A stretch of 64,000 nucleotides of DNA from Gautieria morchelliformis (taxonomy: Eukaryota; Basidiomycota; Agaricomycetes; Gomphales; Gomphaceae). The translations under genes and the position numbers were made by a program. Under the pieces are notes generated by a model. It worked only from the letters and a program-made list of their open reading frames with translations. It searched no databases and was not told the origin of the DNA. Below, one piece after another: positions 1-64,000 of the stretch. The DNA is taken from contig WHVA01000155.1 of assembly GCA_015179125.1 (NCBI GenBank), positions 124,001-188,000 of the forward strand, read 5' to 3'. Positions within the stretch are counted from its first letter, which is position 1; every line of letters begins with the position of its first letter.

Positions 1-1578
1 ACCAAGCGGAAGCTGGAAGACGTGGACGCAGAAGACAATTCTATCCTCGATGATGATGCTCCCGCAGACGCTCCAGATCCCGCCGTGACAGCTCGCAAGG
101 TGAATCCTGATGGAACAGTAGAACAAGAGGACACTATTAAGTGTGTCTGATTAGACTTTATCTATAAAGGGAGCCCACTGATGTGGTTAACATAGATTGT
201 GGGAGCCAGGGTATAAGGAGCGGTATTATAGGCAAAAATTCGGCGTGGAGTTAAGCGACCTCGAATTCAGAAAGACGTGCGGATTTTTTACATTTTAAAT
301 TTGGAATTCGTGCGCCTTGTCGCTGATTATAGACTTTTAGACTCACCAAGTCTTATGTTGAGGGCCTTGCATGGGTATTACATTATTATTATCAAGGGGC
401 AAGTAGATTTTCTTTTCCCCTGTGAAATTACGTAACATAATTATATTTGATAGACTCCATCGTGGCAGTGGTATTATCCTTATCATTATGCCCCCTTCGC
501 GGCAGATTTTGCGGAGGTTCCAAAAATGGACATTAAATTCGAGCTCGGACAGCCTTTCAAGGCCTTCGAGCAGCTTATGGGTGTTTTCCCGCCTGCAAGG
601 TAGGTGATTCTAGTTGGACGAGATATATAATGATTTAATATTTCCCTCTAGTCGACAGCTCATTCCAGAGACCTTCCACTCTCTCATGATTGAAGAGGAG
701 TCGCCGATTCTTGATTTTTATCCGACATCGTTTGAAATTGATATGAACGGGAAGAAAATGGCTTGGCAGGGCGTTGCATTACTACCTTTCATCGACGAGA
801 AACGGTTATTAGCAGCAATGGCTCCGCAATATGACGGCCTCAAAGAAGATGAGGTTCGACGGAACAAATGGGGAAGCAACGTGCTGTTTGTTGGACACGA
901 GCATGGACTACATGGATTCCTTTCGGGCCTCTACGTGAAGCGTAAAAGCAACGATGTGAGTTACATGTATTGATGTTTACTAAAGCTGACGATGGGCAGC
1001 CCATTATGCTGGACACGAAATTGTCGCGAGGGATCGCGGGATCGGTTCTACCAGACGCACACTGTATCCCGGATTCGACCTACTTCTCGCCGTTTGAGCA
1101 GGTGTCCTTGCCAGACATTCCAGATAATCGGTCGCTCTCTGCACTATACCTTTACCCACGCCAACTAAAACCTCACCGCTCGCAACTTCTTCCTGGTGTT
1201 AGGCGCCCGATGCGGGTTCTGACGTCAGCAGACTATGAGACCCTGCACCGTCGTGGAGGACGTGGTCGAGGCAGGGACAATGGGCCTCCTGGATGGGGCA
1301 GCAGAGGTACATTCCACAGTGGAAATGCTCATGGCGGAAATACAGGGTATGGGACAGGGTATGATCGAGAAAGAAGTGGTGGACACGGTTATGGATCGTA
1401 TGGCTCGTCCACAGCGCCATCATACAACAATGGCGCAGGAGGACGCGGAGGATACGGCCAAGGATACGGCAGTTATAACTCAGGATACGGGCAAAGCCAC
1501 GGCAGGGAGTATGGAGGCCATGGCCCGGGCTACGCAGGCTTTGCATATGCGCCCCGAGGGCGCGGTAGAGCACGATGA
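1..1578 (+). CDS. RAT1: 5'-3' exoribonuclease 2 (Rat1/XRN2), C-terminal part
   Basis: This is the 3' part of the nuclear 5'-3' exoribonuclease that trims rRNA and snoRNA precursors and ends Pol II transcription; the 5' end lies outside the window. Exons read as 1-140, 196-276, 341-398, 454-599, 652-955 and 1000-1578. The first exon leads into the family motif [18 protein letters not shown], followed by [16 protein letters not shown] and [14 protein letters not shown], which identify the Rat1/XRN2 branch rather than cytoplasmic Xrn1. The last 110 residues are rich in RGG, GYG and SYG repeats, a nucleic-acid-binding type tail. The intron at 399-453 starts with GC (GCAAGT): only this donor keeps the frame across QG|TPSW. 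The stop is at 1576-1578. Confidence 0.93.
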
Positions 1579-2295
1579 AGATGCGGATGGGTTCGGCGGT
1601 GATGTGTATACTTAGTATAGTACGGATCTATCAAATGGAGACAATGTAGAAGTGATACTTGTTTACATCACGCCCTGCCTTCGCTTCGCGTGGTCCAAAA
1701 CAGGCTCCTATCATCTTCTCTCGGTGCCTGCGATCATCACGAATGCGATACGCTGCTTTTTTGCAGGGCGCTGTGGTTCGGGATTAGCGTCTGTCCTTTT
1801 CGGTGTTCTGCCAAGTAGCTGGATCCTTGGCCGCTCGCCGTCCTCCAACTCTGCTTACCGCGTCGCTTCGATTTCCCATCATGGTTTCGGATCGGCCGGC
1901 GTATAGAGTTTGTCCTTTTCTAGGCTCGCTCGTCTGCCATGAAAGATCGTCCCCACTCGTCTCTTTGCATCCACCTCTGAGTCTGACTCAAGAGCCCAGC
2001 TCCGACGCGTCAATCGTCACGTCGCACTAGAGGTGCTCTGCTCCCAGAGAACTTTACCGTATATTTTATTTTATTTTCTGTAAGTCATGTTCCGCAGTGT
2101 TGCTGTTCTCTGCCTCACGCCTTGTCCACTCTGCGCGCTTGCCTGTGCTTTCGACGCCTGTTTCGATGCCTGTTGAAGACTTTCGACCCAGATCATCTTT
2201 ATATTCTTCGTATTGTGCCTGCCCTTTCCTTCACCTTTCAAACTTTCACTTTCAAGTTCTATTTACCCCACTTCAAACTGTTTCAAACCAAGGAG
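1579..2295. other. Intergenic region, RAT1 3' side to next gene
   Basis: No gene is supported here. The right half (about 2040-2290) is pyrimidine-rich and reads like the leader of the gene starting at 2296. Open frames in this stretch lack ATG starts or family character. Confidence 0.5.
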
Positions 2296-3328
2296 ATGGC
2301 TGATCCCTACAGAGGTCGCTCCCGACATAACGAGCCTTCATCCACTTCCTACGAGTCGAGCCGTTCTCGTCATGCCCCATACCAGACTGTCCAGCCCACG
2401 CCCACAGGTCCGTCGCCACTTCCATTTATAAATACTCATTCGCTCATCACCAATTCAGCTCCCTATTCTTCCGCCACTCAGTACTCCTACCTTGCTCCTG
2501 GTCAGTCGGGGCCTCTGACGACGACGCATGGATATTATTCAGCGAGCCCTCCCTCACAACTTGAGGTGTCTGCCTCGACCCACGGTAGCCGCCATCGTAC
2601 GTCGTCGGCAGGCGTCCCTAGGCATTCTACATATCCCCCGGCTTCTGCTACCTCTGAGCGCGCTTCGAAACGGCAGAAGGCAGGCACCGGCCCTGCCCAT
2701 AGCGCCCACATGCAAGTACAATGGACCAGCGCACCGGCGCAGGAAGACCACAGGTACCCGGCTTCCCATTCATATAGTTCCCGCGGGTCTCGCAATGGGC
2801 GCGACAGCTCAGTGTCGAGCGGCTACAACTCCCCCGGGTACAACTCCCCAGGGTACTCGCAACCGCACGACCTTTACGGCCAGCAAATGTTACAAACCCC
2901 GTCGATTCCAAATATCGGTCCTTCACCGATGCGCGATGCCCAGTTCTACAGGGTTAGGCACTCGCAGCACGGTTCCTCCGAATACGAAGAAGAGGAGGAG
3001 GAACAATTGGACCATGGTCCAACGGAGCTTCCCCCTCGCACCTACTCTGGCAAAAGTAAATACGATCCACCGAGGAAGCCTGGAAAGATCCCAGGCAGTG
3101 CGATGGATTATGTGCGTCTCTCCCCATCTTACAAATGCTATGAGGCTGACCCTTAGTCCTGATCAGCTCCCCATTTTGGAAGCGCGTTTCGACCGTCTCG
3201 AAAATGCCATTGACCGGTATGTGGACTATCGCGGTCAACGCGCGTTATCAAACTCTATCCTTCCCGGAATGAACTCGCCGGAGGGGACATCATCTCCCTC
3301 TCATCACCCTCGCCGCTCCTCAAGATAG
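2296..3328 (+). CDS. Ser/Pro/Tyr-rich low-complexity protein, unknown function
   Basis: Two exons, 2296-3111 and 3167-3328, encode about 325 residues. The ATG at 2296 follows a pyrimidine-rich leader and is the first ATG in frame. The N-terminal 270 residues are disordered in character, rich in S, P, Y, H and R. They include a tandem GYNSPGYNSPGY repeat, a basic KRQK patch (possible nuclear signal) and an acidic YEEEEEEQL tract. After the intron comes the only helix-like segment, ILEARFDRLENAIDRYVDY, with heptad spacing that could pair as a short coiled coil. The intron (3112-3166) uses the downstream of two nearby AGs, the only one that keeps the frame. I do not recognise the family; nuclear location is inferred from the basic patch only. 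Confidence 0.75.
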
Positions 3329-3797
3329 CGAGACAGTTCATGTCTATTATTTACGACAAAATTCACGAATCCTGCGACATTATACGGACATCACACGGAC
3401 ACCTTGTCATCAATATTCTAACACCCGCATTTATGTTTGTTCACATCTGTTTTCTCCTGATATCGGACTTTCGCTCTGCCGAGTCCCAATGTTCTCTTAT
3501 ATCGGACACAAGTCCCCTCTATCTTCATGAATGGACAATCTGGACTTACACTATTGTTTTACTAATGTTATTGACCCTCTCAGACACTTTCCACCTCCTC
3601 GTTTGCATTACTTAAATATTCCTTATTTATCTGTTGCGAGCACGCTTAGGACAGTCAGTATTGATAGTTAGATATTCATGTGTATTGCAGACGGGTACAA
3701 ACAAACAGATTTCACATCATTCGTTCGGAATAAAGGTTTGACAGGCGGATAGAGTCCAGTGGTGTTACAGTAGGTGGAGGGGTCTCTTTCAACGATT
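3329..3797. other. Intergenic, 3' ends of convergent genes
   Basis: AT-rich stretch between two convergent genes. It presumably holds both 3' untranslated regions. I see no supported gene or repeat. Confidence 0.5.
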
Positions 3798-5859
3798 TCA
3801 ACTTGGGTATCCAACAGGCGGATATGTCACGGCAGGAGGCTGCCCATCACCCAGGCATGACAAGTGGAGAGCGTAGCCTGAACCCTTTCCCCTTTCCCCT
3901 TCGCGCCACTTCCTATGCTTCTGTTTCTCAGCCAATTTTCTGGCCTTGCGTGCCCGACGTGCCTCCCTGGAATTTGTCAGCCACGCATTACCACTGGCGC
4001 CGTACCGTGTCTGTGAGTTTCCATAGAACCCGTATCGATCTTCGGCGTCCGAGTCTGAAGATACAGATGAGATCGTGTCCGACTCCTCGTCCGAAGATCC
4101 TTCGTTGCCGAGGCGATCATCATAACGTCCCGCGTGTGGACCGGTGAGTCGCAGCCGACCACGCAACAAGATTAACTCCACGCCACGTAGAGAAAAGAAG
4201 GAGGCGTTCCAAAGGTTGACGAGATCCGCGACCAGCTTGTGGGGCTTTTTGGAGGCCATGACTTGATCGGGCCATTTGCCAATCCACGTACGGGCAATAT
4301 CCTAATAGTGATGTCGTTTGAACTCGAAAAGCGCGTGTCCCTAAGAGAGCATACTCACCTCGAAACACTGTATCCAATCCTCGTGCCGAACATCATGAGG
4401 TGCCAGAACAGCAGGCATTGGTGGAAGCTCTTGGAATAAACCGTTTAGATCTGACATGATTCTAATGCGTTCAAAATCTGGAAGTTATTAGGACGCTGGT
4501 TTCGTGAAAGCGGTGCGATCATAAGAAACTCACAGGTGTACGGTGCTGCCAGACTCGGCGGACGAGTGAAGCCGACCGGGAGCTCAAGTTGCCTGGAAGA
4601 AAGACGAGGGGAGGGCGAAGGCACGCGGTACGAACCCGAGCCACCCCCACCTTGCATGCCAGGAATGGGCTTGCCTGCGTATATGTGACCAGGTGGATAG
4701 ACTGGACCACCAGTTGAAGGCAGCCCCCCAGCGCCCATGTACGGAGACATCCTATCAGAGTAAGTCGTTCTTCCAGGTGAAGGGGGTGCCCCGTATGCTC
4801 CTGGCTGACCTCCTGCCAGGTATGTCGGATAAGGCGTGCCACTTGTCTTCCTGGTTCTTTCATATTCGTTTATGGAGAGTCGGCGGGGTCGTTCATTAAT
4901 AGACAACCTCCGTGATCCTCCAACGATGCTGTTCCGTCTCTCTCTCTCTTCCCACCTACTCTCGGGCTCCGTCGTCGGCCAATCCTTATCCATCGCCATC
5001 TCCGCCATAGCTCTGGTGAGTTCTTCCCCCCCGGCACTATCCCTTCTAACGCGAGAGCGAGAGCGAGCCCGGGAATAGCCAGGAACAGTAGGAGCTGAAT
5101 ACGTTGAAAACTCTGCAGCGTAGCCGGCATCGCTGACTCTACGCGATCTTCCACCACGCTGGAGATCACGTTCTTGTATCCTACGAAATTCCTTCTCTTC
5201 AGCTTTCTCGCGTTCGCGTCTTTCCCTTTCCCATTCTTTCATTCGTTTAGCCGATTCTTTCTCTTCTTTTTTGGCACGTTTCTCTTGGTCACGTTGCCTG
5301 CCAAAGCCGCATTGAGGATTTACATAAGAAAATACAAAGATGCGCAACCACCCACCATTCCTTGAGCGCACGTTGAGCCTCCTTATCAGGATTACCAGAC
5401 CGAGACCAGGACGAATGGAAATCCTTGTAAAACCGTCTTAGTTACACTGATACAGTAACTTTCATTCCGTTTTGTGGGAACTCACAGGGCCCGCCGCTTG
5501 TGCGTTTGGAGGCGGAGGTTCGTACGAGATATTGACGGGAACCCATTGAATCCCATGCACAGGTCCTTGAGATGTTTGATAGCTACCAATACTAGAGTCA
5601 GGGACCAGCCACCATCAAAAACTCACATGACTTGCCTACGAGCTTCAGCTCTGTTAGGAGAGGCTTTGAGTTAGCAGTCCAAGAGAGCAGCATGATCTGC
5701 TCCACCATACCTGAATTGATTGTACTGGATGCGTCCATCTGGAGTAGTTGAAGTAGTATAGGTTATCGATCCAGGCTGAATTTGCACCTGCTGCTGTGGT
5801 GAGGCACTGACCGCTGGGTACTGACTCATTGGGAATGCTACGCCATATGACCCAGACAT
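3798..5859 (-). CDS. Unknown protein: charged coiled coil plus conserved-looking C-terminal domain
   Basis: Seven exons (5859-5711, 5650-5627, 5591-5486, 5423-5356, 5297-4534, 4477-4359, 4301-3798) give 577 residues; the second exon is only 24 nt. The start at 5859 is followed by a Ser/Gln-rich head. Residues from about 110 to 170 form a very charged helix rich in E, K and R (WERERREREKAEEKEFRRI), likely a coiled coil. A long Ser/Pro/Arg/Gly-rich linker follows. The last two exons carry an ordered-looking module with IQCFEDIARTWIGKW and ADLVNLWNASFFSLRGVEL, then an acidic, serine-rich segment and a basic C terminus. This module reads like a conserved fungal domain, but I cannot name it. Exon phases are consistent at every junction. 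Confidence 0.78.
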
Positions 5860-6153
5860 GGTGGTGGATCTGTGGGAGTGGCTGATTATAGGCACCATCT
5901 TATAGCAGCCTCGTGGGGCGCTTCTGCCCCACGTTGGCACCACTCAGGAGGCGACGTATCACGGCAGCAGCCTGCAGCCTGAGGCAGCCAGTGCGAACAG
6001 ATAAAGTAAAGCGAGAGCGTTGACATTAACGCGAACGTCTAAGTGATGCAGTGTAAATCAAGAAAAGCAGTGTCTAAGTATGAAAATCTGATGTTCAGCA
6101 ATTTTGGTTTTCTATATCCCTCACCATTTGCTCCACATTCATCCCCACCGGTT

Positions 6154-7691
6154 CTATATAGACCCTTCAGCAATTTTGGCCTTGTAGTATCTCACCATTT
6201 CCTCCACACCCATTTCCACTGTCCACCTCGGTTGCCATCCAAGCGTCTCTTTTGCCCTGGTCGTGTCAGGCCGGCGCTTCTGTGGGTCGTCGACTGGCAT
6301 TGGTTTGTGCACGATCTGCAACTCGCGCGCCGGTGCCATTCCATCCTCGGCCTGTACCTTTGCTACAATGTCACGCACGAGTTTGGCGAACTCTAGCATA
6401 TTGAATTCGTGACCGTTTCCAATGTTGACAGGGCGAGTTTCATCCGAGTTCATGAGGAGTATGAGACCATCCACAAGATCGTGGATGTACTGGAATGATC
6501 TGGTTTGGAGGCCGTCGCCATAAACGGTGATATCCTCCCCCTTAAGGGCCTGTACAATGAAATTTGACACGACCCGACCATCCGCAGGATTCACTGCAAA
6601 AACAGCGGTTGTTACAATGCCAAGCAAATCGAAGAAAATATCACTCACTGCGTGGACCGAAACTGAGACAGGGTAATGCATCAATGACGACATTCAGCTG
6701 TGGCAGAGGCGTGCACGTACGTGTTGAAAATACGAGCGACTCTGACGTCTACGTTGTCCTGACGGTGAAATCCATAGGTCAGGGTCTCAGCCACCCGCTT
6801 CCCTTCGTCGTAACAAGCCCGAGGGCCAATCGGATTGACATGGCCCCAGCTATCCCAAACCCCCAGGATCAGCGATAGCAAGAACGGCGTCCGTTTAACA
6901 TACTAGTCTTCAGGTTGTGGGTGAACCTCCGGGTCCCCATAAATCTCTGGATCCGAAGCGATCAGTATGACCAGAATTATTTCTAGTCGTCAACTCACCA
7001 GAGGTACTGGATATTAAAAATCTAGCTTTAGTACGTTTTGCAAGGCCTAACATGTTCAGGGTGCCCATGAATGAGGTCTTTATGGTTTTTACGGCATTGA
7101 ACTGGTAATGGGGTGGGGAGGCAGGGCAAGCCAAGTGATAGATTTCTTCCCCAGTTGGTCAGATGAGGCCAGCAAGTAAAGATTCCAGGAGAACTCACGA
7201 TCTACTTCAATCATAAACGGCTCTACGACATCGTGTCGAACGAGCTCGAAATTTGGGTGGCCAAGCCAATGGCTTACGGTCGTTTTTGAACCAGTGAAGA
7301 AGTTATCTATGACAGTAACTTCGTGGCCAAGGAGCATGAGCCTGTCGACTAAATGGGAGCCAACAAAACCAGCCCCTCCAGTCACTAAGACACGCTTTCT
7401 CTTGTCTGGAGGTAAGAGGCGTACAGGATGGAAGCGAGAGAGGGTCGTGTACGAGATGGATTGTGTATCAGAGTGATAAATGGATTTTGACTGGTAGGCG
7501 ATGTTTCCATAGTTGGCCTTTGTAAACTGTGCATGTTCCTGGTCTTCCTCTACATCTGTCGGATTCTCCTCGTCCCGGACAGTAGTAACGTAGTGTGGTC
7601 GCAAGTAAAGAGAGCGAAGTACATCGACTGGCACGACGGAGTCGAAACCAAAGCGATTGTGGCCGATACTGGGTGTCTCTAAGCTTGTCAT
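6154..7691 (-). CDS. UXS1: UDP-xylose synthase (UDP-glucuronate decarboxylase)
   Basis: This enzyme uses NAD to convert UDP-glucuronate to UDP-xylose and CO2, a nucleotide-sugar step for glycan synthesis. Six exons (7691-7199, 7145-6999, 6946-6904, 6849-6721, 6662-6649, 6593-6154) encode 421 residues. After about 100 N-terminal residues the extended SDR fold begins with the Rossmann motif [38 protein letters not shown], the catalytic YDEGKR (Tyr-x3-Lys), [11 protein letters not shown] and [12 protein letters not shown] follow, all characteristic of this family. The fifth exon is a 14-nt microexon that supplies TFGPRM. The start at 7691 is the first in-frame ATG and fits the family length. Confidence 0.92.
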
Positions 7692-8562
7692 GGTTGACAG
7701 CGTGAAGGACGAAGCCCAGAAGCGACTGTAAGTAAATACGGCGCCAGGCACGCTTGGCAATATAATTGTGAACGCCTTAAGTATGTATTACTATCGGGTA
7801 CCTTTTAGGGAAGGAGTTTGAAACCCCTTCCCTAGTACATAGCCACACTACACCTGAGGTCAATCTAAGTAGCTAGAATTGAAGGCTATAGACCCTTTAA
7901 CAAGAAAACCCAAAGACCATACTTGTGTGACAGAGAAGTAGGCTTGTCAACCACTAAGTATTTCTGACATCTTGATGAATTTATGTAAATTTCTGCAGAG
8001 CTCAAATCTCGTTCAATTTTCATGGAAGGTAGTGAGCTGACAAGAGGTAATTCTGAGATGCCACATGTCACGCTCAGATGCGAGCCTATTATTTTCAAAA
8101 CTCCAGGTACCCGATAGTATAAGTAGCACGGCTTCTTCACCAGACGGCGTTACCAAGCACAAGGTTCATCGTCGGACGGACCTCCCGATAGCACTAATCA
8201 TGAGAACAGTCGAGGAAGGAGGCGCGAACAGTCCTGGCGACTGTATGTTCGGTCGTCTGATTCGGTGTGACTATAGACGGACGGGAAGCGAGCTTATATT
8301 TGAATATTGAAGAGCCTTGTCAGGAAGAGGTTATGGCGAAGACGATGGGCATAAGACATAGCTAAGCAGTTAGGACAAGGTTAAACAGTCATTAATTCAT
8401 TACTTATAACTTACATACTGTATAAGTGGCACACAAAATATTCAGACAGAGCACTCCTGAGAGAGTACCCACCAACGCTGCAAGACATCCGATCCTATAT
8501 TGCAGATCTAGTAAAGCCATTAGATAAACGCAGCGAAATAATGTACTCGGCACGCGGAGCTG
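7692..8562. other. Divergent intergenic region UXS1/ENP1
   Basis: Close to 1 kb separates the two divergent start codons. It is AT-rich with scattered short open frames that lack splice or family support. It presumably holds both promoters. Confidence 0.5.
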
Positions 8563-8572
8563 TTTATATAAG
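8563..8572 (+). promoter_or_regulatory. TATA-like box upstream of ENP1
   Basis: TTTATATAAG lies about 92-101 bp upstream of the ENP1 start codon on the coding strand. Spacing and sequence suit a core promoter element; function is inferred only. Confidence 0.35.
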
Positions 8573-8663
8573 CACGGTACACGAAAAAGTTTCCGGCCGT
8601 CTTGCTCTGCGTGCTTGCAGCCTTCTATTTGTAACCTCGAGTTCTACACCGCAGGGTTACCCA

Positions 8664-10419
8664 ATGCCTAAGGCCAAAAGTCCGAACAGAACCGGAAAGA
8701 ATCGTCATGATCCTCTTCTTTCACAGTTAAAGGAGGACGAGGTATTCTCCAAGTATGGCAAAATCTCGCAACCGGGGAGGAGGCCTAAACAGCAGAAACG
8801 AAGACCGGACGAAGAGGGTGATGAGGTTCTTCAGATCGCACACTTCCAGGATTAATACTAACCTCAACACATAGGTCATACTTGATTCGAAGACCTCCCA
8901 ACGGATATTTGAGTTGGCAAAAGACCAACAGGATGAGCTGGATAGTCTTCCAGACGACGATGAGGATGCCCACGATGAAAATGCACAGGATGAACTAAGG
9001 CACCCTGACTTGGACACTCTGGACGAATCGGAGGAAGAGGAAGGAGACATGTTCGAAGGGAGCGTGGACAATGAAGAATACGCTGAACTTGTATGTAATG
9101 TCTCCCGTTGTTTTGTACTCTTTTACTGAAAAGTGCTTTACTAGCAAATCGATGAAGGGGACATGAAGACTTTGGACGCATTGATGCCTTCGAATGTTGG
9201 AGAACGGCGAACATTGGCAGATATTATATTATCAAAGCTCGACAACCCAGAGGAGCTCCACAGTAAAGTCGCAAGACAACGTACGTAGCGACTCACGACC
9301 TTCAATTTATCATCCTGGCTTAATGTATATGCCAAAGAACGTAGCGCTCCCGACCCCGCCGCAGGTTTAAATCCAAAAGTAGTCGAAGTGTATACAAAGT
9401 ACGTGTGTCTTTGCGTCTCTCATCGTTCGATGAACAGTTAGTACTCAGAATAGGCATCATACTGTCGCGGTATAAATCCGGTCCACTTCCCAAAGCATTT
9501 AAAATGATACCTAGTTTACCGCAATGGGCTCGTGTTCTGGCACTTACAAATCCGTCGCAATGGACACCGCACTCAACATTGGCAGCCACGCGGATCTTTA
9601 TCTCAAATCTCAAGCCCGAACAAGCCCGAGTCTATTTAGAGGGTATACTACTAGAGCGGGTACGAACAAATATACAAGAACACCACGAGGGGAGAAAACT
9701 GGATGTCCAACTTTATGAGGCATTAAAGAAAGCGATATATAAGCCTGGCGCATTCTTTAAAGGCATATTGTTCCCATTACTGCAGGTTTGTGTCTACCGT
9801 TTGAGACTGTCGTTGGGTTGCTAATGTCTTTGTGAAATTAGGGTGGTTGTACACTTAGGGAGGCAGCCATTGTAGCATCCGTGCTCTCCAAAGTTAGTGT
9901 TCCAGTGCTACACGCGGCTGCAGCTCTTGGTCGCTTGGCTGGGCTACCAAACTACTCAGGTATCTTGGCCTTTCCGGTATTGCGCGTTAGTTAATCCTTC
10001 ATATCCTCTGTTATCAAGGTCCTACTTCTCTTTTCATACGTATTCTTCTGGACAAAAAGCATGCACTCCCATATAAAACGCTTGACAGTCTCGTCAATCA
10101 CTTCATTCGACTTTCCAACTCGTACAAAGCCGGTCTGGGACAAAGTGAAAATTTGCCCGTCCTATGGCATCAGAGTCTTCTCGTATTTTGTCAGCGGTTT
10201 GTAGCCTCCAGTTTATCAGTCTTTGATCAACCGTGTCTCATATTCGCTGTATGCCACAGGTATGCATCTGATTTAGCACCTGACCAAAAAGATGCGTTAT
10301 TAGATGTCGTACGCGCCCATCCTCACCCACAGATCGGCCCAGAAGTTCGAAGGGAACTTGTCAATGCTGTTTCTAGAGGGGAACCATTAAAGAATGATGT
10401 AGAGATGGTCCCTGTGTAA
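8664..10419 (+). CDS. ENP1: Bystin / essential nuclear protein 1, 40S ribosome biogenesis
   Basis: Bystin is a pre-40S assembly factor needed for 18S rRNA processing in the nucleolus and for export of the small subunit. Eight exons (8664-8825, 8875-9090, 9145-9280, 9338-9398, 9449-9785, 9842-9959, 10019-10196, 10260-10419) give 455 residues, the usual size. The N-terminal third is basic then acidic (LDESEEEEGD). The bystin domain contains VYTKIGIILSRYKSGPLPK, RIFISNLKPEQARVYLEGI, YKPGAFFKGILFPLLQGG and LDKKHALPYKTLDSLV. The gene ends tail to tail with NOP58, with only 38 bp between the stop codons. The junction near 9281-9337 has two frame-compatible splice choices. Confidence 0.95.
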
Positions 10420-10457
10420 CACACTGATGAAAGCATGAATACACGAATGATCGCTTT

Positions 10458-12561
10458 CTACTCCTTCCGCTTTTTCTTCTTCTTTTCTGTTGACTGTACC
10501 TCTCCCGTCTCAACCTCTTCCCTCTTACGTTTCTTTTTCTCTCCCACGCCTCCATTGACCTCTGCCTCTAACTTTTTGGCCGCCTTGGCCTCCTTTTTCA
10601 AGCGTTTCCGCTCTGACTTGGCAGTTGCCGAATCCTCAGCCTCTAGTACTTCCGCCGCACCGTCTACTTCCATCTTGAGGTCAATCTCTACTTGCTCTTT
10701 TTTGAGCCTCCTCCGCTCTTCTTTTGCGCGCTTCTTTTCTTCCTTGACATCCAGAACAGCTTTGACGGCGCGCTCTGCTGGACCCAGGTCTTCGTCGCGC
10801 TGTGTCGCGACGAGATCGACTGCATCTGCTGCTGTGTTATACGTCTTGGTGTCCTCATTCATCTCGAATTTCTTCTGCTTTTTGGAGGATGATGGATCCG
10901 CAAAACTTCGAATGCCAACAAGATCACCCTGATGTTCCAAAGCCCGTAATCGCGACTCCAGTTTAGCACGGTTTTCCATTCCAATTGTAGGCGCAGAGGG
11001 CTCCGACTTGCCATCGGTGTCAGTTAAGGCGTCAACACGAATTGAAAGGGCTGCCTTCGTCGCCACCATACGGGCCATCTACGTACACTTCTCAGCGACA
11101 TGCAATGGATTTGGTCATTACGAAGCTTACCTTCCCCTTTAGTTTGGGGGGTGCCTGACCGATTAATGAGGCCTGTAAGAAGTCAGCGATAGTACCTAGT
11201 AAACCGCGAGAGACATCTATTCACATGGTAGATTAAACCGTATTTCGGGGTATCATGCTTGGTCTTTAAGGCTCGGAAGAGTGCTTTTTCTGCCCCTAAT
11301 ATCTGGACAGTGCTGGCTGGGTGTTTGGCCAGACTGAGCAAACTACCTGCATGGCTGATCAGCCTTGCACCAACAAGCTCGCCGACAAGAGCGGTCAAAT
11401 TGGGGGCGATGGCGTTCATACGATTTCGCAGATACTCCGCTAGCTGCGAACGATACGCAGTGATGGAGATCACTTGCTCACATAGCGAATGTATGTGAGC
11501 AATATCGGAATCCGATATTTCGGTACCCATACTGATTTCGGCAGCGATTTTTAGAGTTGCCTCCAGCTCTTCTGGAAGGATGGCTGCGAGCGAAATGGAA
11601 GCCGCGTTAGTACGAAAACCTGAGGGCGTGTGTTAAGAAACGATTCGGATTCGTGCAAAGGACAACAGACCCATGGCTCGCACAACTTTTGCATATGCGA
11701 GATTGTCTGTAATGATCTTGCCCATTTCTGGGAAATGCCAGCCATACCACTCCTAAAACAGCGGAACTATCAGATCAGGAACAGCACGGAATGAAGGACG
11801 GCGACCTTCACTCGCATGGAGTATATATTGATCTCCTTGTCGAGGTCATCTAACAAGGCGATGGCTTGAACGACCATAGTATCCACCTTGTCAGGTGAGA
11901 ATTTTAATTTGAATCTGTGCACCGCTTGAGACCTTGCCGTCAACATAATAAGTAAGATCAATGACACCTTGAGAGCGAATGGCTCAGTCCTAAGCTCATG
12001 GTCGCCAGATCAGCCGGGTCGAGGCCGTCCATTAGAGCAGCTAACTGCCCTCGAATGCCACGATAAAGATCCAACGAATTACTATCAGCGACAACATTAA
12101 TGCCGAGTTTTTTAGAAATAGCCCCAGCTGCGAGATATGTAATGCCACGTAAGAATAGCGCCCCTAATAGAGAGCACGACGCACCAAGCTTCGGTTCTGT
12201 CACAGCCAAGGTCTCCTTTCCCTTACCTTTCCCCACTACCTCGTCTGACAGAAACTTTTTAAGTCCCTTGGGTAGCTTTCCATCCTGGATAGCAGTTATG
12301 TCTTCTACAGCCGTGGCTGTTGAACTAAACCGATGAAGGGCCCGAAGTTTCAACCTGACCGCGTATTGAGAACAAATTAGCACAAAAAAGACGCGTAGAC
12401 ATTACGAGACAAAGCTCCTGGAGTGCATGCAATACTACTCACAAGCTATTTGCCTGCTCTGGTGTCTCGAACTCCTGGTATAGGTTCGCACTATTTAGCT
12501 TGGCGTCATTAGTGAGCTTGAATAGACAGTATCCAAGTGCAGTTTCGTATAGAACCAACAT
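10458..12561 (-). CDS. NOP58: NOP58, core protein of box C/D snoRNPs
   Basis: Nop58 binds box C/D snoRNAs in the nucleolus and is needed for 2'-O-methylation and processing of pre-rRNA. Eight exons (12561-12443, 12354-12185, 12127-11968, 11914-11806, 11752-11671, 11619-11225, 11172-11131, 11078-10458) give 565 residues. It starts [14 protein letters not shown], continues with [11 protein letters not shown] and [10 protein letters not shown], and carries the Nop domain with [33 protein letters not shown] and [12 protein letters not shown]. The C-terminal 150 residues are the KKE/KRK-rich tail typical of fungal Nop58. Its long basic tail ends next to ENP1, another nucleolar factor. Confidence 0.96.
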
Positions 12562-12990
12562 GAACGTCAACGACAGTAAATGCCTTGGAAGTGGGACAAG
12601 AAAAATGTTGCGGAGTTTGTAAATTTTGTTTACTAAGTCTACAGTATTGTATTAACATTCGCAGTCAATGCAGATTTTGGGCACGAGCCTGTGAGGGTGT
12701 ATTAAGTTTTATGGTTACTACAAGAATATACCTCTATATACGTGTCGCGCCGTAGTGTGCACAATGCAGTTTTCCCTACTCGTGCACATGCATCCTTTAG
12801 TGCGGAAAAACATAAACAGCGGGAAACAACAAGTACTTACTATATGTAAGAGCTAGGGCCATGAGCATAGCACAATATTTATTGCTCGTATGTCACGGTT
12901 ACGCACACTGACCTGACAGGCCTGAATACTTAGTGGCAATTGATTCACGAAGAAAAGTAACAAAGTCGCAGCAAAATCCACAATCAGCAG
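12562..12990. other. Intergenic, NOP58 upstream region
   Basis: About 430 bp between the NOP58 start and the stop of the next minus-strand gene. AT-rich; no gene or repeat seen. Confidence 0.5.
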
Positions 12991-13866
12991 CTAGGACATG
13001 GTAAAGTCCTCTGCTTCGTCGTCCCATCCAAACACGTCGTCATCAACACCAAATGCCCTTAGCATTGTCCCCAGCGTATGCGCAGGAGCGTTCATCTCAG
13101 GTAACTCGTCCTGGCTGTATGGATCCTCCGCCGAGAACTTCCCATATGGCTTCCCTATTTGATCATTTCGTTTAACATTCTTGTGCGTCTAGCACATATG
13201 ATGGGAATCACCTGTGGAACTAATATCGATACCCAGGCGAATCGGCTGGTTGGTTGTCTTCCTGATGGGTGTTCCTGATTGTGAGCCAACGAGGTCCTCC
13301 CCAGCGCCATTCTCATCGATAGCCACGTAACCCCAATTGGATTCAAACGCGCTCTCTTTTTTACCACCATCTGTATTGTCCCAACCCCAGCTTCTCCCAA
13401 GACTTCCCGGACCGGACCGCTGCTCTGGGGCCTCCATCCCCCAACCATTATCTTGACCATGTTCTCTGACAACAGACCACACTTCCCATGATACTTCTCT
13501 GCCTACAGACCTCCACTTGGTTATCAGTTGCTCCAGCTTTGCCTCCTCCTCGCCAGCTTTGATTTTGACTGCTCGCTTCAAAAGCTGCAGTCTTCGTTCC
13601 ATTGATTGAATATTGGGAGAGGACACGCATTTAGTAGTCGACGACGAGAGGGACGAGAGAGGGGACTTGAAAGGTGACTTGAAGGGTCTCGATACAGCTT
13701 TAGTGTTTTGTGATGTACCTCCACGTTGCCGGGAAACGGTCTGAGAAGTCGCCATGGTAAAGGGATTAACTTGCTGAAGCTTGGGCATGGTTATCGGAAC
13801 ATTCTTTTGACAAAGAGGGGATGTAAGTCCTTTTTCACCACCATTACCAGCAGCACCAGCTTCCAT
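12991..13866 (-). CDS. SFR1: Swi5-dependent recombination protein Sfr1/Mei5-like
   Basis: Sfr1 pairs with Swi5 to stabilise Rad51/Dmc1 filaments during recombination. Two exons (13866-13212, 13154-12991) encode about 272 residues. The N terminus is a disordered, basic, serine-rich region. The family core is the coiled coil with RRLQLLKRAVKIK followed by LEQLITKWRSVGRE; the LxxLxxKWR motif is shared with vertebrate SFR1. The C terminus has the family ending, here FGVDDDVFGWDDEAEDF, matching the GLDD...EEEF end of the human protein as I remember it. The start is uncertain: the frame is open far upstream but the first ATG is at 13866. Identification is by motif from memory, not a search. Confidence 0.65.
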
Positions 13867-14392
13867 AGCTGGAGTAGTTTGGGGTACCACGTTGGGGAAT
13901 TGAAAAGGTTTAGAGAATAACGGAGAACGAAAAGGTAGAGAGAGTTTGGAATGTTCGACTTTGTACGAAATCGACGAACGGCTGGGTGTGTGGGACGTTT
14001 TCTGTGTTTTTTATTATTTATTATTTATTTTAGAAAAAAAAAAAAAAGAGGAACGTCAAGCATGTCACACCACTTTCCAGATGGGGATGACATACAGAAT
14101 TCCTAGGGCGTTTGGAGGGCCTGACTGGTGTATCAAGAAAAACTTGACCGAGCTGAATTGCTACATTGAACACAGATATGAAGCTTTCGGACAATCGGAC
14201 ACCCACATGTTCATTTCGCGGTCGTTTGGAAGGCGACAAAAAAGCTGGTACTTGTTCAGCTTTTAGTGATGGGGTCTCTGGTAACTATGAATTAAGGAAG
14301 GGCCGGCGTCAAAATCGAAAGAATCGGGCAGCGATCAATGAACGACGCATGAGTTGTAACAGCGACTTCCGAGTTATATATATGCGTGTGAT
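13867..14392. other. AT-rich intergenic region with poly-A tract
   Basis: A TTATTATTTA-type stretch runs into a pure A tract of about 14 nt near 14034-14047. On the minus strand between 14030 and 14239 one frame contains the heptapeptide PSKRPRN twice, resembling a nuclear localisation signal; this could be a 3' extension of the tandem-exon gene, but I cannot place its splice sites. Confidence 0.4.
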
Positions 14393-15523
14393 CTAAAAAG
14401 GAAATACTCTCACCTTCGCCTCGTCCCTAGAACTCTCCACTGAGGAATTAGCCTGCACATCGTTTGTAGGGGCTGGGTAGATCTCCTTGAGGGTCAAGGT
14501 CAGATGAGGATGTGAGAAAACAATACAATAACAGCACTTTCTGTGCCGAGGGAGACTCTCCGGAATCAATCTTTTTCTGAAGCGAACGATCAGCGTACAT
14601 ATGACCCTCGAACGATGTATTGGGAGGTGACAATATGACATCATGGGTTTGGTTATCTTCCATTGGCATCGCCTATCACAGGATTATAATGTCAAGGACC
14701 CGGACGAGTATCGAGTATACATGTTTCACAGACCTCAACAAAGCATGGTCCTTGTAACTCTGGAGAGTGTTGGATCGACAATTGCGTCACCCCAGGCTGT
14801 GTACAATCATGAATCGTTGCCATGCAGGACATCAGTTCTTTCGATCCCGTGACAGGGGGAGCTGACATTTCGTTAGCGTCTGCATTTATATCCCGAGTGG
14901 GCAAGGGCAAGGGCGATGTAGAAGGAGTTGACGATACTAAGTCAATATTTTGGTAATCTTCAAACGGCATATTCTATCGCAATATTATAATGTTACGGTG
15001 CTAGGGAAAGAAGAAACTCTCACGGACCTCCACATGGAGTGGTTCTTGGAACTCCACAGAAGGCTGGATCGGCATTTGAGTCGAGTCAGGCTGCATACAG
15101 TCATAAGGCGGTACCACGCGAGGCACTATGTCCCCTGATTCCGCAGCATGGAATACTGGAATCTCATTACCATCTAAGTTGTTATCCAGGGTAGGCATTG
15201 CAGATACATAGGTAGTTGACAAGGCGAAGTGGGTATGTTGGTTATCTTCGCAAGGCATCCCCTAATCACGATGTTATGAATTCATGATGCTGGGAACAGA
15301 CCCACACCACACATACCTCCATATCGCGTGGTCCATGTACCTCAAGGGCGGATTCAATCGGCTGCATACGATCATGAATATCTGAAACGCAAGTCTAGGG
15401 ACGCAGTATGGCGCTCACTGCGTCAGAATAGCCAACGAAGGTATCTTGCACGTCGTCTTGTACGTCCATTTTGCCCTGCCCATGTTGACTTAAAGGCGCA
15501 TGAAGGGCCATGCGTTGACTCAT
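14393..15523 (-). CDS. Gene built of tandemly duplicated exons, unknown product
   Basis: A minus-strand gene in which one exon has been copied in tandem. Frame-consistent exons are 15523-15452, 15394-15317, 15261-15028 (78 codons), 14973-14734 (80 codons), 14672-14538 and 14485-14414 (45 + 24 codons). Every exon begins and ends in phase 0. The three long units each open with the same signature (MPCEDNQ, MPFEDYQ, MPMEDNQ) and the first two end in a QPSVEF/QHSPEL block before a GTC donor. Intron sequences next to the units are also alike, so exon and intron were copied together. The product is low in aromatic residues, rich in S, P, T, D and E, with no domain I recognise. The 3' end is unsettled: 14393 is the minimum, and another exon may follow. 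The start (ATG at 15523) lies about 150 bp from the divergent PCH2 start. Confidence 0.55.
14414..15261 (-). repeat. Three tandem exon-plus-intron units, period about 290-300 bp
   Basis: Units start at 15261, 14973 and 14672, so the period is 288 and 301 bp. Each has a TATAATxxxGxGATAG-like or related acceptor region followed by ATGCC(N)4GAAGATxACCAA. Unit 3 has diverged most and has gained an internal intron (14537-14486). Confidence 0.7.
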
Positions 15524-15675
15524 GGTGCGCAGATAAGTAGAGCTCACAGCGTGTGACCAATATGTGACAACGCGCCGCAAAGATCGCGTTTTCTCCGAAA
15601 CGCGATAGGTGTTGTACGTGACGCGTGAACATTGCCACAGATCAGAAGCCACCCTACATGGACCAGGACGTAGCC

Positions 15676-17677
15676 ATGAGAATGCCCTTAACCACGGGCG
15701 AAACAGCACCTGAGTCTCCAGTGCGCTGGCCTGTCCACAGTACGTCAAGGCTAACGATGATTGCTTCTACTGATTAACAGTCTTCCACCACGCCCAGTTG
15801 AAGTTCGAATATCCGCCACCTCTAACTCTCGCTTCGATACGATCCGAGAGCTAGTACGGCAACACATTTATTCTGATACACACCTCATCTTGCCTTCGGA
15901 GATTACTGGTTGGCAGAGCATCAAGACTTTAGTAGATAATGTCGAGCGGATTGTTACCTCTGAGTGCTGTTCGTTGTCCTCGCCAAAGCACAGCGAGCCT
16001 TACTCATTTAGTCAAGATCGCTAGCCTGCCCGATTGACGTCCTTCCAATGTCGCAGGCGGAGCTCCTTATCCACGTCTACCAACCTTCAGAGGATGAAGC
16101 TGCAGAAGAAATGACGAGTGGTTTTGGAAGTGATGCACCGGGAGAAGAGGTTATGGCCGCGTCCGTCTGTGACTTGCCATCTCGAGCCCTCGAGGGCTTA
16201 TGGTAGGAGAAAGTTCACACTTTCCATTGATGAGCAACTGAAACATTGCTACGTGTATAGGGAGAGCTTGATATATCCGGCCGGTATTAAATCGAAGTTA
16301 CTCAATTACATCTATGCCACTCTTGTCTTTTCCGATGCCGATGTCGATTTTAATATTGTCTCCTGGAACCGGTATTTATTTTGTCCGCTCTGACTTCTCC
16401 TTCTGCTCATTTGTTTTGTAGTGTTGTTCTGCTTCACGGCCCGTGAGTCCTTCCTTATATTTGTACTATATGTATCAATGTTTTCCAGGCCAGGGACAGG
16501 AAAGACATCACTTTCTCGCGCATTAGCTCAAAAACTTTCCATTCGACTGAGTTCTCGTTACTCCCATGCACGACTTCTCGAAATCAATTCCCATTCACTA
16601 TTCAGTCGATGGTTTTCTGAATCGGGAAAGCTCGTCCAAAAACTATTTTCTAGTGTCAATGACCTGTGTGAAGAAGAGGATTGTTTTGTAGTTGTTCTGA
16701 TTGGTAATTAATAATAGTTTAAATCGTCATGGTGACTGAACAGTATATGTTGCAGATGAAGTGGAGAGCTTGACGGCTGCTCGTGCGGGTGCCATGGCTG
16801 GCACAGAGCCCTCAGATGCATTGCGTGTATGCGATCATTGTCATAACCTTCACTGCGCTGATTCCGTGTAGGTGGTAAATGCATTGTTAACTCAACTCGA
16901 TAAACTACGACATAAGAAGAACGTGTTGGTTATGTCTACGTCTAACCTTGCGAAGGCCATAGGTTGGTTCACGCCTTAGTTTCCGTTGAGGCTGGTGGAA
17001 TCTCAAAAAGTAAACAACTCTGCTTTGACTCTTTAGACTCTGCTTTTGTCGACCGCGCGGACATAGTGCAATATGTGGACCTGCCTCCCCGTGAAGCCAT
17101 CTACGAAATCCTGCGAACGTGCCTTGTTGAATTAATTAAGAAAGGGATTGTTCAACCTCTAGTAAGCCAAGGGACGTGATGGCAATTCTGAGAAAGCTTG
17201 AATTTTTCCTGTGTCAGGATGTTCCCACTATTGCGCAGGCGGATATGTACTCCAAAACAGCTGGGGACTTTGACGGTGTCGAGGCTTCTAACAATCGAGG
17301 ACGATCAAATAGGGCTGGCCTGAAACTCCTCAAATTGTCTGAGAAATGCCGAGTATGTCACTTGCGATACCTTTCTCCTCGTCACCGTTATTAACGCTTT
17401 GCCACCTGTCCAGGGAATGTCGGGTCGTACATTGCGACGCCTCCCTGTACTCGCGCATGCAAATTATATTGGACTCCCCATTCCTGCAACGACATTGCCG
17501 TCTTTAAATCACATCACCTCGACTCATAGTAACGGCAAATCCAAGAAGAAAAAGTCAAAGAATGAAGGGATGGGAAATATAGCGGGTCCACAGACAGATG
17601 TGGAGCACTGGCTAGACGCTATGGATAAAGTTGTCGAGACGCAGATTGGCGAGCGCTCTCGCGTGGGCGCGTTGTGA
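15676..17677 (+). CDS. PCH2: Pachytene checkpoint AAA+ ATPase (Pch2/TRIP13)
   Basis: Pch2 is an AAA+ remodeller of HORMA-domain proteins acting in meiotic checkpoints and, as TRIP13, in the spindle checkpoint. Eleven exons give about 480 residues: 15676-15739, 15798-15952, 16012-16202, 16261-16371, 16422-16442, 16489-16703, 16756-16826, 16872-16962, 17037-17161, 17218-17352, 17414-17677. The N-terminal part has PVHIEVRIS and ACPIDVLP. The AAA core has Walker [30 protein letters not shown], Walker B VVLIDEVESL, sensor 1 STSN, and [24 protein letters not shown] closes the lid domain. Walker A is split by two introns around a 21-nt exon. The exon 2/3 junction is uncertain (15953-16011 or 15964-16016). 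Confidence 0.93.
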
Positions 17678-18247
17678 CCTCAGTATGCTTACTCATAATT
17701 GCCCTGACGGATGAAAACTCGTGCCTGAATTAGGTATTAGAGCAGGGCCGATACCGGCAGACCCGTGGAACGGATCTCGGGACCGCCTGCACTTTTCGCA
17801 GGAATCGGATCAGGAACAGGGACATCGTCGTTTTAGTAAGAAGTAGGAAATCATGGTGCACAAGTTCGGTCACAGCTCCACTGAGCTGCAGGCATATGCA
17901 TAGTTCAGTAGGCGATATGATACAGGTATAGGACGCTGGACTAGGAATGAAGCAAAGGCTGGGCCTTTAATTAACAGGGCGCGCCAACAACGCCCTGACG
18001 GGAATGGTGGAGAGTATACTAAGGCTTACATTGACAAAGTTATGATGACGGCCAGGGTACCCGCATTGTGGAAAGGAACAGGAAGATGCGCATGGAGATG
18101 AAATGCTTTGTATCCCTGACGCCGTTTGAGCAGGAGGTGCATCCGGTGCCAGTCCGGCCAGAGGGGTCGGGGTGGTGGGGTTCGTGTACGACAGAGGTAT
18201 GAGACTGAGAAACATAATAAGAAGAATAGAGAAGAGGGTCTTGTCTG
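17678..18247. other. Intergenic, 3' ends of PCH2 and RGS gene
   Basis: Convergent 3' ends with about 570 bp between stops. No supported gene; presumed untranslated regions. Confidence 0.5.
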
Positions 18248-20529
18248 TTATGCAACACCATTGCTTTTGTCTGGTCGTGTATTTGGCAGATGTGCTTTCT
18301 CGTTGGCCTGCTGTGACACAGTCATGTATGTCCGGCCAATTTCATCGGCCTCATCAAGACCCGGCGGGACCGCAGGTTGTTGTTGCATAACAACAGACAT
18401 TGCACCATCGGTCTCAACAGCTTCATACTCTTCCACCCAATTCCGTAGAGCCATGAACCGCGGTGTCTTGATGAACTACAGCAGCAGACATGCAATTTAG
18501 CGGTCCAGATATTGCTCAGTGAAAGAGCATGCAGGCCGTACCTTCGGCACCGAATCCGTCGCCATTAAGCGGAAGACGTGGGTTTGAATGCGTTCGTACA
18601 ACCGTATCATGGTCTGCAGCTGCGTCGCATTGACCGCGTTTGCCTGCTCTAACTCCACCCGACCCTGAAAGGCCTTGCCAGTCAAATCCGTCATTACTTC
18701 GTTCAAATATGCCACGAGTTCGTTGCGGAGGCCATGGTCAATATTGAGCTCGCATTGCGAGGATGGTGCCAAGTAGGTATTATAGATGACGAAGGCCATC
18801 TGAATGAGTGCTTCGTGATGCTTCTCCATTGCGGCCTGTCCGGGAGTGCCTTTGCCACTGTTGGGACGACCTATCGATGAAGACCCTGCGGCGATAGCTG
18901 ATGACGTGATGTTGAACTTTCGTTTGAAGTCCTGTACTTCTAGCCAAAATGACAAGTTTTCCTCACAGAAGTTTCCACGTAAGAACTCGCGAAATAATGA
19001 CCGCAGGGCTGGTTCATCTAGGATGTAACGCAAGCGATCTGTGTTGGATTCTTTAGGGCCCTTTGGAGTCTGCCCCGCTTGGAAATCGGTTTTAAGTTTC
19101 TCTGCCATCGATATCCGTCGATGGATCTTGGAGTCGGTGGCTTGTGATATCGTTGTCGGATGTGCTGTACCATTACCAGGACCGTACGACACTTCATTTG
19201 CTACGCCTTCCTCGGACGCTCCCTCACCTGATGTCCGTTCAGTTGTGTTGACATTGGCCGAGGACGCGTTTGGAGAATCACGACCAGCAAGGCGAGCACT
19301 AACGGACTGCTCCCAGCGTGCTACACGGCGACCCTCGTCTGTAACACGATAAATGGCTTTGGCTGTGCAACGGAACTCGCCCTGTTCCTAAAATACCATC
19401 TTGAGTGTGTTTCTAGAAAGTAACTAACAACGTACCGCTGCCGCGGCATTCCCACCAGTCGTTCCCCGAACAGTGAAAATGACAGCTGAATCGGTACCCT
19501 TCCGTTTATCACTGACGATGGCGATCAACCCGAACCGAACAAAGTGCGCCGCCATCTCGGCCGCTTCATCCCTCCCCACTATAGAGGTGAAGTCGCAAAG
19601 CCACTCGAGGGCCGAGACAGCGGTGAAGCAGTTTTTGAAAACTTGCAGCTGGCCCTTGCCTATTAAGGCGGTAGCACGCTCATGAACGTCCATCAATGGG
19701 ATACCCTTCGATCGCTCATGGTACTCGATGCCTGGTTCTTGTGGGCCAGACACTTCAGCCGGATAATTAGGTTGTCGGCCCACAAAGCGACGAAACAGAG
19801 CCGTGATAACAGACTGAGAGATAATGATTTCATCATCGCCTGTCCGCCGCTCGAGGTGGAGAAGCTTCAAGCAAATGGGCTGGGAGGCGAAGACCTTGAG
19901 CAAGTGATCGGCGCTCATCCCGTTCTTCGATATAAATCGTTCTAGAACATGAAGACCCTTCGGTGTTAACATGTATACGCCCCGGTCCTTGAACAGGTTC
20001 GACGTTCGGTCAGCCGCGTTCTCAATTAAGCGGGCATCCATAAAGTGTTGTGCCATCGCCTTGGCCATCTCGCGGGTCATGGAGAATGTCGTGGTTGTGG
20101 TCGTCGTGACTATCCGGGAAGGCTCACGGGGGTCAGGTCCTCGGTTAGATTGTGAGAACTTGAGCGAAGCAAGATTTGCCGCTGCCTCATCTCTGGACAA
20201 GAATCAGTTTCCACTAGGGTAGACAAGCATCCAGACGAGGCGTACGTTGTGAAAGAGTTTGGGAAACTCCGAAAGAATTGCTTGTGCATCGTTAATTCAA
20301 GAGAAACAATAAGAGTGGCGAATAGGTCGAGGGTGTCCTATCATGACAAGCGAAGCAGTTGTAAATATGTGGCAACGCGGTAGACAGGGGATTAACACGC
20401 CTTTAAGAAGGGTCGGCCACGCTTAGTAGTCTTCATCATGTGGCTAGTTGAAGCATTGGGCTGGAATACAGTGTGAGCAGAAGAGACACGGCAAGCTAGC
20501 AGTTGACAGACCTGGACTACCTGCGGCAT
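18248..20529 (-). CDS. Regulator of G protein signalling with DEP domains (Sst2/FlbA type)
   Basis: RGS proteins speed GTP hydrolysis by G-alpha subunits; fungal Sst2/FlbA members damp pheromone or growth signalling. Six exons (20529-20521, 20460-20401, 20337-20246, 20192-19436, 19387-18542, 18475-18248) give 663 residues. The first exon is only 9 nt (MPQ). KRGRPFLK and DTLDLFATLIVSLEL lead into a DEP-like half, with FMDARLIENAADRT and a second DEP-like unit (ALEWLCDFTSIVGRDEAAEMAAHF). The RGS box has EPALRSLFREFLRGNFCEENLSFW. The intron 20400-20338 appears to start with GC (GCGTGT); the GT two bases further on puts the next exon into an early stop. The short C-terminal tail is disordered. 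Confidence 0.9.
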
Positions 20530-20832
20530 GGTTGAGAATTATTGTAGGCTAACCCAGAAAAAAAGGGAGAATAAGGAGAAGTAGGAGGCGGGGAGAATGA
20601 ACAAAGGGTGGCTATGACGGGTCAAGTCGAGTGCTAATCGACCGGAGAGGAGGACGAGGAAGAAGGGGAATCCGTGGTGTCGGTTGCCAGGCAGCGGAGT
20701 TGGTGTCGGAGTGGCCCTAGTCCACCATTACTTAATGATTTTGGCAGAAAAATACCGCCGCATAGCCATACAAAAAGTTTACTCCATGACAAATACATAG
20801 TGCATAAATCAGGTACAGGGGTTGTAACAGGC

Positions 20833-22042
20833 CTACAGCTTGGACATCTCGTCTCGTCTTGCTTGGGCCACCTTTAACAGAGAATACATGGCTTGGAGCC
20901 GTGGCATACTTACTCCCTTCTCTTTCGCTAATCGTATTGGATTGCCGAGGATAACTTCCAGCTCCATACGCGACCCCTTTTCCCAATCGACCAGCATACT
21001 CGGTCTCCCACCTGTGTTGCGCTCCGTGCTCTTGAGTATCTGATTCGCAGTTGGGAGGTGTGGAGGAAGAGGCCCGCCGAGAACAACGGATGCAGCATGG
21101 AACACTTCCTCCATGCACCCTCGCAAGTGTTCTCTCAATTCCGGATTCATCACCATTCGCGCATTCTCCGATCCATTGGACAGCACCGAAGAAGGATTCA
21201 TGCTCCCATTAATCTGTCAGTTTGAGTGATCAGCGATTTATATGTAAAATATTGGCTTGTTGTGCGTACCGCGATCTTGTGCCATCTAACTTGCTGAAGT
21301 GCACGCTCGTCATACACCTCTGCATCCTTGATCCCACCTTGCTTCAACAGCCCCACGAACTCTTGGGTATTGGCGGTGCTTTCTTCACTGCCCAGGGCGC
21401 TCGTGTAGGGTCCTATGCTGATTCTTGTCCACCGGTTCTGTACGACGACGCCAGGCTTCACCTGCTCCGCTGATATGATGGTGACAGCAGAAAGCACAGG
21501 ATTCCAGGGAAACCTGCTCCTATACGGTTCCTCCACGCCAACTCCATTCTGAATCAACACGATAGCCGTACGTGGCCCCACCGTAGGCACAATCTTGGCA
21601 GAATCATCCGAAACGTCCGGTAATGCCTTGGTAGTCACCACCACATAGTCCCATTGATAACCTCCGGCAGCAGGGATAGATGGAAATACGTGCTCCGGCT
21701 GAAACAAGAATTCACCGAAGTTGCGCGTTTGGAGACAGACCCCCTGCGTCTTGATCGCAGAATAGTTAGACCTGCAGACAAGGGACACGAGCACGGGTCG
21801 GGCGAGCCCAGGTTGGTGCAACCGACTTCCGTAGAAGCAACCCACCGCGCCTGCCCCGACTGTATAGGCAAGCAAATCATTCAGGGGTGATATACCGGTA
21901 GTAATTGAGTCAAAGGAAGTGTTGGGTACGATGTCCGAGCAATGTACAATATCGAGACAGATCTACTGTTAGCTACTGAATGATGGAAACCGAAGAAACC
22001 AGGCTTGCCTATAAGGATCCGCAAGGGCGGAAGATTCGACAT
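20833..22042 (-). CDS. 2-dehydropantoate 2-reductase (ketopantoate reductase, PanE/ApbA)
   Basis: The family reduces 2-dehydropantoate to pantoate with NADPH in the vitamin B5/CoA pathway; several fungal paralogues have unknown substrates. Three exons (22042-22009, 21859-21270, 21213-20833) give 334 residues. The first exon encodes MSNLPPLRILI and joins to VGAGAVGCFYGSRL, restoring the nucleotide-binding beta-alpha-beta motif. VVVTTKALPD, VLIQNGVGVEEPYR and the C-terminal NxGRPSMLVDWEKGSRMELEVILGNP block are family hallmarks, including the catalytic-region Lys in WHKIA and the Glu of RMELE. The 149-nt first intron begins with GC (GCAAGC), longer than most introns here. Confidence 0.88.
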
Positions 22043-22313
22043 GAAACGTTGATGAACGTGATTACCGGTTGTAACGACCACAAAGCATCGCTCTGTGACA
22101 GTACGTGACGCTCTCCCATTCCGAGTTGCAACGTACTATCAAATTTGCAAACCTCCGTTCAGGGAATTTGAAAATACATGAACCAATCCTACAAACACAG
22201 GATATAACGACCTCCAGCGAGAATCCCAAAAATGTGAGCTGCCCCAAAGGCACCAAAAGGGTATCGTAAGGCACCAAGGAACTTCAAGAAGCAAATGTGT
22301 ATAAAAGCTAAGC

Positions 22314-23665
22314 CTACCGTGAATATGTCGGACCTAATGCCGACTCGAGCTCCGATTTAGTCTTGACTGGTTGCTTTGCACTTGGCAGTGGCGACATGGG
22401 TCTTATCCGGGCTGCATGCATGGCAAGGGCTGCGAGCCCCGATGGGGGCGGCTCCTGTGGCGCAAACGGTGAGCGGGCAGAATGATGTCCTCGCTTCCCC
22501 CCGCGGCGGTTAGCGGAAACCGCCCCATCTTCATCCTCTACCTTAACTGCGCTTGAGGAATCCTCGGCAAGTCCTTGTCTCGGGCCCCAGGTGTGCTGAA
22601 CATATGGGGACGGGCTCCCGTTGTTCCGCGAAGAGGTGTAGATGCCGTTGGTATACATTGGTCCCGCATGACCGCCAGACGCAAATGGCTGAGGATGTTG
22701 GTGTGACATGGGGCCGTACGATTGTGGTGGATGCTGGTTGTGATAGGTATAATCATCGGCAGGGAATTGTGTGAACGTAGTATGCCCAGGAGATTGAGGA
22801 TAGACCTCATTACGAGACGGGTTGCTCTGGCTCCCAGTCCTCAGAGTAGGGCTATGCGGAACATGTCCGTCCGACAAGGTGGAAGAAGAGGGTGGTGCAA
22901 GTGCATGACGAATTTCATACGACATTGCAGCCTGATAGAGAATCGCAGGAGAGAGACTATTTGGCGGTGGTGGGGCGTGGTGTGATGGCTCATAATACGG
23001 CGGAGCAACGGATTGAGCTCGTGAACTGGCTTCAGAACGTTGATGTGCTGGCTGCTGTTCCCCATCCGACGCAGAAAGTTCACTGGTGTCAGATATAGAC
23101 GACTCTCTGCGCTTTCCTCTAGACGTCGAGGCAGAGGGAATGGCCTGTGTGTCCTGGTGGTGAAGCGTTTCTGGTGTCTTTCCATTATGACTTTTGAAGA
23201 CCATAGCAAAATTCAAAAAATCATACGACATGAAATCTGATAGGGACGAACCGGGACTTCAAGTGTCGACGCATGGCATCAGTCTGGTAGATTAATGAAC
23301 AAAAACGTTCGAGCAAGTAGATGCAGGCTCACCCGAGTAAAAGTTGCTTCGCACAACGGGCACGGGCTCCCTACACCGCTAATAATACTCTCCTCAGAGG
23401 GTGAGCGAGAACTAGACTAGTGCTGAGGGACTCACGACCCAGGCACCAGATGGCTCTTGGTTGTCCTCTGGTGTCTCTTCAGATCGGCTTCTCGTGCGAA
23501 AACTTTGGAGCAGCCATCGAGGGTGCAAGGCCACACACCGGTGTCTGTCCGACGTTGCCTTGATTGATTAATAGACGAAGACGACGCTACCTTCTGACGA
23601 AAATCATAAGTAGCCATGAAGGGGGCGCTGAAGTCCATTATATCTACCTGAGACGACCGCACCAT
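22314..23665 (-). CDS. C2H2 zinc-finger transcription factor, apparent frameshift in second finger
   Basis: Exons read as 23665-23436, 23388-23333, 23283-23252 and 23190-22314. The first exon encodes a finger WPCTLDGCSKVFAREADLKRHQ (C-x4-C-x12-H). The next three pieces should form a second finger: CPLCEATF on exon 2, then TDAMRRHLKSR joined to HNGK. The frame of the CPLC half and that of the TDAMRRH half differ by one base at the exon 2 end, where a run of five T (minus strand, about 23339-23343) stands where four would keep frame. The rest, about 280 residues, is disordered and rich in S, P, H and Q with the basic patch RRGGKRGHH. Either the base is an assembly slip, or this allele has a damaged finger, or an unusual splice is used. 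Target genes unknown. Confidence 0.7.
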
Positions 23666-24112
23666 GATAAGTAGTGGCAGGTGTGGCTAAGTGGCTGAAC
23701 AGTGGCTGATGGGTAACCACGTGGCCTGCCAACTCCGACAGAAACACTCGGTCAGGGTGGAGCAAATTTGGCGGAAACGTCCTTATTCTCAGAAACATGT
23801 CAAATTGCATTTCACTTCATCGCTTGACTATCAAGAACAGGTGTAATGTTATGTAATTCTGGTGACCCAACTCCCAAGACGGACCTTACATCAGCCAATT
23901 CTGCCGGATAATATTTGCAGTGTGTGAAGGCTCCCAGAAAGGGAAGCTCAAAAACTTGTCCCGCAAATATCATTTCCGGCGAGGGAAAAATAGCTTCTAA
24001 AAATTAGAATAAAAATTGACGGCTTCCCCAATACTGTAGCATATATACTTAAGAGGTCTGGGGTGCAGTTGATCGTTAATGTCATCGTACAAGGCTTAGG
24101 ATGAGAAGACAC
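23666..24112. other. Intergenic
   Basis: Upstream region of the zinc-finger gene. No supported gene. Confidence 0.45.
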
Positions 24113-24535
24113 TCACCTGCGTGTAGCAATGCAATTTAGGGCAACGAATGAATTATGGGGTTGGGAAGCAGGCTTGGGGCCCTTCTCAAAAAATTTCAGA
24201 TTTTTAACAAGTCTGGTTGCATCCACAGGAAACGTTTTCTGAGAAGCACGTTTCCGAGCTTGCCATTTTGGCTTTCTTTCGACCCACGGGGCGCGATAGA
24301 ACTCTATACATTTCCGCCTGCTGATCCGACCCACCGATACTTTTCCAGAGTCTGACGTGTCACGTTCCCGAATACCACCAGGCCAGGTGGGTGCGTGACG
24401 GGCACCCTTTCTTAATTGTTCAAGCTTCTTGATGTAGGTATGTAGGGTCTTCGAAATAACGTCACTAATCACAATTTGCATTCCAGTGGCGACTTGTCGA
24501 AATGTGATTGGCTGCATACCTTTTACTAAAGACAT
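24113..24535 (-). CDS. Possible small basic protein exon, unsupported function
   Basis: An ATG at 24535 opens a frame of about 140 basic residues with segments such as RRKCIEFYRAPWVERKP and RLVKNLKFFEKGPKP. It ends at a strong donor (GTGAGT) after 24113, so it may be the first exon of a gene whose remainder I cannot place. No family recognised. It may also be a chance frame. Confidence 0.25.
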   Translation of the reverse strand: MSLVKGMQPITFRQVATGMQIVISDVISKTLHTYIKKLEQLRKGARHAPTWPGGIRERDTSDSGKVSVGRISRRKCIEFYRAPWVERKPKWQARKRASQKTFPVDATRLVKNLKFFEKGPKPASQPHNSFVALNCIATRR

Positions 24536-24890
24536 ATGGATCAATGGAGGTGCCGGTTAGTGTCATCAGATTGCAACGCAGCCTGGCGGTGCAAGTATGT
24601 GAACACAGGAAAGAAATTCATGAAAGGAGCGTTTGGTGAAGAAACATAAGTGAGCGAAGGTGTAATGGGATAAAAAGACATGAACAAGATGAATGAGAAG
24701 ACAAGACTTGGTTGTGGGCGTATAATGACATGTTGGATGGTGGAGAGGGGAACGTTCGTGCGATGAGTTCGAGTGTGGTAATACAAGAGAGGAGAGAGGG
24801 AAGCTTGACGGACAAATCACAAGTACATGCGCTGACGGCGCCAGAAGGTCAACGCATAACATGCTGATATATGCTTGGTTTCGACGTACC

Positions 24891-27800
24891 TCAAATTATA
24901 ATCACGCCGTCCCTGCAATTTGCGCAATGCTCGCATGCCGTCAATACAACACCACCCCTGAGGTCCCGCCGCAACCTTTCAAGCTGCTGCTTCTTGCCAA
25001 CATATCTTGTCACCCAGCGCTGCTCAGACATGGGGTTAGCCTGGAACACCTTTGCTGGGATCCCACTTGCGTCGGAGCTGGGACTCCAGTGTGACCATAA
25101 GCTGGTCAGGCTGTGCATCTGCTGCGACAACTTGAACGTCAAGCCTTGTTTGAAGGGCGAGATGGCTGGCGAAGCGGTCTGTTGAGGAGTGAGCATAGGC
25201 GACTTAGGAGGGAGAAGTCTCGACCTTGTGACCGACTTGCTAGTCAACCTGGGCTGAGGCATGAAGACAGGCGGCATGGACATCGGCAATGCCTTAAAAG
25301 GGGGCGTAAGCTTCGTGACAGTGACGGGCACTCTTGGTTTTTTTGTCGGCATGCCCGTTGTCGTTGGTATCATATTCGCAGAAGAAGACACCGGCAAATT
25401 GGGGATGAAAGTGGAGCCAGCGTTGGCAGGCCGCGGCCTGGGTGGCGTAGTGAGGTTCGAAGGATGAGAGTTGTAGGTGGGCTGAGGTATCAAAGTCGGA
25501 GAGGTGGGTTTGAGAGTAACTACAGCGGCGCCTCTTGCTGTGGGTGTGGTAGGTGAATCCCTGGCTGGTGAGCTGATCCGCTTAGGAGGTGGCGGTGCTT
25601 TTAAGACGGGCACAGAGCCACTGTACGCCTTGAACCCTGGAATAGCAAGGTCCGTTTTCCTCGCCTTCACGTGCTTTGTTGGCATCCCAGCAGGCGCTTG
25701 CAATGTGTTCGACAGAGCAGCACGGGGCGTCACAGGGTCGTTCTCGGTGCCATGACTAGACGGCTTTTCAGCAGGCGCTGGGAAGCTAGGAAAGTTGAAT
25801 GATATATCCTCTTCCTCCTCTTCGGTCACAACTTCCAACTTGGCTGCTTCGATTTCCTTCCAGTCTCTCTCCTTCTTCGGCTGGGTCGGCAATACAAACG
25901 GCGGCAGCTCGTCGTTATCTGCATCCTGGACCGCGCCACGCCAAAATTGCTTCGCAGTGGCGCTATCATAGGTTGGAAGTACACCCGCCGCATCGGTCTC
26001 AACCGCAAGTGCGTCGAGGCATTCAAAAAAATGATCGACTTTGGGCGGGTCTCTAAAGGCAGGCGAGGATTTGCCATGGCTTTGCGGGAATGACCACCCT
26101 CGTTCCATGGAACCAGTTTTGGCGTGCGAGGGGACAAAGGTGTTTAAAGGTGCCTGGGGAGCGCGAGGGGCAGGAAGATCCAGGCGAAGTAAGTGAGAAT
26201 TGGAGCGCGCAAGTGATCCAAACGAGGAAGAGGTCTGGTCATCACCGAGCATCATGTCATCCAAGTCTTCATCATCCTCGTAATGTGCGAGCTCGTCGTT
26301 GTCGCTATCGAGACTGCAATCGTTCCTAATATCGCGGGGTATATGACATTCTTCGACCTCTTCCTTGACTGCGTTCAACTTGAGGGTCTTGATTCCAACG
26401 TGAATGATCTCCTCTACGTCGGTGATGCTGCTGGTTGACATCTCCGAATCAACACTCTTGAATCGCCTGGAGGGCATCTGCGTCGTCCCTTCGACTTTGG
26501 GTGTAACGAGCAGCGCCTGGAGGTCGGCATCCGCCTGCTCAGCTCTGGCGCAGAGCTGCTCCAATTCTACACGAAGACACCCAACCTCCCGCTCCGCCGC
26601 CTCTCGCATCTTCTGTTCCCCCTTCAACAGACCCGCCAGGACATTCTTATCTTCTTCGACTTTTCTCTTAGCCCCTTCTTCCGACCGCAGGGCTTTCTCA
26701 AGCCGTCGGCACTCCAAACGACCTCTCTCCACATCCTCCTTTATCCTTTTCTTTTCAACTTCTATCAGACCCAACCTCTCCCGCACGACCCAAGCCTCTC
26801 GCCTCTCCGCTTCCACTCGCCTTGTCAGCGTGCAGATCTGCTTCTCTAGATCAGAAACACGTGTCCTCCAGCCATCCGCATCGCGCATGAGCTCATCCCG
26901 CTCAGACTTCAAATCCGACACAAGTTGGAGCATTTCGTCCGATGGTTGAGAGGGTAATGACTCTGACTCCGACACTGTACTCAGGCTGATGACCGATGTT
27001 GGCCTCTCATCAGACCTGGAGGGACTGTACGCCTCATCTGTCCTTAGTGCCGCGCCAGTGTCAAGCCCTGTGCCTGTACTATGTGAGTGTCGCATACGTC
27101 CACCAGCAACTGCCTGCTCTAAGTCGGAAATACGGCATAAAAGGGAAGTGTGAGACCGAAAAAGAAATGCTTGCTCGGTGGGAGAAAGCGGACGGTCCAA
27201 ATCAGGGACCAAGCCACTTGAGGAGCTTGAAAGGGAGGGTAACGCCGCATGCAAGGGCGGCAGTGGACTAGTAGGCGTTGGCCCAGGGGTCGGGAGACTT
27301 GCATATGGATGGTCGCCTGAATCAGTCCGCTTGTATGAAATGCTGCTCTTGCGCTTGAGAGCTGAGGGAGGAGGGCTGGGGAAAGCGCCTATGGACTGGC
27401 AGCGTTGTATGTACTCCATGGGGGAAGACGGACTCACAAGGCTTCGACGGCGTGACGAGGCCGATGAAATGGAAGAGTTTGAAAGTCCAGGTGAGGGCGA
27501 GGGTGGTGCAAGCACCAGTGCCTTGAGCCCACCCATGCGGGGAGAAGGCGTTGGCGATGGCGTAGGCAACCCCTCAGTCCCGATCAACGGCAGCGATTCA
27601 GGAGTGAGGGAGAGTGGCCTAAGAGTGAGATTGGCGGGACGGGTACGATTCGGTAAAGACGCGACTGGGCGGGTATACGAAGACTTCACGCGAAAATGCT
27701 CGGCGTTGGCTTGGGGTGTGATTGTCTCCTCTTTGTCTACCTCTTGCCCTTCTAGTTTTTCAACTGCGTCTTCCTCCTCCTCCTCCTCCTCCTCCTCTTC

Positions 27801-28448
27801 CTCCTCCATAAGAGTATGGAGCTGATCCTTGAGGGAATTGGAAGATGAGATGAGAAACTTGCCGAAAGAGTCACGCTTTCCGGTAAAAGCGCCACCCATG
27901 CCAAACGCTGAGAGTGCTGGCTTGGCTATAAGAGCTACGAAATGTATCAGCGAGTCTCAGAAGACAAATCCATATACAATATCACCTTGCGTAGCATCCG
28001 AAGTGACCTCGGTGTCGAGGGCGTCCAGCTCGGGGATTTCTACTTTGTTGAAGCTTCCAATAAAGGCACTATCAGAGCGACCTTTGCCCTCAAGCGTCCA
28101 TAGAGCAAGACGCCGCAGTTCCGACTGGTCACCATTAACATCAGGGCCAGTCTCCAGAGGAGGCGCAACGCCCATCATCTCCGCTGATTCACGTCGAGTA
28201 GACACGGACGATCGACGTCTGTGGTGGGAGTTCGGACGAGAGCGTGGGCAAGGGCTGCTCGGCACGGGGCTGGCGTGCTCATGTGGTTCGTCAGAGGAAA
28301 GAGAGTCGATCGTGGATGAATTTGGGAGAGAAAAGTCTGTTCTGGAGTTATTGCGAGAATGGGAACGAACGGCCGAAGGGGCATTAGACACGATACTACT
28401 AATTGAAGATGAAGATGACGGGGTTTGCCTGAGACGAAAGCTTGCCAT
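24891..28448 (-). CDS. Large low-complexity protein with central coiled coil
   Basis: Two exons (28448-27986 and 27934-24891) give 1168 residues. The ATG at 28448 opens MASFRLRQTP and a Ser/Arg/Pro-rich head. Exon 2 starts with GMGGAFTGKRDSFGKF, then a run of 12 Glu. A long S/P-rich region precedes a clear coiled coil of about 150 residues (for example LVSDLKSERDELMRDADGW and RLECRRLEKALRSEEGAKRK). An acidic stretch (YEDDEDLDDMML), another P/T/S-rich part and a short ordered C terminus (QRWVTRYVGKKQQLERLRR) follow. Architecture suggests a scaffold or cytoskeleton/septum-associated protein, but this is inference; I do not recognise a named domain. Confidence 0.85.
27769..27807. repeat. TCC trinucleotide repeat encoding a Glu run
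   Basis: An imperfect (TCC)n tract on the plus strand reads GAG/GAA on the coding strand and gives about 12 consecutive Glu in the coiled-coil protein. Such tracts change length easily. Confidence 0.85.
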
Positions 28449-28813
28449 CTGGAGTACACAATGAGTATTGGAGGTGATGAGAGAGTGCAGAGTGAATACA
28501 CACTCGCTGTTTAGCTAGAGCAACCGCCTGTTCTCTGTCGTCCATGATGTACAAATTGACCGAATTTCGTGAAGACGTGGACGCCGCAAGAAGCGGCAAG
28601 TAGCTGTTTGGGAACAGAAGAGAGGACGAGACTTGTAATGACGGGACGGACGAAAGAGTGGACGTTAAACCAGAACTTGGTTTGCAGCTGTTTGGCTTTA
28701 TAGGCAGAGATACGCAGCACGTAAAACGCGATAGTAAGACAACAATAAATATTCCTACCCCGCCTTCTTTTCTGGGGTTCTTCATCTCCATCACTACGTA
28801 CCTGGAAACAAGT
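28449..28813. promoter_or_regulatory. Shared divergent promoter region
   Basis: The 365 bp between the divergent start codons of the coiled-coil gene and the isochorismatase-fold gene must hold both promoters. No clear TATA box or repeat stands out. Confidence 0.4.
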
Positions 28814-29729
28814 ATGGCTGCAACGATCACTAGAGGCGTGGCCAAGATCGCCCCCAGGAACACTGTTTTCTTTGCTTGTGATCTGCAAATACGTCTAAGT
28901 CTGTTGTCTGGCGTTCGTGGCACGAATCGAATTTCATGAAGTGGACTGATGCTCAGAGCCTGCCATCCACGCCTTCGACAATGTCGTTGCTACCGCCAAC
29001 AAGATGCTCAAGGTCGCAAAGGTACGATTCACATATTCATCGTTTGTCCAGCTGACACTTCTCTTCAGACTCTTGATGTTCCCGTAGTAGTGACAGAACA
29101 GAATCCGAAAGGCTCGTCTGACCTAATCCCTGTTCATAGAATCCTTACACAGCTTGTAGGTCTTGGGCCTACTGTTCCGGAGTTAGGTCTGTCGACGCTG
29201 GGTTCGCTTCACATCGGTACCTATCCAAAATCCCTGTTCTCTATGGTTACACCGGATCTCATCGCGCTCCTCTCCTCGCGACAACCCTCCGTCAAGGCTA
29301 TTGTGCTGTTTGGCATTGAAGTATGCATATTCAAATCAACCGGGCACAACTAGCTCTTGACAGACGTTCTTATACTCAGGCTCATGTCTGCGTTCTTCAG
29401 ACGACGTTGGATCTCCTAGAGCTCCAGTATGACGTTCATGTTCTCGTAGATGGCGTTTCGAGCTGTAACAAGGAGGAAGTTCCGTGGGCACTAGAACGTA
29501 TGCGCCAGGCTGGAGCTCAAATCACGACTTCAGAGAGCATGGCATTTCAGCTGATGGGTGCGTCAGATACGCCCGCATCTTGAGAGTCCACGCATAATCA
29601 ATCATGTTATTGCATTTCTTGACAACAGTTGATTCTGCCAACGCAAATTTCAAGCCCTTCGCTGCCATAATAAAGGAAGAGAAGGAAGCCACGAAGCAGA
29701 CACTTCAGACACTGCTTCCTTTACAGTAA
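28814..29729 (+). CDS. Isochorismatase-fold hydrolase (ISOC1/2-like)
   Basis: A member of the cysteine hydrolase family; ISOC proteins in eukaryotes have no settled substrate. Six exons (28814-28892, 28957-29021, 29069-29111, 29160-29320, 29380-29557, 29629-29729) give 208 residues. Seen in order: [10 protein letters not shown] (catalytic Asp), [17 protein letters not shown], a region ending [16 protein letters not shown] (nucleophile Cys in HVCV) and VLVDGVSS. This set matches ISOC1/ISOC2. The usual EKFR stretch after CDLQ is missing, so a small exon between 28892 and 28957 may have been missed. The intron 29112-29159 appears to begin with GC, the only choice that restores PKGLG. Confidence 0.85.
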
Positions 29730-30257
29730 TTGATATAAACAATAGACTACATTTGTGCTGATTTCAGAAATTGATCTCGAAGTTCTATATTTATTTTCTG
29801 CCAGATCAAAGTATTATCTCTTTTTGACTACAAGGACGTTGCGATGATGGGCCGATCAATAGACCCAATGATATTCCCTTCTGCAACATTACTCAACGTG
29901 CTTCCCAATTTGGCTCCACGCGACAAACCGTGGCAGCTGGCCACTATCTAGCAACCCGCTGACGTTGTCGCCATCTAGCTGCATATGGTTTTGAACGACG
30001 CATCCTGTGAGTGAAGAACCGAAGATGGGGCGCATATATAGTGCCAGTGGGAGTCCGACGGGCTGAAATGGGTGTCACATCGTGAAATTTAGCTGTAAGT
30101 ACTAAGTACTATATCACGCGCATTCTAGACGCTTGGCCAGAAGCCTCTGGGCATGACTCTAGGTCCTTTTTAGTCTAGTTCTCGTCAATCAATCAGGTTC
30201 TCGCTAGCTCTCGGAAAGATACGTCCTTGCTCTGCCAGTGCCTGCTTAGTTTCTGCC
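29730..30257. other. Intergenic
   Basis: About 530 bp; end of one gene and upstream region of the next on the same strand. Nothing else supported. Confidence 0.45.
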
Positions 30258-31555
30258 ATGACCAACTCTTCTGAGGCCGCCGTTGACCCATTGCACAATG
30301 CTCTACTTCCCCAGTTTGAAGCGCAGCTCTCTTCAGAGTATGTTGCTCTCTACAACAAACACATTCTGGGCAGGAAACTCGCACACGAGTTCGATATAGA
30401 GGACGTCCGCAAGAATCCGGTAATCCTCGGCTTTGGGTAACTTCACCTTCTAGTTTAACAAACAACTTTAGCGGCTGACCGAGTTCCCAGCGAAGAACAG
30501 GGTCCGGAAATTGGCACGATCGAGGAGATCAATATCCCAGTTGATGGCGGTGAGATCACCTTGAGAATCTACAGACCCACAGCAGAGCAAGCCACGATTA
30601 GTGCGCAAGGGGGTCGACTGCCCCCTGTGCATCTCAATTTTCACGGTGGAGGTGTGTCTTCTTCTACAGTAATTGCAATACTTGCCGATGTGGTGGGGTA
30701 GGCTGGGTAATCGGCACAATTGGCAATGACGAATCCTGGATCCGTCGGGCTATCGCAGCCACAGGCTGCGTCGTCGTCGACGTCAATTACCGACTTGCTC
30801 CAGAATACCGATTCCCGATACCTATTGAGGATTCGTGGGCTGCTCTTGTGTATGTTTCTCAGCACGGAGCGACTTTGGGTGTCGACACGTCTAGGATCAG
30901 TCTAGGAGGATGGTCGGCTGGAGGTCATCTCAGCGCTGTCCTTTCACATCGTGCTAGGGATATGGGACTCGAGGGGATTGTTTTTGTCCTTATGGCCATC
31001 CCAGTAGTCGATGCCTCAGCTATCGGAACTGACTTGCAGGTACATGAAGGTCTGTTCCCGACGCCATCCCACGAACGGATTAGGTTGTTCATTGCTGATT
31101 TCGTAGATACCCCGCACAAATCTTGGATTGATTGTCACGACTGCCCTTTTCTATCACATGCGCGTATGTCCTGGTTTTACAAACACTTCCTCCCCCTCCC
31201 CATCACTTCGGCGGTGCTTCGCAACCCACTGGTCTCTCCATTGCTCGCGGGAAATTTCAAGGGTCTCCCTCCGACCCTAGTCTACCCTGCAGAGATTGAC
31301 GTACTTAGGGACGAAGGGCTTGCTTATGCTAAGAGGCTGAAAGAAGATGGTGATGGTTGGGTGGAATGTGTTCTGGCAAAAGGAGTTCCTCATCCTTTTG
31401 TCCATCAGGTCGGGTGCTTTCCGCTTATGCCAGTTTTGGAGGCTTATTCCATCCCTTGAATCACTCAGACTGCTGCAACACCAAGGGCTTGGGAGCTTGT
31501 TGAGAAGAGCACGTCGAGAATGAAGGAAGCATATGCGGGTCTCTTGAAGCGCTGA
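30258..31555 (+). CDS. Alpha/beta hydrolase, hormone-sensitive-lipase (GDxG) family
   Basis: Four exons (30258-30436, 30491-30651, 30702-31408, 31469-31555) give 377 residues. The family signature HGGGWVIG (oxyanion hole) spans the second intron. VVVDVNYRLAPEYRFPIPIED and the nucleophile elbow GGWSAGGHL (Ser in GWSAG) follow, then LPPTLVYPAEIDVLRDEG with the catalytic Asp and GVPHPFVHQ with the catalytic His. There is no signal peptide, so it is likely an intracellular esterase or lipase; the substrate cannot be told from the sequence. The first intron joins GFG to EEQG using an acceptor 18 nt after a CTGAC branch point. Confidence 0.9.
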
Positions 31556-31840
31556 TGAGAGCCATTTAGTACAACCGCTGTATGATATTATTTGAGGTGA
31601 ATCAACCGTAGGCCGTCCCTAGGTGCAGACTCGTCAATTAAAGCAATATTGTCGTCAATTACCCGCACACCTCGAGTCACGTGGCACAGATCGCGTACGC
31701 AGTGATCCTGTGACCTTGTTCACAGGCTCATCCCCGAAGGAATAAGTTATCTGTCGGGCTATAACCCTCCTTCCCGCTGACAGCTCCTGCCCTCGACTGA
31801 TTATCCTTGCCATTCTCCCTGAAACATCCACGTAGCACCG

Positions 31841-33180
31841 ATGAGCTGGCTTGCAGACATGATGCCGGGAGCTCAGGCCACCAGAGCGGCAGCACCCACA
31901 GCAGCCCGAGAGGAAGACGCAGCGCCTCGGGCACCAAATACCCCTCCAGACTCACCAATGGGAAATTTCCCGATAACTGACCCTTACCCTAAAGTGAAAG
32001 ACGCCAGCGGAGGGAAGTGTCCACAAAGCAAGCTAATCGACCCTTCCTTGCGTACGTTTGATCTTCAGTCGAAGCAGACAACTGACGTGCTCAATATTAC
32101 TTCATTGTATCCAGATATACGGAGTATCGCAGGAAGGAGGAAGCGGAACGACAAGCCAGAAAGCAGCGCAACAAGGAACGCCTGGAGAAGATGGCTCGAG
32201 GAGAAACTGTTGGCCCGCCCGAGAAAGAAGACCTGGAGGAGGAGATTGGCCTGTGGGGATTGGTCAAGTTCCTGGTTTTTGCTGTGGCATGTATCATGCT
32301 TGCAGGTCACTTCATCACTGGAGATTATCTGTGGGACTATAAGGGTAAATACAGGCATCTGAAGACTTATTGGCCGGTGAGCATTCTCGACGATGAGTTT
32401 ACTATGCCTGCATATTAATGCGGGTGTTTAACGTCACAAAGACAACGCAGACACTATTCTCAGAGAATCAGTTAGCGCAGTTTGATGGCACTAGAGAACA
32501 CTATGGCGTCTACATCGCAGTGCGTATATCCATCTCCTACTTGAGGAGATTGAATGATTGTTTCATTCCCGATGCGTGACAATTGTGTGGCAGATTGACC
32601 ACGATGTGTACGATGTAACTTCGAATCGGCGAACATACGGCCCAGGAGGTTCATACGCGATCATGTGCGTACATTCTTACTCAATTCACGTGTACACTGA
32701 ATATCAGCCACCATCGATCCTCGTGTTGCGGCGGGGTGCATTCTAGGGCTGGTAAAGACGCTGCCCGGGCCTTCGCTACGGGATGTTTCAAGGAGCATCA
32801 GACCCATGACATCCGCGGATTGGATGAGGATGAACTACGGGTTTGTGGATGCTGCCACGTGTTTGACGTCTGTAATTTAATCTCGCCTAATCACACACAC
32901 TGGCAGAGCCTCAACCATTGGAAAAAGTTCTTCGAGAATCATAAGGATTACCCGAAAGTCGGAAGAGTTACTCATCGGTAAGTCTTTCTCCATCCTTAGC
33001 ATTGGCTACAGCCCGTTGAACTCATTATATATCGGTCACAGGTCTATCGATCCTACCAGCCCAATCCCAGAAGACTGCGATCCGGAAGTGAAAAAGAGAA
33101 AGGAGGAAGCTCGTATGAAAAGTAACCAAGAGCGTGCCAGGGCGGCAAACAAACGGGAAACAAAGAAATCCGAATTGTGA
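31841..33180 (+). CDS. Membrane-anchored cytochrome b5-like haem-binding protein (MAPR/Dap1 type)
   Basis: Seven exons (31841-32055, 32115-32376, 32442-32519, 32594-32664, 32747-32840, 32907-32977, 33042-33180) give 309 residues. An Ala/Pro-rich head and a charged helix (RRKEEAERQARKQ) precede one membrane segment (GLVKFLVFAVACIMLAGHF). The b5-like domain has LFSENQLAQFDG, IDHDVYDVTSNRRTYGPGGSY and a KDAARAFATGCFK block, matching membrane-associated progesterone receptor/Dap1 proteins that help sterol-synthesis P450s. The C terminus is strongly basic and charged. ERG27, another sterol gene, lies 6 kb away; a link is only suggestive. Confidence 0.88.
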
Positions 33181-33514
33181 CACGACGGTCATGGATATTA
33201 CATGGATTCTGATATTAGACAGGCTTCCTACGCTAGCCAGGATTTATGCAGTTCACTGGAGAGTCACTGGAGAGTTAGCTGCGACTCCCAGAGTCGACTT
33301 GATGGGAGAAAACGTTCCAGTAATTACGACTTGAGAAGCCCAGTGACAATCAGAGCAAAGGTTACACCACACCAAAGAAATACATACTTGGTCGTTAGGC
33401 CCATGGAGGAGAAACCAGTTCTCTGTTGAAGGGGAGGGGATGAGTGTGGTCGTCAAATAAGATAGAAAAGAGACATAATTATCATTGGATAATCGGACAT
33501 TGCACAATCCATTA
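33181..33514. other. Intergenic, convergent 3' ends
   Basis: About 330 bp between two convergent stop codons. No other feature seen. Confidence 0.45.
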
Positions 33515-34063
33515 TCAAGCCAAAGGGGTGATCCCAGTATTTGGCGACAACAATGTCTCCCTTCCAGGAATCTTTGGGGTGTATGAGTAGTCAAACGTAG
33601 AGGGAGAATTATTGGACTTGCTAGAATCTCTATAGTTTCGTCCCTGAATGTCGCGAAGAGTAAAATTTGTAGGGAATTGGCCGCCGTTTTGCGATATGAC
33701 GGGAAAGAATACAACATATGGATATTGAAAATTTCTGGAAGAAAAAACGACGGTGGGTCTCGCAAGCTCGAACAGGGATACTTGCTCTCACCTTGCGTAT
33801 GGGATATTGGTGATAACCTGTGAGGATGTCTGTGAGTTTAGATGAGTTGATTCACGAGTGGTACGTGCCCTGCTGTCCCAGACCTGGTGGGGGGTGTTTG
33901 TCGCGATATAATTCATGTGAACCTGGGGATGAGGCACGCGACGAGTGACGGTATGTCCGGTTGCGTCAGCAGATGTGACGGTGCTCGACATCAGAGGAAC
34001 GAGATGAGGGGTACGGCCATCGGCAGGAAAAAGGATAGCCTCAGTATGCGTGATGTCGTTCAT
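33515..34063 (-). CDS. Small unknown protein, 163 residues
   Basis: Two exons (34063-33792 and 33734-33515) with a good GTGAGA donor and TTCTTCCAG acceptor. The start MNDITHTEAILFPADGR has no signal peptide. The C-terminal half, with RNFQYPYVVFFPVISQNGG, PTNFTLRDIQGRNYRDS and SPSTFDYSYTPKIPGRE, looks like an ordered, Tyr/Phe-rich beta-type module. No family recognised. Coding character and exact phase match make it credible. Confidence 0.6.
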
Positions 34064-36995
34064 GGTAAGCTGGAGGAGGGAAGGGGCTGCGAGTAGTGGT
34101 CAGGATACGAACTACAATCGAAAGATGCGCCTTAAATCGTGTGGTGGAAAAGAAGGCGTCAAGACGTAACTAGCAGGTAGGTTCCTGTATGTCTTGTCTA
34201 AAGCGCATTAGCGTAGGTTATATGTCGTGAGACCAGCCGGATGAGGGATGTGAAGCTCAATCCGTGCAGGTTAACGGAAGAAGTATCAGAAAACATAGCG
34301 CAGAACCGGCCTCCGTGGAGAACCTGAGCATCGCACCAGCGACCCGGAGCACTCGAAGAGCATGGATAACACGATAGAATGACGGCAAGGAAATATGGCG
34401 CCCCTTTGTGGCCTTGTCTGGTGCCGAACTATGTTGTCGGAACCTCGAGCAAGAAGCAGGACATGCTCTCTCCACATGCCGGCTGTGAAGACACAGGCTT
34501 GACTGATTTGGGAAAGCTCCTCGATGACACAGCAATAAGCAAAGCCTATGATTCTTTGGTGAGCAGAAGAAATGTAAGCCTCATAGGGAATTTTACCCTC
34601 ACGATGCACATAAGTGATCCTGGGGTTTGCGGAGAAAGAGTCGTGGAAGAGTCCTCATCGGTGATAGCCGATCCTGAGCTATATGGAATAATCGTGTTCG
34701 GGTTGTTGTGCTACTAGGACCCTAGTCGTGCTGCCCCACAGATGCTATCCGTGATGCAAGGGAGTTGCAAGCGCAAGGTGATGCCTTTCAGCAGTCGATG
34801 CATGCCGTACAGCCAATTCACCTACGCCGAAGCCGTCATATTCAGCTGCTCCGGTACTGCACATGCACGATCAGGATCTATAACATGCAAGCTGCAGTCT
34901 GGCAGCACAGTCTGGCAGCATTCTTCGCTCATCAGCGCCTGATTGACATCTCAGCGCGATTGCTTCATAACTTACTGGTCGACCTTGGAGCTTGGGGCTT
35001 CGAAATGAGGTCACGTTGGTCGACGTCAGCGGCCATTGAACATGCATGAGGGAACTGTGGTACGATGCGTACATGATCCCATTTCCGGTGGACAAGACTA
35101 ACTTATAGATCGGTCCTTCCTCGCATCGAATATCTCTAAGTCAAATAGTTACGGTGTCTCGGAGCGCTCAATTGTAACGCTGGTTCGGTTGCCATGATCT
35201 TGCTGAACTGTCACTTCGAGCACAATACATGTTGACAATTTCAGTTCTCATAGTAAGAGCACTGCTATACTCAAAGCGCAGTGGGTTCACCGGCTGAGCC
35301 CTGCAGGGTCAGGCTTTTTTTCACTGCATTGGTGCCTCGAGCTTAGTAGCTGTGCTCTTCTAGGCGGCCAAGTTGCTGCGGAAGCAACGCGCTGGACGTT
35401 CCGAGGATGGTCCTAGCCCTTGGTGACACATGGCTTTCGATTGAGTAGCTCTTGAATCCCGAGTGGCGGCCCCCTCGTCAATCACCCTGAGCTCACTGCA
35501 CAAAACCGAATCGTCGATACTCAATCCGAGCGTCAGAATTGGGTCAGAGTGTTGGGCACGAGACATGCGAACTGTGGCGCTGTCCAATCGATCCCACGCA
35601 GACTCACGGATCTTGATGATGGCCATTACCTCCAATCATCGCCATAGCTTCACTGTTCCGGGACCTTGTCTTTGCCCCATCGCTGAATGGTTTCTCTCCC
35701 CGCTCCAATAATATCGTTTCGGCCCACCCGCATCAGATACCCCATCGTCTGTTCTGCAGGCTTGCAAGTCCACCCTGTACTTGTAGAAACCCTGGTTTCA
35801 TATGCTACGTCAAGATATACTTCTGGTACCAGACTCAGGAACCTCATGTTGTCCGAATTACCCCCTCAGGTGCCATCGCAGCACACCACCGACCTATCAC
35901 CAGATATTATGAGGTATCATGCCGAACTTCACACGGAAGAAGGTCCTTAAGAGGAGGTTCTCGGCAGCCCTCTGCGATAACACCCTGAGCAGGTTTAATT
36001 TCAGAGCATACTCCTACACTTGGTCGGTTGGTTTTCACACCCCACTCATTCGGGGCTGCTGCTCTGCAACTGCTCTGCATGTATCCATTCACTCGTCTTT
36101 CAAAAGGTGAAAGGCCTTCACCACCGGTTTTACTGAAAGAACGTAAGGATGGTGGGTATTTCTTGGCTGTCATACTGCGCCGTTGTCACGCCATATTCCA
36201 GAGTCGTGTACAGGGATCGAAGCCACCAAGGCGAGGCACAGTCCAGTTGCCTCCAAGGATCCCGCTTGTCCCAATAAATCAGGGAATCCGTCTGGATTTG
36301 ATTCTTTATTTGCTCAGGATATCTCGCCCGATACCGAGGAGGTAGAAGAGACCTTTGGTAAAGATACAGCGGCTAAGTCTGCCGCCTATGCGAGCGACGA
36401 GATCTATGTGGAAATATGTGGGGGGAGCTCAGAAAGGCTACGCCGCCACCTTCAGAGCAGGCTATCTCATACGGCATCACAGCCAGGCCCGTCTCCCAGG
36501 TCGATAAGAAGTTGAAAGGTACACCACAGACTTCGCATTATGCAAACATCTCTAACCTCTATTCATGGAAAGGCATTGCCGAAAGGGTGCTTGGGAAATA
36601 TCCACAGAAATATCCACAGACCACATACAATATTGAACTGCAGGAGAGAAGCTCTCGCCCTCTTGTTGGTCCTTGTTATCTTGAACCGCCTTCTATGAAC
36701 TCATTTCATCTTGAGCAGAAGTCATGAACTCCCAAGGTTTTACTACTAATGCCATAAACACCTTGGTTATCACAGGCGTTTTCTACACACGATTCAATCG
36801 AGCAGGCTACCTCGACATAAAATGACAGACTAAGATCGAAATATGTATTAATACATGTCAATGATATATCGGGTACACACCACCTGCTGGAGCAGCATAT
36901 ATTAGCCGATACGTATCTTAAAGGCCACCACGAACATAGCGGATTTGGAAGTTCCGAGAGACTCGGCAAACACACTGACAAGATAGGCCAGACGA
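34064..36995. other. Gene-poor stretch with coding-like fragments
   Basis: Nearly 3 kb without a confident gene. Plus-strand pieces look weakly coding: about 34379-34717 (contains TGLTDLGKLLDDTAISKAYD), 34765-35049 (Gln/His-rich), 36183-36420 and 36416-36727 (contains SNLYSWKGIAERVLG). The last two abut in different frames. Their order and fragmentation fit a decayed gene or a gene whose exons I could not join. A 12-bp tandem copy (AAATATCCACAG twice) lies near 36597-36620. Confidence 0.35.
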
Positions 36996-38150
36996 TTAGG
37001 GCCCCACTGATATATCATCCTCTGCCCCAGAAAGTCCATCTAACACCTGAATAATCCGCGCCTGTTTCTGACACATGAATGCAATCGGATCGGTCCCGTG
37101 GCTGATGTATCGCCAGCAAAGACTCTCTTACCTCCCTATCTGTCTTAAGAGCGGTCACAAACATACCCGGTACCCTCAGTGCCTCTAGCGCGTTCTGTTG
37201 CTTGGCGACAAGGGCATCCCACGCAAGGAGTGCTTGATCAGAATCAAATGCTTTAATTTCCTTAGAGAACGAGCTCTCAAGTGCCTGAGGCAAGGCATAA
37301 GTCATGTCAAAAGAGTTGAAGCTCGACTTACGTTGACCTCCCTTCTATCTAGCCCATTTCCGACGATTGCTGCCCTTTACCCAGAAGAAGAAGAAACTAA
37401 GTCAGCGGGGACACTGAAAGATCCTCGAAACAGAACCTTACTTTGCTTGAGCAATTTTGACTTTTTCCTCTTGATTTTTCAAAATCTGCATTCGGTCTTT
37501 CCATAGTCTCTCTTCGAGGAGTTCCTGATCCTTGCGCATCTGGGGACCATGTTTCTAGTGGAATCATCACTGGAATGCTAGGGAATAGCAAAACCTTCTC
37601 TATTTTCTCCATGAACGCAGGATCCTCCGCGAGTTCGGCGACAATGGAGAGTGCCTGAATAAACGGCAAAGTTCTAAGCGACTTCGCCTGAGGGGGGGAG
37701 CGGCGGATTGACGCATTCGTGGCAGGGTTGTTTCTCGAGTCGTGCGCGTGAACCTTTAAGGACGATTGAGGCAGAGCAGACTCTTGAGGGGCTTCAGGGT
37801 GAGACGGTGCAACTGACAGATTATCGGATAGTGGAGAGGGAGCGGCACTAGAACCTGGTTGTAATCGAGACAGAAGTGCGGAAATATGGGTCGAAACGGT
37901 CGGCGGTGACACCATTTCATCGCCGGGTTCAGGAACATGTACGGGCGTTTCATGCAACGAATCTGGATGGGAGGGATTGCTTTCTGCTGCGGGTGGGGTC
38001 AGGTTAACTTCTATTTCCTGCCAGGCTTGCGACGTTCGAAGTTGATCCAACAAAGCTTTGATTCCCGCAGGATCCTGGTGCTAAGAAGTGAGTGAAATGC
38101 TAGGCTATTGGTAGAATCTTGTGATGCACATTAATATTCGTGAAGTCCAT
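36996..38150 (-). CDS. Unknown protein with helical C-terminal domain
   Basis: Six exons (38150-38130, 38080-37595, 37539-37442, 37374-37332, 37284-37132, 37046-36996) give 283 residues; first exon 21 nt. MDFTNIN joins to HQDPAGIKALLDQLR. A disordered S/P/H-rich middle part follows, then a helical C-terminal half: FIQALSIVAELAEDPAFMEKI, EERLWKDRMQILKNQEEKVK, LLAWDALVAKQQNALEALRV, PGMFVTALKTDRE and the ending VLDGLSGAED. The charged helix and the AWDxLVAKQQxxLExL block read like a conserved fungal domain that I cannot name. It is divergent from CTU1, with 90 bp between start codons, so the two may share a promoter. Confidence 0.78.
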
Positions 38151-38240
38151 ATATCAGGGACAAGTTTCACAGTCTAGGGATACTGACACAACTTCACAGA
38201 TGAACGGCACACGCAGTCACGTGATACAAGAGGACAAGTC

Positions 38241-39444
38241 ATGCCGCCGCGAAGTTGTGGTCTATGCAAGCAGGCAACCGCTATCCTGAAACGTCCCAAG
38301 ACCGGACAACAAATATGTAAACCATGCTTTTTCGAGGTTTTCGAAACGGAAGTACACAACACAATCACCAGTGCCAAGCTCTTCAAGCCGGGAGAACGTG
38401 TCGCAATTGGGGCATCAGGTGGCAAAGGTGAGGCAAAAGCTACTGTCACTGTCGTGTCCTAAACCTCTGGTATCAGACTCTACAGTCCTCGCTCATGTAA
38501 TGAAAACGTTAAATGACCGGTATCATTATGGCCTTCACCTATTCCTTCTTTCCATCGACGAGGGCATCACTGGTTACCGAGACGATTCGCTCGAGGTATC
38601 TGGCCTGCTGTATCTATCATATACTAATATGTAATGCCATGGCAGACAGTGAAAAGAAATCAAATACAATACGATCTTCCTCTCAAAATCCTAAGCTATG
38701 ACGAGCTATACGGTTGGACCATGGATGCCATCGTGGAACAAATTGGTAAAAAGAATAATTGCACCTTTTGTGGCGTATTCAGACGCCAAGCACTGGATCG
38801 TGGCGCAGCGATGTTAGACGTGGACCACATTGTTACTGGTCATAATGCGGACGATATCGCTGAAACCGTCCTCATGAACAGCGAGTATCCTCTCGTACCA
38901 GTTAAGACGACTTCTAATGGTGTCTAATTTGAAATAGTCATGAGGGGCGACATTGCACGACTAGGACGATGTACACTCATTTGTACTCAGGGTGAAGACA
39001 CAATCAAACGTTCGAAACCCTTCAAGTATGCATACGAAAAGGAAATAGTAATGTAAAGTTTTATCGGGCTACGCATTTCTTAGAGTCTTAAGCCTTTGCA
39101 CATAGGTATGCGTACTTCAAGAAATTGGATTACTTTTCCACCGAATGCATATACTCTCCCGATGCCTATCGTGGTCATGCTCGAACGTTCTTGAAGGATC
39201 TCGAAGCTGCCAGGCCTAGTGCAATTATTGACATCATTCATTCCGGAGAGGCATTCGAAGTTGCTCAGGAAGTCAAGCTGAAACCACAGCGTAAGGGCTA
39301 ATTCTCTGTTGTGGTCATTACTGACTCAGAATTGCAGAAAACTGCAAGAGGTGCGGATACATGTCTAGTAATGAGCTATGCAAAGCCTGCGCCCTCCTAG
39401 AGAGCCTAGAGAGAGGCATCAAGAGCATGGACGTTGTCAGTTAA
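38241..39444 (+). CDS. NCS6: Cytoplasmic tRNA 2-thiolation protein 1 (Ncs6/Ctu1)
   Basis: Ncs6 is the ATP-dependent enzyme that, with Ncs2 and the Urm1 sulfur carrier, thiolates wobble uridine of tRNA-Lys, -Glu and -Gln. Six exons (38241-38427, 38477-38595, 38646-38880, 38938-39052, 39106-39290, 39338-39444) give 315 residues. Seen: N-terminal zinc motif CGLCKQ...KPCFF, the PP-loop ATP motif [51 protein letters not shown] and a C-terminal zinc motif [14 protein letters not shown]. Intron 38881-38937 begins GCGAGT: no GT donor gives the required frame. A weak donor after SMD could extend the protein to a stop at 39581-39583. Confidence 0.94.
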
Positions 39445-39622
39445 ATCCCGGTTGGTAGTTTTCGTTAACTCACATCGATGCTTACAGAGAGACCAACGGA
39501 AACCCCCTGCGGAGTCAATATCTGATCAACAGCAGAATATGCCAAATGTACCTTTGAACTCTATAAATGGGACCCCCACTTAGTCTCTATATCATATAAG
39601 TGTCTGATTATCACCAGACGCC

Positions 39623-41041
39623 TCAACTAAGCACAATGCCACTATCGGTCGGTGATAGTGGAGGAGTTTCGCCGTGTGCCTTGATGAATGTCTGGAAAAG
39701 GTTTTCACAGTAGCCGACGAGATCTGAAGCGACTTCTGCATTTTCTTCCCAGTCAAGGACAGGGTCGATACCGACGTATTCTCGGCCAAATAATGTGCAC
39801 CGAGACCCCAACTTTTGAGGTGCGCCAGAGCGTTGCTCTTGCAAAACAGCAGGAGGTGCGAGGGTCGCGTGGACGGGCGCAATGGCTCCTTTGAAGGACT
39901 TCACAGGGTGGTTTTGCGAGCCCATAATGCGAGCCTAGAAGGCCATCAGCAATAGTCAAGTAACAAGTGATTGACATAGACCAAATAAAAGGCCAGTAAC
40001 TTAAATATCACCAGGAAAAACCCCACCACGTTTGTATCGCAGACGCCTGGGTGTACCAAAATATGATTTATACGTGCTTGATTATCCTGGACGGTTTTCT
40101 TCGCGGACATCCCTGATAATACCGTACAAATGAGGGCAACTTGGTATTTGGAGACTTGGTATGAAGCTTTGGCTCGTCGTAGTTGGATATCCATAGGGTC
40201 CAGAACCTCAGTGTCAAGGGAGGATACCCACACAACGCGAGAATCGCGATATGGGTTGGCGAGGAGTAGGGGTTCCATCAAACGAGCCTGCGAAGGAAAT
40301 GTTAGACTTGCCAGTATCCAGTGCCTTGAACGCTGACCAGACAGTAATGGCCAAAGACATTCGACTGCCAGACTTGGCCAAGCCCGTCGGGGGATTCAGA
40401 GCCAACTGCCTGTTTAACGTATCGGGGACAAGTAACGGTGGCCACAGGCTCAGTGATGAGCTGCCTGACGAGAAGCGGCCAATCAAATCCCATGGAGGCA
40501 CAGACACCCGCGTTAAGGATGAGGTGAGTAACATAAGGATACCTGTACCATCGTTGAAAGCCTGGAAAGGAAAGTGAAATGGAAACTGTACTGTCGACGA
40601 GCCTCCTTCGCAAATTCAAAGACACTTCGCACACTCGTCAGATCTAGGGAGAGGCAATCTATGTTCAAACCACGGCGGAATTCTTCAGCATGTCTTTCAT
40701 CAATCGCGTGTTTTCTTTGGCGCGAGACCTCCGCATCTGCGAATGTCAACAGATCCCGACGAGCAGCGTGAGCTCGCTTGGGGTTGCGACAAGCAAGAAT
40801 GAGTGTCAACTGTTTGGTAGGAGTGACGGGATATAACGGGGCGGCCGTATGAGACTGCTCTCGCGGGAGGGCATCAGGAGGCAATGGGCAGGAGAGTTGT
40901 GCAATAAGACGTTGACATATTGCAAAGCCAACTCCACTACCAGCAGTCAGCTTTGCTGTGGACACAGATTAGCACGACGAACCTATTTGCTCCAGTGACC
41001 ACAACTACCGGATGGGGAGGAATTTCAGCACGATGGGGCAT
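39623..41041 (-). CDS. ERG27: 3-keto-steroid reductase (Erg27-like SDR)
   Basis: Erg27 reduces the 3-keto group during C-4 demethylation in ergosterol synthesis, at the ER. Five exons (41041-40983, 40936-40592, 40542-40338, 40287-39976, 39934-39623) give 410 residues. The SDR nucleotide motif VVVVTGANSGVG is completed across the first intron. TLILACRNPKRAHAAR, LSLDLTSVRSV, HLILNAGVCAS, NVFGHYCL and the catalytic SYQVSKYQ (Tyr-x3-Lys) follow. A hydrophobic segment (GFFLVIFKLLAFYLVY) near residue 300 may anchor it to the ER. The gene is convergent with NCS6, the stops being under 200 bp apart. Confidence 0.88.
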
Positions 41042-41169
41042 TGAACGAGGTTAAGACAAAATTCTCCATTCCTAGTTGTTTAGGGAAAGTTCCCACGGCA
41101 TTATTGAACGCGTATCAGCCCACTTTCGCATTGATCACGTGAGCGCGTGCCGTAGTCCCAAGGACGCAA

Positions 41170-41735
41170 CTGGAAAATCGTGGGAAAGCTGCAGGCACCA
41201 GGCACATTTACTAGCACATCCATGATTTATTCATACTGTACGGGTTTCTTATTTCTGGCTTGATTTCCACAAGTCGCGTTTCTTAGAGCTCGTCGATGGG
41301 CCATCCCTTATAATTCTCCTTTTCATAGGCAATGCAACCGGAGGCAATGGCGGTGATACAACCAACATCTCCCAGATTACAGGTATGTTCATTGCCTTCG
41401 TGTTCTTCCCAGAGAATACCCAGCTTGTGAGGGCAAAATTAATTTCCACAGTGGCCCTTTTAGGAATCTTTCGTATTGGGACAGTACGATAGGGTCACCT
41501 CCGTTGATGTCGAAGGCAGGGAGTGGTGAAATATTATGCGTGAGTTTCACGGCATTCATCATACATTTTGCGCCATGGCTCACAGGAACATATGCATGTG
41601 TAACTTCTTGCTTTTTGTCTTTGTATGCTATGTATTGTAGTCTGACCCTCTATGTTGCATAAATAAATTGTACAAATTTCTACGATCCTGCTTAGATCCC
41701 GAGCAAGGGATCTGCCGGTATCGGCCCTTACTCTA
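41170..41735. repeat. Cassette copy A, related to 47140-47880
   Basis: Both ends match the second copy in direct orientation: a left block with CGTGGGAAAGCTGCAGGCAC at about 41180 and a right block with AAATTGTACAAATTT near 41665 followed by GAGCAAGGGATCTGCC. Between them the plus strand has a short coding-like segment with FLELVDGPSLIILLF, a good intron (GTATGT...CCCAG) and a second part NFHSGPFRNLSYWD ending at a TAA inside the right block. In copy B the matching interior is on the opposite strand. Confidence 0.6.
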
Positions 41736-41815
41736 GTGATAATACAGGCGATCAATACAGTAGTATCAAGACAGTATGAGGTACACTGGGTGCTGACTGG
41801 AAACAGTTGGCTCTA

Positions 41816-44744
41816 CTATTTCCTGCGCCTACCACTATCGGCAGGCGCCCCCTTGATGGCCTTGAGAATACTCATGTCGAGATCGGGTTGGGCCTTCCCA
41901 TCAGCGACGTCCAGCTCACTACTGGGAGCAACCCCTTTTATTTTCTTCGCTCCGATACCACTGAACAATGCCTCAATTTCGTCTTCGTCGTGGGTCTCTT
42001 TTCTTTTCCGTTTTTTGTTAGATTTCAAAGGACGAAGATCAATGGTCGTCTCTACATCACCCAGCGTCTTGGGCTGAGCTTGCGGAACCGCGTTTCCGGA
42101 GGTGGTCGGAAGCGTGCGCTCCTTACCTTGAATTATCTTCCACTGGTCAGGCTTGTGTCGCAGTAACGGCAGGCGCAGACTGCGAAAGAAGTATCGACCG
42201 AAATAAGAGCCCGTAAGAAACTGCTCATGGGGAATCAGTGAGCGAGCGACCTTTTCCTAGTAAGACCGAATATAAACACAAATATCAATGGGTGATGTGT
42301 CTATCACAAAGTGAATAAATACCTTCAGGTAAGGATCAGCTGCCTCCCAGCATCGATCAGCAACCCGACTGCCAATGCGGTCATCAACCAAGAGATGGAA
42401 CTGCCCGATAAATGATGTAACGAGACGCTTCCGTGAGCGAAGGGGGACAGTAGAAGATTCCAGAGCAACGTCAAGTATTCGAGAACTTGTCGCATTGCAC
42501 GCCAGCGCTAACAGCTCATCCGGAAGAAGCGAATGCAAACTTATGGAGAGGAATGAGCAAAAGCCATGACAATCGTAAACCGTGTAATTGTATACCTTTC
42601 CAAAACAATACTATTGTGGGGTTCATGAAGACGTAGGACAGATTGAAGCAGGAGGGATCCTTGCGTCAGGGGTTCAAGTGGGTCTCGTCCTTGTGCGCCT
42701 TCTGCGTTGCGCCTGGATCGATGCGGCACACCCAGCGCCTTGTCGTCATCGTCTTGCCTTGTTGTTGTCCTTGACGCCAGAGCATCACGGTACTCCTGTA
42801 TGGTATATGAGCAATGATACCAGTCTTGAATGGGACATACCGCTATATTTTTCAGTCGCACCACACAGGGCAGAAATTGCTTACGCTCCTCACTTGTGGT
42901 AAGCTCGAACATTGAGCAAATAGTCTACACAATGTTCATTAGAACTACGGGGGTCGTTCAGAGAACTCGGCTGACCTCTACTAGAACACCCTCCTGAGAA
43001 CCGATTTGACCAGCCCGATCGATCAACGATTTTAACACACCGAAATGAGACGATTCTGGAGAGACTATGCTCAGATAGAGTAACATGTTATAACTGTAAT
43101 CAACCTACTCCGGGCCTTGGTCCATGTTCCGTGCAGTCGAGAGATAGTATTTTCAAGTCTTTCTGCGTCAAGTCTCTCTACCCCTCGCGCCACCACAAAA
43201 TTGGCAACTGGGTGTGTGGCAAGACGGGAAAGATGATCGGCGAAGTAACAATCCCAGAGACGAAGAAAAACAGGAGAAGAACAACGAGAAAGAAGAGATT
43301 CCGAAAGATGCGATGCGGTTGGATCCACAAAGAGCCCGGAAACATAAGGAGAGGGCGAAGACTCTACGACGGATAAGGGACCGAATTACTCAGCGCATAC
43401 ATGAACGATACTTACCAGTCTGAGATATAAGGCCTGCTAACACACGATCCATGACGCTGTCGGGAGCATCTGATCGTCCCAGGGACGCCTCAAGCTCGAG
43501 GAGCATCTGTCGTAAAGGATATCCTGAGGTGCGGACCCGGCGTTCATGACGGGCCAGTTAGGCTTACCTGGAGCACTGGACTAGAAACTTTATTTACAGC
43601 CAATGCCCGCACTTCGTTACCGTCTAAAACATCCAGGAACTGACTTAGAATTCTACTTGCCATTTTCGAGAAATCGCCTGGTGTAGGTAGTTCGGCGCGT
43701 TTTGCTATTGCGAAATCCGTAATATCAAATTCGTTGGAGATGACAGCTTTCATGGGTCCGATTCGTGCTTTCCACGAAGCACTTTTCTTAGATGAAGCGG
43801 AAGGTGCGTACTTGTGAGGACGAGAATTCATAGCTAGTTGCCTAGGTGCGAGCAATAGTAACAGTGCTCGAAGGACGTGAGAAGCGAATGGATCGTGAAC
43901 CGAGGTAGGCAGTTCTGATAGTATATCCTAATATAGATATGGGAGTCAGTGGAGAGAGACATCAGTCGGTCAAGGCCCCATACCTCACAGACGTTCACTA
44001 TCAGTTGGGTCATGGTAAACAATTCACCCTTGTCTGATGACCTTGGGGTTGAAGGGAATGTGCCCCGACTCTACCAGACGAAACGTAAGACTACGGATGA
44101 TCAGAGTCAACTCACACTTGCCTCTCGCGCGACCGTGTCTGCAGCGACTGTGAGCAGAGTTTGACAGACATGAGATGCAAAGCGGTCAGTGATTAGCGAC
44201 AGCCAGCTATAATAGGATAAGTGGTTGTATCAGCTAGGCCTATTTGACCACTCACGAGCCTGCTAAACTATCGGTGAAGACACGACGAACGAAATCGTCC
44301 ATGGAATACAACATCCTTTCCAAAACAGGAGAGCAATCTGGATCAGATGCTAATTGGAGTTCCTTTCCTTTCATTTCCGATAAAGCTGCTGTGAAAAACA
44401 TACGGCGCTCTGGAAGGCGCATCTGGTCAAACATTCCCTATGCGGAAAACAATGTGCTACACACCTTCGTTTGGATCGACTTCCGCCCCGACTTCACCAT
44501 CAGGACGCTCCTCCTGCCAGTCTCGAAGTTGATCGTTAACGGTCCGGAAGTACGCTTTTACATCTGGGTCAACCGCGCCAAAGGGAGGAGCCTCGTTTGC
44601 AGAATTGAAGACTTGAGAGTGAACGGGAGGCTCATCAAGGGCATGGAAATTGCCATAGGTACTTTCGTTGACGGTTTCATACGCTGCCTGTTCAGTCTCT
44701 CCTGCTTTGTGCTTTTTCCCTCTTTTTCTGTTCTCTCGAGGCAT
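41816..44744 (-). CDS. NOP9: Nucleolar pumilio-repeat protein Nop9
   Basis: Nop9 is a Puf-like RNA-binding protein needed for early 18S rRNA processing. Twelve exons (44744-44465, 44409-44256, 44206-44116, 44070-43984, 43927-43568, 43506-43416, 43363-43109, 43064-42976, 42924-42841, 42795-42596, 42539-42323, 42256-41816) give 782 residues. It opens [13 protein letters not shown], then [75 protein letters not shown], and [22 protein letters not shown], the repeated helical units of the Nop9 fold. The C terminus is a basic [10 protein letters not shown] nucleolar tail. It is divergent from the carboxypeptidase gene with 114 bp between starts. Confidence 0.93.
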
Positions 44745-44858
44745 GTTAGCGTGACGAGGGTGTCACGCGCAACCAAGACGGTGAGCCCGTGACGCGCCTA
44801 CGACTTGACGGGCGTGAGTACAACACAGTACTTATACATCAGTCGTCCGCTCACGAGC

Positions 44859-47022
44859 ATGCGGCAGAATTTGTGCATCTGGCTCACGCTTGCCTTCCTG
44901 CTATACGTAGTGTCAGGATCTCAAATAACAGCTGGTCATGGGCGGCAGGAATCGTACAGTTCCGGTGCCTCTGAGTCCATGAATTTATCAGCCATATCAC
45001 AAGAATTCACTGTCCTATCGCACCCTGGCTTCCCGGCACATCAAGTTCGTATCAAGCGCAGTGACTTCTGTGATCCGAATGTGAAAGTTTGGACAGGTAG
45101 GATGAGAGCCCTTTTCACTCTAGCATTAATCTTGGTCAATTTCATCAGGATACGTTGACGTGGATTTCGGCGCCAAACACCTCTTTTTCTATTTCTTTGA
45201 GTCTCGAGGAAACCCAGACACTGATGATGTAATTATGTGGATTAATGGCGGACCTGGATGTTCGTCTTCTACGGGATTGCTCATGGAACTCGGTATCTAT
45301 TTTATTTTGGGGAAGAGTCCTGTGCTTTAAAACTGTTGCGAAGGTCCTTGCAATATTGATGTGACGGCCTCGTCCAGTAATGGAACCACCTGGAACCCTT
45401 ACTCTTGGAACACGAATGCCAACGTCTTTTTCCTTGACCAGCCGTAAGAATCTTTCACGCAGCGTGTAGTACATGCGTTAACTCGTTTCTAGGGTGGGCG
45501 TTGGATTTTCCTACGCTGACTATGGAGAAACCATAGAGACAACTGAAGATGCCGCGCGTAACGTCTACGCATTTGTGTAGGTTCATACATGCGTCCTTCT
45601 CTGGGCTCCCCACGAGCTGTTATAGGGCCACATTTTTCGACACATTCAAGCAGTTCCAGGGCCGTAGATTCCATTTAGCTGGGGAATCATATGGCGTCAG
45701 TGGCTTCGCCTCTAACCGAAGCTAAGGACATTAATCCTCTGTGACCCAGGGGAAATATTTACCCGTTTTCGCATCTGAGATATATGAGGGAAATCGAAAG
45801 TCTTCTGGTGCTGTCCCGATCAATATGTAAGCCCAACCTCCTCGACTGACTTGCGATTCACTACGATCTATGGCCTGCAGGGCTAGCGTAATCATTGGTA
45901 ATGGCATTACCGACATAATGACGTGGGTATTGGCGGATTTAGGCAGGATTGTCTTCGTTAATCAACTTTCAACCTAGCTTATACCCGGGTCGTTATGAGG
46001 TTGCTTGCGGAAGAGCTTCTCTAGAGACGCCTTTGCTTGATATTCAACCTTGCGTACGGATGAAGCAAGCGGTGAGTGGTTTGCTGAAACAGTGCCATGG
46101 TATGGACTAAATTTGCGAGTAGCTTCCGCGGTCAGCATTTGACAGCCCCTACATCAGGCTGCGAGAAAAGCTGATGGTACAATAGGTGTCAACGACTCTT
46201 ACAGAACAGCTGCGTAGATATTTTCGACAGCATGGCTTGTCTTGGAGCCGTCAATTTTTGTGACGCCGAGCTCAGTTATCCACTGCATGCAACGGGTACG
46301 TGTAGGATGCTCGGCCTCTCACTATAGGCTTATGTTATGCCTCAGGACGAAACGTCTATGACATCTCGAAGGTATATATCGTGGCTAACAGGAAGGATTC
46401 TAACTCATGGTACATCAAAGATGTGTATAGGTGACAGCTTGTGCTATGTCGAGCAGGACTACATAGCTTCACTTCTCAATCAGCAATCTACTCGGGATCT
46501 TCTTGGGGTCCCCCCAAACATGGGCAACTTTAGCTCTTGTTCGGCTGCTGTAGGTCAAGGCTTCGCGGAGCACCTAGACAAGTGGCGACTCCCCGCACAA
46601 TTTTATGTGGCAAACCTCCTGGAAAGAGGAATACGTATTCTGCTATATGAGGGTATGAATCATAACTGTGCAGGCGTCGTCGCTGCTAATGGCATGGACA
46701 GGTACTTATGACTGGCAATGCAATTGGAAGGCTAACTGGTTGTGGGCGGATGCATTGGAGTGGTCCGGGGGGGATGACTTTAAGTCACAAGTAATGCGGA
46801 ATTGGTCTCTTCCCGGCCAGCACACAGCAGCGGGACAGACCAGAAGTGCGAGAAACCTGACGTTTACCACCATTTACGCAGCTGGTCATATGGTAAGCAC
46901 ACGCACAGACAACGTTCAAGATGCTGCCGTCTGACGTGTATGCAATCGCTCAGGTGCCCCACGACAAACCCGCAGAGGCCCTCCATATGCTGCAGCGTTG
47001 GCTGGCGGGCGAAGACATTTAG
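44859..47022 (+). CDS. Secreted serine carboxypeptidase (S10 family)
   Basis: A vacuolar or secreted carboxypeptidase of the CPY type. A hydrophobic N-terminal signal ([16 protein letters not shown]) follows the ATG at 44859. Exons 44859-45096, 45149-45292, 45344-45443, 45493-45576, 45626-45695, 45750-45826, 45881-45922 and 45978-46071 are clear; later exons run to a stop at 47020-47022. Seen: [24 protein letters not shown], catalytic Ser in GESYGGKYLPVF (split by an intron), catalytic Asp in [10 protein letters not shown], catalytic His in AAGHMVPHDKP, and [16 protein letters not shown]. One joint near 46190-46220 needs either a 28-nt intron or a different splice to avoid a TAG, so this part of the model is unsure. 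Confidence 0.88.
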
Positions 47023-47139
47023 TGGCACGATTCAATCCATACAAACGTATTCGATATGATACCGCATATGTATCCTTGATTGGTAACTTTGTGACCAAAG
47101 GTTAACCTGTCCCCTTGCTCTGCAAGGCTCTGCAACTGG

Positions 47140-47880
47140 AAACCTCGTGGGAAAGCTGCAGGCACCAGGCACATGTACTAGCAGGTTTCATTCTTAGTTC
47201 TGGCTTGATTAGCACGAGTCACGTTATCCTGCCGAGTCTCCAAGTTATCCTCCAGGGAGTCAACATTGTTGTCTTATTCAAGGCATCTTTCCACTTAATT
47301 CAATCCATTCACTCATGTGCTCCAGCAGATTCGAGGGCCTCTTTCCAAGGCGCTACGTCTCTTAGGATTATCTTTTGGTTTTGATTTTCAGTGTCCAAGT
47401 ACTTTCCTACCGTTCCAGTCATTGCTGCACTAAAATTTAAATAGGTGTGCTTCTCTCTTCTTGTATCCTCGATGGCTTCTTACGCTCTGTATATTTCCAC
47501 GGTATTCATTTTAGTGTTCTTCACCCGGTCGCTGCGCCGATGCCTGTGGCTTCTGTTCTTTTTCACCTATGCATAGCCACCAAATACGGCCAATCCTTGT
47601 CGTATTCATTGACCTTTCGATGTATACCTCTCAACCGGCTGTCCACGATCTCACACTTGCCTACGGCTGCAATCTTCGTCACTGTCTCTACCGCCGACAG
47701 GAAAAACATAAGGGATAGCCCATCGACGAGCCCTAAGAAACAGATGCGCGTGTAACTTCTTGCATTTGTTTTTGTATCAGCTTTGCATCTTAGTCAGATA
47801 CTCTTTGTTGTGTAAATAAATTGTACAAATTTTTACGATCCAGCTTAATTCCAGAGCAAGGGGTCTGCCGCCGTAACGGA
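47140..47880. repeat. Cassette copy B, related to 41170-41735, interior inverted
   Basis: The outer blocks match copy A in the same direction (CGTGGGAAAGCTGCAGGCAC at the left; GTGTAACTTCTTGC and AAATTGTACAAATTT at the right). The interior coding-like segment is on the minus strand instead: FLGLVDGLSLMFFLSAVET followed by KCEIVDSRLRGIHRKVNEYD, alike to FLELVDGPSLIILLF and ACEGKINFHSGPFRN of copy A. A further minus-strand piece ends with ILRDVAPWKEALESAG. No target-site duplication or transposase was seen. Confidence 0.6.
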
Positions 47881-47970
47881 CGACTGTAATGATCAATCAA
47901 TATGTTTGACCGGTCGTCATGATTAGACGCCGAGGCTGCTGCATTCCTTAGCAAATTCGGAATTGTCGCC

Positions 47971-50102
47971 ATGTCTGAAGAGGAACAACTAGAAACTGAA
48001 CTGAGGCAGCTGCTTGTTAACCCATCTGTGAAATTGCCACTATCATGCTCTCGAATTCTTGGGTATCTTATCGCCAGTGGGAGCTCCATCCGATTGTCAG
48101 ATCAACCTCGTCTTGAGTCTCTGCTTTATAAACTCGCCAATAAATCGGAAGCACCCATCTCTATCATCAAGGACATGAACGGCGTTTCTGTCACTAGTGT
48201 TCACGCCCCAAACGATGCTGATCATTCTCCACGCTTAAAACGCAAACGGAGCAACTCTGATGAAATCGATTCAGCTCATAGAGATGTTTCTTACTGTGGA
48301 ACTATTCGGAATGTAGTCCCACTTCACACAACAGACAAAGTTATCCAGGATGTCTTTGCTCTTCTACAGGAAGGGACTACGCGTGCCAAGCTACTCGTAG
48401 AGCAGGTAAATGGGTTTCTTGGCATGTAAAGCCATCATGTCACGGCTGATTCTTCTAAAAGCATGGTTCGGCAAACGACCGTTTTGAACCCATTTGTGAG
48501 CATATAACCAAGGAGACATGCGCCAAAGTCCGACTTGATTCTGGCTTGCCTCACAGTACAGCACTGTGTGACAAGGTGCGTCATGACAATGGTCTTCCAT
48601 TGAGGAGATTTTTGAAGAAGAGTCTTCCGATCTGAAGATCCACTTCCGGCCATTGATTCGACCGCATACCGACCCTACCCTAGGACACTGCTCCTATCTT
48701 AATACCTGTTACTCTGAACCTACTTATGCTCTCTCGCCTTCTATTCCGCCCTTCCCCTCATCAAATATACCTCGTCCTCCGTCTTCTATAAGTCTCCCAA
48801 GTGGTCTCGGTGCCGGGGGAAGGGGCAAGGAGAAGGCACCATGTCGTTACCTGCATTTTGAGGTGGACTATGATGGTAGTATTCCTGAGGCAGAAAGGGA
48901 GCGGCGTCGCGAAAAGGACAGACTTGGTTCTCAAGAATACCACAGTACTCACAAGCTCGGTATTGGCCTGGGTCCGGAAGGCGTAGAGGTTGACTTAGTA
49001 AGCCCCATTAAAGACCACCATACCTGCCTTCAACCCTCGTTAACAGCTTCCACCGCAATGGATCAACTGTGATTTAAGGAGATTTGACTATTCTGTGCTG
49101 GGCAAATTCCATGTCATCATGGCAGATCCGCCCTGGGACATTCATATGAGTGTTCGTCTAGAGTCTTCCCTTCGATGCACTTATTGACGATTTTGGCATA
49201 CCAGCTCCCGTATGGGACTATGACCGATGATGAAATGCGAGCAATGCCGATACCGGCGTTACAAGATGAGGGGTTACTTTTCTTGTGGGTCACTGGCCGT
49301 GCAATGGAAGTGGGTAGGGAATGTATGCGAGTGTGGGGGTATGTTCAATACCTGTTTCAGATTTCTTCTGCCTGCTCATTCATTTGGATGGGATGTAGAT
49401 ATACTAGAGTCGATGAGGTCATATGGCTAAAGACTAATCAGGTCAGTCTACTCTGTTCGGCACTTCCCAGCCATCACTATACGAGGTCGCACTCTAACCT
49501 CGTTCTTTAGCTTCAGCGTGTCATACGAACTGGTCGCACAGGTCATTGGCTGAAGTACGAGGCGTTCTATTCCCATTCTGTGCTCACACCAGCTCATTCG
49601 TGACACTTAGTCATACAAAGGAGCACATGCTCGTCGGCGTAAAGACTGTGTCAGATGAAAACGGTAACCTGAAATTCCCTGCTTGGGCGAATCGTGGGTT
49701 GGATACGGACGTTATTGTAAGTGAGGTCCGGGAGACGAGTCGCAAGCCCGAGGAGGTGTACGGTGTCATCGAGAGAATGTGTCCAGGAGGGCGCAAAGTC
49801 GGCAAGTGGATTTGGAATGTTTTGCTCCGACGCGCTTATGCCTTGATTATAGAGATCTTTGGGCGAAAGCACAACACAAGACCGGGGTAAGTCTACTCGA
49901 GTTTGCCACCAGACTATTGGGAGATTTATCCCTGTAGCAGATGGTTAACATTAGGGAATCAACTGGGCAATGCCGATCAAATTTATGAGGAAGGGCTTGC
50001 TGCCAGGGTGGCTGCACGGTAAGCCTTCTAAAATACAAACAAGATGAATTTGTGTCTCATTCTGTGCTCAGATATCCTGAACGAACAAATCTAGCAATGT
50101 AA
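47971..50102 (+). CDS. IME4: mRNA N6-adenosine methyltransferase (METTL3/IME4)
   Basis: The MT-A70 catalytic subunit that writes m6A on mRNA; the yeast homologue Ime4 drives entry into meiosis. Eleven exons (47971-48405, 48462-48575, 48638-48997, 49047-49151, 49205-49338, 49399-49441, 49511-49554, 49611-49801, 49853-49886, 49941-50018, 50072-50102) give 522 residues. Seen: zinc-finger region [30 protein letters not shown] and LNTC; catalytic [91 protein letters not shown]. The DPPW motif identifies an active catalytic subunit rather than METTL14. Intron 49802-49852 begins GCAAGT. A 44-residue insert sits in the second zinc finger. Confidence 0.95.
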
Positions 50103-50320
50103 TATTTGCAACGGTGGACAGAAGGCGACATGGCTACATGTTTACTTGCGAAGTAATTACGATGATTGGGTAATAGTCCATATCCTGGGTGTGCATCTAA
50201 CTATTATTGATTTATACAAGTAAGTGGGTGAATCATCGCTTCGCGAATCGCAGGAAACGCGAGGCTACGACCGTGAAAAGGATATTGGCGACTGACGGAG
50301 AATTCATGTTAATGCTTGCA

Positions 50321-53300
50321 CTAATATCGAAGTAAATGTCGATACTGACTAAAGTACGCGAACAGGATGAACACGTCGCGCCATCGGTTACTAAATTCGA
50401 TATTCAAAGGTGTAAAGTACTCGTCGCCAACCTGCGAATTTCATTAGCTACCATAAGACATGTAAGATGAGCACAAACCTTGTATTGGCAGTAACGACAT
50501 AATTCCGTAGCACTTGGATTGTCTAGATAACCACCAGCAATCTGCTGAAATTGACCAGCCCTAAATAGGATGCGAAGGTGAGGGGGTGTCGGTAACTAAA
50601 CACTTAGAGCGTCTGATACACGTACCAAGTCTGGCAGGTTTGTCCACTAGGAGGGTTGAAGACAGCGAACTCGTCTCCCTGGCAAGCAATTGTCAGACCA
50701 TGTAACTCGGTCGACAACATTCCTGATAAGACACGCGTATAACTGGGATGAAAGCATGGGTGATTACTTCGCAACAGGATTAATATTAAAATATGCGTAC
50801 GGTGTGAGCTGATAGAGCCAACTCTTCCAGAAGTGTGCAAGCTGCGGAAACGGTATTGTTACTCCGGCGAAAGTTGAGAGGACTGCGAAGGGGGTAAATT
50901 AACAGGACCTCTCATGAATATCGTGTAGAGACATACTTAGCGAGAGGGGTGGGTTGTACAAAGTAGCGATCTGGCAATTAGTTAGTAGTGGACCTTTGCG
51001 AATACTTGCTTCACGCAAACCTGAACACTTGGGGAGATCGCACCGATAAGCTGGAAACATAATCGGTCACAGAACATGTCAGATATGAAAACATAACGGA
51101 CCTGGCCAAGAGAGACACCGAACAACTCCAAGAAAATGCACATAAGTAACTGGTATCCATTCCCATTGGTGCCTTCCTGACCCTTCCCGAAACCCATGGG
51201 CCAAACCCTTTGATATGATGGATTAGCTTGTCCTCGTCGTGAAATGGTAGCGTAACCTACATCAAGACCTACGAAATGTTAGCTACGACTCGAACGTTGC
51301 GAAGGGTCCTAACTTACCCAGTATACAATGGCACAGAGAACACTATACGGAATTTCGGATATCAACTGGCTGATTGCAAACACGTAGGGCGAATATATGC
51401 GACTGGATGCCTCTGTAATTCGAAGTTTGATGAGAAGAATAAGCAGGCAAGTGGGTCAGAAGTACCTCTAATGAAAATCACTGGAAAGAGAGGCTTAGCT
51501 TCAGGTCAGGTGAGCGTATATGCAGAATGACTTACTTCGGTTCATGATGAAAGCGGGCTCGACTGACGAACGACTTCAAGACAAGGCAATGGGCCATTAA
51601 TTAAATGAACGTACTTTGCAGCATCACAATCTACATTCAAACGGTTAACCATCTGGAAGAAAGGAAGATAAAAGGGTGCTCACAGCAGGCATAATGGTAG
51701 CAAAGAAGCTAAGTATTCCAACCATGAGCAATTGCAACCCTGTGGTACCCGGTCACTCACATGCCAAATACTCGAGATTGTAAATCACGACTCGAGTTCC
51801 CCAGTTGCAAGAGCGATAGGGAAACGAACAGGGAGATGAAAGCATGGACAAATAAGCGAGTCCAGACATAGTCAGCTGACCGCCACAGCGCTGTGAGGCT
51901 CCGTGATGTGACTGTCTTGACTTGGTAGAGGAAGGGTGTTGCGTCTAGAAAAGGTCACTAGTGAGCTCCAAATCATCACGAGGACGTTTTACACACATGT
52001 TCTCGTCAATTCCTTGTTGGTTTCCGCGGGCTGCGACAGGGCTGCAGAGTTCATGGCTCGAATCTCTTCCTTAACCCTAGCACACTCGGGGCTGTCCAAC
52101 CAAACGTCCTTCCAATCTTTGGACCCGACTTGGGGGGTCACACCCGCACCAATAGCCTCGAGCATGCTACAGTCAGAGACTCTGTCAGCGCTGAAGAATG
52201 CAGCAACCAAAAGAAAAACAAACTATTCGGCTGGATTGACATCGGCAGGGCAGAAGGCTCCATGGCGAGCGAAGTATTCTGTGATGACACTAGAGTCTCG
52301 TCCAATATCCCCGAAATACACGGTCTCTCCACCGCTTTTCAAAAGGAGAAGTCGGTCTGTAAAAGGGAGCCATGTTCACACATTGCTGCATGAAATGAAG
52401 GTACGAGTTACACTCACCGAAACTCTCAAAGAGAAGCGAAGAAGGCTGGTGAATGGTGCACAGAATGGCTTCATTGCATAATAGTGTTGAGTAGCCCGGA
52501 CGACATGCTGTCAAAAAGGCAGACGAACCTTGGCCGGCATCAGCAAGCTTCCTCAGGAAACGGACGAGATTCCAAGCGCTTTGCCCATCGAGTCCCGACG
52601 TAGGCTATTAGTACCCTTCAATCAGACCCACGTACTATTGCTCTGAAAAGTGTTGTCTAACCTCATCTAAGAACAACAATAGCTCAGGCTTTGCGGCGAG
52701 TTCGACGCCAATGGTGAGCCGCTTGCGAGCTAGTCCGCGTTCAGCTACCGTCAACCAATGAGACCTAATCGGCAACTTACCTTCGACCCCAAGTGTCATC
52801 ACCAACGCATCGGCAAGGTCATTTAATTCGAGCAACTCAATCATTTCCTCGACATATTCATCTTTCTCGGCTTGGGGCACTGAGAAGGGTTGCCGAAGGT
52901 TAGCAGAGAATCGCATTGCTTCCCGCACTGTCGTGGTGCCTTCGTGCACATCCATCTGCTCAGCTGGACAAGATGAAGGTTGAGACAATGCGCATGTGCA
53001 ATCAATTCTACAAGGACTCACCGTAAGCTGTTCCTCGTGCAAAGCCAGCATCCAATGGTCGACCAGCTGTCACAATGTCATGCCACGGCCTCACCATCTG
53101 TAACTCACCGTCCACTTACCAACGAGCACATCCCCTGAAACAACACCAATGTTCTTCCTTTGCGCCAATACATCTAGACATGTGGTTTTGCCTACAAAAA
53201 TTTAGATCAAAGAAATGTATGCATGGCCTGCACATTACTACGCACCGGCGCCGGAGGCACCCATAAGTGCTGTAAGCGAGCCAGGCTTGACGTATCCATA

Positions 53301-56300
53301 TACGTCATGCAAGAGTCGCCTTTGACCGCCAGGCACTGGAACGTGATAGTTCAGTTTTTCCCATGTGAACGGTTTTCCCGAGGAAACATTTTTTCTGCAA
53401 TTGACTTAAGTGGGGACTCCCATAGAAGACTCGGCAATGCTTCGCACCGTGGCTTTTCATCCGTCTCTTTCTCGTCCTTGTCAGAAGAGGCGGATTCCTT
53501 GCTAGCACGCAGTTTCGCATTAAGCTTCACGGTTTCGGCATTCTCTGGAATGAAGATATTTATGCCTGCCCCGCCCGTTCCATGCTATGCAATGCCTGTC
53601 AGTAAAGGCTAACACGCGCATATAATGTGGAGAACCTTGTAGAACTCTAGTACGAGCAGTTGCAATATTTGGAAAATGATAAACATCCCAATGAGTACCT
53701 GGCAATGTAGGTTATGCTAGAAGTTACACGCAAATTCCAATCTTAATGAGTACATACGACTAGTTCCATGCGCCATATGTTGTTCTTGTCCAATCCAAAC
53801 CCTACTTGCAAGTAGTTGGTTCCCAGGACAGTATCAGAGCCAAGAGTGGCACCGAAGAGTGTACAAGCTTGGTTAGGACCAAGTGTGGCACTGCGGGAAG
53901 TAGCAGCGATAAGAGATGGCCAAAGAGAGATATGCCAAATATTCTACTTACGGATACGTAATCGGCTGTCCCGGCACTCCCGGGATGTTTCGAGGTACAA
54001 CAAAGTTACCGTCACATGAAAGCTGAGCCAAACTACTTTCAGTTCAAGTCAAAGATCGTCGGATCGACAGGACATACGTTAGTTCTCATGAATTCGTTAT
54101 CCATAAGCCCGCCGAAGCCTATATGTCCTCTTGAGCAATGATATCTCCTGAACATGTCGAAAACATACCGTAGCTTAGGGGGTTGACATAGTAAATCCAG
54201 AAAAGCCATCGCTTCATCTAAGCGCATTGCAAGTTTAGTACTGTCTGGCTTTAGCACTCTTTGGTCCATACCTTGGATGGAGGCTGGAAATACCCTGTCC
54301 AAACGGGTCGATAAAAGAAGAGAACATCCACACATTACTCACCGGCGTAACTGATGAAATTGGGAATGAAAAACGTCGCTAATCTAGAGAGCCCAGGTGC
54401 CTCAGGGTCAGGGCGAATACACAATCGCTTCAAACACACCGGAATGCGGTATCGAAGTTCGTGCAGAGCACACCGAAGAATCGGAAGAATGCCTACGCAG
54501 TACCAGCGAGTTAGCTGTACGTCCCATGATTAACGGCTACCATAATGATAGTACCTGCATAGCCAAGAATGTAGTCATCTGGAAGAGATGGAATGTGAAA
54601 AATCCTCCAGCACTCCTCGACAGATTGGTCATAAAGTAGATGATGACGTTGAAAATGAAAAGCCGTGTTGTCGAGAATGGCAGGTCAGCAAGCATGTTCG
54701 CTACTGCGATTGCGGCGGGGCGGTAGAAACCATAGTTCGTTTGCTTGTATAAAACTGCATGGGAATCGCTTTCGTCAATGACATGGACCTGGAATGAATG
54801 TTAGGGATTACTTGGTCGGCCCATCATCTGCGACGGCATCTGCGTGGACACAATGAGATTGAAAGGCATGTCATGTGGAATAGTCACAAACCTCTCCAAA
54901 TGCGTCCAGGCAGCTAACCAGCATGGCTGGGATGATAGGTGTGTGTGAGTGTCGACCAGACACCTCATATACAAATACACTTACCAATAAAGATGACACT
55001 ACCTCTGGTAAATCCTCCGTTGGCGGTTGGCGGCAGATTATAGAACGTGGCACCAAGAATAATGGAAAGACCCTGGCGCGAATGGCAGTAAGGCATCCTG
55101 CTGATAACGTTTATCGAAAAGAGCACTCACGATAGACATGGAAAACGACGTATAGAGCTGGAACTTATCTTGCAGCCGAAGGCTGAACTGCCTGACAGTC
55201 AACGCCCAAACCTGGTTCCTAAACCCTAGGGTGTATGGACTTTTCTTCGATACCCCCTTCTTCTTATCCTGCAGGACCGCGCTCCGAAATGCTTCCTGAT
55301 CTTCCTTCTCGGTCTCTACATACTTCTCGTACCATTGTCGGTCATTGTTCATGGTTCGGAACAGCGACGACGCGCGCCATGCCTCTTCGAGAGCTGCGGG
55401 AGTGGAGGGAACGGTTGCAGTCGACTGACCCGGTGCAAATTGTCGCTGGTTAGGGTCAGCTAAGCTAAGGCATCAGACGACGAAGGATGTAGCACGCGGG
55501 GGATTAACGTACTGCAACCAGTCAGGTAGTCAGCGGAGGTCTGCCGGGGGAGATCCTTGTATCCAAGAGAGATAAAGTAGTTTCTGGCCTGATCTGCGGG
55601 TCCATAGTACACTTGATGTCCTTTGTCGATGACGAGGACCTTGTCAAACTGCTTGTAGATACCTGAGCACAGCATCAGTTGGGCGTGCAAAAATGTAGTG
55701 TCCACGTAGACGCACTCTCGCTGGCCTGGTAGAGGGACACGAACGTGGTTTGTTGCATGACATCCGTAAGAACGCGTAAGCTTTTGACATAATCCAACTT
55801 CAGCTCAAGTTAGCGTGCTTGTACCTGCATATATGCTATCTAATACGCACAGCAGTACTCGCGTCAAGCCCACCTTGCGTCGGGATCCAGTAAGCAACGA
55901 GACACGGACAAGAAGAGGAGGACGTACGTGTTGAGTTATCCCAGCAGGTGACGTGTGCGCGGGTGGCCATCATCTCGGCGATACTGACCCGCTTGCGCTC
56001 TCCACCACTCACACCACGAACGAATGCATTACCTACAAGCGTACGTTCTGTGTGACGGATGTTGAACATCTTGAGGAATGTCTGCAGCAACCTGGCATTG
56101 AATTCCTTGCGAGAGACACCGGGTAGTCGTTTTCCAGGAGTTTTGGTTGACAGGGCGAAACTCAGGGTTTGACCAACAGTCAAAGTGGGGATATGAATAT
56201 CGTCTAGGTCGAAGAGTGTTAATAGGGATGTCGAGCTGTACTGCAAAGAATGCATATATACCCTCTCCATTATAGACGACCTCGCCCTTGTACCTCTTTT

Positions 56301-57083
56301 CCATTTCCGAGGCGCTGATGCCTGCATAACGTACGTCACCGCCGATATAGGCGTATCCTTCACGCTGGTTGCTGATTGTCTTGAGAAAGGTGGTGCAACC
56401 AGCACCAGGGCAGCCTAGGACGAGACACATTTCGCCGGGTTTGATTACGCCGGAATTTCTGTAGAAGAAGGTAGGTGATGGGACTCGTGTATGGCTGAGT
56501 GGCCTACTTGTGCAAAATTGGGGTGCCAACGACCTTTATATCCTGAGCGCGTAATCGATGGAACAAGCCCAAGACAAAAACGAATGGGAAGATGAAAAAT
56601 TCGATGACGGCCTCTGGTTGACATATGGTCAATGCGAATGCGGGAAAGACTGTTTATGATGCATACTTCCAAAGGTTTTAATATAGATCTTGGAATGAAA
56701 TATGAGTGGATAGTAATGTGGGGAGGAAGATTGGGAATGACCTTGAAATCGCCGCCGCCGGGAACGATGACCTCAAGATCGTGCCATGTAACGCCAACGC
56801 GCTTATGATGGTTGGTAATGCCGGCATCGTCTTGGGCAGCGTTCGCGCTCATCAAATAGTCCCTCAAGTTGAATGTTTCTTCATCGTGGTCGCCCTTTTC
56901 AGGATCACTGGGAGCAGAGGATCTGTGCAAGGTAGAGACGCGTGAAAGCTGGCGTTCTAATTCGGAGAAATCCTCCTTGGCTCCTTGGACCAAGACTTCG
57001 GGGGAGATGGACTCGGAGGGTTGTATCTCCATGACCGTGGGGGTAGGGGAGGGCCTGACGTCCGTCGAGCTCACTTCTACCAT
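50321..57083 (-). CDS. PDR-type full-size ABC transporter (ABCG, CDR/Snq2-like)
   Basis: A pleiotropic drug resistance efflux pump with layout NBD-TMD-NBD-TMD, in the plasma membrane. Many short exons; the start at 57083 ([13 protein letters not shown]) is the first in-frame ATG. The N-terminal tail has [15 protein letters not shown] and [16 protein letters not shown]1 (about 56440-55850) shows the family's degenerate Walker [13 protein letters not shown], signature [15 protein letters not shown] and WDNSTRGLDASTA, the last split by an intron. TMD1 covers roughly 55350-53990. NBD2 (about 53350-52300) has canonical Walker [57 protein letters not shown] and [11 protein letters not shown]2 runs to about 50340 with [18 protein letters not shown]. 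The exact C terminus is not certain; a terminal exon may have been missed. Confidence 0.9.
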
Positions 57084-57126
57084 GGGGGGCGGACTGGATG
57101 ACAAGCGAGGGCCATTGGAACAATGG

Positions 57127-57140
57127 CTTATATATAAGGG
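57127..57140 (-). promoter_or_regulatory. TATA-like box upstream of the ABC transporter
   Basis: CTTATATATAAG, a palindrome, lies about 45-57 bp upstream of the transporter start codon. It fits a core promoter element, though closer to the ATG than usual; the transcript start is unknown. Confidence 0.35.
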
Positions 57141-58638
57141 GTGATGGAGTCGTAACGGTGTAAGCGGAAACGATCCCTGACCCGCGCCATCTTACTATAT
57201 TAGGTATCACTTAAAGATGATTTTCGGTAGCCACACGATAGGCCTTATCAGGATAAATACGCCGGCAGCCTGTGTCATGTGACCCTGACTGTTAGAGTCA
57301 CCGGCGTCACGCGAGTCACTTAGTTGCCTTTTCTGAGGTTCCGAGTCACTGGGTACTTCTGATCCGGTACATTCGCAGGCGTCGAGTGAAGCTGGAGCTC
57401 GAAAGAAACGGTTGAGGCGCGAGGTCGTAGGTGATGCTGGATTACTTATTCGGCATAATTAAGAGAATGGGGCTGCGGAAAACAGATCTTGTCATCACGG
57501 ATCGTGTCAGTCGGCCCGTCGCAAGGCTGACGTCACGGCCTATGGGTGGCTGATGACTGCCGCTGAAGCATCAGTAAGTTGCACAATGAGCGCGCTGCCG
57601 AGTCAATTATACACGCGTCAGTCGACTTTCTCACCGTCCGGCTATATTGGTCTCAGACCTCCACTTCCAGCCTTCTGCAGGGCGTCAGCATGACTCACGG
57701 AAATGAAAGGACTGCATGATAATAGCCAAAAAAGTTGACTAGATTCCAGAATGGTCAGCGCTTCAGAAGCCTCAGCCCTGTTGCCTCCGCGAGCCGTGGG
57801 TTGGACTAGGCGCTGGGCACACCGCTTTGATCAAGACGTTGAATGCGCACCGTCTCGGGTCTTCCTGGAACCGTATACTCAGGCGCTCGCCTCACCTCAG
57901 TCCCTTCGAACTCCTAGCTGCAGAAAGCATCGCATCTGCAATACTCTCCAGAGCTCCTACCTAGCGACTCCCATCTGTCTACCGCATCGAGAACGGGTGC
58001 GTGCGGCACCCTGGGAAATCTCTTGCTTGACACGTTCAAAATAAACGTCTTCCATCTTCTCATTGTCAGGCACTTTTCCCGTTTCTTGCCAGACTGCAGC
58101 ATCGATCTTCAGCACTCTGCCAACTACGGGCTGACGTCTCGGCACGTGTGGGGGGCATCTTAGACAACCGCCGAGGTGGCTCATATCGCGCCGCTGTCAA
58201 CCAACTGTCATCATCAAGACAAGCCTCTTGATTGGCAATTGCGAATGCAGGAAGAAAGCTTCCGTCGCCGTACGAGCGCACTCTCCCACAGCCACGACAC
58301 ACTTGAGCAAGCATATCCCGGTCCCCTTCTGAGCATCCAGCTTGGTAGACAGGTTCATGTCGTGAATAAACTGAATGAGCGAGATAGAGCGCCCGAAAGC
58401 AAGTCCCGTGTAGCTTGTTGATCATTCTGACACGTTATCGCATGTGACACTGAGCCGGAGCTGCCCCCCGTAGTTATATCCTTCCTCACTCCCAGCAGGC
58501 AAGCTTCTGTCCTGAGTACTCTCCGCTTTGTAATCATGTGTAATTTCGCATCATTCTAGTCTTTTCGCTGAGTAAACTGAATTGGAAATATTAGGCGATT
58601 GTCCATCAGCAATTGTGGGTGAATGCCGCACAACTTAG
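57141..58638. other. Intergenic with a coding-like remnant on the minus strand
   Basis: About 1.5 kb between two minus-strand genes. On the minus strand between about 58440 and 57960 are segments with coding feel (CLLKCVVAVGECARTATEAF; GRVLKIDAAVWQETGKV followed by MEDVYFERVKQEISQ) but in different frames, with no clear start or full splice path. It could be a decayed gene or the end of one with unusual introns. The rest near 57240-57750 is featureless. Confidence 0.35.
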
Positions 58639-60428
58639 TCAATCATTCAACTCTAACTCTCTTCTAATTCTCTCCCTCACATCTCTCAGCCCCCCGCGCT
58701 CGATTGTCACGCTTTTCGGACTGCGGTGTAAGACCTCTACACCTGACTCTTCCTTCGGCCTCGGAGAGCGTGGATTGGCGCTGCTGTTCCGCCGGGATGA
58801 GTGCTGAAAACATACTGATGACGCACTCACGGTTTACAAGCCGGCATTTCCAGCCAATCCTCTCCAGCGATCACCAGCGGCTTGAGATAAAACGGACATA
58901 AGCTTACTAACACATTTATTGACTCTTGCGCATCGGCTAAGAGGATCTTTGAGTATGGGAATATGACAAAAACAGGCAATCTAAGACCTGCTGAAATAGG
59001 AACGGTGGCTGACGAGACAAGAGCGCGCACAACCTCCTGGGTCTGCATAGTACGTCGTTTGCGTGCAACTGAAAGGGGACTTGATGAAGTTTGCGATGGG
59101 GATGAAAATAATCTACAGAATATCATATGTCGGCCAGAGTCAATGAGAAATGGGGGTGCTTACGCCCACACAGTGGCTGCGACTTCATCCAATCTCCCGA
59201 GGATGCACCTCCGTTTGAGTTCTTCTTGACCCAGCAGCCTCATCTTCTCTTTACTGACAGGTTCGAGTTCATTGTGCTGTTCCTGGCCTGACGGGGTAGA
59301 GGTGAGAGATTTCTGCCTAATGCGTTCATACAGGGCCGCTCGACGACTGGTCGTTGGCGTCTGCGGCACAGCCCCCGTTTGGCGTACAGGGGTTTGGGGT
59401 GTGTGGGGGGTTCGCGTTCGCGAAGTCTCTAGGTCAGGAGCTGATTTGACTGGGGAGGTAGATGGTGTTTGAGGTGTAACGGGGAAGGGAACAAATTCTT
59501 TCGGAGTACGTCTCGCAGAAACTGGGTGTGAGGCGATCCCCTTGGGGGGAGAGGCGGAACTTGACTTTGCGAAAGCTTTGGTAAGTGAGGTGAGCTTGGA
59601 TGTCACAGGTAACTTTGGAAGATCGGCGAGAGGCAGCACAGCTACCGTTGCCTCAGTGTTTAGCTGGCTTGTACGATCCACCGATGAACAGTGTATATCC
59701 CGGGGAGCAGATCTACACACCTTGGCCCATGTGCGAAGCTTTGCTTCTAGTGCTCGTCTTCGTGATTCGCCTTCAGCTGTCCACCTAGCTACTGCAGCCA
59801 TCCCCCCGCCCTTTCCTGAGGCCAGATCCATCTCGACCTCTATACCGATACCGTAGGCCGGCACCCTTTTCCCCTCAGACCGCACTAAATGTGTGGTGGG
59901 TGTAATAATAAACCCCATTGCACCCCGCGTCCATTCACGAGGTGCATCAGGAACCAGGAATGGATTGTCGTCATCATCCACGGCCACCTTCGGTCGCTTA
60001 GATTCAGGCGCACTTTCGCCGTTCCACTCCCATAACCAGCATAGACGCTTGAGGTCGTTAATATCACAGTTTACCGTGAACCCCATCGCTGTAGACAAGG
60101 AAAGATGGTCGAGAACATTTGGCACACGTCCCGTGTCAATCGAAGGAGAAACAGCTGATCTTGCAAGTGCGAGGGAGAGTGCATGTTGCAATGATGTGTG
60201 AATAGTTTGAAGACGAGTGAGGTGCTTTGGAAGGAAGGGCGATGTGGTCGAGCGGGAATTGGTTGTTGCAGGTGACGCGAATGAGCTGTGAATTTCGTTC
60301 GTCAGAGTGTGCCGTGGATCCAAATATTAAACACACGCTATTCTGAGTCTTTTGGGGGTTGTAATGGTCTCGTCATCGGAAGATGGGGTGCGTTTCTTCC
60401 CCGGAGACATGTTGAGATGTGCCGACAT
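58639..60428 (-). CDS. CDT1: DNA replication licensing factor Cdt1-like
   Basis: Cdt1 loads the MCM helicase at origins. Five exons (60428-60337, 60285-59164, 59112-58988, 58936-58831, 58783-58639) give 529 residues. The basic start [20 protein letters not shown] and TPKRLR precede [20 protein letters not shown] and a winged-helix-like domain with [32 protein letters not shown] and [21 protein letters not shown]-rich linker with many TP and TPQTP sites (possible CDK targets) leads to the C-terminal domain: [52 protein letters not shown] and [11 protein letters not shown]. The assignment rests on motifs recalled for fungal Cdt1 and not on a search. The first intron (60336-60286) removes an in-frame TAA. 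Confidence 0.68.
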
Positions 60429-60914
60429 AATGTGTGTAGCAATGTAACAACCTTGTTCGAGAAGGAGCGTGCTATATGTAAGATGTGATAAATTGGCAGT
60501 GTGTTAGCAACGCTGGATGCTTATATCGAATGAATATGTGTGGTGATTGGGGTGGGTGTGAGTCACGGTGTGACACTTCGCGCGTGTGACATTTGCCTTG
60601 GCTCTTTCACACTATCACCATCATCGTTTACATCGTATCCTTCCAAGAGCCAATAGCTACTAGGTCACGAGATGTGCAGCACCCAACCTTCCAGGCACTT
60701 GAGTGGCGCTGTGGCACATGGAACATTTGCCTCGCCTCTGGCACGATGAACACAGCTTCTAAACAAGACTGGGTGGAGTAAACCTACTTTTCACTACCCT
60801 CTTTTTCTGAGGTTTAAAGCTTGGCCTCTTTGGGCTTTGTCTACTCGCAAAGCCGGGAGCAGGCGTCTAAGTGTCTCACCTTTCCCTTTCTTCAGCCTCT
60901 CACAGTTTATCGAC
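60429..60914. promoter_or_regulatory. Divergent promoter region CDT1 / CCCH gene
   Basis: About 490 bp between divergent start codons. The repeated trinucleotide GTG/CAC-rich strings and CCTCTTT/TTTCTGAGG motifs are visible but I assign no factor. Confidence 0.4.
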
Positions 60915-62805
60915 ATGGATACGTCTAGCAGCGGTTCTGATGTTTCTACCACTGCTGGCCAGACAGGCTACATCGCATTGAACTTGGAACACTTATCGCA
61001 CCAGCAGTATGTATGATTTGAGTGGCACGGATCGCTAAGCTAAAACGGAACAGAAATGACCTTGTTGAACAGCAAAGTCGTGAGTTGTCCGGATCTATTT
61101 CAAATAAATTCACATGAATGTTTTGCAGATATATTCCACAGTATCGTTGAAGCAACCAAAGCGCTTCAAGAAAGAGTCAAAAGATCGACCGAGGATGCTG
61201 AGCTTTCGATGACGGAAGTGGAAATGTGGAAGAAAGCTTTTCTTAAGGAACAACAAAGGGCCGAAAGGGCGGAGCAACAGGCACAGTCGCACAAAAGGCA
61301 GATGGCCATTCAAGTATCAAAGGTAAGGCGAGATGGACTGCTCTATCGTTTGTGTTCTGTGTTGCAGTATTCTGACTATGCAAATGTCAGGACCGAGATT
61401 CCATAGTGCTAGCCCTTATTGATGGTGATGGGTATATCTTCAAAGATGAACTTTTGAAACGCGGTCGTGATGGAGGTCGAGAGGCGGCACAGACGTTAAA
61501 CGAAAAAATACTTGCTCGCGTTGGAGAAGAAGAGCAGAACCGCCCTCGGGTTCAAGTTTGGACCTACTTTTTCTGCAACCTGAAGGGGTTGCAGCAGACG
61601 CTTGTGGGACACGATGTTTGCACTAGTGGCGAATATGAAGCCTTCATGACAGGGTTTAACCAAGCTAATTCCCGCTTTACGATCAATGATGTTCATTCAG
61701 GGAAAGAGGCTGCTGACTCAAAAATCAAGGGTAAGCATCTAGTGCGGTGCGAGATGGTGTTGGCATGTTCATGTTCTTTAATTTTATAGCATATCTCCAG
61801 ACTTGGACTAGATTTCCTCAGGTCTTAAAAGTGTATTTAGGAGGTATGCGTGTGTCATTCCCACCGTATTCGACATTGTTCGCTCGAGGAGTGACAAGTA
61901 GTATCCTACAGTGTGTCACGACAATGGTTATCACCCTACGCTAGCTGAACTGCAAAGCGACGGCCTACTCGATAAGATAGTTTTATTACAGGGATACGAA
62001 CAAGTCGCCACCGAAATCCAGTCTTTGCATTTACCCATGCTTCAGATCGACAATCTCTTTAGGTCGGAGAAAGTCCCGACTAGGATAATGGGTGACAAGC
62101 GGGTAACACCTCCGAGTCCTACTGACGTCGCGGGTCCGAAACTTTCATACACGAGTGTGGTTGAACATTCCCGTCCGGCACCTGCTCCTCGGGTTCGCCA
62201 CCGAATGTTAAACGAGGCCGATTCATTAATCCAAATTTGGTTTGTGTTTCGTTTGTTTCCCACGATGCTGATGTACTGACGGAGACGGCACTACCCACTC
62301 AACCTTGTAGGAGCTTCATAAGCGTACGCCTTTACCATGTTAATTCACGTGTGCAAATGACATCGGAGTGTATCCACAGATAATCCTCCGCCGTGCAACC
62401 TTTTCTATCTTTCCAAATGCAACAAGGGGGTAAGTCATTTCATACCGTCAATTTTTGTCCCCAGATGTGAGCGCTGCCTCGCAGGCCGACTGCAAGTATG
62501 CCCACGACTATATTCTTGAGGCTGAGCACTATGATACATTACGAGAAAATGGCAAGAAGAGTCCGTGCCCAGCAGTGAACTTAGGTCGGTCCTCTCTAAG
62601 TGACTGGTCTTTGAGTATTCACCATTTGTCTACTCAGACTCTCCTTGTCCTTTCGGAGAGAACTGTGCTCTTGGCCACAAATGTCCGCAAGGCCCACAGT
62701 GTTTCCATCGTAAGCTTGATAGGTGTTGGTTCAAAGGAAGTGAGTGCGCCATTTCTCTGCAAACGTAGACACTGAGGCTCTTGCGCAGAAACGATGCACG
62801 TCTGA
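60915..62805 (+). CDS. CCCH zinc-finger protein with N-terminal coiled coil
   Basis: Exons 60915-61006, 61054-61079, 61129-61322, 61391-61730, 61790-61843 and 61912 onward, ending at 62803-62805; exons between about 62180 and 62400 are not settled. A coiled coil (EATKALQERVKRSTEDAEL) is followed by a globular domain with VLALIDGDGYIFKDELLKRG, GGREAAQTLNEKI and CHDNGYHPTLAEL, a fungal domain seen with CCCH fingers that has a PIN/NYN-like feel (acidic LIDGDGYIF strand). The C terminus has two C-x7/8-C-x5-C-x3-H fingers (CNLFYLSKCNKGADCKYAH and CPAVNL...CPFGENCALGH) and a further CPQGPQCFH. Role in RNA binding or decay is inferred. Confidence 0.82.
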
Positions 62806-63088
62806 TGCTTAAAAAACCGTTTGATTTTCACCCTGTCCATTAATTGATTGATGATGATTTGTATGCAATCGGTGCAAGCGCGAAACCTGCAGCCGTTTCT
62901 CCGAATTTGATTTTTCTTTCGCTGGCGTGATGTTGAGTATAAATAAGTTGATGAAACGGTATGAAGCGCTGCGTGCATCGGTATGTACCGAGAGCCATCG
63001 ATCACTCCGACCCAGTGCAGGTGCAACCACTGTTTGTTCGACTGGGTCAAGGGCTACCTGACTGTGCTGAGACGTTCTCTAACATAAC
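62806..63088. other. Intergenic
   Basis: Short spacer of about 280 bp between two genes on the same strand. It presumably holds the Rho GDI promoter; nothing else seen. Confidence 0.4.
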
Positions 63089-63981
63089 ATGGCTACTGTG
63101 AGCACCCCGGAGTTTGCGTCCAGTTCAGACATACCATAGCTTCACTAATGAATGCTTTAGAACGACGACAATGACGACCTTCTGCCATCGCAGACCAGCG
63201 GTTACAAGGCATCAGGTCTGAAGAGTGTCGACCATTACCAGAGTCTGGATGCAAATGACGAGTCTTTGAATCGGTGGAAAGCCTCCCTTGGGCTTGGCAG
63301 CGCCGCGGCTCCTGCCACCGGACCCAAGGTATAGTCATGTGTGATTTGCCTAGCGCGTCTCCATTCAAGGCGGTTTCCCGCTCCAAAATTGCTAGGTTAC
63401 TGTTCTCAGCCTTTTCTTAACAAGTCCTACACTACCTCCGGGGAAGAAGATCTCTCTCAACGTCACCAATCCGGCTGAACTGGCGCTGTTCAAGAAGAAC
63501 CCCTTGACCATAAAGGAGGGCGTCGAATACAAGTTTGATCATTTATTGTCCATGTCATGATCAGAGAGCTCATGCGCGTCCTTTAGTGTCGGCATAACTT
63601 TCAAAGTGAATCATTCCATTATTACCGGTGTTCGCTACATCCAAGTGGTGAAGCGCTCGGGAGTCAAAGGTCATTTTCACTTGGCGCTGGTTATGTCATT
63701 ACTTATATGTGCCTCCGTAGTGGATAAGCTCGAGCAGATGTTGGGCTCATATGCTCCACACAAGGATGGGGAGCCTTACACCAAGAACTTTGATCCCGAG
63801 GACAGTCCGTCGGGCATGTTGGCTCGTAGTGGAACGTATAATGTGAAAAGTAGGGTTATTGATGACGACGGTGAGATCTATGCGGGTATGTCGTTATGCG
63901 AATGCCTCTTTTTCTGTTGCGCTCACATTCTGACTAATTTAAGATTTTGAATGGTCTTTCAAACTCGCCAAAGAGTGGTAG
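63089..63981 (+). CDS. RDI1: Rho GDP-dissociation inhibitor
   Basis: Rho GDI extracts prenylated Rho/Cdc42 GTPases from membranes and holds them inactive in the cytosol. Six exons (63089-63097, 63161-63328, 63396-63532, 63587-63669, 63721-63885, 63944-63981) give 199 residues, the normal size. The first exon is 9 nt (MAT). The acidic N terminus (NDDNDDL) and SLNRWKASLGLG lead to the immunoglobulin-like domain: VTVLSLFLTSPTLPPGKKI, LTIKEGVEYNVGITFKVNHS, GVRYIQVVKRSGVKVDK, LGSYAPHKDGEPY and FDPEDSPSGMLARSGTYNVKS, ending FEWSFKLAKEW. All these are hallmarks of the family. The gene is complete, ending 19 bp before the window edge. Confidence 0.96.
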
Positions 63982-64000
63982 ATATGTATTCGAGTGCTTA

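Follow-up and report, generated by a model that had tools for sequence, protein, structure and literature searches.

Proposed tandem growth of a phase-0 exon array in Gautieria morchelliformis and its possible continuation into an Sfr1/Mei5-like core

In a 64,000-nucleotide stretch of Gautieria morchelliformis DNA (the window), the peptide motif MPxEDxQ recurs three times on the minus strand, with starts at 15258, 14970 and 14669, that is, at spacings of 288 and 301 nt. A reading of the sequence alone had taken these stretches for part of a gene of unknown protein family that ends at 14393. The locus raises the questions of how such an array grew, whether it is translated, and to which gene it belongs. 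The window covers 124001-188000 of contig C177 in a 122-Mb assembly of 1113 contigs, in which a second copy of the locus was not detected. Its proposed exons and introns, and those of the gene model that continues downstream, are listed in Table 1.

Table 1. Features of the array locus and of the proposed gene model (positions in the window)
Feature	Position	Strand	Basis
Array gene, proposed extent	~15523 to 12991	-	Splice model
Short intergenic stretch, possible promoter shared with the TRIP13/Pch2 gene	15524..15657	.	Both starts read by eye
e0a, putative first coding exon, MSQRMALHAPLSQHGQGKMDVQDD	15452..15523	-	Splice model; CACC precedes ATG
e0b, TCVSDIHDRMQPIESALEVHGPRDME, half-unit matching 3' half of e2	15317..15394	-	Local alignment, codon score
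Module intron 1, 55 nt, phase 0	15262..15316	-	Likeness to module intron 2
e1, full unit, 78 codons, open	15028..15261	-	Alignment, codon score
Module intron 2, 54 nt, phase 0	14974..15027	-	Likeness to module intron 3
e2, full unit, 80 codons, open	14734..14973	-	Alignment, codon score
Module intron 3, 61 nt, phase 0	14673..14733	-	Likeness to other module introns
e3a, half-unit AMPMEDNQTHD..., 45 codons, matching 5' half of e1/e2	14538..14672	-	Alignment, codon score
e3b, putative exon, EIYPAPTNDVQANSSVESSRDEAK	14414..14485	-	Splice model, codon score
e4, TPSLKAEQVPAFLSPSKRPRNEH, basic patch with SPSK (CDK-type site)	14207..14275	-	Splice model, e5 likeness
e5, LGQVFLDTPVRPSKRPRNS, second basic patch with TPVR (CDK-type site)	14096..14152	-	Splice model, e4 likeness
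e6, F[KR]SP linker, ATG 13866 (possible separate start), Sfr1/Mei5-like helix MERRLQLLKRAVK...ITKWRSVGREV, first part of insert	13212..14001	-	
e7, end of insert, Sfr1/Mei5-like C-terminal end TLGTMLRAFGVDDDVFGWDDEAEDFTMS, TAG stop	12991..13154	-	Splice model

Similarity of the units and the proposed duplicated segment

The alignment of exons e1 and e2 spans both in full at about 39% amino-acid identity, and their BLOSUM62 local score of 114 (shuffle mean, 27.8) was reached by none of 2000 shuffles. The third unit resembles both: e2 and e3a scored 51 (0 of 2000 shuffles as good) and e1 and e3a scored 40 (7 of 2000), indicating that the three units are alike beyond chance. Three units of some 70 to 80 codons had been proposed, which describes the first two well (78 and 80 codons); the third is a half copy, in which the match is limited to the 5' part (e3a) and is followed by a frame shift. 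The motif itself is present at the start of each unit as claimed, with the correction that its methionine is not the first codon, the exons of our model beginning one codon earlier (G, N or A before MP). The claim that only the edges of the units stay alike is true of the stretch common to the three copies, which lies near the junctions, and not of e1 and e2, which are similar over their whole length.

The exons at either side of the full units showed partial matches or none. The resemblance of e0b to e2 covers 26 codons only (score 43, 0 of 2000 shuffles as good), and e0b scored 26 against e1, a value that 259 of 2000 shuffles equalled. No similarity was detected between e0a and either e1 or e2 (scores of 14 and 18 against shuffle means of 18.4 and 17.8). 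At the other end of the array, e3b did not match e1 (score 17; 1654 of 2000 shuffles as good) and matched e2 out of register only (score 35; 7 of 2000).

Similar introns had been noted to flank the units, and this was confirmed by alignment with gaps allowed. Module introns 1 and 2 agree at 39 of 51 aligned bases and module introns 2 and 3 at 37 of 54, and for neither pair was any of 1000 shuffles as good; for introns 3 and 1, 13 of 1000 shuffles were. We also compared three segments, each centred on an intron and comprising the end of one exon, the intron and the start of the next exon. The pairwise DNA local scores were 48, 24 and 63, and the 99th percentile among 1500 random segment pairs of the window was 18 (the random maximum of 235 was taken to come from overlapping draws). 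The part that is alike in all three copies takes in about the last 71 nt ahead of the junctions and the first 63 nt behind them, with an identity of 0.62-0.74 in 27-nt windows, compared with 0.43 in the middle of the intron and 0.43-0.58 farther out. In a self-comparison of the spliced model, 15 of the best 25 overlapping 18-aa matches listed cross a proposed junction. The top score of 50 belongs to a match that crosses one (first 18 residues, EVHGPRDME/GMPCEDNQH versus ELQGPCFVE/AMPMEDNQT, with the slash at the junction) and is tied by an exon-internal match; the maximum in 20 shuffles, computed over a third of the cells, was 39.

Judged from these comparisons, the array is most readily understood as three copies of a segment with a phase-0 intron at its centre, placed between two half-unit exons. 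An ancestral two-exon stretch of a disordered N-terminal arm would have undergone two tandem duplications, both of a segment built around one phase-0 intron. The outcome would be three junction modules (...QP..TQ..IQ.S.E.Q.P..VE / xMPxEDxQ...), with e1 and e2 as hybrid exons between the half-unit exons e0b and e3a. We considered that units 0 and 3 might be decayed full units and rejected this, as the half-unit flanks expected from an intron-centred duplication explain them without decay. In tandem duplication of symmetric (phase 0-0) exons, an exon is copied together with an intron and the reading frame is retained. The alignments and the phases of the model fit this scheme, the intron having apparently been copied with the exon and the phase being the same at both ends. 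The central proposal of the sequence-only reading, that the array grew as a phase-0 unit was duplicated in tandem, is supported by the alignments, the model phases, the self-matches and the segment comparison; the duplication history, the splicing and the single transcript are inferred. Because these exons are phase 0, modules could be gained, lost or skipped without harm to the frame. Among the literature matches listed, in the parts of the papers available, no tandem duplication of symmetric exons in a fungus was described, which is no proof of absence.

Coding signal and constraint in the array

In-frame codon scores were calculated from the codon frequencies of 14 long frames in the window and compared with 2000 mononucleotide shuffles. 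For the array exons taken together, no shuffle reached the observed score. Taken singly, e3a was matched by no shuffle, e1 and e3b by 8 each, e0b by 16 and e2 by 29, and the score of e0a was not above that of the shuffles (562 as good); e0a is the weakest array exon. It shares one frame with e0b, and a single in-frame TAG lies between the two, which the proposed 57-nt intron, a multiple of three in length, would remove.

The proposed splice sites could not be ranked by score. When a splice-site model was built from 79 candidate introns in the window, random GT-AG pairs scored as high as the nine introns tested in 2 to 49% of cases, so that the model does not discriminate. The sites of e3b did not stand out from random GT-AG pairs, 31.6% of random pairs scored as high as the e6-e7 intron of the core, and the lowest fractions, those of the e3b-e4 and e5-e6 introns, are probably flattered by the greater length of these introns. 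The e3b-e4 intron is long (138 nt), which counts against the gene model that we prefer.

Agreement between e1 and e2 is about equal at the three codon positions (51, 51 and 45 of 78). With the alignment gap placed by hand, the NG86 method gave dN 0.44 and dS 0.83, and YN00 gave dN 0.60 and dS 0.43. In terms of these sequence comparisons, the values mean that the array is under weak constraint and that dS is unreliable. Loose selection, one half of an earlier suggestion, is in keeping with the data; diversifying selection, the other half, is not borne out, given that the two methods disagree and the codon positions are about equally alike.

One could envisage that the array is a relic, a decaying or non-coding duplicated stretch that is no longer translated. 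If the 57-nt intron is not removed, a TAG stands in frame between e0a and e0b; this and the frame shift in the third unit would suit such a relic, as would the even agreement among codon positions. Whole introns are also about as alike as the exon parts (identity over whole segments of 0.62-0.67 in the exon before the junction, 0.52-0.61 in the intron and 0.50-0.61 in the exon after it), a result that counts against our preferred explanation. Conversely, e1 and e2 are open throughout and both score as coding, the array as a whole exceeds every shuffle, and the exon flanks of the junctions are more alike than the intron middle. We consider a relic very improbable.

Possible continuation into an Sfr1/Mei5-like core

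The model need not stop at 14393, where the gene had been said to end, and can continue to 12991. When spliced, it reads as 636 continuous residues from e0a to e7 and ends in TAG, and every intron from e0a to e6 is phase 0 in this model. Pfam detected no family when the array frames were scanned singly, nor in the e4/e5 frame, nor in e6 or e7 scanned by itself, and NCBIfam had no match to e1 or e2. The whole 636-aa model with its insert kept likewise matched no Pfam family, and had three PDB matches at E 1.7-2, none of them to Sfr1. When the 99-aa insert of the core was left out, Mei5 (PF10376) was matched at E 0.0079, and no other Pfam family gave a hit at E 10 or below. The Mei5 match covers profile positions 133-202 of 207, reaches to 14 residues from the end of the model, and is below the cut-off (16.5 versus 28 bits). 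Longer insert-free pieces gave the same match (E 0.012-0.046) without an N-terminal extension; the helix alone matched Mei5 at E 0.14, no better than ChitinaseA_N at E 0.16. A search of 177635 PDB sequences, again without the insert, had a single hit within E 10, the fission yeast Sfr1 structure 3viq_A (E 0.33), entitled 'Swi5-dependent recombination DNA repair protein 1'. Both parts of the core align with it in order, positions 96-120 of 122 pairing with the C-terminal end, which contributes 1.5 bits on its own.

Other searches added little to this assignment. NCBIfam returned for the core only a non-significant match to DGQHR (E 0.19). A PF10376 search of the whole genome found nothing, and none of 14 control genomes matched either, so this search is uninformative. 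In viral and genome contig collections, neither of which is meant to hold fungi, e6 had 10 and 39 pattern matches, none confirmed. Nothing was found in the literature on Sfr1/Mei5 in basidiomycetes, and no work on Sfr1 in mushrooms was among the matches listed. The downstream core is likely Sfr1/Mei5-like, by a sequence resemblance that is weak but consistent, because both libraries pick the same family, the same end and the same order. The description of the array as belonging to an unknown protein family is probably wrong, as far as can be read from the sequence, since the frame can run on into this core.

We lean, by a narrow preference, towards the array being the 5' part of one Sfr1/Mei5-type gene whose N-terminal arm grew by exon duplication. 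This preference is a matter of judgement and not a computed value, and its main rival is that two genes are present. Counted in favour of one gene were the repeat with its phase-0 frames, the continuous model and the presence of Swi5 and Rad51-family genes in the same genome. We also counted that the duplicated SKRPRN exons need a home, together with the numbers of SKRPR, F[KR]SP and CDK-type sites. Exons e4 and e5 share PSKRPRN (score 39; 2 of 5000 shuffles as good, and 29 of 2000 at the DNA level), and the two occurrences of SKRPR in the six-frame translation of the window are both in the 636-aa model. F[KR]SP occurs five times in 127996 six-frame residues; three of these are in the model, one of them upstream of ATG 13866 and in the same frame. 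The 175 residues from e4 to the helix hold four full CDK-type sites where 0.75 are expected (21 of 5000 shuffles had as many). Counting against the preferred model, the array itself lacks any full CDK-type site, and SP/TP is not in excess there (5 against 4.6 expected).

If two genes were present, an orphan disordered array protein (from 15523 to about 14393, or as far as about 14030 if e4/e5 belong to it) would be followed by a separate Sfr1-like protein of 272 aa that starts at ATG 13866. The composition in front of this ATG is what a separate start might leave. The 135 nt upstream are poor in G (0.104, a value as low being found in 0.13% of 3753 coding windows), which follows in part from the peptide encoded, for which 0.151 is expected. 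Pyrimidines make up 0.644 of the same 135 nt (95.9th percentile), and the 91 nt next to the ATG are pyrimidine-rich (99.2nd percentile of 3977), as might be the case in a separate 5' leader. Moreover, e3b if left unspliced runs soon into an in-frame stop (after EAKVRVFPF), and an A/T-rich stretch with AATAAA lies at about 14032-14002. The coding signal of e4 and e5 is weak: e4 is not above shuffles (546 of 2000 as good) and e5 was equalled by 180, the upstream part of e6 by 161, and the three together by 34. Another frame of this part of e6 is also open, and the similarity of the upstream part in the model frame to the downstream linker (144 of 5000 shuffles as good) is equalled by that of a control frame (112 of 5000); both results count against one gene. 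With two genes, however, the SKRPRN exons would be left without a convincing terminal exon, the frame of e5 ending in FLFFFFF and a stop. The Sfr1 frame, moreover, continues upstream without a stop as far as the proposed e6 acceptor and contains an F[KR]SP motif that the linker of the core also has, and the array and Sfr1 frames join in phase, for which the chance is one in three. Taking both sides together, we regard two genes as a serious possibility, clearly the less probable of the two arrangements.

Both the phase-0 continuity and the leader-like composition would be explained if one locus had two promoters, with a long Sfr1 form that includes the array and a short form that starts at 13866. 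No single result needs two starts, and we think this arrangement unlikely. Should the array and core form one gene, an apparent orphan repeat gene would be the N-terminal arm of a conserved recombination mediator; should there be two, the array would be an ordinary, probably lineage-specific, disordered protein.

The proposed arm, known Sfr1 proteins and neighbouring genes

Sfr1/Mei5 is the partner of Swi5, and in fission yeast the disordered N-terminus of Sfr1 (residues 1-176) anchors the complex to Rad51 via two basic sites (PMC7093153). This arm carries CDK sites, a predicted nuclear localization signal at 92SKKRAR97 and predicted PEST sequences, and its phosphorylation by CDK lowers Rad51 function (PMC11445502). 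In the core, the weak match to S. pombe Sfr1 comprises a helical part that contains LxxLIxKW and then an end that contains FGV, ordered alike in both proteins; the end accounts for the 1.5 bits given above. In the arm, the S. pombe basic patches lie near CDK-type sites (92SKKRAR97 in Site 1; K157, R158, K160 and R161 in Site 2), and SKRPRN occurs here twice near such sites, a likeness of arrangement and not of arm homology. Unlike S. pombe Sfr1, whose N-terminal part comprises 176 aa, the long model has an arm of about 450 aa, with a duplicated exon module in it, and an insert of about 100 aa in the core.

The array is acidic (-0.108 per residue). In a charge-hydropathy comparison it was on the disordered side (0.433 versus 0.452), as was the stretch from e4 to the helix (0.427 versus 0.450); all five segments including the core fell on that side, so the method does not discriminate. 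In the proposed protein, the acidic array would come first, followed by the two basic SKRPRN patches with a CDK-type [ST]Px[KR] site next to each of them; a helical core of the Swi5-binding type would come last. If fission yeast Sfr1 is taken as the guide, the basic patches would serve to enter the nucleus and to anchor the protein to Rad51 (and Dmc1), the CDK sites would tune this, and the acidic array in front would act as a flexible spacer with a regulatory role. The array arm may thus be, by analogy and inference, an elongated, regulatable tether of a Rad51 accessory factor. The suggestion of a recognition or scaffold protein is probably not right, a disordered N-terminal arm of such a factor being more likely. 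We had also considered a role for the Rad51 acidic patch and dropped it, for the available passages of PMC7837696 tie that patch to Rad52, Rad54 and Rad55-Rad57 and not to Sfr1.

Repeat expansion at the N-terminus of an Sfr1 protein has a counterpart in rodents. RSfp is a 16-aa proline-rich peptide repeat in the N-terminal part of rodent Sfr1 (PMC2954829); its copy number differs between mouse strains, with 5 copies in E14 cells and DBA/2J and 6 in C57BL/6J, and rat has 2. The unit found here differs from RSfp in being about 290-300 bp long and containing an intron, and if both hold, the rodent and fungal repeats would be convergent. Given one gene, tandem repeats would have lengthened the N-terminus of Sfr1 on at least two occasions, in rodents and in this fungus, and the effect of arm length on anchoring to Rad51/Dmc1 would become testable across strains or isoforms.

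The divergent neighbour upstream of the array gene is a TRIP13/Pch2 gene on the plus strand. It begins near 15658 by eye, and the proposed starts of the two genes are about 134 nt apart. A profile scan of the window placed TRIP13_N within 15761-16024 on the plus strand (E 6.6e-14), the AAA domain within 16394-16711 and the TRIP13 lid within 16946-17179. In the short stretch between the two starts we noted ACGCGT at 15621 and an inverted pair of CGCGTTT (15585-15591 and 15598-15604), which may resemble MCB/MBF cell-cycle boxes. The window as a whole holds more CGCGTTT than expected (13 against 6.05), and no enrichment of ACGCGT was found there (10 found, 10.9 expected). One may speculate that the anchoring arm consists of interchangeable phase-0 exons, that skipping or copy number in different strains sets its length and regulation and so tunes meiotic recombination, and that its gene is driven from the stretch shared with the meiotic checkpoint gene TRIP13/Pch2; we hold this extended proposal to be unlikely. 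Farther out, an RGS-domain gene is located at 18497-19387 (minus strand, E 6.1e-23), and a gene for a Nop/NOP5 snoRNA-binding protein at 10458-12401 (minus strand, Nop domain E 1.9e-48).

The same genome has Rad51-family genes and a Swi5 partner, the latter matched by PF07061 above the cut-off on contig C515 (E 1.9e-8); two of the 14 control genomes were matched by this profile, below the cut-off. PF07061 also matches three shorter copies of the Swi5 gene, two on contig C237 and one on C1, which cover profile positions 27-54 only. In the pairs compared, these partial stretches are 93-97% identical over 1.7-2.6 kb. A 301-bp piece has four matches, two of which, on C237, are 100% identical and in opposite orientation. 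The partial copies look like a segmental or repeat-borne duplication of part of Swi5.
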